Origin: Tieghemostelium lacteum
Taxonomy: Eukaryota; Evosea; Eumycetozoa; Dictyosteliales; Raperosteliaceae
Reading direction: 5' to 3'
DNA: 64,000 nt
Assembly: GCA_001606155.1 (NCBI GenBank)
Contig: LODT01000018.1
Span: 61,780 to 125,779 of the forward strand
Part shown: piece by piece, positions 1 to 64,000 of the stretch
Layout of the letters: the number at the start of each line of letters is the position of its first letter
Position numbering within the stretch: the first letter of the stretch is position 1
Position numbers and translations under genes: made by a program
Notes under the pieces: model-generated
The model's input: only the letters and a program-made list of their open reading frames with translations
Databases searched by the model: none
Told to the model about the DNA's origin: nothing

Positions 1-1
1 T

Positions 2-1519
2 GAAACTAGAGAAATGTCCAGTGAAATGGCTGAAAGTCATGGTATTGCTGCAAGTGCCTCTATCAGTGGTGGTGCAATGTTTGTAAAAGCATCTTTAGAA
101 GCATCCTATTCTCAAAATGAATCAGTTGAAAAAGCTAAAAAACTAAAGTCAATGGAATCTGGAAAATTGATAAAAACTGAAATTAAATGTGTTAGTTCTA
201 AAGTACATTTCAATGAATATAAATTCAGTCAAGGATTTTTAAAAGATGTTTCCAAAGCTGTAAATGTCTCAACTATGGTTGATGTCATTAGAAAATATGG
301 AAGTTATTATTATAAATCAGCAACTCTTGGTGGTACTGTGGCTCAACTTACTGTTGTAAAGAGTAGCTCGATGAATGATATGGAGAGTATTGATGTAACT
401 AAACATGCTGAAATGTCTTTCCAAGCATCTCTAAGTGCTAGAGTATTTAGTGTTAGTGCTGGATATTCCAATTCCATAGATTCCAATGTTCAAGAATCTG
501 TACAAAATGATTATGTTGCTAATACTACTAGAACCACTGTTATAAGTAAAGGCGGTCCACCAGGTTCATTTAATCCAAGTAAAACAGGGTCTGGAGACTT
601 TGTTTATTGGGCACAATCTGTTGATCTTTTGCCAGTTCCAGTTGACTATCAATTAGGTTTAATAAGTCAGATTATTCCACCAAGTTGGACTGTTAAAAAT
701 TCTGATATCACAATACAAAAGCTTTGGGAACAAGCTGAGGATTTCATTCTAAACGAGCAGCTAAAAGCAATATACCCAGAGCCAGAGGATAGATACAACA
801 TTTCAAGAGGAAAAAGTTTAATTATAACCAATCTCAACAGTATTAATGAAAATGGTTCTGGTGAAATTAAACTAAAACTATCTAATATAGTTTCCGGTCA
901 GTTAACAGTACATATTGAAAGCGTAAATGTTACCAATGGAATATCAAAATATGAAGTACCATCATTTAATGAAATTCTATCAGTTGAATCAACAAACATG
1001 ATATCATTAACAACACTATTAATTATTGATTACTCATTCTCAAGAGTGTACCAATTTACTAAGTCCAATGATAATTTAGTTCCAATTTTCCAAGAAAACC
1101 ATATATCAATACATTTTAATTTGGTTGACCCTCTAAGTAGCAATGATCAAGTTATACAATTTGTAATTTATGGTTCTAAATCATCATACAAAACTACTTT
1201 AACAACAAGTCTATTCAATTCTAATATGGTAAAATTTTTATTGAATACAAATACCTATATTGGTACAATCAATTCCCTTTCAATTAAATTGTGGGACAAT
1301 AATAACCCTGCTACCAAAAATGATAAAATTAAAATAATTAGTATGTTTATCATTCAATCATGTCCATCAATGACCAAAGGAAAAGATTCATCTGGTTGTA
1401 CTCCTTCTACCCTCACCAATCAAAAAGCTGAATACAGTCATTATTATTTTGGTCCCAATAATGTTGAAATTAATTTAATATCCAGCCCACAGGTTTTGTT
1501 AAATATTATTAAAATTTAA
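2..1519 (+). CDS. MACPF-like secreted protein, 3' part (5' cut by window edge)
   Basis: The frame is open from base 2, so the ATG at 14 is internal and the gene starts left of the window. The visible 505 codons carry a MACPF/perforin-like core: a Gly/Ala/Ser-rich stretch near residue 15-45, a Cys-containing strand, the RKYGSYYYKSATLGG signature near residue 100 and a GGPPGSF motif near residue 185. The same order of motifs occurs in the two complete genes at 50524-54019 and 54215-58174, which add a signal peptide and N-terminal domains missing here. The C-terminal 250 residues are a family-specific domain ending with a Cys pair. By family knowledge MACPF proteins insert into membranes or mediate adhesion; the role here is not known. 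No transmembrane segment is seen in the visible part. Confidence 0.75.
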   Translation, partial: ETREMSSEMAESHGIAASASISGGAMFVKASLEASYSQNESVEKAKKLKSMESGKLIKTEIKCVSSKVHFNEYKFSQGFLKDVSKAVNVSTMVDVIRKYGSYYYKSATLGGTVAQLTVVKSSSMNDMESIDVTKHAEMSFQASLSARVFSVSAGYSNSIDSNVQESVQNDYVANTTRTTVISKGGPPGSFNPSKTGSGDFVYWAQSVDLLPVPVDYQLGLISQIIPPSWTVKNSDITIQKLWEQAEDFILNEQLKAIYPEPEDRYNISRGKSLIITNLNSINENGSGEIKLKLSNIVSGQLTVHIESVNVTNGISKYEVPSFNEILSVESTNMISLTTLLIIDYSFSRVYQFTKSNDNLVPIFQENHISIHFNLVDPLSSNDQVIQFVIYGSKSSYKTTLTTSLFNSNMVKFLLNTNTYIGTINSLSIKLWDNNNPATKNDKIKIISMFIIQSCPSMTKGKDSSGCTPSTLTNQKAEYSHYYFGPNNVEINLISSPQVLLNIIKI

Positions 1520-2578
1520 TCAAACTATAAAATAAAAAATTTGCATTGTATATCATGGTAAAGTGTAATCTCACGTCCAAATACACTATGAGTAAATTCA
1601 AAAAAAAACAAAATTTAACTGCCAAATGAAAAAAAATTGATTAAAATATTTATTTTTTTTTTACATTACTCATAGTTAGACATTGGAGAGAAAAAAGCAA
1701 ATAAATGATTATAGAAAACAGAAGTATGCTATAGATTACAGAAGCTGCATACTATTCAAATATACAGGTATTTGTGGAAATGTTGGTTCAAACTTAAGTT
1801 GTGCACATTGGAGAAAAACTAAAAAAATTAACAACCTAGGTTTTTAAGTGACTAAGTAAGAGTGTTTCAATACAGGTAAGAAATGCTCTTAGTTGATCAC
1901 TTTTAATATGAGGATTTGAAACGACACTACATAGTAAATAAATTATTTTGTTAATGAGACAGTCTTTTAATTTAAAGTGGTGTACCTACCCTATTTTATT
2001 TTTAATTCTATTTTTGGAGATTTAAAAGTGATTAATTCACGTGAGCCACCTCCCACTAATAATAATGATCAACTAAGAGGTAATTTGCAGTGGCTAGTTT
2101 TGTGATAGACATTTCACTGTTTACATGCTATTGCAAGTAACCAACTACAGAATCATCTGGTATAGATAAAATTGAAACTGAAACTTTTAAACTATATTGT
2201 TTTCAGTCACCGTGGACACCTTAAAGAAAAAATTGTTAAAAAGAGATTGTATCAAAGATGTAAGAGACATTAGAGAGAAAAAAGCAACTAAATTGATTAC
2301 GGAAAACATGATATAGATTACAATAGAAGAATACAACCTAAATTTTTAAGTGGCTAAGTAAGTAAGAGTTGAAAATTTTTATAAAAATAGATTTGTATTT
2401 ATATAAATAGCTTTTGAAAAGAATCTAAAAATAAAACAAAAGTACTACATCAAAAAAAATTGGTAAATTTGTAAAAATATATTAATAATATTAGAATATT
2501 AATAGATTAAAAAACTATTAAAAGTTTTTTTTTTTATTTATTTTAATAGAGAAAATTTTTTTTTTAATCAAATTTAAA
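1520..2578. other. Intergenic region with two diverged repeat copies
   Basis: No convincing gene. It holds two diverged direct repeat copies (about 1680-1870 and 2262-2370) sharing the words GAGAGAAAAAAGCAA, ATAGATTACA and TTTTTAAGTG.CTAAGTAAG, and a 14-bp inverted repeat (1886-1899 against 2066-2079). The last 150 bp is A/T homopolymer-rich promoter-type sequence in front of the gene at 2579. Confidence 0.5.
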
Positions 2579-3770
2579 ATGATTAATTGGTTATATTTAA
2601 TAAATATTTTATTATTTTTATTTGTTAAAATAATAAAATCAGATCCCAATTGTATAATAGGGGGTATAGAAGCTGATTCCTGTGTAAATTCAAGATATAT
2701 ATTCAATGGAAATAATTATGTTATTCAACAAAAAATTGATTTAATTAATGGGACTGTTTTGGAATTTGGTGAAAATACAACTGTATATTTTGAAAGATCA
2801 TCTTCTATCCATTTTTATTGCAATCCAGGTCTTGAATATCATTATAACATAGATTGTAAACAAATTATCATTAAAGGTAACGTCAGTACAAATGCTGCCT
2901 TTTTCACTGCTGATTTAAATTTAGTTAATTTATTAAATGAATATGACGAATCACCTAGTCTAATTTTTTTTGGTGAAATTACATCAACACAAACTGCTGA
3001 TTATTCTGATAATTCAACAACTCTGACTTGGCCATTATTCTATTTAAATATCACAACAAATGATCAATATAATTGCACTTATCTTTGTTCAAATAGGGCT
3101 AATAGTCTATTTAATATTGCAATAAAATGTAGTATGTATTTATAATTTATCTTTTGAAATGATATAATATACTAATTTAAACTAAAATTTAGGAAAACAA
3201 CCAATTTCAAGAGCCATTGATATAAATGTTACTCATTCTTATTGTCAAGATCAATATTTTGGTTTTAATGCTATTCAATATGAAGGAGTAATGACCTATT
3301 CTGTTCCTGTAGAATCATTCTATATAAAAAATTATTTAGTAGATCCACAACAAGGTCAAGGTCCATATATGATATCTGTTGGATTTTATCTAAGAATCTA
3401 TCCAGGTTTTGATTTCAAATATACTCTCAATGATTTTGGTTATATGATTTCTCAGAAAACATATAATGAGTAATTATAAACTTCAAATTATTTTAAAATT
3501 AATTCAAACTAATCTTTTATTCAATATAAATCTTACAGGAAATGTGGACCAATTTTTAATGTTACCTCATCTTACACAATTCTTACTCCTTATGGTGTTG
3601 TACCATTACCACCAACAAGTCCACCAAATACTGCCACTCCAACAAATACACCAAATTCACAAGAAACCAATAGTGAAGATGTTCAAGTTTCATCTTCAAT
3701 CAAATTTTCTTTAAATCTATCCATTCTAATCTATATCTTCATTGCTTATGTTCTAAATCATGATTTATAA
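2579..3770 (+). CDS. Secreted or membrane-anchored protein, 3 exons
   Basis: Exons 2579-3131, 3193-3469 and 3539-3770 join in frame to 353 residues; the introns (61 and 69 bp) are GT-AG. Residues 1-20 form a hydrophobic signal peptide. The mature part has spaced cysteines and several N-x-S/T sites, then a Pro/Thr/Asn-rich linker (PLPPTSPPNTATPTNT) and a hydrophobic C-terminal tail ending in NHDL, which fits a GPI-anchor signal or a single membrane segment. I do not recognise the family. A 5'-deleted copy lies at 6119-6632. It converges with the GTPase gene downstream, only about 100 bp apart. Confidence 0.75.
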
Positions 3771-3874
3771 ATCATTAATAAAAATTATTTGTTGAATTAT
3801 TATTTGTATTTTGATAATTTTACAACATGTTGGATGGAAAAATAATTTATTGATTAGTATCTTAATTATAATAA

Positions 3875-4647
3875 TTAACCACAACAAGATCTTGATTTTT
3901 GTTTTGAAGTCAAAAGTGAAGTATTTTCATCATATTTATCTAAAGTGCTATTATTTCTATCTGATTTCTTTACAATTAAACGTAAGATTTTATCAAAACT
4001 TGTATCTACATCAATAGAATCTTTTGCAGATACCTGTGCTGAGAATACAATATCATTCAATTGACAGAAACTGTTAATGTCACTGTCCTGAACTTTCTTT
4101 CTAATACCTCTATCTAATTTATTGCCTAGTAATGCTATTTTACCTCTATATGTAGTATCTCTCAAATGTTTAATAACATCAGTTAGATAGTTAAATGAAT
4201 CAACATCATTTACATCATAAACCAATACCAATAAATTCGTACCAATACAATACATTGGTAGTTGTGTTTTTATATCTAATTGTCCACAATCCCAAACCTA
4301 TTAATTTTATAATAACATTAGTACAATCTCTAATACACATATATAAAAAGTGTAAAATAAACCTACTTGTAATGTTATATTTTCTTGATTTATAATACAA
4401 ATTTTTGAAAGAAAATCAACACCAATGGTAGCTCTATAAGCCTCTCTATATTTATTATGAATATATCTAATGATTAAATTTGATTTTCCACATCTAAATT
4501 GGGAGTAGATTAATAGTCAATCAGTGTCACTTTAAATTTATATTTAATTGAGATTTCTACATGTTCTTACCCTGATTTCCCTATTAATGTTAATTTATAT
4601 ATTGGTGTAGTAGGTACTCCTTCATTGAATTCTTTAATTTTACTCAT
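3875..4647 (-). CDS. Rab-like small GTPase, 3 exons
   Basis: Exons (minus) 4571-4647, 4367-4493 and 3875-4297 join to 208 residues. All G motifs are visible: P-loop GKSGCGKS (residues 23-30), effector Thr48 in RATIGVDF, G3 as WDCGQ (Asp71, Gln74), G4 as GNKLD and G5 as SAK. The C-terminus ends SCCG, a cysteine pair suited to geranylgeranylation, so the protein is probably on endomembranes. The sequence is divergent, so I assign it to the Rab-like group only and not to a specific Rab. The 5' end and promoter of this gene are included in the duplicated segment found at 6643-6862. Confidence 0.85.
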
Positions 4648-4744
4648 TATTTCATTTACAAAAGAAAAAGAATGTTTTCATTTACAAAAGAAGAAAAAAT
4701 ATTGTTTTTTTTATTTCAATGCTAAAAAAATATTTAATTACGGA

Positions 4745-5660
4745 CCTACTCATAAATCTCTGAATGGTAACTACAAAAACTTGGTATATTTGTGATACCT
4801 CATTCTTCTAGAGACCACTCACCAGTTATAGAATACTACCTAGATATCAACCAAACAAAAGGCATGGAATTGTTCTCGATTGAGAAAATCTAGTAAACAA
4901 AAACCAGTTGTACAAACTAGTTTTTTTAGTATTCGATAAAATGCATATTACACCAGGTCTGACCACAATCATCTTTTATCATTGATAATATTACAATCAA
5001 ATTATAATAGTAATTTCACAAATCAATACCATTTTGATATTTAAATTGCAAATATCATTATCAGAACAATATATATATTAATAGTATGTATCTACAGTTG
5101 CTGATGATCAATTAAATTCTGAACCACATATCAGGCACACATCAATTTACAACCCCAATCACATTGAACATCAGTTTCAATCAGAATATCGTAAATCAAC
5201 AGTTCCACATGCATTAGATACATCTAAGATAAATACATTTGACCCAATGGTTATACCAAAGTTTGTTGGCATTGTGTTTTGCCTACCGATGGTGTTAGGA
5301 CATAAATGGAAAACATTAATTTTATCTAAAAGTATCAAGGATGTCCTGTCAATGTAAAACTTCTAGTTGATAAAGACTCTTCTGAAGCAATCCATATGCA
5401 TACCTTAACACTTCAATACCAAAGAATTACTGAGCAAAAATATAAAAGAATAACTGGTTGTTAATGTATTTACCCCAGGTCAGGATGTTTCACTCTACAT
5501 CATTTCAATAGGTCCACCAACACTTTAGAGATCTATGACTTTATCCAAAGACTCAAGGTATAGAAAATTTTAATTGAAGAGGTACAAAAATGGGCATGGA
5601 TAGAACACAAAATTGATCTCATTCGATGTTCAATGAGGAAATAAAAAACACTGTTATTAT
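4745..5660 (+). pseudogene. Degenerate coding remnant, several frameshifts and stops
   Basis: No intact ORF, but several long open stretches follow one another in different frames: about 4865-4975 (interrupted by stops), an 80-codon stretch 5090-5357, a 43-codon stretch from about 5328 to 5463 and a further stretch to about 5525. Base composition is less AT-rich than true intergenic DNA here. The second and third stretches (words NVKLLVDKDSSEA and VFTPGQDVSLYI) recall an arrestin-type beta-sandwich, but the match is weak and from memory of the family pattern only. Best read as a dead gene lying between the two copies of the local duplication. Confidence 0.4.
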
Positions 5661-6118
5661 TTTTATTTTTCTTTGAAATGAGGGATATTGTTTACCTTCT
5701 AAATATAATTTAAAAAGCAGTACACCAACATCACTTTCAATATAATTTCCCCTAAATTCGGGTATTTAAAATAAAATTTTACATATTTGGCAAATTTTGT
5801 TAGTTAGTTGTACAACTTTTTCATCAAATCTTTTCAAGCCTGGTTACAATTCTCACTTATTGGATAAACATCAATATCTGCTAGAATTTAGTATTTTTTA
5901 ATGTCTATATTTGTATCATAGTATCTATGGTTGCATATTGAGAAAAATAGTTTATTTTATTTTTATAAAAGAAAACAATTATTTTTAAATTTTATCAGAA
6001 ACTATTTTTAAAGTATCTAAAAATAAACTCAAAGTAATTTATTAATATAAATTTGTAAAATAAATTATTAATACTTTTTATTTTTTTTTAATAAATTTTT
6101 TGGTTAGTGTAATATAAA
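5661..6118. other. Intergenic, AT-rich; 3' part is a copied promoter
   Basis: No gene. From about 6005 the sequence resembles the promoter and start-codon region of the gene at 2579 (shared words TCTAAAAATAAA and AATTTGTAAAAT in the same order before ATGATTA), so this is the left end of the duplicated segment. Confidence 0.5.
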
Positions 6119-6632
6119 ATGATTACTCTGGTTTTGTGGCTATTATAGATGAAGGGATAACGAACTATTCTGTTCCTATAGAATCATTCTATATAAAAAA
6201 TTATTTAGTAGATCCACAACAAGGTCAAGGTCCATATATGATATCTGGTGGATTTTATCTAAGAATCTATCCAGGTTTTGATTTCAATTATACTCTCAAT
6301 GATTTTGGTTATATGATTTCTCAGCAAACATATAATGAGTAAGTATTAACTTCAAATTATTTAAAATTAATTCAAACTAATCTTTTGTTCAATATAAATC
6401 TTACAGGAAATGTGGAAGACATATTAAAGTTACCTCATCTTACACAATTCTTACCCCTTATGGTGTTGTACCATTACCACCAACAAGTCCACCAAATACT
6501 GCCACTCCAACAAATACACCAAATTCACAAGAAACCAATAGTGAAGATGTTAATGTTTCATCTTCAATCAAATTTTCTTTAAAAATTTCCATTCTAATCT
6601 ATATCTTCATTGCTTATGTTCTAAATCATTAA
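6119..6632 (+). pseudogene. Truncated duplicate of the secreted-protein gene at 2579-3770
   Basis: Bases 6125-6632 closely match 3255-3770, including the second intron (donor at 6341, acceptor before 6408) and the Pro/Thr linker. The start codon context ATGATTA at 6119 is kept, but about 670 bp of coding sequence after it is missing, and the ATG is out of frame with the remainder (TAG after nine codons). The remaining 3' frame is still open to its stop at 6630-6632, with substitutions relative to the parent. This suggests a fairly young 5'-internal deletion and loss of function, although a downstream start cannot be excluded. Confidence 0.7.
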
Positions 6633-6642
6633 TAAAAATTAT

Positions 6643-6862
6643 TTTATCTAATGATTAAATTTGATTTCCACATCTAAATTGGGAGTGGATATATAAATGT
6701 CATTTAAACAATCGTCACTTTAAATTTAGATTATATTTATTGAGATTTCTACATGTTCTTACCCTATTAATGTTATTTTATATTGGTGTAGTAGGTAATC
6801 CTTAGTCATTGGATTCTTTAATTTTAATCATTATTTCATTTACAAAAGAAAAAGAATGTTTT
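6643..6862 (-). pseudogene. Remnant of the Rab-like gene 5' end (duplicate of 4463-4680)
   Basis: Sequence matching the start of exon 2, intron 1, exon 1 and the upstream region of the GTPase at 3875-4647, with deletions and substitutions; everything downstream (most of exon 2 and exon 3) is missing. It directly follows the copied secreted-protein tail, so both genes were duplicated as one segment and then lost their middle parts. No coding potential is left. Confidence 0.6.
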
Positions 6863-6946
6863 CAAAACATAATATTTAAAATTAAATTAAAAAATTTTTT
6901 TTATAATAAAAAAATTAACGAACGAAAAACAAACTAAAAGATAAAG

Positions 6947-8203
6947 ATGGATAATAATGAAGAGATAATTGATGAGGAATCCTATCTTGACCCAAACGAA
7001 ACACAGGGCGAATATATAATTGATAATAAACAACAGAATATTCCAGATGACGAAGACGAAGATGAAGATATAGAAATGGGCGAAGGTGACGAAGAAATGC
7101 AAGATGAAGAAGAGGAAGATGATTTTGTAGATGAATCCATTCAAGGATTTTTTGAACATACAGATGCCATTTATTGTACCAGAGCACATAAAATTAGACC
7201 AGAATTAGCAATTACAGGTGGCGGGGATGATTTAGCCTATCTATGGAACACAATAACCGGTGACAGAATATACCAATTAAAAGGACATTCGGATTCCATT
7301 TCATCAGTGGAATTTAATTTTAATGGAACATTGGTGGCAACTGGTGGTATGGATGGTGTTATTAAGATTTGGGATGTTGCAACTGGTGAGTTAAAGAATA
7401 CATTAGAAGGACCTTCAGAGTCAATTGAATGGATGCAATGGCATCCTGAAGGTAACTTTATATTAGCTGGTTCAAGTGATAGTTGTGCATTCATGTGGTC
7501 AACTTTAAAAAGTAATTTTGTATCATCATTTATTGCACATCGTGGTTCAGTGACTTGTGGTGGTTTCACTTGTGATGGTAAACAGGTTATAACCGCCTCT
7601 GAAGATGGTACTATGAGAATATGGAATCCAAAAGATGCCACAACAATATTTAATTTTCAAAATTATGGGTTTCATGAGAGTCTCATTTCATGTCTATCCG
7701 TTCAGAAAAATACCAATTTGGTATTGACAGCTGGTGATGATACCTTTGCATGTCTGTCTAATATTAAAAGTGGTAAAGTTATTAATAGACTGAAAGGACA
7801 TACAACCTCAATTTCAGCAGTTTCATTTTCCAATTCCAATGTAAACTTTTGTGTTACTGGTGGTATGGATGGCAGTTGTAAGGTATGGGATATAGCTACA
7901 CAACAAGAAAGAGTTTCGTTTAAACACAAGAATACCATTACAAAGATTCTATGTCATCCTGTAGATCCAATTGTATTTACTTCCAGTGTTGATAAAACTA
8001 TTCAAATGTGGGATGAGAGAAATGGTCAATTAATTAAACCATTATTAGGTCATCAAGATGGTATTTTAGATTTTGATTTAACTATTGATAATAGAATTAT
8101 AACTGCTTCTGATGATAAAGTTTCTTTAGTATTTTCTTTGAAACCTAATCCAACAACAAATTCTAATAATACTACCACTACTACTACTACAACTTTTAAT
8201 TAA
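6947..8203 (+). CDS. AAMP/Sqt1-type WD40 protein
   Basis: Single-exon 418-residue protein. Residues 1-60 are strongly acidic (Asp/Glu runs), then FVDESIQGFFEHTD leads into seven or eight WD40 repeats (about 65-405), with clear units such as GGMDGVIKIWD and ASEDGTMRIWN, and a short Thr-rich tail. The acidic leader plus this repeat arrangement is that of angio-associated migratory cell protein (AAMP); the yeast relative Sqt1 is a dedicated chaperone of ribosomal protein uL16 in 60S assembly. That role is inferred from the family. The start has a purine-rich context and no upstream ATG in frame. Its promoter abuts the duplicated segment. Confidence 0.85.
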   Translation: MDNNEEIIDEESYLDPNETQGEYIIDNKQQNIPDDEDEDEDIEMGEGDEEMQDEEEEDDFVDESIQGFFEHTDAIYCTRAHKIRPELAITGGGDDLAYLWNTITGDRIYQLKGHSDSISSVEFNFNGTLVATGGMDGVIKIWDVATGELKNTLEGPSESIEWMQWHPEGNFILAGSSDSCAFMWSTLKSNFVSSFIAHRGSVTCGGFTCDGKQVITASEDGTMRIWNPKDATTIFNFQNYGFHESLISCLSVQKNTNLVLTAGDDTFACLSNIKSGKVINRLKGHTTSISAVSFSNSNVNFCVTGGMDGSCKVWDIATQQERVSFKHKNTITKILCHPVDPIVFTSSVDKTIQMWDERNGQLIKPLLGHQDGILDFDLTIDNRIITASDDKVSLVFSLKPNPTTNSNNTTTTTTTTFN

Positions 8204-8456
8204 TATAATAAATAATTACACTATATTAAAAAGAAATTAACAACTCTTATCTAATTATAATTTTATATTTCGAGATTATAAGATTATTGTTTATAAATAA
8301 TCTGATAAATTGTGTGTTTTATTATTATACCTATATATATATATTAAATTGTTGTTGTTGAAAAATCTACATTATTGTACTAAAATTTATAAATTTATAT
8401 TGACTAATGACTATATCGTATATAAATCGATTATATAGTTTGTTATTTGATGTATT
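8204..8456. other. Convergent intergenic spacer
   Basis: AT-rich spacer between the 3' ends of the AAMP-like and NDUFB10-like genes. Nothing beyond oligo-A/T and a short TA repeat near 8335 is seen. Confidence 0.5.
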
Positions 8457-8869
8457 TTAAAATCTTTTTAATTCATTTTCAGCAACTAAATTCATATATT
8501 CAAAAACCATCTCTCTACAAGATTTCATATAGTTTTGTCTCTGTTTAAAATAACATTCAGACTAAATGTAATTAATTTATAGAAATTATTTAGAATGGTA
8601 AGTATTAAGAACTAGAAAAAACAAATATATTTAGAATAGATTAACCAGTTTTCACCAAAATGTGGGGTGCATGGTTTGAGGTGGTAAAGATGACCTACAA
8701 TAATATCCCTATATAATCTAATTTCATTTAAATTTTTATCGGCGTCTTTAACAAATTCGTATTTTCTTAAAATTCTCTCCCTTTGTAACTTATCGGCATC
8801 CAAATTTACCAAATTTGGATTGATACTTTTCTTATCCAAGGTGACGGTTGGAATAGTGTTTTTCTCCAT
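8457..8869 (-). CDS. NDUFB10/PDSW-like complex I subunit, 2 exons
   Basis: Exons (minus) 8699-8869 and 8457-8561 join in phase 0 to 91 residues (donor GTAGGT, acceptor ATTTAG; intron 137 bp). The C-terminal half has CYFKQRQNYMKSC, a Cys-x11-Cys unit followed by REMVFEYMN, which fits the conserved core of NDUFB10 (PDSW) of mitochondrial NADH dehydrogenase, as in the short plant proteins. The preceding helix is rich in Arg, Glu and Lys as in that family. Reading straight through the intron would give a different tail that lacks the second cysteine motif. A possible 5'-UTR intron lies at about 8895-8950. Assignment rests on a short motif. Confidence 0.6.
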
Positions 8870-9259
8870 TTTTTGCCTATTGTGAAACTAAAACTGAAAA
8901 AAAATAAAAAAAACACAAAATTGTAACTTTTTTTTTTCTAGAGTTTTACCTGAATTTCCATTATAAATTTCAAAAATCTCCTCAAAATTCCAATCCCTTA
9001 ATCTAAATCTAAAATCAGTTTAATTTAAAGATTAAAAATACACATAATTTAATACCGTTATAATTAATATTATTTATTATTTATTTTTTGTAAATCATAT
9101 TTATATTGAAAAAAAGTTTAAGTTCATTTTTTATTCAGTTCACATTGTTTGTATTGTTAATTATTTAACACCATACTCATATATATAAATACATAAAATA
9201 ATTTACATACATACAAAACACTCTTATATATATATATAAATAAATTTTCACTTCTAAAA
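8870..9259. promoter_or_regulatory. Divergent intergenic region (shared promoter)
   Basis: 390 bp between two divergently transcribed genes, so it must hold both promoters. It contains oligo-T/A runs and TA-rich stretches near 9180-9240, typical of dictyostelid promoters. No specific factor site is identified. Confidence 0.4.
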
Positions 9260-9700
9260 ATGAACCAACCATTAGATACTTTTCAATTAGAGATTGAAGA
9301 TGCAATATCTGATGTATCTTATGGTGTTGATAAAATTAATATATTAACTAATCACCCAGAGACACGTTTACAAAAATGTATTGTAATTTTAGAAATACAA
9401 ACAAAAGAGAACGTATTATTGTATATAAGGATGTCTTTACATGAAGGTTTTAACGTAGGTATTGTGTGTGCTTAGAACTATGCCATAAATACATAAAGTT
9501 ACTAATATTTATATATTATATAGGTTATAGAATATAAACCATTAACAGATACAAAGTTTACCATTTCTAATGAAGACACTAGGTCTTTTGATACATTAGC
9601 AAATCTATTATTGAATTTGAGCAGTTCATTTCAGCAACTATTTCATCAACAATTGTTTCAGAGATTATCTGCAATTCAAACTAGAGTACCATCATCTTAA
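9260..9700 (+). CDS. GSKIP-domain protein, 2 exons
   Basis: Exons 9260-9454 and 9524-9700 (intron GTAGGT...TATATAG, phase 0) give 123 residues, close to the size of free-standing GSKIP proteins. The N-terminal half has the pattern L-E-I-E-D-A-I-S-D-V with a following Cys-containing strand, and the C-terminal helix reads FDTLANLLLNLSSSFQQLF then QRLSAIQTR, matching the GSKIP consensus of a 'TLxxLLxxLSxxF...LxxRLxAL' helix. GSKIP binds GSK3 and protein kinase A regulatory subunits in animals; a link to GSK3 (GskA) signalling here is inference only. Confidence 0.7.
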
Positions 9701-9890
9701 TTTATTAATACTGGTTGTATATTTTTTCCCTGTAAAACAATTTAAAAAAATAAAATTTATAACACTAGATTTCGGGTCACCTAAACCTCATTGATGGTAT
9801 CCGAAAAAAAGTAGCACTTTTCAGATTTTTTTTTTTTTAGAGAATTTTTATTTTTTAACACTGTATCATTAACAATCTTTATATAAAAAG
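9701..9890. other. Spacer with a small hairpin and oligo-T run
   Basis: Between about 9768 and 9806 the sequence TTTCGG...CCGAAA can fold into a 6-bp stem, with inner ACC/GGT pairing, and is followed at 9826 by a run of 13 T. This could be a transcription end or a small RNA, but no promoter element was recognised. Confidence 0.25.
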
Positions 9891-10125
9891 ATGAACAATA
9901 CCATCCCAACTAGACGTATGTAATACTATTAAAATTTAATTCAATTAATAGTAAAAAAATAAAAATAATAAAAAACCAACACCAAACCAATGAAATAATA
10001 ATAAATATAACACAGGTATTGTTAGCACCAACTTTAGTCAAAATCAACCAATTGTAAATTCTCCTTTGTCAAGAAGAAGATACACAGCAACTGAAACATT
10101 TGTTCCAAATCATAACATTATTTAA
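9891..10125 (+). CDS. Small spliced ORF, 44 residues, hypothetical
   Basis: ATG at 9891; exon 9891-9915, donor GTATGT, acceptor ACACAG, exon 10016-10125. The join is in frame and gives 44 residues, ending RRRYTATETFVPNHNII. Good donor and acceptor signals and open frame after the splice support a real small gene, but it is short and unrecognised, so chance is possible. Confidence 0.35.
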
Positions 10126-10648
10126 ATGTAGTAGTAATAGTACAATTCAACAACATTTTTAATCTTTTCCAATATGAACTTTTAAAACAAAAATTAATAT
10201 CAAACCCTATAATTCAATTGTCAATTACTATACATTCACCTCTCCACCTACCAATGTTGTAATTTATTGAAACCAGATGATCAATAAAGAGATTGACAAA
10301 GAATTATCATTTAGAATTAGGTCATTATTTAAATATTACAAAAAAAGGTTATATAAATGATCCGTTTTACCCATCTAAACAATACGCTATGATGCAACTT
10401 AATTCTATTCCAACAAAAAAAACCTTTTGGATGTATAGATTTTTATTTTTGCAATAATAGTTAGATATTTTGGTTAAATCAGATATTTATTGTAAGATAT
10501 ATAATTTACATTTTATTAAGATATTTTACTTTTAAAAATTATTGCATTAGGATATTTAAATAATTATTATAAAGTTGAAGATGACTACCCAACACAAAAA
10601 ATTTGGTATTTAATACTTTTTAATCTAATTTAATTTAGTTTTATTAAA
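10126..10648. other. Intergenic with weak coding traces
   Basis: An open stretch of about 60 codons from 10275 to 10458 (words HYLNITKKGYINDPFYP and QYAMMQLNS), preceded in another frame by about 30 open codons, looks like a decayed or unspliced coding piece; no start codon or clear splice sites could be assigned. The last 100 bp is the promoter of the next gene. Confidence 0.3.
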
Positions 10649-13600
10649 ATGAAATCAATAATAATAATTTATATATTTCTATTTATTGGTTGTTATATAT
10701 GTTGTATTCCAACAACTACAAATTGGAATTCAATATCACCAAAGTATGTAATATATTACCAAACTATTACTTATTAAATAGAATTTGAAATCTAATCTAA
10801 TTCATTAAATTTTAGTATTTTAACATCATTTGCAAGTGACTTACCAGTTCCACCAAGTAGTGTATTACCTATTAATGTCAGTGGTATTGAAGAGAATCCA
10901 TTTTCAATTTGGACATTGGGGGTTGGAAATGTACCTTCTAATAATTGTATGCTACCAACACCATCTGGATATACATTCCCACAATATGGTGTAGAATATG
11001 GTAGTAATGCTGATGCTGGTACATGTAGAACAACAGTTGATGGAAGTCAAATTGTATTGGGTAACAAGAGAGCTTTTGGTAATAGTATTCCAATATCTGC
11101 TGATCCTTCTTGGGCAATGTTTAGATTCCCTCTACCTGACAGATCAAAGTTTGGTGATCCCCAAAAGATTACAATTACATTTGATGGAAGAGGTGGTGAA
11201 ACTTATGGTATTACAACTAAAGGTGGTAACCCATGCCAAAGTGGTCCTTCGCCAGCTTGTAATATACGTATTGAAGGAACTTGGGATCGTGCTGTTGTAC
11301 CTGGTTTCTATGTACTTTTAGGTACTCCTGGTATTGGTGGTTGGGAGATTCTAGGACCTTATAATGACAATGTTTGGCCAAAATTAGAAATTGCTCTTAC
11401 TGATGATTTCAAAGGTCAGAATATTCAAGAAATTGATGTTGTAATATTTGCATTCAATCAGTATCCATATGTTGCTGAATGTCCTGGAAATCTAAATAAC
11501 TGTTATATGTATGTTCACAAACATCTAAGAATCAATACCGTTCAATTGACCAATGGTCTAGTATTCCAATACTCTAAAACACCATCAGTTTACCATCCTA
11601 GAATTTGGGGTAATAATCAAGAGTTTTGGACCCAAAGAATTGAACCATATTGGAATTTAGCTTGTGATAATTTAGCTCCTGGTGGATATTCTCTTCAAAA
11701 TATCAGAAAAGTCTGGGAAAACATTCTATTTGATGGTTCCCTTTGTGATAACACCAGAAAGACACCTATGACTTCAAATTTGATTTGGAAAAAGTATTTG
11801 GATTCAGCAGTTACTTGGGGTAATGATAGAGCTAAAACCGGAAAGAATGCAATGTTTCTTGTAAGATTTTTGAAATCCTGTTTATCATTGGGTAGAAGTG
11901 ATTGTGTTTATACACAAGCTGAATTGGATGCTTTTATTCCTAAAGTTATAGATCAGGAATTTAAATATTTTTCAAATTGGGGTAACTGGTATGACGATGC
12001 AACTTATAAGATTGATTTAGGTAGCGCTGCACCAACTGAGTTCTGGTCACTGTTTTATGATACATTTTATGATCACATGAATGTATCCGTTAGAACCACA
12101 ATTGAATCGAAAATTGACGCCCAAATGGCAAACTATAGAAATGTATTTGCTCAGAGAGCGTGGACTCTTTGGAATGGTAATAATTGGACACCTTGGATTA
12201 GCTCTGGTTTTGTATTTGCATCTCTATCAAGATGGTATGAAAATACCAGTTTATCACAAGGTATGATGACTGATTTGTTATCTGTAATGTACAGATCACG
12301 TTATCTCATTACCAATGACGGCACATTTATTGAAGGTTTAGCAAATTATGCATCTATGGCAATGGATAAAACAATGGTAGTAGAGTCGGCTATTTATCAA
12401 ACTTTAGGTATTCATTTACAATCACCAAATTGGGCATTCTTTGAGGAATCTTATAAATGGATAAATGATTTTGTATTCGTTGATGGACATACTATTGATT
12501 TTGGTGATAGTCATATTGCACCATATTCAAGTATAACTCCATTGTTTAGTATGTACGTTCGTGATATGATTGGATATGGTGGTGGAAGTCCTGTTGTTGA
12601 TCCATGTCAGGTAAACAAGTTTTGGGCTAATCACTATTTACAAGGAGGTTTAGAAACTGGTTTTGAAATGTACTCCATATTTGCAAAGAATTGGACAGCA
12701 TTAACGTCAGCTTGTACATCATATCAAGATATCTCTAGAGTCTATCCATATGGTGGTTCTGGATTCTTTGCTAGAAAAACATTAAACTCTCCATCAGTAG
12801 CAATTAACAGTCGTAACAAGTTAGCTGATTACACTGGTATTGCAATTCAAGCCAAATCCTCCATGTACCCACACGCTGAATTGGATTTTGGTGGTGTTAT
12901 TTGGGCAGCTTTTGGATCTAGAATATTAGTAGATCTAAGTTATGGTACTATAAGTAAAGAAAACAAAGCTGATCAATTGGATAATGGTCCAGCAGGCACC
13001 AATACTGTAGTCATTGAAGAAGCTTGGAACTCAACTTTTCCAGGAATTATAAACTACTCACAGTTCTATAATATCAAAGGTACAATTTCATTGAATTCAA
13101 AGACTAGTGATGGTGTTACTTATCCATTTACATTCAGTGATGGTAGTGCTTTATATGGACGTGGTCTAACTACTGGTTGGTTGAATAGATACTATCGTTA
13201 TGTAATTCCAATTCCATCTGATAATGGTGCCTATGTTATTTTAGATACTCTCACTAAACATCCCAGTAGAAGTAGTGTCTCACCATCTGAATACTTTTAT
13301 TCATCAAATTCCAATGTCTCACCACTACCTTCTTGTGGACTTTGGATAAGACACAGTGTAATGTCATTAATTAGTGGTGAAGTAAATATAGCACCACTTT
13401 GTAATACATTGTCAGGTCAATCCACTACTGTCAATGGTAGAATTACTGGTGCATCTATTCTAGGTAGTACTTCGTTTGTCTATGATGGTGCTATTACTTA
13501 TTCATCAGTTTCAGATACAAATGCTGCTTATAGATCACGTTATGTAACATCAACTCCAATTACTCAACCAGAAGCAAGAGCATTCCTATTACTAGCATCT

Positions 13601-13801
13601 CAAACCTCAACCTTTACCACCCATTCAGTTACCAAGTATACTCAAGGACCATGTACTGGTAATGTAGCATGTTTTGAAGTTATACTTGGAACTAGATCTT
13701 GGAGAATTGAATTAATCAAAGATTCTGATATTGATGGCTATTCATTCTCTTGTATCAAAGAAAAATCAGTTTCTGGTTATTCAACAACTTCTTGTCAATA
13801 A
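10649..13801 (+). CDS. Secreted heparinase II/III-like polysaccharide lyase, putative
   Basis: Exon 1 (10649-10743) encodes a signal peptide; intron 10744-10815 has GTATGT and TTTTAG; exon 2 10816-13801. Total 1026 residues. After an N-terminal beta-rich, Cys-containing region, residues about 300-600 are Trp/Tyr-rich helices like an alpha/alpha toroid, and a C-terminal beta region contains ELDFGGVIWAAFGSRILVD, which resembles the HDGG-like 'DAGxFxLxxxGxRxLxD' strand of heparinase II/III domains. This points to a lyase acting on acidic polysaccharide, for example in feeding or matrix remodelling; the substrate cannot be told. No C-terminal anchor is present, so it is probably secreted or lysosomal. 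The family call is tentative; secretion is firm. Confidence 0.6.
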
Positions 13802-13914
13802 TTTATTTATTTTAATAAAAAATGTATCTCATTTGAGAAAAAATTAGAAAAAAAAAATAATAATTTATTTGATAAAAACGAGTCGTTATTTTTTGCAATT
13901 TAATTACACAGACA

Positions 13915-15666
13915 ATGTCACAGATAACAGAAGAATTAAATACAAAGAGAGAATCCAACAAAGTTGAAGAAGAGGAAATCATTCAAGAATATGATGAAGA
14001 GTTAACAGAAGAACAATTAGCAGAGTTAAATAATTTAGTACAAAATGATAATACTGATCCATTCCAAAATAGGGGTACCACTGATGGTCAGACTGATGCC
14101 GATACAATTAAAGAGATTGAAGATAAATTAGATACACTTGCTATTACCAATGAAAAAACTACAGCCAATTATTTGGTAATTGATACCAATGCTATCATTT
14201 CTTGGACAAAATTTGAAACATTAGCAAAGGAACTCTATACTATTCCAGAAGTTTTAGAAGAGGTTAAAGATAAACAATCACAAGATTTTCTTAGTAAATT
14301 TCCATTTGAGATTAAAACTAGAGTACCAACACCTGAATCTATTAAAGCTGTTGTAGATTTCTCTTTAAAGACTGGTGATTATCCTTCACTTTCTACAACT
14401 GATATTAAAGTAATTGCATTGGCATATACCATTGAAGCTGAAATTAATGGTATTTCTCATATTAAAACTTCACCACACCAAGTATTACCAAAAAAACCAA
14501 TTAACAAAAATAATAATAATAATCAAAATAATCAAAATAATAATAATCAAAACAAAAAGAAAAAGAAGAAGAAGAATAATAAGAATAAGAATAAGACTAC
14601 TACAACAACAACAACAGCAACAACTACAACAACTACTACTACTACTGAAACCATAGAAGGTGATCATGGACATGACCATGCACTTGAACATAAAGATGAA
14701 GTTGAAGAAGTTAAGGCTGCTGATGTTAAAGTTGAAGGAGAAAATGCCAAACCAAATGTATCGGGTAAAAAAGCTAAAAAGAATCTTTTAAAAGTTGATT
14801 TAACAAAGATTGAAGAACAAGTCAGTAAAGAAACTGTTGTTGATCCAAAAGAAGTTTTGAGACAATTCAAAATTAAACAACAAGAAGAGGAGGAAGAAAG
14901 AAGAAAGAATATTACATACAAACAAGAAGAAGAAGGTGAATGGATCACACCAGATAATATTCAAACTAGATTAACCTATAACCAATCAACCACCACTGCT
15001 ATGCACTTTGAAGTTGGTTTAATAACTAGAGATTTCTCAATGCAAAATGTAATTTTGCAAATGGGTCTCAATCTAATCAGTGTTGATGGTATGGTAATTA
15101 AACAAGTTAAACAATTTGTATTAAAATGTGTAGCATGTAATAAGTATGTATAAAGTTCAATTTAATTACTTACTCATCATTTTAAATATTAATATATATT
15201 TTATAAATAGTTTTACAACTGATATGACTAGAATTTTTTGTGAACAATGTGGAAACAAATCACTATTTAAAGCTACAACTTACATCGATAGAAATGGTAT
15301 TTTAAGAGTTAGTCAAGGTTCTGCAAAACAATTTAATCTAAGAGGAACTATTGTATGTAAAATTAAGGTATAATATAGAATATTATATTCAGCTACTAAT
15401 ATTAAATTATAATTTAGTATTCAATTCCAAAATTAAAAGGTGGTAAACATAATAATGATATAATTTTAACAGAAGATCAATATTTAAAGAAATTAAAAGT
15501 TACAGGTCAATTTTATAAAAAGAAAGCTACAAATGATGATTTTGATTTAGGTTTTTCAACACCAACTCTACCAAGCACTAATGTAGTTATTGGTTATGGT
15601 AATAAGAATCCAAATTTAGCAAGAAAGAAAATTGGTAAAAAGAATAAATCAATTTCACTACATTAA
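13915..15666 (+). CDS. nob1: NOB1, PIN-domain endonuclease of 18S rRNA maturation
   Basis: Exons 13915-15143, 15211-15352 and 15418-15666 join to 539 residues. A 75-residue acidic leader precedes the PIN domain (VIDTNAII at about residue 86, then the conserved LYTIPEVLEEVKD and FPFEIKTRVP and the acidic TTDIKVIALA). A low-complexity Asn/Lys/Thr insert (about 200-245) follows, then a zinc ribbon CVAC...CEQCG across the first intron, and the signature KGGKH with a basic tail NPNLARKKIGKKNK. NOB1 cuts at site D to make the mature 3' end of 18S rRNA in pre-40S particles. The third exon would be missed without splicing. The acidic leader is longer than in yeast or human proteins, where the PIN domain starts near residue 5. 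Confidence 0.92.
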
Positions 15667-15748
15667 ACACATTTTTTTAAAAGAAACACAATAAATTTTA
15701 TAACTTAAAAAAACCATCACCTACTACTATTTATATAAAAATCAACTC

Positions 15749-16510
15749 TTATTGTAAAGTTTGGAATGCAAAATAATTTGCAACTAAATCGTAAACTTTG
15801 GCATCATAATTTGCATTGAATTCTAAATCAAAGCCTCTATTTGTTATATTGCTGGCACTAACCCAAAAATGAGCATTATTACAATCTTCAGTTGATACTA
15901 ATGACAATGATAGTTTTACAGTTGGTACAATTAAACCTGGGAAAACTTTATCAAAGATAACATTTTTTACTACTTTTCTTTCACCATTGTTATAGTTTAA
16001 TACTGATTTAGCACCCAACTGAAAAGTACCAACTTGAACATAACTGGTTGCTAATAAAACATTACTATACAACTCCATTCTCATTGCAGGGAATGTACCT
16101 TTGAATGATTGTGGATGAATAGAAATGGATCTAGCTAGAATTGCTCTAGTAAATTCAATATAAACTATTGATTTACTATCAGTGTTGGCAGGTATAGGTT
16201 GATCACCAAGATACTGCCAATGTATATTATCTAATGTGTATCTGAATTTAAATGATTCAACATACATTGATGTATCTATATTTCCTTTAATAGCCATACC
16301 TGTAATCTCTTTTACTTGTTCACCACCTAATAAAACAAAACTATTCTTATCAGAGCTATCTGGACTCCATGTTTTTTCAAATGGTGCCTTTAGAATGATA
16401 TTGGAAACTGATGATTCATAATTAAGATCTGAAGATGATCTTATATTCACTAATGCGTTTGCAATAAGAGGTACTTTATTTACTGGTTCTTGTGATACAA
16501 TTCTATGCAT
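15749..16510 (-). CDS. Discoidin-type lectin
   Basis: Single-exon, 253 residues, the exact length of D. discoideum discoidin I. It has an N-terminal F5/8 type C (discoidin) domain, about residues 1-150, including WSPDSSDKNSFVLL and WQYLGD, and a C-terminal H-type lectin domain (about 165-253) with FDKVFPGLIVPTVKLS and a closing DLEFNANYDAKVYDLV. There is no signal peptide, as in known discoidins, which leave the cell by an unconventional route. The family binds galactose/GalNAc and acts in adhesion and in bacterial handling. I cannot assign a specific paralogue. Confidence 0.92.
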   Translation of the reverse strand: MHRIVSQEPVNKVPLIANALVNIRSSSDLNYESSVSNIILKAPFEKTWSPDSSDKNSFVLLGGEQVKEITGMAIKGNIDTSMYVESFKFRYTLDNIHWQYLGDQPIPANTDSKSIVYIEFTRAILARSISIHPQSFKGTFPAMRMELYSNVLLATSYVQVGTFQLGAKSVLNYNNGERKVVKNVIFDKVFPGLIVPTVKLSLSLVSTEDCNNAHFWVSASNITNRGFDLEFNANYDAKVYDLVANYFAFQTLQ

Positions 16511-16682
16511 TGATAAATGATTTAAAAAAAAAAAGGTCCTGGCAATTCAATCAATCAATTGGTTATTCTTAACAATTAAAGAATAAAAAATCTCCGAAAT
16601 TGATCTTATCATCGGTGAATTCATAAGATATTTATTTTATTTTTTTTTGGTTGGTTGTGTGGAGGTTAGAAGATTGGTGATA

Positions 16683-19470
16683 CTAGTTAGTTTTTAATTT
16701 CTTCATTTTAATATCTTTTGGTGAAACAGAGCTGTTGTCACCACCTTCGTTTGTTAAATGTTCTACATGTAATAAGACATCTTTAACTTTACTGATAAAA
16801 TGTACCAAAAATTGACTGATAAAATCAATGACTGGGGCACTGAGACCTAATTTATAGAGTACAAATCCAACTATACCAAGAATAATGGTGAAAAATAGTA
16901 ATAAAGGTGATGATATTATGGCAATGAATTCATTGAAACCCAATACACACAGGAGTAATATCAATGTTGGTGATAAACCAGTAGAGGCGCTGAGTCTTGA
17001 TTGTTCGGAACAAGCTTGGTTGTAATCTGATTTTATATCACGTCTAAAGTTTTCACAAAGTGTACTACAATCCTTATAACTGATAATAATCTTATCAGTT
17101 TGATCAATAAGACTTAAATTCTCTTCATGATCATCATTTGCTGTGTGTTTAAAGTATTCAACATCATTATCACCATCATCTAAACGCAAGAATGAAAATA
17201 GATCAATTAATTTCTCTGACTGTTATTAGTTTTAAAAAATAAAAATATTAGAAACTATAATAGTAAATATGATAGGAAAATGAGAAAAAAGCATACATTA
17301 TTTCTGGCATCTCTAAATACAGAAGAAATGTCATCACTCTTTGTCCATTTTCTTGGTAATTTTCTAGAGTCCATATTGAAGTTTTCTTCAAATCTCTTTC
17401 TTAATTTCATTGGTAGGAATTCAGCACGTTCAACCATTTTACTTTTTAGGAGTGAACGTATTGATTCTTTGAATTTACCAATAATCTCTTCAATTTCGTT
17501 TTCTTTTACATCAAAATCTTTCAATCTAATTAGATATTCACCTTCAATGTTTTCCAATGATTTTTTGTATATTGATCTAATATCTTCCCACATATTTTCA
17601 TTAGCACGTTCTGTAATTTTAATTAAATGTGGATTTAATTGTTGAATTGTCATATCCTATTAATGATTAAAAAATTAATATTTGTAAAAGTAAATATATT
17701 CTATTAATAGATCTATACATACTTTCATTAATTTTGATAATTTGTTAATTTGATTTTCTCTTAGAGTTTGAATTTCTTTGGTAATTCTTTCATCTAGATT
17801 AGATGAATATTCAGAGTATTCCCATTCTGAACCTTCTACAATTGAGGAAGCAGCAGTCTTTTCAAAATATTCAATTGATTTTTGTTTCATATTTTTAGCC
17901 CAAATGGTAAATTGTGGAATGATTTGTGAGTTGTCAACTTTTTTCTGATCACTGTTGGCAGAAGAAGAAGAAGAAGATGTTGGTGTTGATGGTTTTACAT
18001 TGGTAGTTTCTTGAACCAAACTATTATAGAATTCAATTGAACGATCAAAGAGTTTTTCAATTTGCTTTTCAAAGAGTTTTTTTAATTCTGAAAAGAGTCT
18101 CTCACGAAGAGTTTGTCTCTTTTTGGCAACAGTGTCTTGGTGATATCTCTGTGCAGGTTGATCGTATCTATCCAAAGCAGCATCAATGAGTTTCTTACCA
18201 AGTTGACCAAAATCGTCAATGATCTTACCTTTTTCAATACGTTCTCTTATGGATTTAAGATCAGTTGTAAACTGAGTGAAAGTTTGTTCTACAAACTCAT
18301 CACATCTATAGAGTGCTAACATTTCTTTCTGAGTTGGTAAATCCAAATCTCTATTTGATTTAATTGTCTCCCAGACATTGTTGCTGTATTGGTAGAGACC
18401 ATCAGCAGGTACATCCTCATTTCTATAGATCTTCTTTGGAATAAAGTTACTATGACTATTATCAAGGAAACGACCCTTCAACACTGATGCCTGTTCCAAA
18501 AACTGTGTTGGTTGAATATTCTTGTGTGGCAATGAAAAAAAGTCAAAATCAAAGAACTGTGTGGCATTGGTATCCAAAAATTCTTGTGGTTTAGATATTT
18601 CTCTCCATAGTTTATCAATATCTTCTAATACTGTTTTTTGTAATTCAAACATTGGTGTAGCATCATCATTATCTCTAATTACAAATAGTATTAATGTTTT
18701 ATGAGTCCTAAATCATAGATTTCTATTAATATTCATATTTCTACAGAAGCTACAGTGTGTTTGATATTGCTACATACTTTTTCTTTTGGAATAATTGAAG
18801 ATTTAATTCAAAGACATTTTTTAGTAAACTCATGTTTGAGGCAGTATAACGACCTATATCATGAGCCCACATATTTATAATCAATACTGATGATAATACC
18901 AATGAGAATAGAGATGTTTTTCTTTCAAAAGCTTTTTCATCTTCACCTCTTTCTCTACCGTCAGTACCTTCAACATCTAGAATTAAATAGGTTTCACTAG
19001 AATCAATAGAGGCAACACCCATCCATACACCTTGTGTTGTTTGTGATCTACCTTTTTTACCTTCCATTACTGCAAATTTTGTATTGAATAATAAATTCAA
19101 TAAAGTGCTTTTACCACTACTTTGTGGACCTAAAATTGAAATCACACTGTAATCGAATCCTTTTGTCAAAAAATCGCTCTTGTCTGATAAATGTGATAAA
19201 AAGGTTTTCTTTTGATCATTATCTTTTTCTTTTCTAATGTTATTTAATGTTTATATTTATAAATAGATGTTAATATCTAGTTGGGTGAGGGAGTTTGTTT
19301 ATTTCTATAAAAAAGGGAAAGAAGAAAGACTTTCTATTTAAAACCTACACTATTTCCCCTGCGTGGTCAATAAATTGAACAATTTCATTTACAGTAACCA
19401 TAGTATTACTATTAGTAGTAGTGTCAGCAGTGGAAGATTGTTGCTGTTGTTGTTGTTGTTGTTCTGACAT
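16683..19470 (-). CDS. sey1: Sey1/RHD3/atlastin-type ER membrane fusion GTPase, 5 exons
   Basis: Exons (minus) 19349-19470, 18778-19233, 17723-18707, 17297-17656 and 16683-17219 join exactly in frame to 819 residues. A Gln-rich leader is followed by the dynamin-like GTPase domain: P-loop [12 protein letters not shown] near residue 76, the RSQTTQGVW switch, [12 protein letters not shown], and LFVIRDND across the third exon start. The middle is a long helical bundle. Two hydrophobic segments (about residues 722-770) form the hairpin membrane anchor, followed by a short charged tail. This is the RHD3/Sey1 plan; the protein fuses ER tubules. Family members are usually 780-900 residues. The third exon must start at 18707 to retain the conserved [10 protein letters not shown]. 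Confidence 0.93.
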
Positions 19471-19774
19471 TTATAGTGAACACACGAATGAATGTGAAAA
19501 AAAAAAATTAAAAAACTATTGTGCTGTATTGTGGTGTGTTTTGACTTTTTTTTAATTTTTCATTGTTAAATGATGACTCTTCATGACTTGCACAACTTAT
19601 CAACAATAGCAATTTTATTATATCCCAAACACTTAAAAGGAGTAATTTTTGACATTGTTGCTTCTTTAATTAATAAAATCTAATATCATTGATGAAGATA
19701 AGTCATTTTTAAAAACACCTTGCTTTGGTATTAACAACTTCAAAAAATTTTTTTTTTTAATCTCACTAACAACG
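19471..19774. promoter_or_regulatory. Divergent intergenic region between sey1 and the ALG3 fusion gene
   Basis: 304 bp separating two divergent starts. It has poly-A/T tracts near 19498 and 19545, and a T-run just before the ATG at 19775. No specific element is recognised. Confidence 0.4.
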
Positions 19775-20960
19775 ATGATGATCAAGAATATTTTATTATT
19801 ATCTCTATTCTATCTATTTTTATTTAATATTGAAATTTCTTTGACATTAAGTGGATCGTTATCTAATTTATTTCAAGCAGAAGATTATAGCACATCTACC
19901 AAATGGATTTGTATGTTATTTTCGCAGATAGAATACTTGTTTTGTTTTGATGTTAACATTATATGAAAATATAATTAGTGAGTAGAAATAGGGCAATTGG
20001 ATATAAATGGAATGAAGAAGATCACACCAGTGGAAGAATACAAAGTATCACAATGAATGATAATAAAGAATATTTAGTTACATGTTCATTTAATGATCAT
20101 ATTGCTAAATTTCATCGTATCTTAATGTATCCCAATTTGTACCCAGATTGGACACATCTATTCTATGGATCTCTAAAATTGAGAGGTTTCAATGATAGCG
20201 ATATTGTTAATCAACAATGTCTATTCAATCCCCTTACCAATGATCTCATTACATTATCCTATCATAAATTGACACTAAAAGCATATATTGACATTTATCA
20301 ACACCAAAAGTTGGAAAATGTTGAAAACCGTAAACCCATTTATAAACCATATGCTTATTCACATTCAATTAATTATTATGAAAGTATGTATATTTTTATA
20401 AATGTAAATCTAGAATATATTTTAATATGAATTTTTGTTGATTTAGATACTACCGGGTTCAATATTGCATTTCCAATTGATAACTATAATGAAATATGGA
20501 AATTAAATAGTAGTACTGTATTTGAAGGATATTCTAAAACTATTAGTAATAAGTTACATCAAAGTGAAGATTCAAGTTATTTACTATTAGTTTTAAATGA
20601 AAATGAGATAAAATCAATGAATTTAAAACAAAAGAATTCAAAATGGACAACAATTCAATTGGAAAATAGAATTAAAGATTCTGTAATTATTAATTCTAAA
20701 CAATTGTTGCTATTGACTGACAATCAAAAACTATTAACATTTACACCTGATCAATCTGATTGGAAACAAACTAGTGAAATATCAACACCACTTCCAAATA
20801 TTGAACAATTAGAATCTAATAATTACCCACACTATCATAACTATATGGAAAAATGCAGTAATTATAATGATATTAATTTATTAGTAATGATTGATTATTC
20901 AAAAACAGTACATCTATTTCAAGTTAGATCAAATTTTGATGACAATAATAATAGTAATAA

Positions 20961-21011
<51 letters not shown>

Positions 21012-22878
21012 CAACAAAAAGTTACAACTAATATTAATTAGATCAATTCCAATTGTAGATACTGAACAACGTCAAGTTGAAAGTACATCAATACTAGCTA
21101 ATAGAGCATTGGTAAAATTCACAGGAATATCATCACAATTAATGGTTATACAATTTCCATATTCATCTATGTTATATCTATATCAGAGAGAGAATATACC
21201 AAAATTAGATTATAGTCTTCACAGTGCAATTGAACAAAGTACAAAAGGTGGTAGTGGGGCTCTTCTATTGTTCAATTTGAAATTTAATTATATTCTATCA
21301 GAGAGTAATGGTCATTTATTAGAGTATAGAGAATCAAAATCAACAGTAAGATCTTGTGATGATTCTAGTAGAACAAAGAGTTTCTATTTACCACCACCAC
21401 CAATTTATACCAGTACTGATATTGATACAGTATCAATGGAACGTGATGGTATATTTCATAGTACATTCAGTTATGTACTAGTATTAATAGTAGTCATTGT
21501 TTATATATTCCTATTAAAACCAATTGAAAATCTAGAGATATCAATATTCACTAGAATTAAACAATATAAAATCTATCAAGAATATTCAGAAAGACTATTT
21601 AAATGGATATTTCATTTATCTGCAATAGTTATATTCACACTATCTCTATTTGAAATTATCTATCAACCAGCATACACTAATGATTGGCCAGCTCATATAA
21701 TGCAAGTTCAACAATGGAAAAATCCACCTCCATCCACATCCTCACCATCGTCAATAATATCATTACCAACAGTAATAAGCAATATCCTGGAAAAGTTTGA
21801 TTTTGACTATAGTCATTATATGCATTATCATGGACCATGTACCTACCCAGGTGGTTTCTTGTTATTCTATGGTAGTATATCAGTAATAGCTAGAGAGTAT
21901 TCATTACAAATATTCCAATTCATTTGGGCAATTTTGGAATTTATAAATTTTCAATTAATTTATAGACTATGCAAGAAACTAGATATTCCTATAATGATAT
22001 CTATATTAGCTGTGCTATCTAATAGATTACATTTATATAATGTAAGAGTTTTAATTAACGATTTTCCAAATATTCTGTTAATTCATCTATGTCTATTATT
22101 GATCGTGCACAAACGATTTAAAATGTTCTCCATTTTATATTCATATACAGTAACACTGAAATTGAATATAATATTCTATTCACCTGCCATTTTAATAGTA
22201 CTTCTCAATCAATTACCAATTGGAATGGTGTTTATAAATCTAATTATAATGGCAATGGTTCAGTTAATTGTTGGTCTACCATATTTACTAACCAATTATC
22301 GAGCCTATATATCCATTGCCTATGATCTTACCAGAACATTACTATGGGAAAAAACTAGAAACTACAAGTTTGTTGGTAGAATAATTTATGATTCTAAATT
22401 ATTTAATATCATTCTATTGTTGGCATTAGTCTTAACCATTGTATGGTTCTTAATTAGAGTACAGAATCTATTAATTAAAATGTCAATTTTCAGTAGTAAA
22501 TCAAACATTAGAAATATTAAACAGCTACTGGATAGTGATCGTACAAGAATATTCATTTTAAGCATGTTGTTTGTTAACTTTTTAGCAATAACATTTGCCA
22601 GAGGTTTATATTCACCATTTCTTTGTTGGTATTTCTATACATTACCACTGATTATGTATCTAGCATCATTCCCAATGACATTTATATTCATTGCTTGGTT
22701 ATGTCATGAAGTCTTCTTTAGACCATTCGATCAACTTGATACTGAATTGTATGCCACATTTATATATTTCTTAGTCAATATTATTATTGTAAGAAAAGTA
22801 TTATCAAGTTTAGAGTTATCCAACAACAGGTTATTATCACAATGGAATAGTTTTACAAAAGTAAAGAAGAATCAATAA
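19775..22878 (+). CDS. Luminal propeller-like domain fused to ALG3-type mannosyltransferase, 3 exons
   Basis: Exons 19775-19910, 19979-20383 and 20447-22878 join to 990 residues. Residues 1-25 are a signal peptide. Residues 30-500 form a beta-rich domain with a poly-Asn insert near 345-365, looking like a divergent propeller. From about 522 the protein is polytopic, with motifs of the ALG3 family: NDWPAHIMQVQQW, then GPCTYPGGFLLFYG (GPLVYPAG in typical members), LINDFPN and LYSPFLCWYFYTLP. ALG3 adds the sixth mannose to the dolichol-linked glycan in the ER lumen. Typical ALG3 is about 440 residues; here it is the C-terminal half of a much larger protein, and both parts lie on the same exon. 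It may be the species' ALG3 or a divergent paralogue. Confidence 0.75.
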
Positions 22879-23003
22879 ACCTGTGTGGTGGATAAAGACA
22901 TATATATAAAAAATCATCTACTATTTACAAATTTTGTTGTTTATTGTTTCCTCAATGAACAAGTAATATGGTATAAAGAAAATTACAGTGTAAAAGTAGT
23001 TAG

Positions 23004-23917
23004 TTATTCTACCTCTTGTTTATAAGATTGATAAAATAATAAATAACCACATTCATTACTACCATAATGGTTATTACCAAAACAATTATATATATCATTT
23101 TCAGAGATGATATCAATATTATCATCATCAAATCTAAACCAAATACCATTGGATTTAATTAAACTAACATAGTGACCATGATTAGGTCCACTACCAACAT
23201 GTATCGTAACTGCAAAAAGATAAAACTTTTTATCTGGATTTTCTATATCATGTGTCTATTTATAATATAGAATATCTGTTAGTATAGAAAAGTGAAATTT
23301 AAAATATGTTGTGAAATACATACAGTATTTTGTATAATAATTTCAAATGGAAAGACAACTCTATCATTTAATTTCTTGTATTGTTGAATAGATTCAATGA
23401 ATTTAAATCTTTTCAAATGAATAATGAGTGTATTTGGTAGTTTTTTAATTTTCATTCTTTTCTGAGCCTCTTGAAGTGAATTACATTTATCACAAAAGAA
23501 TTTATCATTTTTTGAAAGAACTTCAACTGAACTGAAATTGGATAAACAACTGTTTAGTGATCGATGTTGCTCAATATCTATAGATAAATCTAAAAATGAT
23601 TCATCCTTATTGGTAATTGATTCACAGGTGAGACATTTTGTCTCATTAGTTAGAATTCCTTCAAATATCTCGTGTATAAATGTTTTTGTAGATTCCTGTT
23701 GTTTCTTTTTTTCATTCTCCTTATTTGTAGCTTCAGCACTCTCATCTATATTTGTACTACTACTATTACTATTTAATTTCTGTTTTCTATTTTGTTTTTC
23801 TTTAATCTGTTTTTGTAATAGTTCTGCAATTGAATTTAATAAGAAATTCAAGAATTCATGTGCATCCTGATGCATATAACTTCTAAATAATTCTGAGTTT
23901 TTTAGATATTAGTTTAT

Positions 23918-23968
<51 letters not shown>

Positions 23969-24388
23969 TGAAGAAACCTTACCATTTTCAAATTTTAATC
24001 TTTCTACAAATCTTTTTGGTGCAATAACACCAGTTTGTTTCTTTTGTTGAGTTATAGTATAGAATAGATCACCTAGACATAGTATTAATGTATCTTCTTT
24101 ATCTTGATATACTCTTGTTGATGATTTCCAATATCCAATATATGCACTAGATGCCTGTATCATTCCAGGTGGAGCACTACTTTGATTTTGTATCTCTTTT
24201 AGATGATTATTATAGTATTTTATGACATTATCTCTAAAGGGTTGGCAATAAAATAATGCCTGTAATACTGAGTTGCAATAACATGTATTTCCAAAATTCT
24301 CAAGACCATAAAATTTTTCATGAATTGGCAACTGATGATGATTAGATAGTTCCTTTTCAAGTTTTGATGAAGAGATAATATTACCCAT
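23004..24388 (-). CDS. USP12/USP46-type ubiquitin carboxyl-terminal hydrolase, 3 exons
   Basis: Exons (minus) 23983-24388, 23324-23892 and 23004-23255 join to 408 residues, near the 370 of animal USP12/46. The N-terminus MGNIISS fits N-myristoylation. Cys box [12 protein letters not shown] with catalytic Cys36; QDAHEFLN; zinc knuckle CLTC...[19 protein letters not shown]; His box GPNHGHY and the FDDD acid, ending GYLLFYQS. All catalytic residues are present. Animal USP12/46 need WDR48/UAF1 for activity. Exon 2 must start at 23892 (CTCAG acceptor) to keep [10 protein letters not shown]. Intron 1 carries a GATA microsatellite. A Gln/Lys/Asn-rich insert sits near residue 180. Confidence 0.92.
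23921..23967. repeat. (GATA)n microsatellite inside a USP intron
   Basis: About twelve tandem GATA units lie within intron 1 (23893-23982) of the deubiquitinase gene, between donor and acceptor. Confidence 0.9.
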
Positions 24389-24474
24389 TTCAATTAAACA
24401 AATAAAATTTTTAAATTTTTTTTATTTTTTTTTTTTTTTTTTTTTTTTTACATATTTGTGAAATCCTCAACGAA

Positions 24475-25588
24475 ATGAGCTATGTTAAAGAAAAATATAA
24501 TAATCAATATAAACCATTGTACAAGAAAAAAAAGAAACCGAAACCAGAACGATCATTATTTATAGAGTCACAGGGGAATGCTGAAGAGATTTCAGAGTCT
24601 TCTGAAAACGATTCAGCAGATGATCTTGAAGACGACACTGAAGAACTTGCAATTGATTGGTTAATTGATTTGTTAAAACTCAATATAAATAACCAATTTG
24701 CAGACGGTGTAGAGATAGGAAAAGATACGCCCTCTGACTTTAATGGTGATAATAATAATAACAATGGGTTTAAAGCAGTTTCTGATGCTGAAAAGGTATT
24801 ATTTTTAATATGTTTGTTATTATAAATTGTTTAAAATTTCAACACTTTGAGAGTATCATATCAATAGAACACACAGGATAAAATCTAATTTTGAGATGAT
24901 TATGATGATGATTAATAAGTTTGAAATATATAAATTACATGAAGTTGTTCACATTCTATATATATTTAAATCCTCTACTATATACATATTCCAAAAAGTA
25001 TATTTATGGATTTTAACAATATTAATTTTATTTACCTTTACATAGTCAATTTTAGAATCTTTTTTGAATATTAATGATGAATATAATGTTCACAAACAAA
25101 AATATAAATATACAAAGAAAATTAAATCAATATATAGATTGGCATATAATAAATTGCCAAATGTACGTATAATTATCAATCAGATTTCTGATATCTGTAG
25201 TATTAATACAATTGCTTATAGAGAAAATTAGTATTATCCTACTATAATGTATTTAGAGAAATGAAAAATTCCTATAATCAATTTAGAATTAGTGATGCAA
25301 ATCTAAAGAGATTTAAAACTACTGTATTACCACATTTGTATTCTATTCCATCTACCCCAAAGCCCATTGAGAATACAATTCAACAAGATAAGCCAAAAAG
25401 TCAATTTCATTTTCCACCTACATTACCTTTTGTACCAACCTATAGCGATCTTTTATTACATGAGAGAATGATGAAGGCAAATAGCAATGCACCTTATGAT
25501 AGATCATCCTCATCGAAAAAAGATAAAAAGAAAAAGAAACATCCAAAATATAGATACGAATCTTCTTTCGACAGCGAGGAGGGTACTG

Positions 25589-25624
<36 letters not shown>

Positions 25625-26568
25625 TTAATAATATTAATAACAGGGATAATAGTTTTGAAATTGATAATGGAAAGGATGACAGCTATAATGATGAGCATGA
25701 GCCTGAAATTAATGAAGAAATTGAAAAAATTGTAACAATGCCAGTTGGAACCCCAATCCCCCTATTGGCATTACAAAAGAAACAACAACAGGCCCAACCA
25801 AAAGAAGAACCATCTTCTACCTCATCATCTTCATTTGTACTTGATCCTGATCTATTAGAATCATTAATACCACAGGAGAGTAATAATAATAATGTGAATA
25901 TGAATAATATGAATAATATGAATAATAATATGAATTATAATAACGGTTTTAATAATTTTAATAACAATTTTAATACAATGAATAATCAAGTAAATTTCAA
26001 CCCCTATATTAATAATAATGCTATTGATAATATTAATAATAATAATAATAGTAATAATAACTATAATTCAATGAACAATGGATTTAATAATAATGGTTTT
26101 AATAATAATCAACAAGAACCCAATTTCTTTTTAATAATTCAAAAAATAACACAAAATCCAATGATATTTGAACAAGTAAAACAAATGTATAATAATCAAA
26201 AAGCTAGAGAAATTCAGTTACTTCACGAAAGAAATATTTTAGAGAAAGGTCATATTGAGAGACGTAAACATTTCCTTAAACAATTTAATCAGGAATTGAT
26301 TGATTGTGGTGATGATGATCTTTTAAAACAAGCTCTTAGAGCGAAAATCAAGAATGGTTTGATACCACTTCAGGAAACTAATCAAGAAGAATTACAAGAA
26401 ATGACTAAAAACATTGCAAAGGACCTTTTTAGTATGATACCTAGTCAACAATCACAATTACAACAATTTGGTATACCAACAATGTTTACCACTTCTATTC
26501 CTAATCAAATTGACTCTCAAAGCTCCCTTTTGATGGGAATTTTCCCTTCATTGTTCAATAATGATTAA
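24475..26568 (+). CDS. Asn-rich protein of unknown function, 3-4 exons
   Basis: Exons 24475-24795, 25046-25162 and 25222-26568 join in phase 0; the ATG at 25261 is internal, because intron 25163-25221 (GTACGT...TTATAG) puts the frame through. Between 24796 and 25045 a further 144-bp open piece (24854-24997, phase 0 both sides) is probably another exon, giving about 642 residues in place of 594. Basic N-terminus (YKKKKKPKPER), acidic Ser-rich segment, helical middle with RLAYNKLPN and LKRFKTTVLPHLYSIP, then a basic patch (KKDKKKKKH), poly-Asn blocks and a C-terminal helical, charged part. No known domain is recognised. The basic/acidic composition suggests a nuclear protein, as inference only. 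The start lies about 86 bp from the divergent USP gene. Confidence 0.6.
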
Positions 26569-26674
26569 CTATAGTTGAACTTGAATAAATTGCGACAACA
26601 ACGAGACTATTGCAAAAAAAAACGATCACTTTTTTTTTTTTTAATTTTTTAAATTATCTATCAGAGTTTGTAAA

Positions 26675-27949
26675 ATGATGATAAATCATTCAAGAAAACT
26701 TTTTCCATTGTTAGGTAGATTTTACTACAGCAGTGTTGTAAAATCACTAAATGGAAAAGTTATTAAAAGTACATCAGCAGACATAGGAGGGATATTCAAT
26801 CAAAATTACAGTAGTAAAAGTATTTTACACAATCAACAACAAATAGAATATAGATATTATAGTTTAAATAGATTCTATTCAACAAAAGAAAATGAAGAAG
26901 AGGAAGATTATGATGAAGATAATGATGATGAAGATGAATTATCACCAGAAGATGAAGCTAAATATCAAAATGAATTAAAAAAATTAAATTTAACTTCACA
27001 TGGTAGACGTAAGGAAAGAAACGAATTAAGATCAGAACAGAGAAAAGAATTATTAGGTGAGGGTAAAGAACCAAATGAAGCTGAAGATGACTCATTTCTC
27101 ACTAGAGTCTGTCTATCAGAGTTACATGATGCAATTATGAATTACCCAGAAAATCTCTATAAGGAGATTAGATATCAACTACATAGAATGTGGCAAGAGG
27201 ATCCTGAGTTTTGGAATTATGAAAGACTTTCAAAGGTCTTTAAATTACACCCAGGACGTGTAGTTGCATTGATTCGTTTCGTCGAAATGGAGGAGCAAGA
27301 GAAATTGAAAGGTGCTCGTTTATATTATGATTTGGAAGATGAGAATATTGAAATTGATGGTGTTAGAATAAATGATGATTACTTGGGTGAAAATGATAAG
27401 AAATATAAAAAATCTCAAGCATCAATTAGATCAGGTCTAGCTGATAATATTGAATATCTTCACGGTAAGAAACCAAATGCTACCAATTTACAACAACAAC
27501 AACAAAAACCTGACCCACTCCATGAGATTCCAACAAAGATACCAGAAAACTATCCAGAGAAACCAATCTACTTTAGAGGTCCAACTTTTGTAGTTCCTAG
27601 AAAGAAGAATGTTGTATTTGTAGATACATCTAGAGATCGTTTCACAAAGAAAGTTAATCCAGATCCAATGGTTCTCATTCAAGGTATTGATGGTTCCCTT
27701 CGTACACCATCAAGTGGTGAGAAACTTAAGATTCTTCAAAAAGTCAGACCAAAGAAGGTTCCAAGAGACTATCAATCTCTTATTGATAAACCTCTCCCTG
27801 ATAATGGTATGCAATCCTATAAATACGAAATTGAATTCAGTGCTGAGATTGCTGAACAAAAGAAGTTAGAAGAAGAAAGATTATTACAAGAACAAAAATT
27901 GGCTGAACAACAACAATTAGAACAACAACAACAGCAACAACAAGCTTAA
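26675..27949 (+). CDS. Mitochondrial protein, EMR1/mS45-like ribosomal subunit candidate
   Basis: Single exon, 424 residues. The N-terminal 70 residues are basic and hydroxylated with no acidic residue before an acidic block, consistent with a mitochondrial targeting peptide. Residues about 145-215 contain ELHDAIMNYPENLYKEIRYQ and RLSKVFKLHPGRVVALIRFV followed by EMEEQEKLKG, which resembles the helix pattern of the 'eukaryotic mitochondrial regulator' (Bot1/EMR1, mS45) family of the mitochondrial small ribosomal subunit. The C-terminus is coiled-coil and Gln-rich. Family assignment is from motif memory only; mitochondrial location is the better supported part. Confidence 0.5.
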   Translation: MMINHSRKLFPLLGRFYYSSVVKSLNGKVIKSTSADIGGIFNQNYSSKSILHNQQQIEYRYYSLNRFYSTKENEEEEDYDEDNDDEDELSPEDEAKYQNELKKLNLTSHGRRKERNELRSEQRKELLGEGKEPNEAEDDSFLTRVCLSELHDAIMNYPENLYKEIRYQLHRMWQEDPEFWNYERLSKVFKLHPGRVVALIRFVEMEEQEKLKGARLYYDLEDENIEIDGVRINDDYLGENDKKYKKSQASIRSGLADNIEYLHGKKPNATNLQQQQQKPDPLHEIPTKIPENYPEKPIYFRGPTFVVPRKKNVVFVDTSRDRFTKKVNPDPMVLIQGIDGSLRTPSSGEKLKILQKVRPKKVPRDYQSLIDKPLPDNGMQSYKYEIEFSAEIAEQKKLEEERLLQEQKLAEQQQLEQQQQQQQA

Positions 27950-28054
27950 ATTTGTTACACAGGTTTTTTATAATAAATAATACAGTGGTAGTTAGTAAAT
28001 CAAGACTCTGTTTTATTTGAAATCGATAACTTTTTATTATAATTTATGTTAATC

Positions 28055-28763
28055 TTAGGCAGATAAAGGTTTAGGTGGGGTTACTTTATTTGATTTGGAA
28101 GGTGATTTCATTGGATTTAATTTTGATAATTTAAATGATTTTGCTTTTTTTTCTTCTTGTAATTTTGTACTTAACCAATCTAGACCTTCATAGATACCTA
28201 CATTTTCTAGAGTTCTAGTTGGTTGAAGATACCATTTTCTATCCTTTATTTCATGTAGACCTAATAGATCAGTTAACTCTGGAATTTCTATAGGATCTGG
28301 TAAATCTTGTTTAGTTGCGAATATTAAAAGACTACAATTTTTTAATTCTTCTTCTTTCATTAACTTATTTAATTCTAATGCAGCTTCTGAAATTCTAGTT
28401 TTATCACTGCTATCAACTACAAATATAATGGCAGAACATTTGTTATAAAATGGTTTCCATAAAGATCTAATAGATGAATCACCTGCAAGATCCCATAATG
28501 TTAAATTTAAATGTTTATGTTGAATTGTTTCTACATTATATCCTAGTGTTGCAATTGAAACTGTTTCATTTAACATTAATTTATATAATAATGTTGTCTA
28601 TTTTATAAAATTAAAAAATCTATTAATATTAACATAAAAAATTAAGAATGATTTCTGATTTTAATATTACTTTTCCAGCACCATCTAAACCTAATAATAA
28701 TATTTTTATTGTTTTATTTCCAAACAAATGAGTAAATGGAATTTTACTTGAATTTTGACCCAT
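28055..28763 (-). CDS. Atypical Arf-like GTPase, 2 exons
   Basis: Exons (minus) 28671-28763 and 28055-28597 join in phase 0 to 211 residues. Gly2 in MGQNSSK fits N-myristoylation. P-loop GLDGAGKTT (25-33) and Thr48 line up with Arf1. The G3 motif reads WDLAGD in place of WDVGGQ, so the residue at Arf Gln71 is Asp71, and the G4 motif is ATKQD in place of NKQD. The C-terminus has a 30-residue Lys/Ser/Pro-rich extension not found in Arf1. By family knowledge these changes should alter GTP hydrolysis and nucleotide affinity, so it may act as a slow or non-cycling switch. It is probably membrane-bound in vesicle traffic. Confidence 0.88.
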
Positions 28764-29164
28764 TTTTAGTTCTATAGTAAATAAATATATCTTTATAATA
28801 TAAATAAATGAAAAATAAAAGATATAAAAAAATATTTAAATTAACTAAATGTGATCGAAATGATTTATTTAAATAAATTTCAACACCCTACCTCACACCC
28901 CCTTAAACATTCATGTAGTTGAGAAAAAAAAAACACATTAATATAATTGTTAAGTGTGTTTTATAAAATTTGGTCATTGTTTTTTAATAATTAAGGTAAA
29001 TCAACTCTTCATTTATAAAGAATAAGGTTAATTCCTTTAACAATAATTTCATAATAGGATTTTTAACTGAATATAGTTAAAATAAATTAATATTGAATTT
29101 ATTTTAAAATATAAGTAATGGTAAAATGATATTTTTTATTTTTTTTTTTTAGTGTGTTCACTGG
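28764..29164. promoter_or_regulatory. Divergent intergenic region
   Basis: About 400 bp between the Arf-like and the SR-protein genes, divergent. Oligo-A near 28925 and a T-run just before the ATG at 29165. Nothing else is seen. Confidence 0.4.
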
Positions 29165-30493
29165 ATGGAACAAAAAGAAGATGTTTTTGCAAATGATGCA
29201 TCTGAGATTCAAAGGGAGGATAACCACCAAATAAATAATAACAATAATAATAATCAATTGAATAATGAAACTGTACCAATAGAAACAGAATATAGTAGTA
29301 GGTCAAGATCAAGGTCACCTCCATATAGAAGAAATAGATCAAAATCACCACTTCCATATAGATCAAGATCACCACCATATAGAAGAAACTCAAGATCACC
29401 ATTACCACCTTATAGAACAAGATCACCTAGAAGATATAGTAGTAGATCAAGATCAAGAACACCTCCGCAAAGAAGATATTCACCATCATATTATAATAGA
29501 GACTCACAGAGAAATAGATCAAGATCACCACCAAGAAGATTTTCACCAAATAGAAATAGATCTAGGTCAAGATCACCTCCACCTAGAATATATAGATCAC
29601 GATCAAGATCACCTCCACCACTAAATAAAGGATATTCAAGATCACCACCAAGAAGATTCTCACCACATAGAAAAAGATCTAGATCACGTTCACCACTTTA
29701 TAGAAGACCATATAGATCATTTAGTGGTGGTGGTGGTGGTGGTGGTGGTGGTGGTGGTGGTGGTGGTGGTGGTGGTGGTGGCGGTGGCGGTAGATCAAGA
29801 TCAAGATCACCACCATTACCATCCAGAAATAGAGGTAGATCACGATCACCTGTACATAATATACCTAATAGAAATTATTCAAGGTCACCACATAGAGGTG
29901 GTGGAGGTAGAGGAAGAGGTAGATCAAGATCAAGATCACCACAAAGGATACCACATTTTGATGTAGGTACTGATTTATCACCAATTAGAGTTGATAGATT
30001 ATCACCAAATGTTTCAAAAGATAACTTAATGGAGATATTTTCAAACTTTGGTGAGGTTTCTGATATCCAATTTATGATGGACAAACAAATTGATCAACCA
30101 TTAGGTTATGCTCTTGTATATTTTAAACTCAAAAAGGAAAGAGATACTGCAAAGAAATATACTGATGGCGCAATGTTTGATGGTACCAATATTGTTGTTA
30201 AGTATATCCCAAGAAAAAGATCTTCACATCCTTATAATAGCAATAACAACAACAGAAGATCACTTCATAGAACTCTAGATAAAAGAGATAGCAGAGATAC
30301 TTTTAGAGATAGATCAATAGATAGATCAAGAGATAGATCAAGAGATAGATCACCTTATTTAAGAAATAGAGATCAATCTCCACATTCATCACCAAATCGA
30401 TATAATAGATCAATTTCACCAATGAAAGAAGAAATTTCAACAACTACTACCACATCAGAATCAACTACCACTCAATACAATAATGATATTTAA
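29165..30493 (+). CDS. SR-rich RNA-binding protein, RNPS1-like
   Basis: Single exon, 442 residues. Residues 35-265 are Arg/Ser/Pro repeats (many RSRSPP units), interrupted by a poly-Gly run coded by pure GGT repeats (29724-29783). One RRM lies at about 272-350: IRVDRLSPNVSKDNLMEIF as RNP2 side and YALVYFKL as RNP1, followed by a second RS region (DRSRDRSRDRS). RS domain, single RRM and second RS/P tail is the plan of RNPS1 and Tra2; the LSPNVSKDNLMEIFSNFGEV segment favours RNPS1, a splicing activator and exon-junction-associated factor. Nuclear location is expected. Confidence 0.8.
   Translation: MEQKEDVFANDASEIQREDNHQINNNNNNNQLNNETVPIETEYSSRSRSRSPPYRRNRSKSPLPYRSRSPPYRRNSRSPLPPYRTRSPRRYSSRSRSRTPPQRRYSPSYYNRDSQRNRSRSPPRRFSPNRNRSRSRSPPPRIYRSRSRSPPPLNKGYSRSPPRRFSPHRKRSRSRSPLYRRPYRSFSGGGGGGGGGGGGGGGGGGGGGGRSRSRSPPLPSRNRGRSRSPVHNIPNRNYSRSPHRGGGGRGRGRSRSRSPQRIPHFDVGTDLSPIRVDRLSPNVSKDNLMEIFSNFGEVSDIQFMMDKQIDQPLGYALVYFKLKKERDTAKKYTDGAMFDGTNIVVKYIPRKRSSHPYNSNNNNRRSLHRTLDKRDSRDTFRDRSIDRSRDRSRDRSPYLRNRDQSPHSSPNRYNRSISPMKEEISTTTTTSESTTTQYNNDI
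29724..29789 (+). repeat. (GGT)n trinucleotide run coding poly-Gly
   Basis: About 20 GGT/GGC codons in tandem within the RNPS1-like gene; strand-asymmetric G/T sequence in an AT-rich genome. Confidence 0.9.
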
Positions 30494-30708
30494 AAATCAA
30501 GAATATTGTTGTTATCACGATTTAACAATTTTTGTTGGATTTTGTTCAAATAAAATTTTACCTCTTGTGTAAACATTCAACGCAAATGATCGACTGATTG
30601 CGACAACTGTTGAAACTAATTAATGTAAATTCTGCCAACTGAGATATTTTTTTGTGAAACATCAAAAAAATTTTTTTATTTTTCAAAACGCATTGATCTA
30701 TTTAAAAG

Positions 30709-31413
30709 ATGAACTACTATGAATATGTTAGCATTCCCAATAACTTTGAAGAATACTTTCAATCATTAATGAGATTTGAAATATTTACCGTTCTGACTAC
30801 CATTTCACTATTGGTTTTGACAGTATTTATTTTCATTCAAATCAAATTAATGAGAGGTATTGTTTTAGATGTTCAAGTACTACACGAATGCACAAAGAAA
30901 GGTGTTGGATTACCAATTGAACAGGCATTTGAAGTTATCAATCAGGAATTAGATAAAGCCTACCCAGGATGGATAAACAAAAACCGTAAATGGATACTCT
31001 TTAATGGTGGTGGTGCTATGGGTCAAATGTGTGTTTTACATGCCTCTCTATCTGAGTACTTAATCTTTTACGGCTCACCATTATACTCACAAGGTCACTC
31101 TGGTAGATATCTCATGGGTGTTTGGGATTTTATGATTCAAGGTGAGACTAAAACCTATTTCCCAGGTGAATTCAAACCAAAAGTTTGGCCAGCTGGACAA
31201 TACTCTTATTTACCACCATACACTGCTAAAGGTTATTGTTGTGAAAAGGAATCTTATATGGTTGAATATGGTCGTGGTGTCATTCCTTTGGCATTACCTT
31301 ACTTTTTATTCTCAAGTATCTTTGTAACTTTGGATATCATTCCATGGTTAACTGCATGCTATAGAGTTGGTACTCAAGTTGTTAAAAATCTTTTATTAAA
31401 TAGAAAGATTTAA
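30709..31413 (+). CDS. erg2: C-8 sterol isomerase / sigma-1 receptor family (ERG2)
   Basis: Single exon, 234 residues, as usual for ERG2. An N-terminal membrane helix (about 25-45) precedes the cupin-like domain, with WILFNGGGAMGQMCVLHASL, SEYLIFYGSP, GHSGRYLMGVWDFMI and a C-terminal amphipathic membrane-lying segment. The His/Glu and Asp residues expected in the active site are present in the HASLSEY, HSGR and WDF stretches. ERG2 moves the C8 double bond to C7 in sterol synthesis in the ER; the animal relative is the sigma-1 receptor. Enzyme function is more likely in an amoeba that makes its own sterols. Confidence 0.92.
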   Translation: MNYYEYVSIPNNFEEYFQSLMRFEIFTVLTTISLLVLTVFIFIQIKLMRGIVLDVQVLHECTKKGVGLPIEQAFEVINQELDKAYPGWINKNRKWILFNGGGAMGQMCVLHASLSEYLIFYGSPLYSQGHSGRYLMGVWDFMIQGETKTYFPGEFKPKVWPAGQYSYLPPYTAKGYCCEKESYMVEYGRGVIPLALPYFLFSSIFVTLDIIPWLTACYRVGTQVVKNLLLNRKI

Positions 31414-31655
31414 GTTAATACACCCTTTTTATATCTCCTCTACATTTACTTTTTGAAATAATAAATGTTTAATTAGATGTGAATTTTTAACATCTTTAAT
31501 CTCTAATCTCTAAATTAGTCCAATATTATTTCATTTTTAATGTTGAGTTCAAATTATTCTAACTTTTTTTACCAAATAACTCATCCTCCCCACCAATTTT
31601 TTTTCCACAGATTTTATTTAAGTACCATTAAAACTTTAAACAAAAAAAAGAAGAG

Positions 31656-32504
31656 ATGGGAAATACATTTAGTTGTTTACCCGATAACAGTGGTGAAGTA
31701 AATAGTAATAATGAAAATAGTCTTAGTGATAAACCTATACCAATACAAGCTGAAGATACACCTAGAACTAAAATTAAAGCAATTGACACTTTTGATTTTG
31801 ATGATGATGATGATTTTAAACCAAAAAACTCAAATACTACTAATAGTAGTAGTAATAATAATAATAAATTAAATGTAGATAGTAACAAAACCAATAATAT
31901 AAATAAATCAAATATTAGTGTAGAAAAACAACAACAAAAACCAGAAGATGAAGAAGATGAAGAAGATGAAGAAGATAGTATAGAAGATTCTAAAGATATA
32001 AACAAAGTAGAAACCACAACAACAACACTAGTAAAGGAAGAAAAAGATCTTTCTAATGTACCACTTTCAAAACCAGCTAAAGCAGCTATGAAATTAGGTG
32101 CTAAAAAACCAGCATTCAAACCAACACTTTCACCACAAGAACAATTGGAATTACAAAATAAGAATGCAATTCTATTAAAAGATAGTACTTCTTCGACCTC
32201 TACCTCTAAATTAGATTCTGATGTCTCATCAATTAGTACTACAGCAACAATAACAACATCTGAAATTAAAAAAGATAAATTTTCAATGGATGATAATAAT
32301 ATAAATCCTGACGAAATTACTGATGATTGGGGTGGTGATGATGGCTTAGTTTTAGATAATAATATTTTACAAGTTGAATCTGGTGTTGTAGTAGGAAATC
32401 AATCCGAAGATGAAGAAACTCAACCACAACAACAACCAATTAAACAAAAAGCTCAACCAAAACCATCTATTGTTTGGGATGATAATGATGATGAGTTTCA
32501 ATAA
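31656..32504 (+). CDS. Acidic, probably acylated protein of unknown function
   Basis: Single exon, 282 residues. MGNTFSCLP gives Gly2 for myristoylation and Cys7 for palmitoylation, so membrane attachment is likely. The rest is low-complexity: Asp/Glu blocks, Asn, Ser/Thr and Gln runs, with a basic-Ala patch SKPAKAAMKLGAKKPAFKP near 145-162 and a Trp-Asp motif seen twice (DDWGGDDG and VWDDNDDE). No family is recognised; it appears largely disordered. Confidence 0.7.
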   Translation: MGNTFSCLPDNSGEVNSNNENSLSDKPIPIQAEDTPRTKIKAIDTFDFDDDDDFKPKNSNTTNSSSNNNNKLNVDSNKTNNINKSNISVEKQQQKPEDEEDEEDEEDSIEDSKDINKVETTTTTLVKEEKDLSNVPLSKPAKAAMKLGAKKPAFKPTLSPQEQLELQNKNAILLKDSTSSTSTSKLDSDVSSISTTATITTSEIKKDKFSMDDNNINPDEITDDWGGDDGLVLDNNILQVESGVVVGNQSEDEETQPQQQPIKQKAQPKPSIVWDDNDDEFQ

Positions 32505-32637
32505 ACTACTATTTACTACAACATTCATAGACAAAAACACATTGATATCTCAGTTTTTAATTAATCAAAAGATGTCTCCCTACAAAATTTTTTTTTTTTC
32601 AAATTTAATATTTAAACACAAGTAACATTAAAAGAAA

Positions 32638-33681
32638 ATGTCAACATTAAAAGAATCATTTAAAACTATGATACCAGATGTATTAATGCTTTTAGTTTCA
32701 ATTGTTGGGTCACTATTACTATTAGTATTCTCACCATTGTTACATTTAATGAATGCATTTCGTAATAAATCATTCCCAACACCTAAAGTTATTGTAATTA
32801 CAGGTGTAACTTGTGGTATTGGTAGATCATTAGCACTAAAATACGCTGATAATGGTGTAGTATTAGCACTCATTGGTAGATCAATGGATAAATTAAATGA
32901 ATTAAAAGCAGATTGCCAGAGAAAGGCACCAAATTGTCAAGTGACTCTAGCTCAGATTGATGTATCTCATCGTGATAAATTAAAAAAGTTTTTGAGTGAA
33001 TTTGATGCTCAACATTCAGTGGATTTAGTTATTGCCAATGCTGGTATCTCCGATGCTACCTTATCAAAAGAGATGAGCTATGAAGAGAAAGCCTATGAGA
33101 TTATAAACACCAATGTTAATGGTGCAATGAATACTCTATTACCTCTATTACCATCATTTAGAAAACGTAGACATGGTCAAATTGTACTTATTGGAAGTTT
33201 AAGTCCATTCCTATCCATGATGTATCCAACTTATTCTGCAAGTAAAGCTGCTGTTAATAGTTATGCTCTCACTTTGAGACATGAATTAAAGCCATATGGT
33301 ATCGGTGTAACAATGGTAGCTCCTGGTTTTGTATTTACCCATATGACTGATGTTTTAGGTGCTACTAAATTACCTATGGCTGTCAGTTCAGAGTATGCCG
33401 CCCAAACTATCCATGATGGTGTCTCTCAAAATAGAGCATTTATTGGCTTTTCAACTGGTACAATGTTAACTACTTGGTTTGCCAGCATTATTCCACCTGA
33501 TTTTAGAGATTCAATTTACCCAATAATGATGAGATTGGTGGATACACCTTCAGATTCCATAGTCTACACTAACGAAAAAGAGCAATTAAAAAATTCCACA
33601 GATAAAGATCGTCAACTAAAATTGTTTTCATCTTCACAAGCTACTGTTGAACAAGTTACAAACTCCAAAAAGATTCAATAA
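32638..33681 (+). CDS. Membrane-anchored short-chain dehydrogenase/reductase
   Basis: Single exon, 347 residues. An N-terminal hydrophobic helix (about 15-35) anchors it to a membrane. The Rossmann fold follows: TGVTCGIG cofactor motif near residue 60, NAG at about 135, catalytic Ser in LIGSLSP and YSASK at about 200. After the active site it has KPYGIGVTMVAPGFVFT. This arrangement fits classical SDRs such as 3-ketodihydrosphingosine reductase or retinol/17-beta-hydroxysteroid types; I cannot choose. The N-terminal anchor and size favour a lipid substrate on the ER. Confidence 0.8.
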   Translation: MSTLKESFKTMIPDVLMLLVSIVGSLLLLVFSPLLHLMNAFRNKSFPTPKVIVITGVTCGIGRSLALKYADNGVVLALIGRSMDKLNELKADCQRKAPNCQVTLAQIDVSHRDKLKKFLSEFDAQHSVDLVIANAGISDATLSKEMSYEEKAYEIINTNVNGAMNTLLPLLPSFRKRRHGQIVLIGSLSPFLSMMYPTYSASKAAVNSYALTLRHELKPYGIGVTMVAPGFVFTHMTDVLGATKLPMAVSSEYAAQTIHDGVSQNRAFIGFSTGTMLTTWFASIIPPDFRDSIYPIMMRLVDTPSDSIVYTNEKEQLKNSTDKDRQLKLFSSSQATVEQVTNSKKIQ

Positions 33682-34103
33682 TACCTTCACCTTTATTGTC
33701 TCATTTTTTATATAAAATACTATAAAATATCCAAAAAAAATTTGTAGTTAATAAAGTTATTATGTATTTTCAAAATTATAAGTAGTGTTCTCTGAGAATA
33801 AATAAAATAAATTCAATGATTTCTTTAATTTGAAAAGAACGTTGCAATTTGGCATCTTTAGAAAAAAAAAAAAAAAAAATAGGTAATCAAAAAAATTTTC
33901 AGTCGTTGTTAATTATAACCCACACCACAATTATTTCTTTGTTAATAATTTTTTTATTTTTTTTTTTATAATCATTGATATTTATTTATTTAATAAAAAC
34001 ATTTTTTATTTAATTGTACCATACTATATATATATATATATATCATTTTTCGAAATTAACTTTATAATAAAAAGTTTATAAAAACAATCTCAGATCACTC
34101 ACA
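33682..34103. other. Intergenic promoter region, AT-rich
   Basis: Contains a run of about 18 A near 33862, an oligo-T block at 33955, and a (TA)n stretch at 34025-34043 shortly before the SNARE start. No gene seen. Confidence 0.5.
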
Positions 34104-34904
34104 ATGAACTCACTTATTAGAAGAGTAGAAAAAATTCAAAAAGAATGCGTTGATGTTCAAGATAAGAGTAAACAACTACAACAAGATGGTAATAGTGGTA
34201 AATTTACACTATTGAGAAGAAAGATTGGTATTGATATCAAATCAGTAAAAGAATTGATAAAGGAAAGAGATGAATCCGAAGAAGTTATGGCAGGATCAGT
34301 TAGAACAGTAGAGTTATCACATCACATTCGTTCAAAGATTATGGAGGTTAAAACTGATACTGGTAAACTCGAGAGAATGCACCAGAAATCTCAAGATAGA
34401 TACACAAAAAAGAATAAAGAGGATGCTGAGAAGTCAAAGAAATTAGAATTACATAAAGAAGAAGTAGATTTAGCAAAAGCACACATTCAAGAGTTGGAAT
34501 TAAAAAACAAAAAAAGAGGAAGTGATGTCTCTGCTTTTATTCCAATTACTACCAGTAATGCTGGTACCATCCCAGTTCTACCTGATATCGATAGAGATGA
34601 TTTTAGAGAATTACACAAAAATGACCAAATTATTGATGATTATTTGGGTAAGATCTCTGATGGTCTACAAGTTACTGCAAATATTGCAAATGAAATGAAC
34701 AAAACTGCTACTAGACAAGGTATAATGATGGACAATCTAACTACAAAAACTGATAAATTAGAGATCAAATTGGAAAATATGAATGTCAGATTGACTAAAA
34801 TGATTAAAGATATTCGTAAGGCTGATAGATTCTTAATCGATGTAGTTTTAATTTGTGTATTACTTGGTATTGGTGGTTTTATTTATACTTTAGTTAAAAA
34901 ATAA
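34104..34904 (+). CDS. Qc-SNARE, SYP7 (SYP71) type
   Basis: Single exon, 266 residues. N-terminal charged helices (residues 1-140) are followed by a SNARE motif at about 175-235, with EMNKTATRQGIMMDNL holding the zero-layer Gln after Arg, then LENMNVRLTKMI, and a single C-terminal membrane anchor (FLIDVVLICVLLGIGGFIY). The motif and tail follow the SYP7 family of plants and other eukaryotes, Qc-SNAREs on the ER and plasma membrane. A C-terminal tail-anchored protein of endomembrane fusion is expected. Confidence 0.85.
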   Translation: MNSLIRRVEKIQKECVDVQDKSKQLQQDGNSGKFTLLRRKIGIDIKSVKELIKERDESEEVMAGSVRTVELSHHIRSKIMEVKTDTGKLERMHQKSQDRYTKKNKEDAEKSKKLELHKEEVDLAKAHIQELELKNKKRGSDVSAFIPITTSNAGTIPVLPDIDRDDFRELHKNDQIIDDYLGKISDGLQVTANIANEMNKTATRQGIMMDNLTTKTDKLEIKLENMNVRLTKMIKDIRKADRFLIDVVLICVLLGIGGFIYTLVKK

Positions 34905-34909
34905 ATATA

Positions 34910-34911
<2 letters not shown>

Positions 34912-34963
<52 letters not shown>
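34912..34963. repeat. (TTA)n microsatellite
   Basis: About 16 tandem TTA/ATT units directly after the SNARE stop codon, between two convergent genes. Confidence 0.9.
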
Positions 34964-34964
<1 letters not shown>

Positions 34965-35066
34965 TTCATTAATACTAGATATCATATACGCAGTATGGTG
35001 CAGAGTTATAATAAATAAATTAGTTTTATTTTTTTTTTAATAGTTAGTGTGACACTAGTAGATTGT

Positions 35067-35981
35067 TTATCTAGATTTAAGATAAGATCTGAAACCGTTA
35101 GATTGAATTTCTTGTCTTGTTCTCATGGTGTGGAATTCTCTTAATACTCTAAAGAAGAGAGCAGCAGTCAAGAAGAAACCAAAGAACCAAAAGAAGAGGG
35201 AAATACAACACATGGCACCAACAGCATTATGATCATTGTGGAAAAGATTAATTAACCACAAGAGACCATTCATACCAGAATGTTTGAAACCAATAAAGAA
35301 CCAAAGATCCAAGACAACCAATGCACCATAACCCAAAAGGAATGAGTAAAACTTGTTAGAACTGAGAGGTTCTTGTGAACATCTGTATAGACGTCTGGTC
35401 ATAAAGTACAAGAATGGCAAACCAATGAGCATCCAAAAGAGTGACATGAAAAAGTTACCAACCCAACCAATGGTAATGGTACCAATACCTACTGCAAGAT
35501 TCCATATTAAACCAATGGAAAGGAAAATGTAATTGAACAAACCCAGTTTTACATTCTTTCTAAAGGCACGATTTTGAATATCTTCATCAATAGAGAATCT
35601 AATCAATGGATGGGATCTTGGGAAATTTGGTTCTTTAATTTGTCTAGAACGATTGTCCAAGTTAGCACTGCTCTGTGAGAGACTACCAGCTGTCATACCA
35701 GCTGTAGTACCAGCAAGACCAGCAGCAGCAACAGTACCAGTTGAATGTCCTTGGTTAAGATTTAATTGTTGCTGTTGTTGAATGGAGAGATTTTGTTCTC
35801 TATTCTTGAGATCTTGTTCCCAACGTAAGAGACTTTGTTCCTTTTCATAGAGATCTTGTGAGGAACTGTAAGTATCCATGTTTGGTTGATTTGTAGTAGT
35901 TGTAGTTTGTGTTACTGTAGTCTGTTGAGTAACTGGAAACTCTGATGAGACTTGATTTGGAATATTACTATCACCTTCCAT
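35067..35981 (-). CDS. SCAMP, secretory carrier membrane protein
   Basis: Single exon, 304 residues. The N-terminal cytosolic part has a Thr/Gln-rich stretch and a coiled coil (SLLRWEQDLKNREQNL, about 50-70), an Ala/Gly-rich linker, then a basic segment and four membrane helices (about 145-285) separated by short loops, with the acidic-to-basic turn TRRLYRCSQEPLSSNKFYS between helices 2 and 3. Coiled coil plus four-helix core is the SCAMP plan. NPF repeats of animal SCAMP1 are missing. SCAMPs recycle between the Golgi, endosomes and plasma membrane. Confidence 0.85.
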   Translation of the reverse strand: MEGDSNIPNQVSSEFPVTQQTTVTQTTTTTNQPNMDTYSSSQDLYEKEQSLLRWEQDLKNREQNLSIQQQQQLNLNQGHSTGTVAAAGLAGTTAGMTAGSLSQSSANLDNRSRQIKEPNFPRSHPLIRFSIDEDIQNRAFRKNVKLGLFNYIFLSIGLIWNLAVGIGTITIGWVGNFFMSLFWMLIGLPFLYFMTRRLYRCSQEPLSSNKFYSFLLGYGALVVLDLWFFIGFKHSGMNGLLWLINLFHNDHNAVGAMCCISLFFWFFGFFLTAALFFRVLREFHTMRTRQEIQSNGFRSYLKSR

Positions 35982-36881
35982 TTTTTTTATTGTTGTTGTT
36001 GTTGTTGTTTTGATCTTATAATAGGTATAAAACTATTACTTGAATAAATAAATAAATAAATATTGTTTAAATTTAAATTAATGATAATTAATTGTTATCA
36101 TTAACTGTTGTTTAATTTGTTTTTATGTTTTCAATGAATATACTCTTTAATTTATTTTTTTAATCTATTTATATTGTTTTATTATTTGAAATTAATATAC
36201 TATCATTTCTATATTCAGTAAATTACGTAAAATTTCAAATTCTATTAATCATTTTTGGAAATTAAATTATTTTTATTATTTACTAAATTCAAATACCAAA
36301 AATTTTTTATTATTAATAACCCAATTTTAGAAAAAAAAAAAAATTTTAACTAATCGAGTATGATATTAAGTTTTTTTATATTGTTTTTTTTTTTAATTAT
36401 TTGAAATTAAAATAAAAATATTTAGTTATCGAATACCTTAAATATAAGAAAAAATTGTAAATTAAACTCGAGTAATTTCAGTTACAATACAAAAATAGGT
36501 GAAAAATGATCATTTTATAACTTTTAAATTTCTAAGGTGAAAAAATTTCCAAAATAGGATTTTTATAATGCTTTCATGCAAAATTTTTTTGACACAAATC
36601 CCAAATACAATGTTTTTTTAAAATTTTTATTTTCTTTTTTGCAAAATACACAGTCTATCATAACATTACAATCTTTTTTTACATTCTATCTCAACAATTC
36701 TTAATTTTTACTCTCTACATTATTTTATATATTTAAAAATTAAATAGAGAGAAAAAAAGAGAGAAGATTGGGTTGTCAGGGTCAGTCAAATAACAACATT
36801 ATTATTTTGAATATAAATTCAAAACAAATTTGTTGTTAATTGCCTAAGCAACTAAATAATTTAACCAATATTTCTTTTCCA
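35982..36881. other. Long divergent intergenic region, extremely AT-rich
   Basis: 900 bp between the SCAMP and F-box genes. It holds many A/T homopolymers (for example at 36330 and 36384) and (AATA)n near 36045. No ORF, RNA gene or recognised element. Being divergent, it contains both promoters. Confidence 0.5.
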
Positions 36882-39225
36882 ATGAATATGCAAAATAGTA
36901 GTAGTGATACACCAATTATTGAAAAAGAAATGATATTACTGTACAATAATAATGATTCTGACATTAAAGATAAAGAGGTAGAGGAGATATTTACTTTTAA
37001 ACATAGAAATGGTGGGAGTAGTAGTAGAAAAAACTATCAACAACATAACTACTATCCTTATGGTAGTAATACTAAAAAACAATCTTTACATAATGGAAAA
37101 GATAGTAATAGTAACCATACTCATAAGAAATCAAACAGTGTCAGTAGTAATAATAATAGTAATAATTACGATAACCATCAACAAGATAAACAAAATCAAC
37201 AAGATCAACCTAGAAGAAATCAAATAGTGTCAGTAACACTATTGATAGATAAACAATTAAATCTCATAGATTTACCCTATGATATACTATTATATATTTT
37301 TAAATTTTTAGATTCACTATCATTAGTTAGAGTCAGTCAAATATCAAATTTCTTTCAGTCTATTGCTAGCAACCATGATCTTTGGAAAGATCTTTTTTAC
37401 GATAAATGGGGACCTATGTTTCCATTGGTACCAGTTTGCACTCTAAAGTGCTGTCATTATTATTTTTCATCACCTTATCAGAATCTAGAGGCAATTAATC
37501 AATTGTTTAGTAACCAATTCTACAAGAGTCTGAATATACCCAGGGAGATGTTACTCAACCATTTAGAGAGTTATTCATTTAAACAAATGTTTAAATTTCG
37601 TAGTCAACTATTTGACCATTATCATCCATTACTATTAAATGGATTACAGTTATTAAAGGATACAGCATCTCGTAATCCTAGTGCTTGGACAAAGATTGAT
37701 GATCCCATACTACAGACAAATATAAACAAGGTAACAAAATCTCAAATTGATAAAACTATAATCAATGACCAAGAAGTTTTACAATTTCGTAAAACACCAC
37801 CAACATCATTAGCAACTCATACCACCCATAATAATAATAATATTATTAATAATAATATACCAGTAATTGAAAAAACATTACCAAAGATTCATAGTATACG
37901 TGTGTGTAAAGTTATTCCAACACGTATTCTAAAAGAATTGCTCACATTAATTACTGATTATGAAAAAATACCATTATGGGATGTAACTATTAGGCATTGT
38001 ACTGGTATGATTATAAAGGCCCCAAATAATAATAATGCAACTAGTAATAGATCACGCCAGTATTCACTTGTAGATCAACTTGGACAACAAATACCAAATG
38101 AGCCAATAATCAACCATGGTGAACCAGCAATATCACATCATTTACAACATGAAGATGCTTTCTCAACATCTCTACCAATTCACATGGACAAGGACAGTTG
38201 TAAAAAAGTAGATTTACTGCATAAACAGATTATTGGTAATCTTTACATGTCCTATGTTCGTATGATATTCACTCAGTCAAAATATAATGAAAAATTTGTT
38301 GATGTCACTATAAATAACTTTAAAAATATTGAAGATGCCAATAATATACTAAATGCTAAATATCCACTGTCATTACTATCTAATACTACAAAGGGAAATA
38401 TTGATATATTAAATTTTAATAGTAAAGCTGGTGGTAGTGATTACTCTTCTAATCTAATGAATATATCCCCCTCAAATAATAATAATAATAATAATAGCAC
38501 TACCTCCTCTAATAACATTAGTATAGAACCTGATGTTTGCCTATATCAATGCAACAAATCAAACATGTACAATAGTATAAAACATGGATTTATGGAAATT
38601 AAAAGAAAACGTGGTGATGATGACGAATATCATACCACTTCACCTCCAAATGGCCAAAATTACAATCAACACAATCCCAATTATAGCTTTAATAACTATA
38701 ATAATAATAACAACAACAACAGCAACAACAACAATAGCCAACAATTAAATCAAAATCACAGAAACCTATCACAAGATAAACTATTTACACAACCAACACA
38801 AACATTATTAACAAACAAACCAACAGAAGAATATACACTTAAAAAACCAATCTATGTAGTACAACACGCAATTCCTTTTAGTATTGGAGGTAATAAATCT
38901 GAAGAAAGTATGTATTTAAATAGATATATAAATTGCAAATTATTTTACTAACATGTCATTTACCTCCTTAGATCCAAATAACTTTATTTTAGAGTGTTTT
39001 GGTAGTGGTTTTATATTTGAACCTTTAAATGATTCTGGTAAAGAAACCAAATTAACTTATATTTTACAATTGGGTAAACAAGATTGGATGCATGACATTT
39101 ATGAACTAGTTGATGAGATGGCAATATCAAGAAATACATCAATTAATTCTTTGATTTCTCATGCTTATCAAATTAATAAAAAAAAATCAATCCAATATGA
39201 TTTAAATTTACTAATTATCTATTAA
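36882..39225 (+). CDS. F-box protein with C-terminal START-like domain, 2 exons
   Basis: The first in-frame ATG is 36882; exon 1 36882-38907, intron GTATGT...CCTTAG, exon 2 38972-39225, total 759 residues. An Asn/His/Gln-rich leader is followed by an F-box at about 120-170 (LIDLPYDILLYIFKFLDSLS). Residues about 340-400 (PTRILKELLTLITDYEKIP then LWDVTI) and the C-terminus (GSGFIFEPLNDSG and TYILQLGKQDWM) resemble the two ends of a START lipid-binding domain, split by long Asn-rich inserts. F-box proteins recruit substrates to SCF ubiquitin ligases; coupling to a START-like module suggests a lipid-linked input, as inference. Exon 2 restores the last START-like helix. Confidence 0.65.
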
Positions 39226-39358
39226 ATATAATTAAGTCATTTGATGATATTTTATAATAATAATACTATGTTATATAAATATATATTTTTATTATTTGAT
39301 CGTATTTAGAATAAAAAAAAAAAACTTGTTGTATTGACCAATGTAGTTTTTAAATGAA

Positions 39359-41118
39359 TTAATTATCAGTATCACTTGGATACCAATCGTAACCACGTTC
39401 ATAATCTTCAGAGAACAAAGTAGTATAGACAGAGGCAACATCAGAGTTTACCATTTTAATAGTGAAATCTCTGTTTACTCTTCTCCATTTTTCAGGGTTT
39501 TCTTTGTATGGAGTAAAAGTAGAGGAACCATCTGGGAAATCAGTAGGACCCCAATTACCAGTGGAAACATAGACAGTATCATCATCAAGAATCCAAATCT
39601 TTTGATGAGAATAAACATAGGCACTAGATGATTTATCAGTCTTTCTGATGGTAGCACCATTTTCATAGAGATTCTTATAACATTTCTCAGCCAGATAGAA
39701 ATCAGATTTATCATATATTTTGTTACTGACCAAGATTTCAAGTGAACCAGTGTAGTTACCAACGATATCACACCATACATCACCAGTAATTTGATAGAGA
39801 TACAATTTCATTGAAGATGATTTTTCAATGTCAGCATAAATTTGTTCATATGAGAAATCTGGTGATGTCAATGCAGTAACGGTCATATCTTCATTGGTGG
39901 TTGTAACTTTAGTTACATAGCTTCCTGGATAGGAGGTGGCTGATGGGATGGAAACTGTCAACAAAGAGGTATCTTTGATAATTTCTAAATCTTCAGATGA
40001 GTAGTTTTCATCAGTAATTGGCCATTCAATGGATTGATCCCAATCATATTGGAAAACACCATAGTAGAAATCTGTCATGGTTTGTGATCCTGCAATTAAA
40101 ACACTATTCATCATAATATTGTGTTAGTTGTTAGTCTTGTTTGTATTTAAAATAATATTAAAAATGATCAAAGTGTGTAGTGGTGGTGGTGGTGGTGGTG
40201 TTGTACATACCCAGCTTCTCTATTATTCATAAAAGATGTTTGTGAATAGTTAATTGATGATACTGAGGCAGTTGAGTTATCAATCATCATATATTTTGAG
40301 TGTAAGAATGTTACAGTGGTAAAGTATCTAACTTCAGCACCTGCAAGTGAAAGGAATGAAATTGGATCAATATAGCCATAGCTAAAGGTTTCATTGCTAG
40401 TGTAACCATTGTTTGATAGAATTCTAACTTTGACACCTCTGTGAACAGCATTTAATAATGCTTGGAAGATTGGGAATGTCTCTTCATTTCTTTGTTTATC
40501 ACATGTGCATCCAAATTCTTTATCTTTTGATGAGTCATCATAATCCTCACTGTCATGATCGTATGGATATTCACCTTTGGTGGTACATCCAATCCATGAT
40601 TCAAATCCTGGTGTTCCAATATCAATTGATACTTTAGCATTCTATAGATATTATAATTATAATCATGATTAATTTATAAAGATATTTAAAAAAAAAAAAG
40701 AAAAGATGGTAGAAAGTTATTATTAATATCATATAATATTCTAGAATTACTTCTAAATTTGTAAATTTAAGTTTCAAAAAAATAAAAAACATACTTCAAT
40801 AGCTTCAGTTTCAACTTGAATACTATTATCTGGACTGAAATATGAGGTAATTGATACTGTTTCTTCTACTGTTGTTGGTTTAAAGGATGCATAATATGTT
40901 ATATCTTGCTATATTAGGTTTAAAATAAAAAAATTGTGTTGGTCATTTGTTTTTGTTTGTTATTAATCAATCCTCTTCAATATAATTATATTAAAAAGGA
41001 TGTTGTGCTCGTGGATGGATCTTACATAATCACCTGGAGCATCTTCTGGATAGTAAGCTGAAACAAAAGCTGCAATAGTGACAAATGCAAAAAGTAATGT
41101 GAGGAATTTATTCATCAT
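39359..41118 (-). CDS. Secreted phospholipase D family protein (PLD3/4 type), 4 exons
   Basis: Exons (minus) 41026-41118, 40795-40908, 40211-40641 and 39359-40103 join exactly to 460 residues. Residues 1-21 are a signal peptide. Two HKD motifs are seen: HSKYMMID in the third exon and HQKIWILDD in the fourth, each H-x-K-x4-D and each followed by a short Ser/Gly-Asn turn (SSIN; STGNW). Cysteines in the GCTTKGE/CTCD region suggest disulphides. This is the plan of secreted or lysosomal PLD3/PLD4-like proteins, which in animals act as acid exonucleases on nucleic acids; lipid hydrolysis is possible too. The fourth exon begins at the GAATAG acceptor (40103), not at the later ATG. Confidence 0.9.
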
Positions 41119-41504
41119 TGCTTGTGCTAGTAATGAATGAAAAAATTTAAAAAAGAAATAAAAACGAAAAAAAGATAAAAAGTAAAGTAAAAAAGTCTTT
41201 GGAAAGTTTGCAATAAATTTGATTTTAAGATGATGAAAAATTTTATTTTTTTGACAAGATATTTTGTTTTTTTTAAGATATTATTTGTGCATGTTTGTAA
41301 ATAAAATTTAAAACACCTGGGGATATGGTATCAAAATAAAATTTAATAGGAAAGAGAAATTTCTTATGAACATCAATCTGATTTAATTATATATAACACG
41401 ATTTTCACACCAAACACCACAAACACCAATTTTATTTTTTTTTTTTTTTATGATATTTTCTTCGGTAAAATTCAAAGTGATAACCGATATGTACATTTGG
41501 TTCA
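41119..41504. promoter_or_regulatory. Divergent intergenic region
   Basis: 386 bp between the PLD and AAA ATPase genes. T-run at 41430-41450 close to the ATPase start, A-rich block at 41150-41185 near the PLD start. No specific element identified. Confidence 0.4.
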
Positions 41505-42137
41505 ATGGTGGAAACTATTTTATTTCCACTAGATTCCACATTGGTTAATGATAATGAAAGATATTTCAATGTTAACTCATATCTTTCAGTTGAGTTGATG
41601 GAAACTCTAAAATTAAAATATGGTGATTGGGTTTTTGTTGAGTATATAAATAATGATATTCATGACCAACTTGGAAATTCAATAATTAAATGTTGTTTTC
41701 TTACAAAGATTTCAACTAATCAACACCAAAAACAGAGTACCTATATACAATCAATACCTAGAATGATGCTATTTCATAATGAGCAATTCGATGAAACTTT
41801 TCAATCAAGCGTTTTCAATTTAATGGATAAATACATGTTAAAAACTATTGATAGTATTGTACAACCAATACCGATTAGAATACATAAAATTGAACAATCT
41901 ATTGTACAGACAACAATTAATCAATTACATTTATTAATAATTGATAACAATCAAATAACAAATCAACATTTACAACAATCATTTACAATACAACAATTAA
42001 AAGAGATATTAATACATAAATTATTAGTAACTGGCCTAATTTTATCAATTGATAATAGATTTAAATTAAAAATTCAGCATATTAATAATATTAATAGTTC
42101 TGGTTTAGTTTCCTCTTCAACTAGAATTAAAATTTTA

Positions 42138-42168
<31 letters not shown>

Positions 42169-42992
42169 TTAGTAGCAGTAGTAATAATAATGATAGATTA
42201 ATTAGACAGAATAAATTAAAAGATAAACTTTTGGAAACTTTCAAAAGAAACAAAGATATAAGTAACAGTTCAATTGGTGGTTTAGATGTAGCAATACAAA
42301 TACTAGAGGAAATGTTAATATACCCAATAATATTCCCAGAATTTTTTGAGAGGTTATCCATTGATACTCCAAAAGGTATTCTTTTAAAAGGTCCACCTGG
42401 TACAGGTAAAACACATCTAGTAAGATCTATATGTAATCATTATGATTTAAAAATGTTCTCAATCACAGTGACTGAGACACAAGGTCAGTATCTAGGTGAA
42501 ACTGAATCAAAAATCAAAGAGATATTTGAGAATGCCTCCAATTATTCTCTAGAGAATCATAGATGTCCAGTTATTGTTTTTATTGATGAATTGGATACAT
42601 TAGCTCCTGCAAGATCAAATGGTTCTGCTAGTAACACTAGTCAACAACAATCAAGAGTAGTTGGTCAATTATTGGTATTATTGGATGGTATTCAATCTAG
42701 AGGTAATATTATTGTTATTGCAGCTACAAATAGACCAAATGAAATTGACCCAGCTCTAAGAAGACCTGGTAGATTGGATAAAGAAATTGAAATACCTACA
42801 CCAAGCCAACAACAAAGATTAGATATTCTAAATATTTATTCAAAGTCATTACCTTTGCATTCTGATAAAAGAGATTTTATTTTAAAAACAATTTCTGAAG
42901 AAACTGTTGGTTATGTAGGTGCAAATATACAATCACTTTGTAGAGATGCTGCATTTAGAGCTTTTTCAAAAAATGTTATATCATCAAACAAC

Positions 42993-43045
<53 letters not shown>

Positions 43046-43892
43046 AGTTAATATAACATTGGAGGATTTCAGAGAATCAATGAAAATAAATCCACCAACA
43101 CTATTAAAAAGTTCAGAAAGTAGTACTACAAAATCAGATGGTAGTAATTCTACAATTTCATGGAATGATATTGGTGGATTAGATAAAATTAAACAACAAT
43201 TGATACAAGCTATTGAATGGCCAAAACTATATAAAGAATCATTTCAAAGATTTAAAATATCACCACCTAAAGGTATATTATTATATGGTCCACCTGGTTG
43301 CTCAAAAACAACAATTGTTAGAGCTATTGCCAATCTATCTTCACTTTCATTTCATTCAATGAGTGGTGCTTCCATTTTCTCACCATATCTAGGTGAAGCT
43401 GAACAAGCCATTAGAGATCTATTTAAAAAGGCAAGACAAACTACACCCTCCATCTTATTTTTTGATGAAATTGATGCAATTGTAGCAAAGAGATCTCTTT
43501 CTGAACAAAACTCTGGAGAAAGCTCATCAAGAGTTTTATCAACATTTCTTAATGAAATGGATGGTGTTGAACAATTAAATAATGTTATCGTAATTGGTGC
43601 AACTAATAGATTGGATATGATTGATCAAGCCTTACTTAGACCTGGTAGATTTGATCTTATACTAGAAATTCCAATACCTGATCAAGATACCAGATTAAAA
43701 ATATTAAATGTAAAAACTAAAAATATTCCAATGTCAACTAATGTTGACCTCTACATTATCTCTACTTTAACTAGTGGTTTCTCTGGTGCCGATATTGAAA
43801 ACTTATGTAGAGAAGCTTCTATTATGGCATTACGCAGAGATTTACATAATGGATTAGTAGAACAAAATGACTTTATTTGTCAACTAAAGTAA
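41505..43892 (+). CDS. Type II AAA ATPase, AFG2/SPATA5 family
   Basis: Single exon, 795 residues. N-terminal substrate domain (1-245) with a poly-Asn insert, then two AAA modules. D1: Walker A GPPGTGKT near 297, Walker B VIVFIDELD, and R-fingers in RRPGRLDKEI. D2: Walker A GPPGCSKT near 595, Walker B ILFFDEID, second region of homology ending RPGRFD. The Cys-Ser in the D2 P-loop is a hallmark of the AFG2/Drg1/SPATA5 group, which strips maturation factors from cytoplasmic pre-60S particles (with Rlp24 in yeast). A pure AAT tract (42990-43045) codes poly-Asn between the modules. SPATA5 and SPATA5L1 cannot be separated with certainty. Confidence 0.88.
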
Positions 43893-43910
43893 TATTTATT
43901 TTTATAATAA

Positions 43911-43915
43911 TAATC

Positions 43916-43958
<43 letters not shown>

Positions 43959-43975
43959 TAATAATAATGATAATG
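43911..43975. repeat. (AAT)n microsatellite between convergent genes
   Basis: About 18 imperfect AAT units lie in the spacer between the AAA ATPase and ADHFE1-like stop codons. Confidence 0.85.
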
Positions 43976-44033
43976 AAATAAATGGAGCTAACAATACAAT
44001 AGAATACAATTAGATCAAATGAATAATTTTCTA

Positions 44034-45683
44034 TTAGAATATTGTCATTGAATTTTCAAACAATTCATAAAAATCATCCTTATCAACAGGTCTTGGTGAG
44101 AGTTTGGTTACTCTATGTTGAGGAAGTGTACCTAAAACTAATTTTTCAATATCACTTCTATCATAACCTACACCACTGAGACCATTTGGAATATTTAGTT
44201 GAGAAATGAATTTTCTAATTTGGTTAGACAGTATATCACCAGCTTGATCTTCAGATACTTGTGAGATATCAGCACCTAATATTTCAGCGGCCATTAAATG
44301 TCTCTTTGGATTTGCAGGTGCTGTAAATTTGAATACTGCTGGTGCACTTAATACTACACTCATTCCATGTGGAATGATTGGATGGTCGGTAAGATATCCA
44401 TCTGGTTTAAAGTTCTTTACATTACCAGAGATGGCATAAGACATTCCATGACAAAGATGTACACCAGCACTAAGTCCCATACCTGCATAGGTTGCTGCCA
44501 GTAATAGTTGGGATCTTGCATATTCATTAGTTGGGTCTTTAACTACTAATGGCAGATTTCTATAAATCATCTCAAGTGATTTAAGTGCCCATACATCACT
44601 AATTGGATTTGATCCTTGATAACTAGGTCTCTGTAGAGGATCAAGTGGTTTTGGTGATCTCTTATTAAATGGTAGAGCTGTAAATGACTCTAAACTATGA
44701 CAAAATTGATCGAGACCTGAACTTACAAATACATTAGTGGGACATGATCTGGTATTATCTGGATCAACCAATCCCAATATTGGTTTTAAACGACGATGTG
44801 CAATACCAGTTTTGAAATTTTGACTTGTAAGGTCAAATACAGCAACACCAGTTACTTCAGAACCAGTACCAGATGTAGTTGGTATAGCAATTAGTGGTTT
44901 TACTGGACCTGGTACTGGCATACCTTTTCCAATAGGTGCATTTACATAGTCAAGGAAATCATTTGGAGGGTAGGTACTATAGAGATTTGCAGCTTTGGCA
45001 GTATCCATTACTGAACCACCACCAATAGCAACAATACCTTCAAATGGACCTTGTTCCAACATGAATTTGGTTGCATCTTTAAAACTAATATCAGTTGGTT
45101 CAATTGCTACTCTATCATAGAGTTTAAAATGGATTTGGTTCTTTTTCAAAACCTCACACACTTTCCAAACTGGTGAATCTTTAATTGAAACTAAATTTTG
45201 ATCTGTAAATATTGCAACATTTTTTATAGATAATTGACGTAGATCATCTGCAACCTCTAATGTAACACCTTTTCCAAATCTTATATTACTACCAATCATT
45301 TCAAATGCATAATCACTATCAATATATTTTGATGAATTTTCTGACATTCTCAATTTACTTGTATTCTTAAAATAATCTAAATCACTATCATATTTCATTG
45401 TACTACTATAGAATCTATCATTATTATTATTATTATTGCTTATTATTGTTTTTTCATTATTTTTTTTACCACAATCATTTAGTGTTTGAAATGATCTTTT
45501 ATTCTTTTTTATCAACACCAAAGCTTCATCTTTTTTTAAAAAATTTACAATTGAATTATCACCAGCAACCACTGAATGACATGGACAATTGGGTCCATGA
45601 ACATGTAATTTCTGGAAAATATTTTTAATCTTTTGAAATTGAAGTTGTTTTATTGAATCTTTTATGATAATTGTGGTGGTCAT
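44034..45683 (-). CDS. ADHFE1-type hydroxyacid-oxoacid transhydrogenase
   Basis: Single exon, 549 residues. Basic N-terminal 30 residues fit a mitochondrial targeting peptide, followed by HVHGPNCPCHS, typical of this subfamily, and a variable insert with poly-Asn. The iron-dependent alcohol dehydrogenase fold contains the nucleotide loop AIGGGSVMDTAKA, AIPTTSGTGSEVTGVAVF, the metal-binding GLDQFCHSLESFTA and, further on, HLCHGMSYAISGN and HPIIPHGMSV. ADHFE1 oxidises 4-hydroxybutyrate to succinate semialdehyde while reducing 2-oxoglutarate to D-2-hydroxyglutarate in mitochondria. The expected metal ligands (Asp and His residues in these motifs) are present. Confidence 0.93.
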   Translation of the reverse strand: MTTTIIIKDSIKQLQFQKIKNIFQKLHVHGPNCPCHSVVAGDNSIVNFLKKDEALVLIKKNKRSFQTLNDCGKKNNEKTIISNNNNNNDRFYSSTMKYDSDLDYFKNTSKLRMSENSSKYIDSDYAFEMIGSNIRFGKGVTLEVADDLRQLSIKNVAIFTDQNLVSIKDSPVWKVCEVLKKNQIHFKLYDRVAIEPTDISFKDATKFMLEQGPFEGIVAIGGGSVMDTAKAANLYSTYPPNDFLDYVNAPIGKGMPVPGPVKPLIAIPTTSGTGSEVTGVAVFDLTSQNFKTGIAHRRLKPILGLVDPDNTRSCPTNVFVSSGLDQFCHSLESFTALPFNKRSPKPLDPLQRPSYQGSNPISDVWALKSLEMIYRNLPLVVKDPTNEYARSQLLLAATYAGMGLSAGVHLCHGMSYAISGNVKNFKPDGYLTDHPIIPHGMSVVLSAPAVFKFTAPANPKRHLMAAEILGADISQVSEDQAGDILSNQIRKFISQLNIPNGLSGVGYDRSDIEKLVLGTLPQHRVTKLSPRPVDKDDFYELFENSMTIF

Positions 45684-45735
45684 TATGATGAAGTTTTATA
45701 AAAAAAAAAAAATTTTTTTAATTTAATCTTAACAA

Positions 45736-46052
45736 ATGCACTTCAACAGAGTATGTTTTTAATAAATTGTAAAATTTAATTTATCTAAACATCATTTAAT
45801 ACCAAATACTTATAGCAAGCAATTAGAACTATATTAAAATCAAATATAGATTCTAATTTAAAATTATTCCAAGATGCTGAGAATCAAGTAAATATCCTCA
45901 CTGAGATTATTGTAAGAGAAGCTATTAATAGAATGGCTAGAGAAGCTGAAATTCAAGGTTCAAATGAAATGGATTTATCACATTTAGAATCTATATTACC
46001 TAAACTATTATTGGATTATAATACTGGTATGGTTGGTAATTCAACAAGTTAA
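45736..46052 (+). CDS. CENP-X/MHF2 histone-fold protein, tiny first exon
   Basis: Exon 1 is only 15 bp (45736-45750, MHFNR), donor GTATGT; exon 2 45816-46052 after TTATAG. Total 83 residues, nearly the same as the 81 of human CENP-X. The C-terminal part has REAINRMAREAEIQ and DLSHLESILPKLLLDY, which match the CENP-X pattern of a histone-fold helix, acidic turn and LPQLLLDF end. CENP-X pairs with CENP-S in the kinetochore CCAN and in the Fanconi/FANCM (MHF) complex. Start choice: this is the only ATG with a donor in frame nearby. Divergent from the ADHFE1-like gene, 52 bp away. Confidence 0.75.
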
Positions 46053-46437
46053 GTTTCTCTATTAATATTGAAACAAGAAATTTGAAATATCTAAATATAT
46101 ATATATATATATATATATCTCAACAATAGGTAAATTATATAAGCTTGTTAGAGAGCATGTTACTACCATCTAAATATTTTCAAAGAATATGAATTTTAAT
46201 TGTGACTACTGTTTACTGATTATATAAATAAATATACCGTTACTATGACAGTTAATGATTAAGATATTTGCTTAGCAATTAAATTGTGACTGTTTTACAG
46301 GTAATGTTTAATTATATATTGTGAATAATAAAATCATAATGATGAGTTGTAAAACATTTTTCACAATTCACAATTTTAAAAATGTGAATTCATTTTTCAT
46401 TTAGTTTTTAATTTCAACAATTCTCTATAATTCAGAT
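46053..46437. other. Intergenic with TA repeat and A/T-rich palindromic words
   Basis: No gene. It has a (TA)n run at 46096-46115 and, near 46350-46400, the words CACAATTCACAATTT and AAAATGTGAATTC that can pair partly. Promoter of the PPPDE gene lies here. Confidence 0.4.
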
Positions 46438-47114
46438 ATGAAAGTTTATTTGCATGTTTATGATTTATCAAATGGCCTTGCTAAAATGATGTCACTTGGC
46501 TTAATTGGTAAACAAATTGATGCAATTTATCATACTAGCATAGTTTGCTATGAACAAGAATATTATTTTGGTGGTGGAATTTTAATTGACAAACCTGTAG
46601 GTTTAAACTCTTTCATTACTACTACTACTACTTACAACTCTATATTTTATAATTTTAATATTAATATTCTTATCATATTAGTTTCAAACACCATATGGTA
46701 AACCAATTGAGGTTATAGAATTAGGACAAACTGAGATTACTAAAGAACTATTTGAAGACTTTTTAGATCAGGTTAGAGATAGATTTAGAATGGACAGATA
46801 TCATTTATTAGATAATAATTGTAATCATTTTACAAATGAATCTAGTATATTTCTATTGGGTAGAGAAATTCCTTCACACATTACGGGATTACCAGCTGAA
46901 TTTCTCACAACTCCTTTTGGTAGAATGTTACAACCAGTTATCAACAACTTTTTCTCTCAACAAGGTTGGGGTACTGTAATGGGTCCAAATAACCCAAATT
47001 CACAACAACAACAACAGCAGCAACCCTTTTTATTCCCTCCACCAATGACATTTAATAATAATAATAATATTAATAATAATTATACTAATAATAATTATAT
47101 TTCAAATATCAATC

Positions 47115-47169
<55 letters not shown>

Positions 47170-48040
47170 TAAACATAAACATAAACATGAAAAGTTAAAA
47201 TTAGAATCAATTAAAGATTTAAAATTCATATTCTATGAAAGTGCTGATATTGAATCCATTATCAAGAAATTACAAGAGTTTCATTCAGTACTTCCTCAAA
47301 AAATTGAGGAATTTCAAAACAAATTGGATACCATTCGAGTAATTTTACAAAATGGTTCCGCCACCACAATTGATCAATCCAAATCCAAACAGGTTTTATC
47401 ATATATTGACCAGTTGATAAAATCATTTCAAGACACACAACTATTCCCTGTTCTAGAAATTGTAAGATTACTAATACTCAATGATAGTATCAGTAAATCA
47501 TTTCCATACCCACTCGTTATAGAGGGAATTTTAAATAGATTTCTCACCAACTCACTCAGTATACCAACAGAATTAAGCACATTTAGAATTTTGAATAATC
47601 TATTTAGAACAGAGTATGGAAAGAACTATTTATTCACCTCTGCTTCTTCTGGGGCAAATAACAGTACAATTTTGGATATGGTAATTGAATGTATTCAATT
47701 TGCACTAAATACCAATGGAAAAGTTATACTACACAAATCAACATCAACACTTATTTTTAATATATCCTTGTATATTCACACTAGTAGTACAACAAAAAAG
47801 AAATTATTGTCCGATCAATCTCTATCTTTGATTTCGACTATACAACATTTCTTATCTACCTATCAATCTCCACTTGATATTGATATTCAATATAGACTAT
47901 TAAACTCTTTACAATTGCTCATCTATCTAAATAATGAAGCAACTGAACTTCTCTCAGTATTGGATCTTGATTTTGAAAAATATCTTAATGATGAAAAATT
48001 AAAACAAATTGTCGAAGAAATTCAATTAATGTTACAATAA
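46438..48040 (+). CDS. PPPDE (DeSI-type) deubiquitinase/deSUMOylase with PUL domain, 2 exons
   Basis: Exon 1 46438-46596, donor GTAGGT, acceptor ATATTAG, exon 2 46682-48040; 505 residues. The PPPDE papain-like domain (1-150) starts with VYLHVYDLSNGLAKMM and has His32 in YHTSI and Cys100 in NNCNHF, the catalytic pair of DeSI peptidases. A Gln/Asn-rich linker (poly-Gln coded by CAA, 47112-47166) leads to a helical PUL domain (about 250-505), the p97/Cdc48-binding module of PLAP/Ufd3. PPPDE-PUL fusions are known in fungi and plants; this suggests ubiquitin/SUMO removal coupled to Cdc48. Confidence 0.85.
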
Positions 48041-48186
48041 ATTCATAGTACTTGTAGAAATCTTTATTATATCTCCATTTTCAAATAAAACCTTCTAATC
48101 AATCGTTATGGCATCATTGAATTCGTATTTTTTGGATAAAAAAAAAACAATTATAATAGATATTTTTCTATTATGAACAAACAATA

Positions 48187-50133
48187 ATGATAAATAATAA
48201 TTATTTAATTTTATTAATATGCATTATTATAATAACTAGTAATCATTATTTTATTAGACTAGTTAATGGATCACAAAGATATATTCCAAAAATCTCAACA
48301 AATAAAAATAATTGGGTGTGTGGGAATTTAGATTTTATTGATGAAGATGATTTACCAGAAACACCAGGCATTTATATTTTCACCAATATAGCAGGCTATG
48401 GTGTTTATGTTGGTGAAACTGTATCAATAAAAAAGAGATTCAAATCACATCAGAATCACGGTATGGCCTCACAATTAACAAATGAAGAATCACTTGAAAT
48501 TGATTTGTGGGATACATCTAATAAGAGAGAATTAAAAAATTCACTCAAAAGATACTGCTATCATACATTAAATTCTAAAAGTGATGCAGTAATCTATGAA
48601 ACTCTACTACTGACTGCATTTTGTTGGCCATTGAATAGTGTTAAAAAAAAGGGAATGTATGTGGAACAAAAATTATTAAAATCTCCAGTAACAAAGTGCC
48701 TAACCTCTCCAGAAGAGGCAATTCAAATTGAAGATGTTACTCAGTTTGTGGACAATTGGTTCAATGCTGGTGATGATATAGTGGATTCTTTCGCAAATTC
48801 ATTGCTTACTGGTAAACTTAAAAACATCCAATCACAATCACTTTATTTAGATTATTCAATAATTCCCACTGCTAGTAGTAGTAGTAGTAGTAGTAGTAGA
48901 AATCAAAAAATTGCTGGTGGTCAATATGATCTTTCATTTTTATATAATAGTGAAGATGATGAGGACTGGCTTGATAATGCATTCTATGATGAAGTATTTG
49001 AGGAACAAAATGACGACCAAATATTCGAAGATACAAAGGATGAAATTCTATACACTGACAATGAAAACGATGAATTATCAACTACTGTTAAAGATGCTCA
49101 ACCTAATAAAGATAAAGGTAAAGGTAAAGAAAAAGAAACAGATGCATCTCCATCAGCAGCAGCAGCTATAGGTTTTAAAAGATTACGTGGAGTATATAAG
49201 CCAGATAGCAAATATTTTAAACAAGATGATTGGGTCTGTAAAGATTATACAGAGATTGCAGCAGAATGGGCAATGTTAATGGATGATGAGTATAAAAGAA
49301 AGATTATCTATTTAGATATCAGAACTGTACCAAAACAACCTGGTATCTATATGTATTTCAGTAAAGATGATGATAATGACATTAAATACATTGGACAGTC
49401 TAGTTATGATATAAGAGAAAGACACAGGGAGCATTTATTAGGCGAGGGCTATTGTGGAAATGTACAAAAACAACTTGAAAATACTGATTTGCCAAAGTAC
49501 TTGAAGACTCTTAGAAAAAAAACAAAGGAAAAAGCTAGTAAAGATCCTAATTATGCTACAAATCTAAATCAAGCATGCATTTTTTGTTATAAAACTCTGG
49601 CTCCAAATGTTAAACAGGAAAGAGGCCGTAAAAACTCTCACTATCAACTTTATTCATTCGAACCAATTCTCTATGAAGGAATGCTACTAAGCAGTGTATG
49701 TGCTCCCATTAACAGTGTTACTGATTTGGGTGTAAAAGAGAGTGGTATGTCACAGTGTACATCTAATACAGTAGATATCTTTCAACTATTTAATTCAATT
49801 AATTTAAACAGGGTTACACCCTCTCTAATTTTAGGAGTCCAACCATCTGATTATTCTACAATGGATAAATCTATTGGGAAATTATCACCTTCTTCCTCTA
49901 CTTTAAAAGATGATCAATCTTTATTAGATTTCTTAAATGATTCAATACGTAATACAATTTTGGATTTATCTTTACAATTATCCTCTGCCAATAGTGTTAG
50001 TTATAATGATGCTAATGAAGATGAAGAAAATCAAGAAGAAAATAATTATAGCCATGCTGATAATAATGGTCTGAATGGTTCATTTGAAAATTTTTTCAAA
50101 GATACCTATGGCCCTATTGATTTGGATGATTAG
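48187..50133 (+). CDS. Protein with signal peptide and two GIY-YIG domains
   Basis: Single exon, 648 residues to a TAG at 50131. Residues 1-29 are a hydrophobic signal peptide or anchor. GIY-YIG domain 1 at about 58-155: PGIYIFTNIAGYGVYVGET then IKKRFKSHQ, with Glu in VIYETLLL. Domain 2 at about 395-510: QPGIYMYFSKDD, IKYIGQSSYDIRERHREHL, with Glu in PILYEGMLLS. The two domains seem to be diverged copies; each ends with CxPxNSV. Between them lie a poly-Ser (AGT) run and acidic sequence. GIY-YIG proteins are normally intracellular nucleases of DNA repair or mobile elements. Both Tyr and Glu positions are kept, so nuclease activity is possible. Confidence 0.7.
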   Translation: MINNNYLILLICIIIITSNHYFIRLVNGSQRYIPKISTNKNNWVCGNLDFIDEDDLPETPGIYIFTNIAGYGVYVGETVSIKKRFKSHQNHGMASQLTNEESLEIDLWDTSNKRELKNSLKRYCYHTLNSKSDAVIYETLLLTAFCWPLNSVKKKGMYVEQKLLKSPVTKCLTSPEEAIQIEDVTQFVDNWFNAGDDIVDSFANSLLTGKLKNIQSQSLYLDYSIIPTASSSSSSSSRNQKIAGGQYDLSFLYNSEDDEDWLDNAFYDEVFEEQNDDQIFEDTKDEILYTDNENDELSTTVKDAQPNKDKGKGKEKETDASPSAAAAIGFKRLRGVYKPDSKYFKQDDWVCKDYTEIAAEWAMLMDDEYKRKIIYLDIRTVPKQPGIYMYFSKDDDNDIKYIGQSSYDIRERHREHLLGEGYCGNVQKQLENTDLPKYLKTLRKKTKEKASKDPNYATNLNQACIFCYKTLAPNVKQERGRKNSHYQLYSFEPILYEGMLLSSVCAPINSVTDLGVKESGMSQCTSNTVDIFQLFNSINLNRVTPSLILGVQPSDYSTMDKSIGKLSPSSSTLKDDQSLLDFLNDSIRNTILDLSLQLSSANSVSYNDANEDEENQEENNYSHADNNGLNGSFENFFKDTYGPIDLDD

Positions 50134-50194
50134 TTTACTATTAAAAGTAGTAGTATTGGTAGTAGTGGTAGTGGTATTAGTAGTAGTAGTATTG

Positions 50195-50230
<36 letters not shown>

Positions 50231-50484
50231 TTGGTAGTAGTAGTAATAATAGAAATAATAACCCTTCTACATCATTTTTGGCTATTCCTTATCAACCTGG
50301 AGGACCAATTTCTGGGTTAGATGTTATGAGACAAGTACTCGCACATTCAAAACATTCGCAAAGAATTTATAGAGATCCTAATGTAGTTAGATATCATCTA
50401 GCATTTGATATACCCATTCCACCAACATACAAAGGTAATGTGTACAGAAGGATTAAAAGAGATAAAGGTAAAGAAAGAATATAA
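50134..50484 (+). pseudogene. In-frame C-terminal extension behind a single TAG
   Basis: After the TAG at 50131-50133 the same frame stays open for 116 codons to a TAA at 50482. It codes a Ser/Ile/Gly run (AGT repeats), then a non-repetitive tail with LAIPYQPGGPISGLDVMRQV and IPIPPTYKGNVYRRIKRDK. The tail has no clear splice site linking it to the gene before. It may be the former C-terminus lost by a nonsense mutation, a read-through extension, or part of a separate gene without an ATG upstream of the conserved part. Confidence 0.4.
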
Positions 50485-50523
50485 ACTCCAGAATTATGGT
50501 AAAAAATTTGAACAAATTTATTT

Positions 50524-53500
50524 CTAAATGTATAATAATTGATTATTTGTTGTATTAAAATATAAAGAGGATGATTTTCCAATAGGAACGACTCTAAAAT
50601 AAAATGGTTTTGCTGGTTCAATTAGAATAGGAGTTAAATTATCAGTAATGAATGCTCTTTCATAGTGCTCACGAACCAATGTTGTTGAATATGATTTATG
50701 AACACAATTTGATTTTACCTTTCCTGGTGTATCTGGACAAACTTGAGAGATGATAATGGCGTCAATTTGTGTGCTAATATTACAGATTATATTAAGTGGT
50801 TGAATTTTCAATTTAATTAAAATACCATAAATATTACCAAGGTAATTATTACCAGTAGATACTGCAACCTCCTTACCAACATAGAGATCTAGGTGATTAA
50901 CTGTTGGTACTTGAATTTTACCAGAATCTGTTAAAATGGTGAGTTGATATTGGTTGGAGGTTTCATCTCCTACTAAATAGCTTTGCTTTTTAAATAGCTG
51001 GTAATTTGGAAGACGAATTCTAATTTGATTGTATTGCATGGCTATCTCTGAGGGTGCCAACAATCTAAATTGTCGAGAGGTAAAAACATCATAGATAAAT
51101 GGTAATCTCTGAACAAGAACAGATCTATAATTTGGAATAGTTGGACCAAATTGAAGTGAGAGACTTGAAGTTGGATCAGTTTCTTTAAAAAGAGGTCCAT
51201 CAGTTGAAATGTAATTGTTTGGGAAAATATTCATTGTTTTACTATAAATATTTAGGGTCAATGATTGATATCCCATTGGCCCATCATAGGTAAAAAGATA
51301 TAGGGTACCTGCTGGATTGGATTGATTTAATCTATCAGTTAACAATTTTGGTGTTGTAATACGATGTCTAAACAATGATTTGTAAAGTAGATTTTCTGCA
51401 TTTTTCCATAGCTCTTTAATGTTGGTATTTGATTTGGTAGAGTCAAGGTACCAATCTTCTGGTATTAGATCTGATATAAGACCTAGAGATTTACGAATAA
51501 CCACTGGGTTTAAATCTATTGTGGAAACCCAATTCATTAATGGATCTTGTAGATCAGAACCATAACTACCACTTGAACCACCCATTACTATAGTATCAGA
51601 TCTATAGGATTGGTAATGAAATCTTTTTCCAAATGATTCACTCTTATCACTTGAATAGGATCCTGATATCTTCCCACTGCCTTTTGCACCCCATCTTGAG
51701 ATACTAGCTGAGAAAGATCCACCAATAGCCCATGATAGATCTTGATCACTAGTAGAATCCAAAAATTCAGAGTAAATAGTAGACATTTCTAATAGTTTAC
51801 CACCAAAAACTGCAGATTTCTTATAGAGAGTACCATATCTTTTAATTAATGATACCATTTTGGTTTGTAGTTCTGTGCTATTGGAAGTGTGCAATAGTGA
51901 GAGATCTTTAATGAATGATGGGTGCCAATTTGCCTTATTTAAATGCATTTTTGTAGTTTCACAGTTAAATTCGCTGACATGGATACTAGATGATGTTTTT
52001 CTTTCTAGATTGTTTGCAATAGCGTATTGTCCACTAAATGACATTGATGCTGACATTGCTGCTTCAAAACCAAATAGACCACCACTAAGTGAAAATGAAC
52101 CATCTAATCCAGCTTCAATACCTGCTCGAATAGAATAAGCCTCGGAATTGGAGTAACTTTGACTTTGAATATCATAAGAACATTTGGGGCTGATTTGTGC
52201 ATGAATGGATGAGGGAATAGTATATACTGATTTACGATAGGTACTTTGTACAGTTGAAAAAGTACTATTATCACAATACCCATGATAAAAAATTTGATGA
52301 GCTTGATCTTCAAAAGTTGTAATATCAACTCCGTGAGACATGTGATTTATACCAGGTATTGAGTATAAGTACTGATTGTTAACTAATGATCCAATAAAAT
52401 CACCCTCTGCTTGTGGATAGCTGGATGTTATTGGTGATGGTGGTGCCAAACCTTTACACAGTGGTGTTATATCTTGCCAACAATCAATCAAGCATGTTAC
52501 AGGATCTTCATTACAAAATCCATCACCACATACTGGTGAATTAGTAGTCGATGTTGTAGAGCTAATAAATGTGGATGGGATGGGTTGGTAACTATCAGAC
52601 AGTGTTCTTTTCCAACGTAGTGATAATTTTCTTTCACTAAACTTTTCATTGATTGAAAAGAATATTAATTTGATGAGATGTGGTTGATCCTGGCCCAACA
52701 TCATTTTTCTTTCAGAATTGGAAATTCTATCAGAACCACTAATAAAATAGGAATTGAAAATCACCTTATTATCAACTAACACTAGTATACCAATATTTTC
52801 AGATTCCAATTGAAAGTAGTATTCATCAGAATCTGGTACAATGACATTAGACAATAGTAATCCTGATGCAAAACAACCCTCACTTGGCATAAATTGTTCA
52901 ATCTCTGGATATTCCAGATAGGTTGTAATGGTTAGTGGTGCTACTGTACAACTGGATGCATCTGTTGAATAATGGTTATTTCTTATAGCTGGTATAACAC
53001 AATGTCTATAGGTTTGGAATTTCCAACCAATTCTCTCTAATTGATAATTATCAATAGGAGGCACTGGATCACTAGGTAATCCAGAATCATCATTACAATT
53101 ACTATTTAGATCAGTACCACATATTAGATTATTACCTACTCTAATTTGGGCATCATCTATACAGACTATACTAGTACTATCAATTCCTTCGTTATCTAAT
53201 GGTGATATAAAAACAAATGATTGATTTCCTGTTGCATAAAAATCATATCTCTGATTACATGAATATCTATTGGATAATAATGTTAATGTTGATTCAACAA
53301 TGAACATTATACCACCTTGATTAGAATTGGCTTTGTTTGATATAAATTTACTAGTTGATATAGTTGCAGTACTTGATTTCATATATATTGCACCACCACT
53401 ATTGGCTGCATTTTTAACGAATACAACCTTATCTAATAGTAAACTGGAATTTTCAGCATAAATTCCACCACCAAATTTTGAAACACATCTGGTTAGATAG

Positions 53501-54019
53501 ATATTTTCTATTGAAACTGTTGAATCTCTAATATTAAAGCAATTTCCAACTAAACTACCATCTATAATAATTGAACCATAATTTGATTTTAGACCACTGG
53601 AAATCAGTGGAAAAAAAAATTTTTAAATTTAAATGTTAGTAAAATTTTGTTGTGGTGGCTACACCTACATAAATTCTTGATTAATTAATACTATACATTA
53701 TATTTAAATTAATATGAATATCTAAATCATTATTTAAAGGACCACTATAAATACCATAGTGTACTTTAATAGTAGGTGTTGTTGAATCATTAATATTATG
53801 CAAATATTGTATTGCTGTTTTAAAATTTGAAAATGGTTTATCTACACAATCAACATTGCATGATGATTGATTATCAATTTCAATTTCTATATAGAATACA
53901 TGTTAAAACTTAAGTTTTTAAATTGTATTAAATTTTATTAAAATATTACCAATACTAATAATATTGTTTGTTATAAATAATAAAAATAATATAATTCCAT
54001 ATATTTTCATTTCTTTCAT
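50524..54019 (-). CDS. Large secreted MACPF-like protein, 3 exons
   Basis: Exons (minus) 53950-54019, 53697-53886 and 50524-53596 join exactly to 1087 residues. Exon 1 is a signal peptide. A pectin-lyase-like right-handed helix follows (short Gly/Asn/Ser turns and repeated IxxSxxSxxN units, about 60-220), then a PA14-like segment (DEYYFQLESENIGILVLVDN to LRWKR, about 330-440), a Cys-rich CGDGFCNEDPVTCLIDC unit, and the MACPF core (about 540-780) with RYGTLYKKSAVFGGKL and GGSSGSYG. The C-terminal domain ends with paired cysteines as in the copy at 2-1519. Family function is membrane insertion or adhesion; the role in this amoeba is unknown. It shares a 195-bp promoter region with its paralogue. 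Confidence 0.85.
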
Positions 54020-54214
54020 ATAAATTAATGAAATTGTTATAATAACGAATGATGATTTTTTAAGTTTAATTTTTTTTTTAGGAACATGAAGATATTTTAA
54101 ACCTTCTAAATTCGTTCGTATAATGACATATGACCTTCAAGATATTGTTTTTATTTCAAATAAAATCATTTACAACAGTTTTTTTTTTTATTTTTTGTAT
54201 TTGTTTAATTAAAG
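54020..54214. promoter_or_regulatory. Bidirectional promoter of two MACPF-like paralogues
   Basis: 195 bp between two divergent, related genes. It contains oligo-T/A tracts near 54070 and 54180. Joint control of both genes is inferred from the spacing only. Confidence 0.5.
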
Positions 54215-57200
54215 ATGAAACATTGTAAATTCATAATATTATTTCTAATAATTTATTTTAATTTAATTAATTCTATAGCAATTAGTATTTATTCATAAAA
54301 ATCTTTTTTTTTTTTTATTTTTTAAAAAAGTACTAATTACCTAATGATGAACTATAATAGATAAATTATATGTTGATAAATCATCATCATGTATAAATGA
54401 TTGTAATGGTAAAACTATAGAGCAATCATTTAGTTCACTAAAACCAGCCTTTGATGTGATTAAAAATAGTAATTCATATGATTTAACTATTGTAACGATT
54501 AAGGAGGATCATTACGATGGTCAAGATAACTATGGTTTTAAAGTACTAGGAAAAAGATTTGAGTTAAAATCTCAAAGTTCAGTAGATACTATGGTAGTTA
54601 TAATTGATTGTCAAGGTAGTGGATTTGGTTTATCTATTGAAAATAGTGATCATTTCTTATTGGGCCATATTAAATTTCAAAATTGTACACATTCAAGAGG
54701 TGCAGCACTACAAATAATACAATCTAAAGGTTTATTATTGTATACCGAATTTGAAGCAAATTCAGCATATTATGGCGCATGTATATATAGTGATCACAGT
54801 CTTATTGATATCTATGTTAGTCTAAGTGCTGTGGGTGCTAATCATGTTCAATATAATAGTATCGGCGGTGATATTCATGCTGTATCACAATCAAATATAC
54901 GTATTCTTGGTAACAGTATATTTCATAATATCTATCTCCGTAATCAGAGTACTGTTGAGATTAGAGACCAAAATACAAAAGTAATTAATATTCAATGTGA
55001 TAGTGGTAGTACTGCAACTAAGGCAACTAGAACTGTACCTTCTGTTCAAGAAGATGCTTGTTCAAATGATCTTGTTTGTGGTGAACCTGTTGTAGATCCT
55101 AACTATGTACCTACCTATTTATCATGTTGGGCAAATGACGATTCAAGTTGTTTTTTTAATGGCATGTCATTTGAAGTAGTAAAATTATCTGACGAATCAA
55201 GAGTATCTATTGAAGCCATAAATAAAGTGGTTTTAGAAAGTCCATTTAAAAATGTTGATTCAACAAGATCACATGATAACAGTAATGCTTATTTATTTGG
55301 TCTATCAAGTCAAGTTAAAGGTATACTAATAGGTTACCTATCATTACCAATCAATGGAAAATCACTTAGATTTAATATTTCTGGTTCAAATTTAGCATTT
55401 ACAATGCAAATTAATGGTAATCCAACACCATTATTAACAGTACAAGAGACCGAACAATTTTCCATTCAAACTGATACCCTTTACTTTGAAGAAGAGGTAA
55501 CTCACACTATTAGACTAGAATTGACTACTTCCTTCATTGAACCAATAACAAGAACTTTTGGTATCACTGTTATTGATGAACCAAATATTCAAATTTTTTA
55601 TTCAAGAAATGGTATGTTTACTTAAATACAATAACTTCCATAATAACTAAAATTACTAATTTTTTTTTGATAAAGTATGTGGAGATGGTATATTAGATGA
55701 AGACGGTGATAGAGATATTACATGTTTAACAGATTCAAGAGAACACATTAAATGTAACAATGGTAATCTTGATGATAATTTTCAGGTATGTTACAAACAA
55801 CTATCAAAGAGAAATGATTGTTCGCCACGAACTGTACCAAAAGGTCATATGTCCCCTGGTTATTATTATGAATATGATACACTTGGTGAATTGTTATCAA
55901 ATCAATTTGTTTGGAGATTAAGTGGATCTGAGCATTTTCAATTTGGTATAAATATTCTTACTGGCGAGGAAGCTGATGCTCCCCTATTCCAGTTTGATTA
56001 CTGTGATCAAGAGAGATACCAAGTTATTGAAGATCCATATAGAGGTATGGTCTATGAAATTCCACCTGAACTATTTGTAAAACCAATGCCGCAATGTACC
56101 TATTCATCAAGTACTAAAATGTACTCTTCCTCTGAAGAAATGAGAAAATCAATGGCAACCAATCTAAATATTGATGCATCATTAAGTGGTGGATATGCTG
56201 GTTTAGAAGGTAATGTTGCACTCACCATTGAAAAATCAAATTTAGAAGCTAGATCTACAAGTACAACTTCTACCAAACATTTATTTGTCTCTGAGGTCAA
56301 TTGCACAATGGCCTATGTAGAAATTGGTAATTTACCATTTCATCCAAGAATTTTAGAGAGATTTGCTAGCATGACGAGTACTATTGAAATGCTTGATATC
56401 ATAAAAACCTACGGTAACTATTATTATAAATCAGGTTATCTAGGTGGTCAATTGAAACAAATCACTACAACTTCACATCAAATCACTTCCCAACAAGAAG
56501 AAGAAGAATTATCGGCAAGCGCATCTGCTAGTTTAGGTGCTTCTGTTTCTAAACCTTTTATTAAAGGTTCTGCTGAATTATCATTCTCAATCAGTGGTAG
56601 TATGAGTGAGCAGAGACAACAAGAGATTCAACAATCTACCAGTAGAAGTAATTTAATTACTTGGGGTGGTGCACCAGGTTCATTCTCGCCCATTAAACCT
56701 AATAGTTTCCAATCACCATCAACTTATTCTGCTTGGTCTGAGACTATTGACCAATTTCCAGTACCAATAAATTACAAATTAGCACCAATTAGAGATTTAA
56801 TTAATGAAAAATGGTTATCAAAAATCATTAATCCAATAACAAGTCAACCAAAATCAGTTAAACAAGTTTGGATGGAAATGGAAGGTAAATATTAAATTTT
56901 GATATCTCAACTGCCTATTTTTTCTACCACAATATATATATATATTAATATATTTTCTTTATTTATTGACAAAAGAGGTATGGTATAATCAAAATTTAAT
57001 TGAAAAAACTATAGTTAATCAAGACTCTAGTATATTATATGAATATACATTGGTTCTAGTATTAGATCAATTACCAACCAATGACAGTCTAATACCATCA
57101 ATTAATTACTCCTATCAAAACAAACAAAACCAAACAGTCAATGGCACCATTTTATTAGATGAATATATTCACACTACACCATCAGGCCAAGAATTTAAAT

Positions 57201-58174
57201 TTAAATTTCCTGTTCAGACAAATGGAGCCAACTCACCTCCTCCCATTTGTTTAAAACAAAATTATTATCCAAACTATAATGAAACAATGATGAATGACAT
57301 TAAAGCAACATTTGATCAAGTTACACTTTGTCAAGGTGGTATCAGACAGTTACAAACACCATTGACATTTTATTTCACTTCCAAAAATGATTTGATTAGA
57401 GATCCAATCACTGCTCCAAAATTCACATTTAATAATATACAAACCAGTAACATCACCAATATGAACAGTCAACTCATTAGCTGGAATCTTGGAAAAGGTT
57501 TTCAGTTCAATAACAACTTATTGGTAAACAGTACAACAGAAACTGATTATGGTTGTAGTATTGCTTTAGAAAGAACTTGGGGTCCACAGATACCACAAAA
57601 CACTTTAGATAATAAGTCCAGAAATCAAATACGAAATGTTTCTGCTCCAGGTATTGCTAGATTTGCTGATAATCTATACGATAGACTATACTTTGGTTTC
57701 AATACTGGTAATGGAATTTATCTAGAGGGTAGAAAAACATGGTATCCTATTGCAACTACAACTGCTGAAAACAGTGCTTTTAAAAACTTTTATCCAAACA
57801 ACTACTATTACCACCATTTCTATACTGCTCAATATTTCTACAGAGACACCTCTCTGTTTAATGTAAAATACTCTGAACAGTATCTTGGAATGTCGGCTAG
57901 AATTAACTGGATCATGGTGTTTCTTGCCGAAGGAACTAATAATTGGATATGGGATATCAAGTCATACAACATTTTTCAACTACCAAAGGGTATTATAAAC
58001 CTATCAAGTCGTGATAAAACTTACCCATTACTTCCTTTAGAATTAAATGGGCTTCGTAGTGATTATTATTTTCCAAATTACAATTTTCCTTTGGATGGTG
58101 GAATTAATTCTTTAAACAACGATTTCAATTTGAATGCTCCTAATGATCCAGTAGAATTTTTTAGTGTAAATTAA
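54215..58174 (+). CDS. Large secreted MACPF-like protein, 4 exons
   Basis: Exons 54215-54284, 54361-55611, 55676-56884 and 56976-58174 join exactly to 1242 residues. Exon 1 (70 bp, signal peptide, phase 1) has the same length and phase as in the paralogue on the other strand. Order of parts: signal peptide, pectin-lyase-like helix (about 60-200), PA14-like region (about 230-430), a VCGDGILDEDGDRDITC unit at the third exon start, then the MACPF core (about 560-790) with KTYGNYYYKSGYLGGQL and GGAPGSFSP, and a 400-residue C-terminal region rich in Asn, Tyr and Trp that the minus-strand gene lacks. The acceptors GATAAAG and CAAAAG are weak, but the phase is kept. Confidence 0.83.
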
Positions 58175-58241
58175 TAAATTATTATAACTTAATTAAATAA
58201 TATTTTCATTACAAATTATTCCTTTGTACCATTCGCGACAA

Positions 58242-60596
58242 CTAAATGAAGATGTATTTACAACCGTTGTTAGTGATAATAGATGCTATGGCATTGGCAC
58301 ATCCTTGCAAGCATATACCATAATTGGAGAGACTATAGATACCATAGGGTAAAGTTAAATCGGTCTGCAGTAGTGTAGTTATATTTGTGGTACATCCTTT
58401 TTCATTTTGAGGAGAAATAAAGATATTATACTCCATTGGTGTCAGGGTGGTTCTGATTTGATCATAATAAAGGGAACCATCAGGATCAATTAAAGGGTTT
58501 AGTTCTCCAATATAAACCTGATAAATTGCTGCGGGGAGGAACCATTGCATAGAATAGAAACCATTTGAATCTGTCCGCACTGTATAGCTGATTTCCAGGT
58601 TGAAAAGTGTAACTGTTACATCATAAAGCCTCTGCATATCAATTGTAGAAACATAACCATACAATTTCTTGGTGGTAGAAAATTGGGTAACCTGACTGGC
58701 TATTGACACAGTTATAGTAGTGATATCTATCAAATCTATTGTAATAGATAGTTGAACTAGATCAATACGAGTACTATCAATAAATGTGGCTTGAACTTGA
58801 ATTACTTCAGTAGGTTGGCTGAGGGTTGTCACACCAACAAATGTAGTCTCATTAGAATATAATAGTTGGTTATTGGGTACAAAGTTTTTACCATGAATTA
58901 CTAAAGTACCTGTGGGAAGTGCCTCTAATGACTCGATAACTGGTGCATAATAAGATACACTATTGGAAATGTAAACACTGTGATCCGACTGTCTATATAT
59001 ATGCAAAGTTTTTCCAATACCAGGTGGAACATAACAGAGTAGTCTTACATCAAAGCTATCACATTGTAGTGGTGTGTTAACAAAGGTGGATAATTGTAAA
59101 TCCAATTCACTAGAGAAGTATCCCCAACCAGAACCATAGATTTGTATATAACCACCGTCAGTAGGTATCAATCGATTAGTTTCAACAACTCTACCAGAGG
59201 GTTTAGGGAAAGTGGTCAACTGTGATGCTATTATTTGATGATTACCAACATTTACTCGAATGGTTTGATTTGATAATCGAGGAACTTGAGGTGAAACTCT
59301 GAACCACAATTGATCAGAGTCAGAGTACTCAACTGCGCATTGTTGATCACCAACAAATACCATTGGCTCATCATCATCATTTAGAAATGAATTGGGTAGG
59401 TATTTACCACTCATCACTATGCTAAATTGTTGGTTTTTGCCACCATCCAAAGACTCTGCTTGGTCTACATTGGTAATCAGTGGTAATTCTGTAAGATCAA
59501 TGATGGATTTTGAAAGTTGTCTATACTCAAAACTAGTATATTGGCCATTGACAATGACTTGAATATTGACAATACCATAGTAGTAACCTGCAAGTGTAAA
59601 ACGAATAGTTTCATGTGAAAGTTCAACTATATTCTCTACTGGAATATCATTGAGTGTAATTGTTAATCTATCTATAGAATTACCAAAGTTATCACCATGA
59701 ATGATTACTTCACTATTCCAAGGCCAAGTAGAGGATGGTGAAGAAATATTTAGTATATTCAGTTCAACAGAATCAATAGTTGGTGGCAAGAATGAGAAAT
59801 AAAATCTAGTACCTTGTTGCAACAATGGATTATTGACAAGAGATACTAGATTATTTCGACCACCAGTACCAGTGAGTTGGCATTGAATTTGATTGCTATT
59901 TTGTGATAAAACAATACAAGGTTCGCCACCAACCTCTACCGTTTCATTAGGGGTAAAGTAGAGACCACTGATGAGCATTTGGGTGGCATTAGTTGGTCCT
60001 TCAGTTGGAAATATACTTGTAATGATACCAGCTCCCAAATTACAAAGATTTATAGTAGACAATTGTTGTACGTCCATTTGTTGTTGATAGATAAGTGAGA
60101 TATCACAGAGGAAACCATTCATTTTCACTACAGCAAACCCATCAAAGTCGATAGAAGAGGCTGCTGTTATATTACTATTGGGTAACAAAATTTCTTGTTG
60201 GCGTTGTTCCCTGTAGCTACCTGGAGTTGGAATATAGTAAACCACTAGATCACCAAATGAGTAGATTGTCGCTGATGGGAGAGATGTCATCATTTCCAAC
60301 AATACAGTGATGGAGCTAATAGTGTTAGCTTGACAAATTCTATAGTAGAATCTATTTTCATAGTGAGTACACAATTGTAGATCTGCACTTTGTTGATGTA
60401 CATCCTGAAGATATTTAATCTCCAAATCAGAGAGTCCTGACATGGTTTCTTTGAGAAGTACTTGAATAGCCATAGATTTACCTGAAAATGTCATCCATTT
60501 GTCAATGGCTTCCTCTAGCAGTTCAATTTCCAGCTGGGTGAGAGATTTGAGATGTTCAACAGACAATGAGTAGGGTTTATCTAATAGACTTTCCAT
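58242..60596 (-). CDS. IPT/TIG-domain protein without signal peptide or anchor
   Basis: Single exon, 784 residues. Residues 1-180 are of unknown type (helical start, then beta-rich). From about 200 to 640 there are four or five IPT/TIG units, Ig-like beta-sandwiches, with words IITSIFPTEGPTNATQMLISG, VIHGDNFGNSID and GGYIQIYGSGWG. A C-terminal beta domain (about 650-740, FNLEISYTVRTDSNGFYSMQW) resembles a carboxypeptidase-regulatory-like fold, followed by a Cys-containing end. In dictyostelids IPT/TIG repeats mostly occur in cell-surface adhesion/recognition proteins (Tgr type) with signal peptide and membrane helix; neither is found here, so the gene may be truncated at both ends. Its base composition is less AT-rich than housekeeping neighbours. 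Confidence 0.75.
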   Translation of the reverse strand: MESLLDKPYSLSVEHLKSLTQLEIELLEEAIDKWMTFSGKSMAIQVLLKETMSGLSDLEIKYLQDVHQQSADLQLCTHYENRFYYRICQANTISSITVLLEMMTSLPSATIYSFGDLVVYYIPTPGSYREQRQQEILLPNSNITAASSIDFDGFAVVKMNGFLCDISLIYQQQMDVQQLSTINLCNLGAGIITSIFPTEGPTNATQMLISGLYFTPNETVEVGGEPCIVLSQNSNQIQCQLTGTGGRNNLVSLVNNPLLQQGTRFYFSFLPPTIDSVELNILNISSPSSTWPWNSEVIIHGDNFGNSIDRLTITLNDIPVENIVELSHETIRFTLAGYYYGIVNIQVIVNGQYTSFEYRQLSKSIIDLTELPLITNVDQAESLDGGKNQQFSIVMSGKYLPNSFLNDDDEPMVFVGDQQCAVEYSDSDQLWFRVSPQVPRLSNQTIRVNVGNHQIIASQLTTFPKPSGRVVETNRLIPTDGGYIQIYGSGWGYFSSELDLQLSTFVNTPLQCDSFDVRLLCYVPPGIGKTLHIYRQSDHSVYISNSVSYYAPVIESLEALPTGTLVIHGKNFVPNNQLLYSNETTFVGVTTLSQPTEVIQVQATFIDSTRIDLVQLSITIDLIDITTITVSIASQVTQFSTTKKLYGYVSTIDMQRLYDVTVTLFNLEISYTVRTDSNGFYSMQWFLPAAIYQVYIGELNPLIDPDGSLYYDQIRTTLTPMEYNIFISPQNEKGCTTNITTLLQTDLTLPYGIYSLSNYGICLQGCANAIASIITNNGCKYIFI

Positions 60597-60607
60597 AGTC
60601 TTTTTAA

Positions 60608-61627
60608 TGGTATCTGGTTAGATATGTTAATGAACTGCAGATTCCAGGTATCAAGTATAATTTCAATTTTCATTTGAACGACATTCACCTTGAATCATGG
60701 AATGGTGATGAATATGATAATGACTCTGGGATGAATAGAGAGGATGCAATGACTGAAAAAAATTTTGAAACTAATTATTTGGAAGTGACTTCTGATATAA
60801 GAACAGAGTATCCACCACATTACAGCGACTTTACTGATGCCATTCTATTCCTCGATCCTTTGGAACTCGCTATAAAGTCACTGGGGGAATCTGATTCAAA
60901 GAATGAATATATTGATATTTGTCATAGTATATCAATACATAATCAACGGTATCAGTCTGTAAGGATATTCAATCAACCAATACCACTGATGGCTCTTTAT
61001 AGGCTACTTCAAGCGCCTAATCTCCACACCCTGGATATAACACTGCAATTTCACCAACTATTTTCATTCTACAAGAGCTATGATAGATATAATGGTAAAG
61101 CACCTCCCAGAAGATCCAGATACACACCAGTAAATAATATTAATATTGACAATATAAAACATTCTCATGAGAAGAATCTGTGTCCGGAAAATGACGATAT
61201 AAAAGAACACTGGACTTTCCCAACAGAGTTCTATGATGCATTAGAAAAAGATTACAAAGAAGATAGATATCTGTTTTGTGATTTCTTTTCTGCTTGTAGA
61301 GCTACTGTACCACCTCACGAGTATTCTCATGACTTGTGGAACAAGTGTAAAGAGTTGTTGAGGAATCACAAGACTCTGACTGCTCTATCGATATCACATG
61401 TCGACACATGGTGTTCTTGTAAAAATGAACCACCTCAACAGTTTATCATTGATTTTGCAGAGTTGATCAAGTCTAGTAAATCACTTAAATCTTTGAATTT
61501 GGATATTGACTTTGTCACTGCAGAAACTGTTAAGCAGATGATAGAAAACAATCCAACACTTCATCTTTCTTTCGTCCAAAACATGTCAAGTAAATTTTGC
61601 ATAAGGATAATAAATATAGTCCACTGA
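60608..61627 (+). pseudogene. LRR-like ORF lacking a start, probably 5'-truncated
   Basis: The frame is open from 60608 to the stop at 61625, but no ATG occurs until about 60732 (GMNREDAM), well inside the coherent sequence. The N-terminal part (LQIPGIKYNFNFHLNDIHLE) reads like an internal segment of a larger protein, and the C-terminal 110 residues have leucine-rich-repeat-like helices (NHKTLTALSISH, SSKSLKSLNLDI). The gene on the other strand begins 78 bp upstream of the first ATG-free part, leaving no room for a promoter. Likely a subtelomeric fragment of an expanded LRR-type family; a short protein from the internal ATG remains possible. Confidence 0.5.
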
Positions 61628-62975
61628 ATCACAAAAAAAAAATAAATAAATAATCAAACAAAATTAAAAACCTCTCTCATTAAAATTATGAGTTTTTTTG
61701 ATCAATCAGATTATGTACCCAATTGAGTCAAAAGGTTACATTAAAGAAAAGATGACAAAAGCTGTTCAATTAGATGTTAAGAACGGGTTTAATCATCAAA
61801 TAGATAAGAAATTATTACTGTAGCGTGAAAGATAGAGAAATAGAAATGAAGGGGTATAGAAGTAATATATAGATAGATGGTGAATATATAAAAGAGAAAA
61901 GAGATAAATAGAGAATAGAGTTAATAAAGGTAGAATGTATAAAATAGAAGGTTTTTGATTTAAAGATTTTATTGATACCCTTGATTGTAATAGATCAATC
62001 TACTAAATATCATACAATTACTTGATAGTAATGACAAGATTTTGACTTAACATGAAATTTCTACACCAACTTTAATGGTGATGTCGATAGCGTTGATTGG
62101 TACTAATGAATATAGAATATATTCATTAATATTGATTGATATTAAATAACAGCAACATTTCAATTTCAACACAACAACAGCAGATAACCATATTAATTTA
62201 GAAGAAGAGAAATAAGAATTCAAGAATTATTAGTGATAGAAGTGAAGAAGTGTAGAAAAGAGAATAGAAATTAGTTTGGATGAATCTGGTCAATTCAGTA
62301 GGTTTGTTCAATTATCACTGAACTGGGTTTGGTATATATTTATACTATTGTTACAATCTATGCCATATTTTGGAATATACACTAAGTTGAATTTAAGATC
62401 AAACTCAGTATTCGTTCAATTAAAAGCAAGGTGTCAGTTGTGAATGATAATGTTAACATTATGATGGTGGTGCGTTTGAAAGGCATTTGAATAACTTTAC
62501 ATTTCATCTATCATCAATAGATATGTTGGTTGAAAGATTATATTGCCATGGTGTTAATGATTATTGGATTTGATAGAATAGGCTATCAATTTCTCATTTT
62601 CTTCGATCTTGTAATTAGGGAATCATCAGTAGAATACAGCAGAGATTGAATTCAACAACTCAACTAGAAACACATTCGATCTCTCATATTGTTGCAATCT
62701 CACTAAATTATATGATTATCAAATCAATGAGTTTCATAATACTCAAGATCTAAAAATGTTGGTGGTGATGCTATATCATTTACTTCTCAGGTTCCAATGC
62801 TATTGTAATTATAATTGAAATATTTTCATTAATATTAACTGATATTTAATAACAGTGATATTATTTTAGGAAACAGTAGCAGGATTTCAAATATATTTTG
62901 ATGAGCTTGGATAATGTTGGTTTGGTTAGGTTGAATCTGATTGTAATTAATTACATGATAGGCAGTGTAGTAATG
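61628..62975. other. Gene-free subtelomeric region with dispersed short repeats
   Basis: No ORF of note. It carries two diverged copies of a 38-bp motif, TTCATTAATATT(G/A)A(T/C)TGATATT.AATAACAG, at 62115-62152 and 62817-62855. Purine-rich GATAGA/GAGAAA sequence fills 61825-61930. No RNA gene was recognised. Confidence 0.5.
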
Positions 62976-63690
62976 TTGGAAGGTATCGAAGATTGTTAAC
63001 AGGTATTGGATATTGTTGGAGGGTTTTGGAAAATGGTATTGGAGAATGTTGGAAAATTTTAGAGGTTATTGGAAGGTTATTGAAGGTTAATTAAGGTTAT
63101 TGAAGGTTAATGAAGGTTAATGAAGGTTAATGGGGGTTATTGAAGGTTATTGAATGTTATTGAAGGTTAATGAAGTTTGTTCACGGTTATTGAAGGTTTT
63201 TGAAGGTTTTTGAGGGTTAATGAAAGTTAATGAAGGTTGTTGAAGGTTGATGAAGGTTGATGAATGTTGAAGGTTGATGAAGGTTAATGAAGGTTGTTGA
63301 AGGTTAATGAAGGTTAATGAAGGTTAATTGAAGGTTGATGAAGGTTGTTGAAGGTTGATGAAGGTTGTTGAAGGTTGTTGAAGGTTGATGAAGGTTATTG
63401 AAGGTTGATGAAGGTTATTGAAGGTTGATGAAGGTTATTGAAGGTTAATGAAGGTTGTTGAAGGTTAATGAAGGTTAATGATGGTTGTTGAAGGTTATTG
63501 ATGGTTGTTGAAGGTTATTGAAGGATGATGAGGGTTGTTGAAGGTTATTGAAGGTTATTGAAGGTTATTGGAAGGCTATTGAAGCTTAATGAAGGTTAAT
63601 TAAGGTTAATGAAGGTTATTGAAGGTTAAAGAATGCTGCTAAAAGTTGTTGGAAGGTTGTTGAAGGTTATTGATGGTTTTCTATGCACGT
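62976..63690 (+). repeat. Subtelomeric 10-bp minisatellite, GGTTRWTGAA
   Basis: Tandem units of 10 bp, GGTT(A/G)(A/T)TGAA, with four common variants (AA, AT, GT, GA at the two variable positions) from about 63057; the first 80 bp are degenerate. Some 60 units are present, a few of 9, 11 or 12 bp. The + strand has almost no C. Confidence 0.93.
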
Positions 63691-63805
63691 ATTGGGTAGG
63701 TTAGCATACATAGGAGTAATATAAGTAATTGATGGTATTCTACAAACGTATGGAGAAAGAAGAAGGTAAATTCTCTGTAACTCTAGTCGGTAAGCAAATA
63801 CATTG
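63691..63805. other. Short unique linker between minisatellite and telomere
   Basis: Non-repetitive sequence of about 115 bp, including GTATTGGGTAGG and CGTATGGAG; the words TGATGGTTTTCTATGCACGTAT and TGATGGTATTCTACAAACGTAT (63671 and 63730) look like an imperfect direct repeat. Confidence 0.5.
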
Positions 63806-64000
63806 GTGGGTAGGGTAGGTTAGGTGAGGTTAACTGAGGGTAGGGTAGGGTAGGGTAGGGTAGGGTAGGGTAGGGTAGGGTAGGGTAGGGTAGGGTAGGG
63901 TAGGGTAGGGTAGGGTAGGGTAGGGTAGGGTAGGGTAGGGTAGGGTAGGGTAGGTAGGGTAGGGTAGGGTAGGGTAGGGTAGGGTAGGGTAGGGTAGGGT
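63806..64000 (+). repeat. Telomere repeat array (TAGGG)n, chromosome end
   Basis: After a degenerate start (GGTGGGTAGGGTAGGTTAGG) the sequence is a regular 5-bp TAGGG array from about 63838 to the window edge, with one 4-bp TAGG unit at 63951. The G-rich strand reads 5'-3' towards the right edge, as required for a right-hand chromosome end. Confidence 0.93.

Follow-up and report, generated by a model that had tools for sequence, protein, structure and literature searches.

What does a gene of the bacteria-eating amoeba Tieghemostelium lacteum make, and where does the product go, when it encodes two GIY-YIG nuclease-like domains behind a hydrophobic N-terminal segment? Eukaryotic GIY-YIG enzymes are known as nuclear or organellar repair enzymes and as homing enzymes. 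A sequence-only reading of this locus had instead proposed a secreted or phagosomal nuclease, for instance one acting on bacterial or extracellular DNA. The window analyzed here is the whole stretch of 64,000 nucleotides in which the gene lies (G000:C15:61780-125779; GC content of 29%), and the genome searched comprises 23.3 Mb in 43 contigs. The gene is laid out as follows.

48187..50133 (+): open reading frame (ORF) of a two-domain GIY-YIG protein, 648 amino acids (aa) (called from the ORF and Pfam)
48187..48270 (+): N-terminal hydrophobic signal segment, residues 1-28 (hydropathy, 3.65; first Lys or Arg, R24)
48313..48666 (+): module 1, a W-V-C motif (C45) and a GIY-YIG domain (Y63, Y74, R84, H88, E138, N150)
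48817..49206 (+): low-complexity linker between modules 1 and 2, Ser-rich and acidic (bounds set by eye)
49231..49719 (+): module 2, a W-V-C motif (C351) and a GIY-YIG domain with an insert (Y388, Y401, R412, H416, E497, N509; numbers counted from the sequence)

The gene is a single frame of 648 codons with zero internal stops; the surrounding open frame spans 657 codons, the nine upstream codons holding no ATG. Signal segments were called from hydropathy alone. By this measure, the top 11-residue value of the window protein (3.65) is the highest among the 31 window ORFs of at least 150 aa, the next-best N termini of the other 30 reaching 2.75 and then 2.65. Signal-like segments open all five intact ORFs of the gene's family (5/5; 2.92 to 3.65, against a maximum of 2.75 in the 30 control ORFs), which makes secretion much likelier than a gene-model accident. 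The earlier placement of a signal peptide or anchor ahead of the GIY-YIG copies is thereby borne out. A transcript start beyond the signal segment had been named as what would overturn it; after M1, the frame has no Met until M93, which already lies within domain 1, and such a start would remove the GIY and YIG strands of that domain. Mitochondrial targeting was considered and is disfavored, residues 1 to 30 containing one Arg and zero Lys. The predicted routing of the protein into the endoplasmic reticulum (ER) by this segment is well supported, and the product is very probably a secretory-pathway protein.

The GIY-YIG superfamily profile (PF01541) matches the whole protein at 48.5 bits in two stretches (curated cutoff, 22.6); with the domains isolated, domain 1 scores 35.3 bits and domain 2 scores 19.6 to 20.5 bits, below the cutoff. 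With a profile built solely from the domains of the four paralogues, all encoded at other places in the genome, the protein scores 31.3 bits at residues 51 to 160 and 30.5 bits at residues 380 to 436, against a top score of 8.3 among 2,000 shuffles. The protein thus does carry the two diverged GIY-YIG copies first read from it, each with the Tyr pair and downstream Glu (Y63/Y74/E138 and Y388/Y401/E497) and the common CxPxNSV end (C146/N150 and C505/N509) that the sequence-only reading described. The Asn of this end lies 12 residues past the Glu in 6/6 family domains and, by eye, in 5/5 UvrC-type rows. Tyr, Tyr, Arg, His, Glu, and Asn, kept in 6/6 family domains, occupy what we take to be the catalytic set of GIY-YIG enzymes, Tyr/Tyr/Arg/(His)/Glu/Asn. 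The full list of residues invariant in 6/6 domains (domain 1 numbering) is C45, P57, G61, Y63, Y74, G76, R84, H88, C124, E138, L141, L142, N150, and G156. Loss of catalytic residues, the other outcome that had been held to tell against a nuclease, is not seen in the aligned domains. Two AlphaFold2 predictions, made from window sequences only with a two-row alignment, were poor; the low-confidence model of domain 2 has the order b-b-a-a-b-a, and the VIA rows of a structure comparison with this weak model were likewise weak. An intact predicted GIY-YIG active site in each of the two modules is well supported, and the gene product is likely to be an active nuclease.

A genome-wide family search (PF01541 and three family proteins as queries, best candidates scored) added to the window gene two intact genes on its own contig, about 62 to 64 kb upstream (C15A, 275 aa; C15B, 195 aa), and two on contig C9 (C9A, 273 aa; C9B, 204 aa). 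These four have one GIY-YIG domain each and lie two genes to a locus. Every intact locus (3/3) thus encodes two GIY-YIG domains, in one fused gene in the window and in two neighboring genes at C9 and C15. One segment exists in two copies, at C9 and in the left part of C15, which agree in gene order except that the B gene is flipped. Between the two copies, with one pair per gene and the crude Nei-Gojobori method for dN/dS, identity is 60% for the A pair (155/257 aligned residues; dN/dS, 0.49), 61% for the B pair (119/194 aligned residues; 0.70), 84% for the left MACPF proteins (784/931; 0.31), 63% for the small secreted proteins (118/188; 0.24), and 69% for an unrelated left gene (393/571; 0.61). 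Judged from these comparisons, the GIY-YIG paralogues are maintained as proteins yet fast-changing, like the left gene. Pairwise scores suggested a fusion or fission in which domain 1 is of B type and domain 2 of A type. This was dropped on the trees: six-row trees group both window domains, weakly (59 and 79), and a tree with UvrC rows added leaves them unresolved (23, 61). A separate 118-codon GIY-YIG frame without a signal, homing-type-like by eye, lies at L002:1423-1779 on the minus strand (C17:523644-523895).

By sequence, the closest known proteins are UvrC, Cho, and the DEDD-exonuclease fusions (PF01541; PDB 1YD6 and 1YCZ), with which the family has in common the Y, Y, R, E, and N positions and the Glu-Asn spacing of 12. 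The family profile matches UvrC at 2.2e-6, and the NCBIfam UvrC, Cho, and PRK07883 models match the family core. The window protein is nevertheless placed outside UvrC by the full-length model TIGR00194 (25 bits against a cutoff of 285, the best stretch covering residues 55 to 90 only) and outside the group I intron homing endonucleases by TIGR01453 (22 bits against a cutoff of 56). Where the amoeba family has His, UvrC-type rows have Tyr (5/5, by eye); compared with UvrC, the amoeba family adds the signal segment, a W-x-C motif, conserved Cys, and tandem or paired domains, and it has no match to other UvrC parts. Homing endonucleases and SLX1/ANKLE1-type eukaryotic nucleases belong to the same superfamily, whose eukaryotic members include nuclear ones, but the window protein has no zinc-finger, ankyrin, or other Pfam domain above the cutoff, PF19239 also scoring below it. 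PHROGs gave weak matches to the core (best, 1.7e-4), three scans of viral contigs returned no viral relative, and a scan of genome contigs, in collections whose only dictyostelid genome is the one analyzed here, gave 31 bacterial and archaeal loci from 181 pattern matches, each aligned over at most 48 of 115 query residues and resembling, by length and match position as judged by eye, UvrC or DEDD-exonuclease-GIY proteins. A bacterial or viral origin of the family was set aside: these scans gave no viral relative and, in bacteria and archaea, matches to the core only, so that no donor lineage could be named. The general statement of the sequence-only reading that GIY-YIG enzymes act inside cells proved too broad: a passage of PMC11669294 describes candidate bacterial Rhs/T6SS effectors with GIY-YIG domains, predicted to be weapons against other cells, and part of PMC7073777 describes candidate TANFOR toxins with GIY-YIG domains, predicted to be exported weapons. 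Predicted export is common to these proteins and the amoeba family, but the former are bacterial domains within larger toxin proteins, whereas here a eukaryotic signal segment is found.

Downstream, the GIY-YIG gene adjoins a pair of genes with the MACPF domain of pore formers.

50524..53382 (-): MACPF ORF, 952 aa, convergent with the GIY-YIG gene (Pfam, 54.6 bits)
54591..58174 (+): partner MACPF gene, divergent from the first, in pieces that putatively form one gene (MACPF match at 55849-56895)

Searches for GIY-YIG, MACPF, DAAD, and small-protein genes were genome-wide, with only the best candidates scored. PF01823 has 32 matches, which resolve into 15 pairs about 4 to 5.5 kb apart and two pieces of a broken remnant on C4; 13 of the pairs are divergent, one is convergent, and one is head-to-tail (examples are window 50524-58174, L015/L018, and L016/L017). 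Flanks were viewed, on both sides and at least partly, for 12 of the 15 pairs (window, L013-L034 minus L014, and L067-L068) and on one side for L035, leaving out C23:1763302, C31:69668, and the C4 remnant. Among the MACPF proteins scanned, one has PA14 above the cutoff and another a weak PMP-like repeat below it. From the GIY-YIG end to the nearest MACPF-domain match is 1.3, 1.4, and 8.5 kb at the three intact loci, the 8.5-kb case having a MACPF fragment between; the window gene lies about 0.4 kb from the 952-aa ORF, and C9B about 0.2 kb from its MACPF ORF. At C15, two frames come after C15B and then the C-terminal fragment of a MACPF gene, which over 193 residues shares 62.7% identity with the C9 protein; beyond it lie further frames and a complete MACPF pair. 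The frames between C15B, the fragment, and the intact MACPF gene at this left locus (L013:5921-8260, L016:666-1957) could stem from an insertion or from a second copy that is broken. Of the genome, 0.8% is no more than 3 kb from a MACPF match, and 1.6% no more than 9 kb. Because C9 and C15 share a segment, the MACPF-linked cases number two independent ones, not three. The adjacency at 3/3 intact GIY-YIG loci is beyond chance (6e-5 at 3 kb to 2.6e-4 at 9 kb for two independent loci), these being post hoc probabilities that treat the genome as a line and count at most two independent loci. The position of GIY-YIG genes beside pore-former genes suggests a pore-plus-nuclease weapon.

Other genes with signal segments are found at the MACPF loci, among them a set of small proteins.

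Window 2579-3145 (+), L018:4351-4935, L026:7466-7912, L029:7219-8031, L031:7213-7665, and L033:6711-7247: small signal-bearing proteins adjoining MACPF pairs

These small secreted Cys proteins begin C-x-I-x-x-x-x-x-D-S-C, and the four that were scanned have no Pfam match above the cutoff. One member used as a genome query gave seven matches including itself (weakest E, 0.018), six of them at most 3 kb from a MACPF match. Next to the MACPF pair at 723525-729132 on C40, three DAAD genes for dictyosteliid AID/APOBEC-like deaminases and one fragment occupy C40:730327-736350, and the DAAD gene read at this MACPF-linked cluster (L028:7529-8815, minus strand) has a signal segment; the remaining DAAD genes, in three places, are away from MACPF matches. 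DAAD proteins (PF18752) and the secreted nucleic-acid deaminases (SNADs) named in a section of PMC6757416 are, like the GIY-YIG family, signal-bearing nucleic-acid enzymes, one DAAD cluster also being MACPF-linked, but they are deaminases and not nucleases. By gene content, the MACPF loci look like secreted-effector clusters.

An alternative hypothesis is that this nuclease, secreted or lysosomal, serves only to break down food or extracellular DNA, whether for nutrients or for loosening biofilms, with no functional tie to MACPF proteins and with the neighborhood being a fast-evolving, duplicating region. Signal segments and active sites would fit this equally, and the segmental copies at C9 and C15 also bear the unrelated left gene, so neighbors can travel passively. 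However, the MACPF pair at the window locus is a distinct one, 26 to 40% identical to the MACPF stretches with which it was compared, yet it too has a GIY-YIG gene next to it, and MACPF loci likewise gather small secreted proteins and, in one case, a deaminase cluster. We consider digestion alone rather unlikely, if the most serious of the alternatives to a nuclease that works with pore formers.

A second alternative, that the gene is decaying, its protein no longer working and its lineage being lost, arises at the 3' end, where a coding-like frame, not described in the sequence-only reading, goes on past the stop.

50131..50133 (+): in-frame TAG closing the 648-aa ORF
50134..50484 (+): continuation in the same frame, coding-like, 116 codons closed by TAA (77 codons without a Ser/Gly repeat)

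The continuation scores +0.375 bits per codon (+0.291 without the repeat), compared with +0.332 for the ORF, and the other five frames are negative. Its sequence has no Pfam match, and its nonrepeat part has no further match in a search of the genome. Stops in 65 ORFs of at least 250 aa are TAA in 54, TAG in 7 (the window gene counted), and TGA in 4. A ruined copy of the window gene at 1,220,494 on C11, with indels, stops, and large deletions, also fits the loss of this lineage: its remaining GIY-YIG parts keep 92 to 94% DNA identity to the window gene, and the copy as a whole (L014:4537-6828; L014 is C11:1216000-1224149) matches window positions 48325-48477, 49404-49907, and 60608-61661 at 92 to 95%. 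Since these matches fall on both sides of the window MACPF stretch, the C11 sequence is a copy of this region without the MACPF pair, and it is not beside the MACPF pair that C11 does hold (1,058,262-1,063,949). The copy lies near its contig end, as the window lies at the end of C15. Against decay, the window gene has all 648 codons intact, both active sites complete, and a codon score of +0.33 bits per codon, and the TAG falls 137 codons past domain 2, leaving both nuclease modules upstream; we therefore regard decay as improbable. For the TAG at 50131, candidate explanations are a nonsense allele, an error in the sequence, a stop that is read through, and an unusual intron edge. An intron spanning it was judged unlikely: of 44 in-frame GT-AG pairs, the lowest GC is 0.29, the best donor is GTTAGT (49996-50133), and dictyostelid introns are more AT-rich than such a candidate. 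After the UAG, we recognized no known readthrough motif. A sequence error is conceivable given that, according to part of PMC5282741, the D. lacteum genome was sequenced with the dideoxy and 454 methods.

The signal segment itself could be an uncleaved anchor, making a type II membrane protein with its GIY-YIG domains exposed to the ER lumen or the exterior. The segment has no basic n-region and a long stretch ahead of a possible cleavage site, which would suit an anchor, but its hydrophobic core of about 12 residues (by eye) is short for an anchor, and C15A, C15B, C9A, and C9B have N termini of ordinary signal-peptide shape (hydropathy of 2.92 to 3.37) with Lys in the n-region. An anchored protein is accordingly a slightly poorer prospect than a decaying gene. 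Weakest is the idea that the domains are catalytically dead binding modules, which the strong divergence from known enzymes outside the core would allow but which the six catalytic positions, invariant in 6/6 domains although the other family domains are only 23 to 29% identical to domain 1, make very improbable.

We lean, with some confidence, toward the view that the window gene encodes an endonuclease of GIY-YIG type in the secretory or phago-lysosomal pathway, probably acting with MACPF pore formers against engulfed or outside cells. The signal segment would direct the protein to the ER, where the Cys residues conserved in the six domains (C45, C124) may form disulfides. Each module would, by analogy with its superfamily, use a divalent metal ion to cleave one strand of DNA or RNA, and the two diverged domains at each locus may work as a pair, cutting both strands. 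The product would then most likely meet its targets, bacteria taken as food or other foreign cells, inside the phagosome or outside, while MACPF proteins from the adjoining genes, to judge by their linkage, might open the target membrane. That the nuclease does work jointly with the MACPF proteins is a tentative proposal, on which we are closer to doubt than to belief. Perforin, the MACPF pore former of killer lymphocytes, works with secreted granzymes, which are proteases. The way of working would be similar, but here the argument is from gene adjacency, with no common descent of the enzymes. More speculative still is the possibility of a killing system of perforin-plus-nuclease type in social amoebas, aimed at engulfed bacteria or at rival cells. 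In it, MACPF pairs, mostly divergent, would form a modular secreted-effector cassette plugged with different enzymes that attack nucleic acids, GIY-YIG nucleases at three loci and AID/APOBEC-like deaminases at one, and with the small secreted Cys protein. The idea first drawn from the sequence is strengthened by the family, the conserved active sites, and the neighborhood: a secretory-pathway protein with intact predicted GIY-YIG sites stands, whereas its phagosomal location and its bacterial or extracellular DNA target are parts that we infer, the MACPF neighborhood pointing the same way.

A text search of the literature found no paper pairing GIY-YIG with perforin, and among the matches listed for GIY-YIG and Dictyostelium, no title or abstract start concerned such a family. 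Term searches, as far as the texts extend, found GIY-YIG, MACPF, and perforin unmentioned in the main text of the dictyostelid genome papers PMC8535579, PMC5282741, and PMC5097433, and no perforin, pore-forming, or DNase in the review of Dictyostelium defense PMC5758549. Secreted nucleases would gain a new type with a signal-bearing GIY-YIG family from an amoeba that feeds on bacteria. Its adjacency to MACPF genes would make testable whether the combination of a pore former and a delivered enzyme arose as an antibacterial weapon in phagocytic protists.
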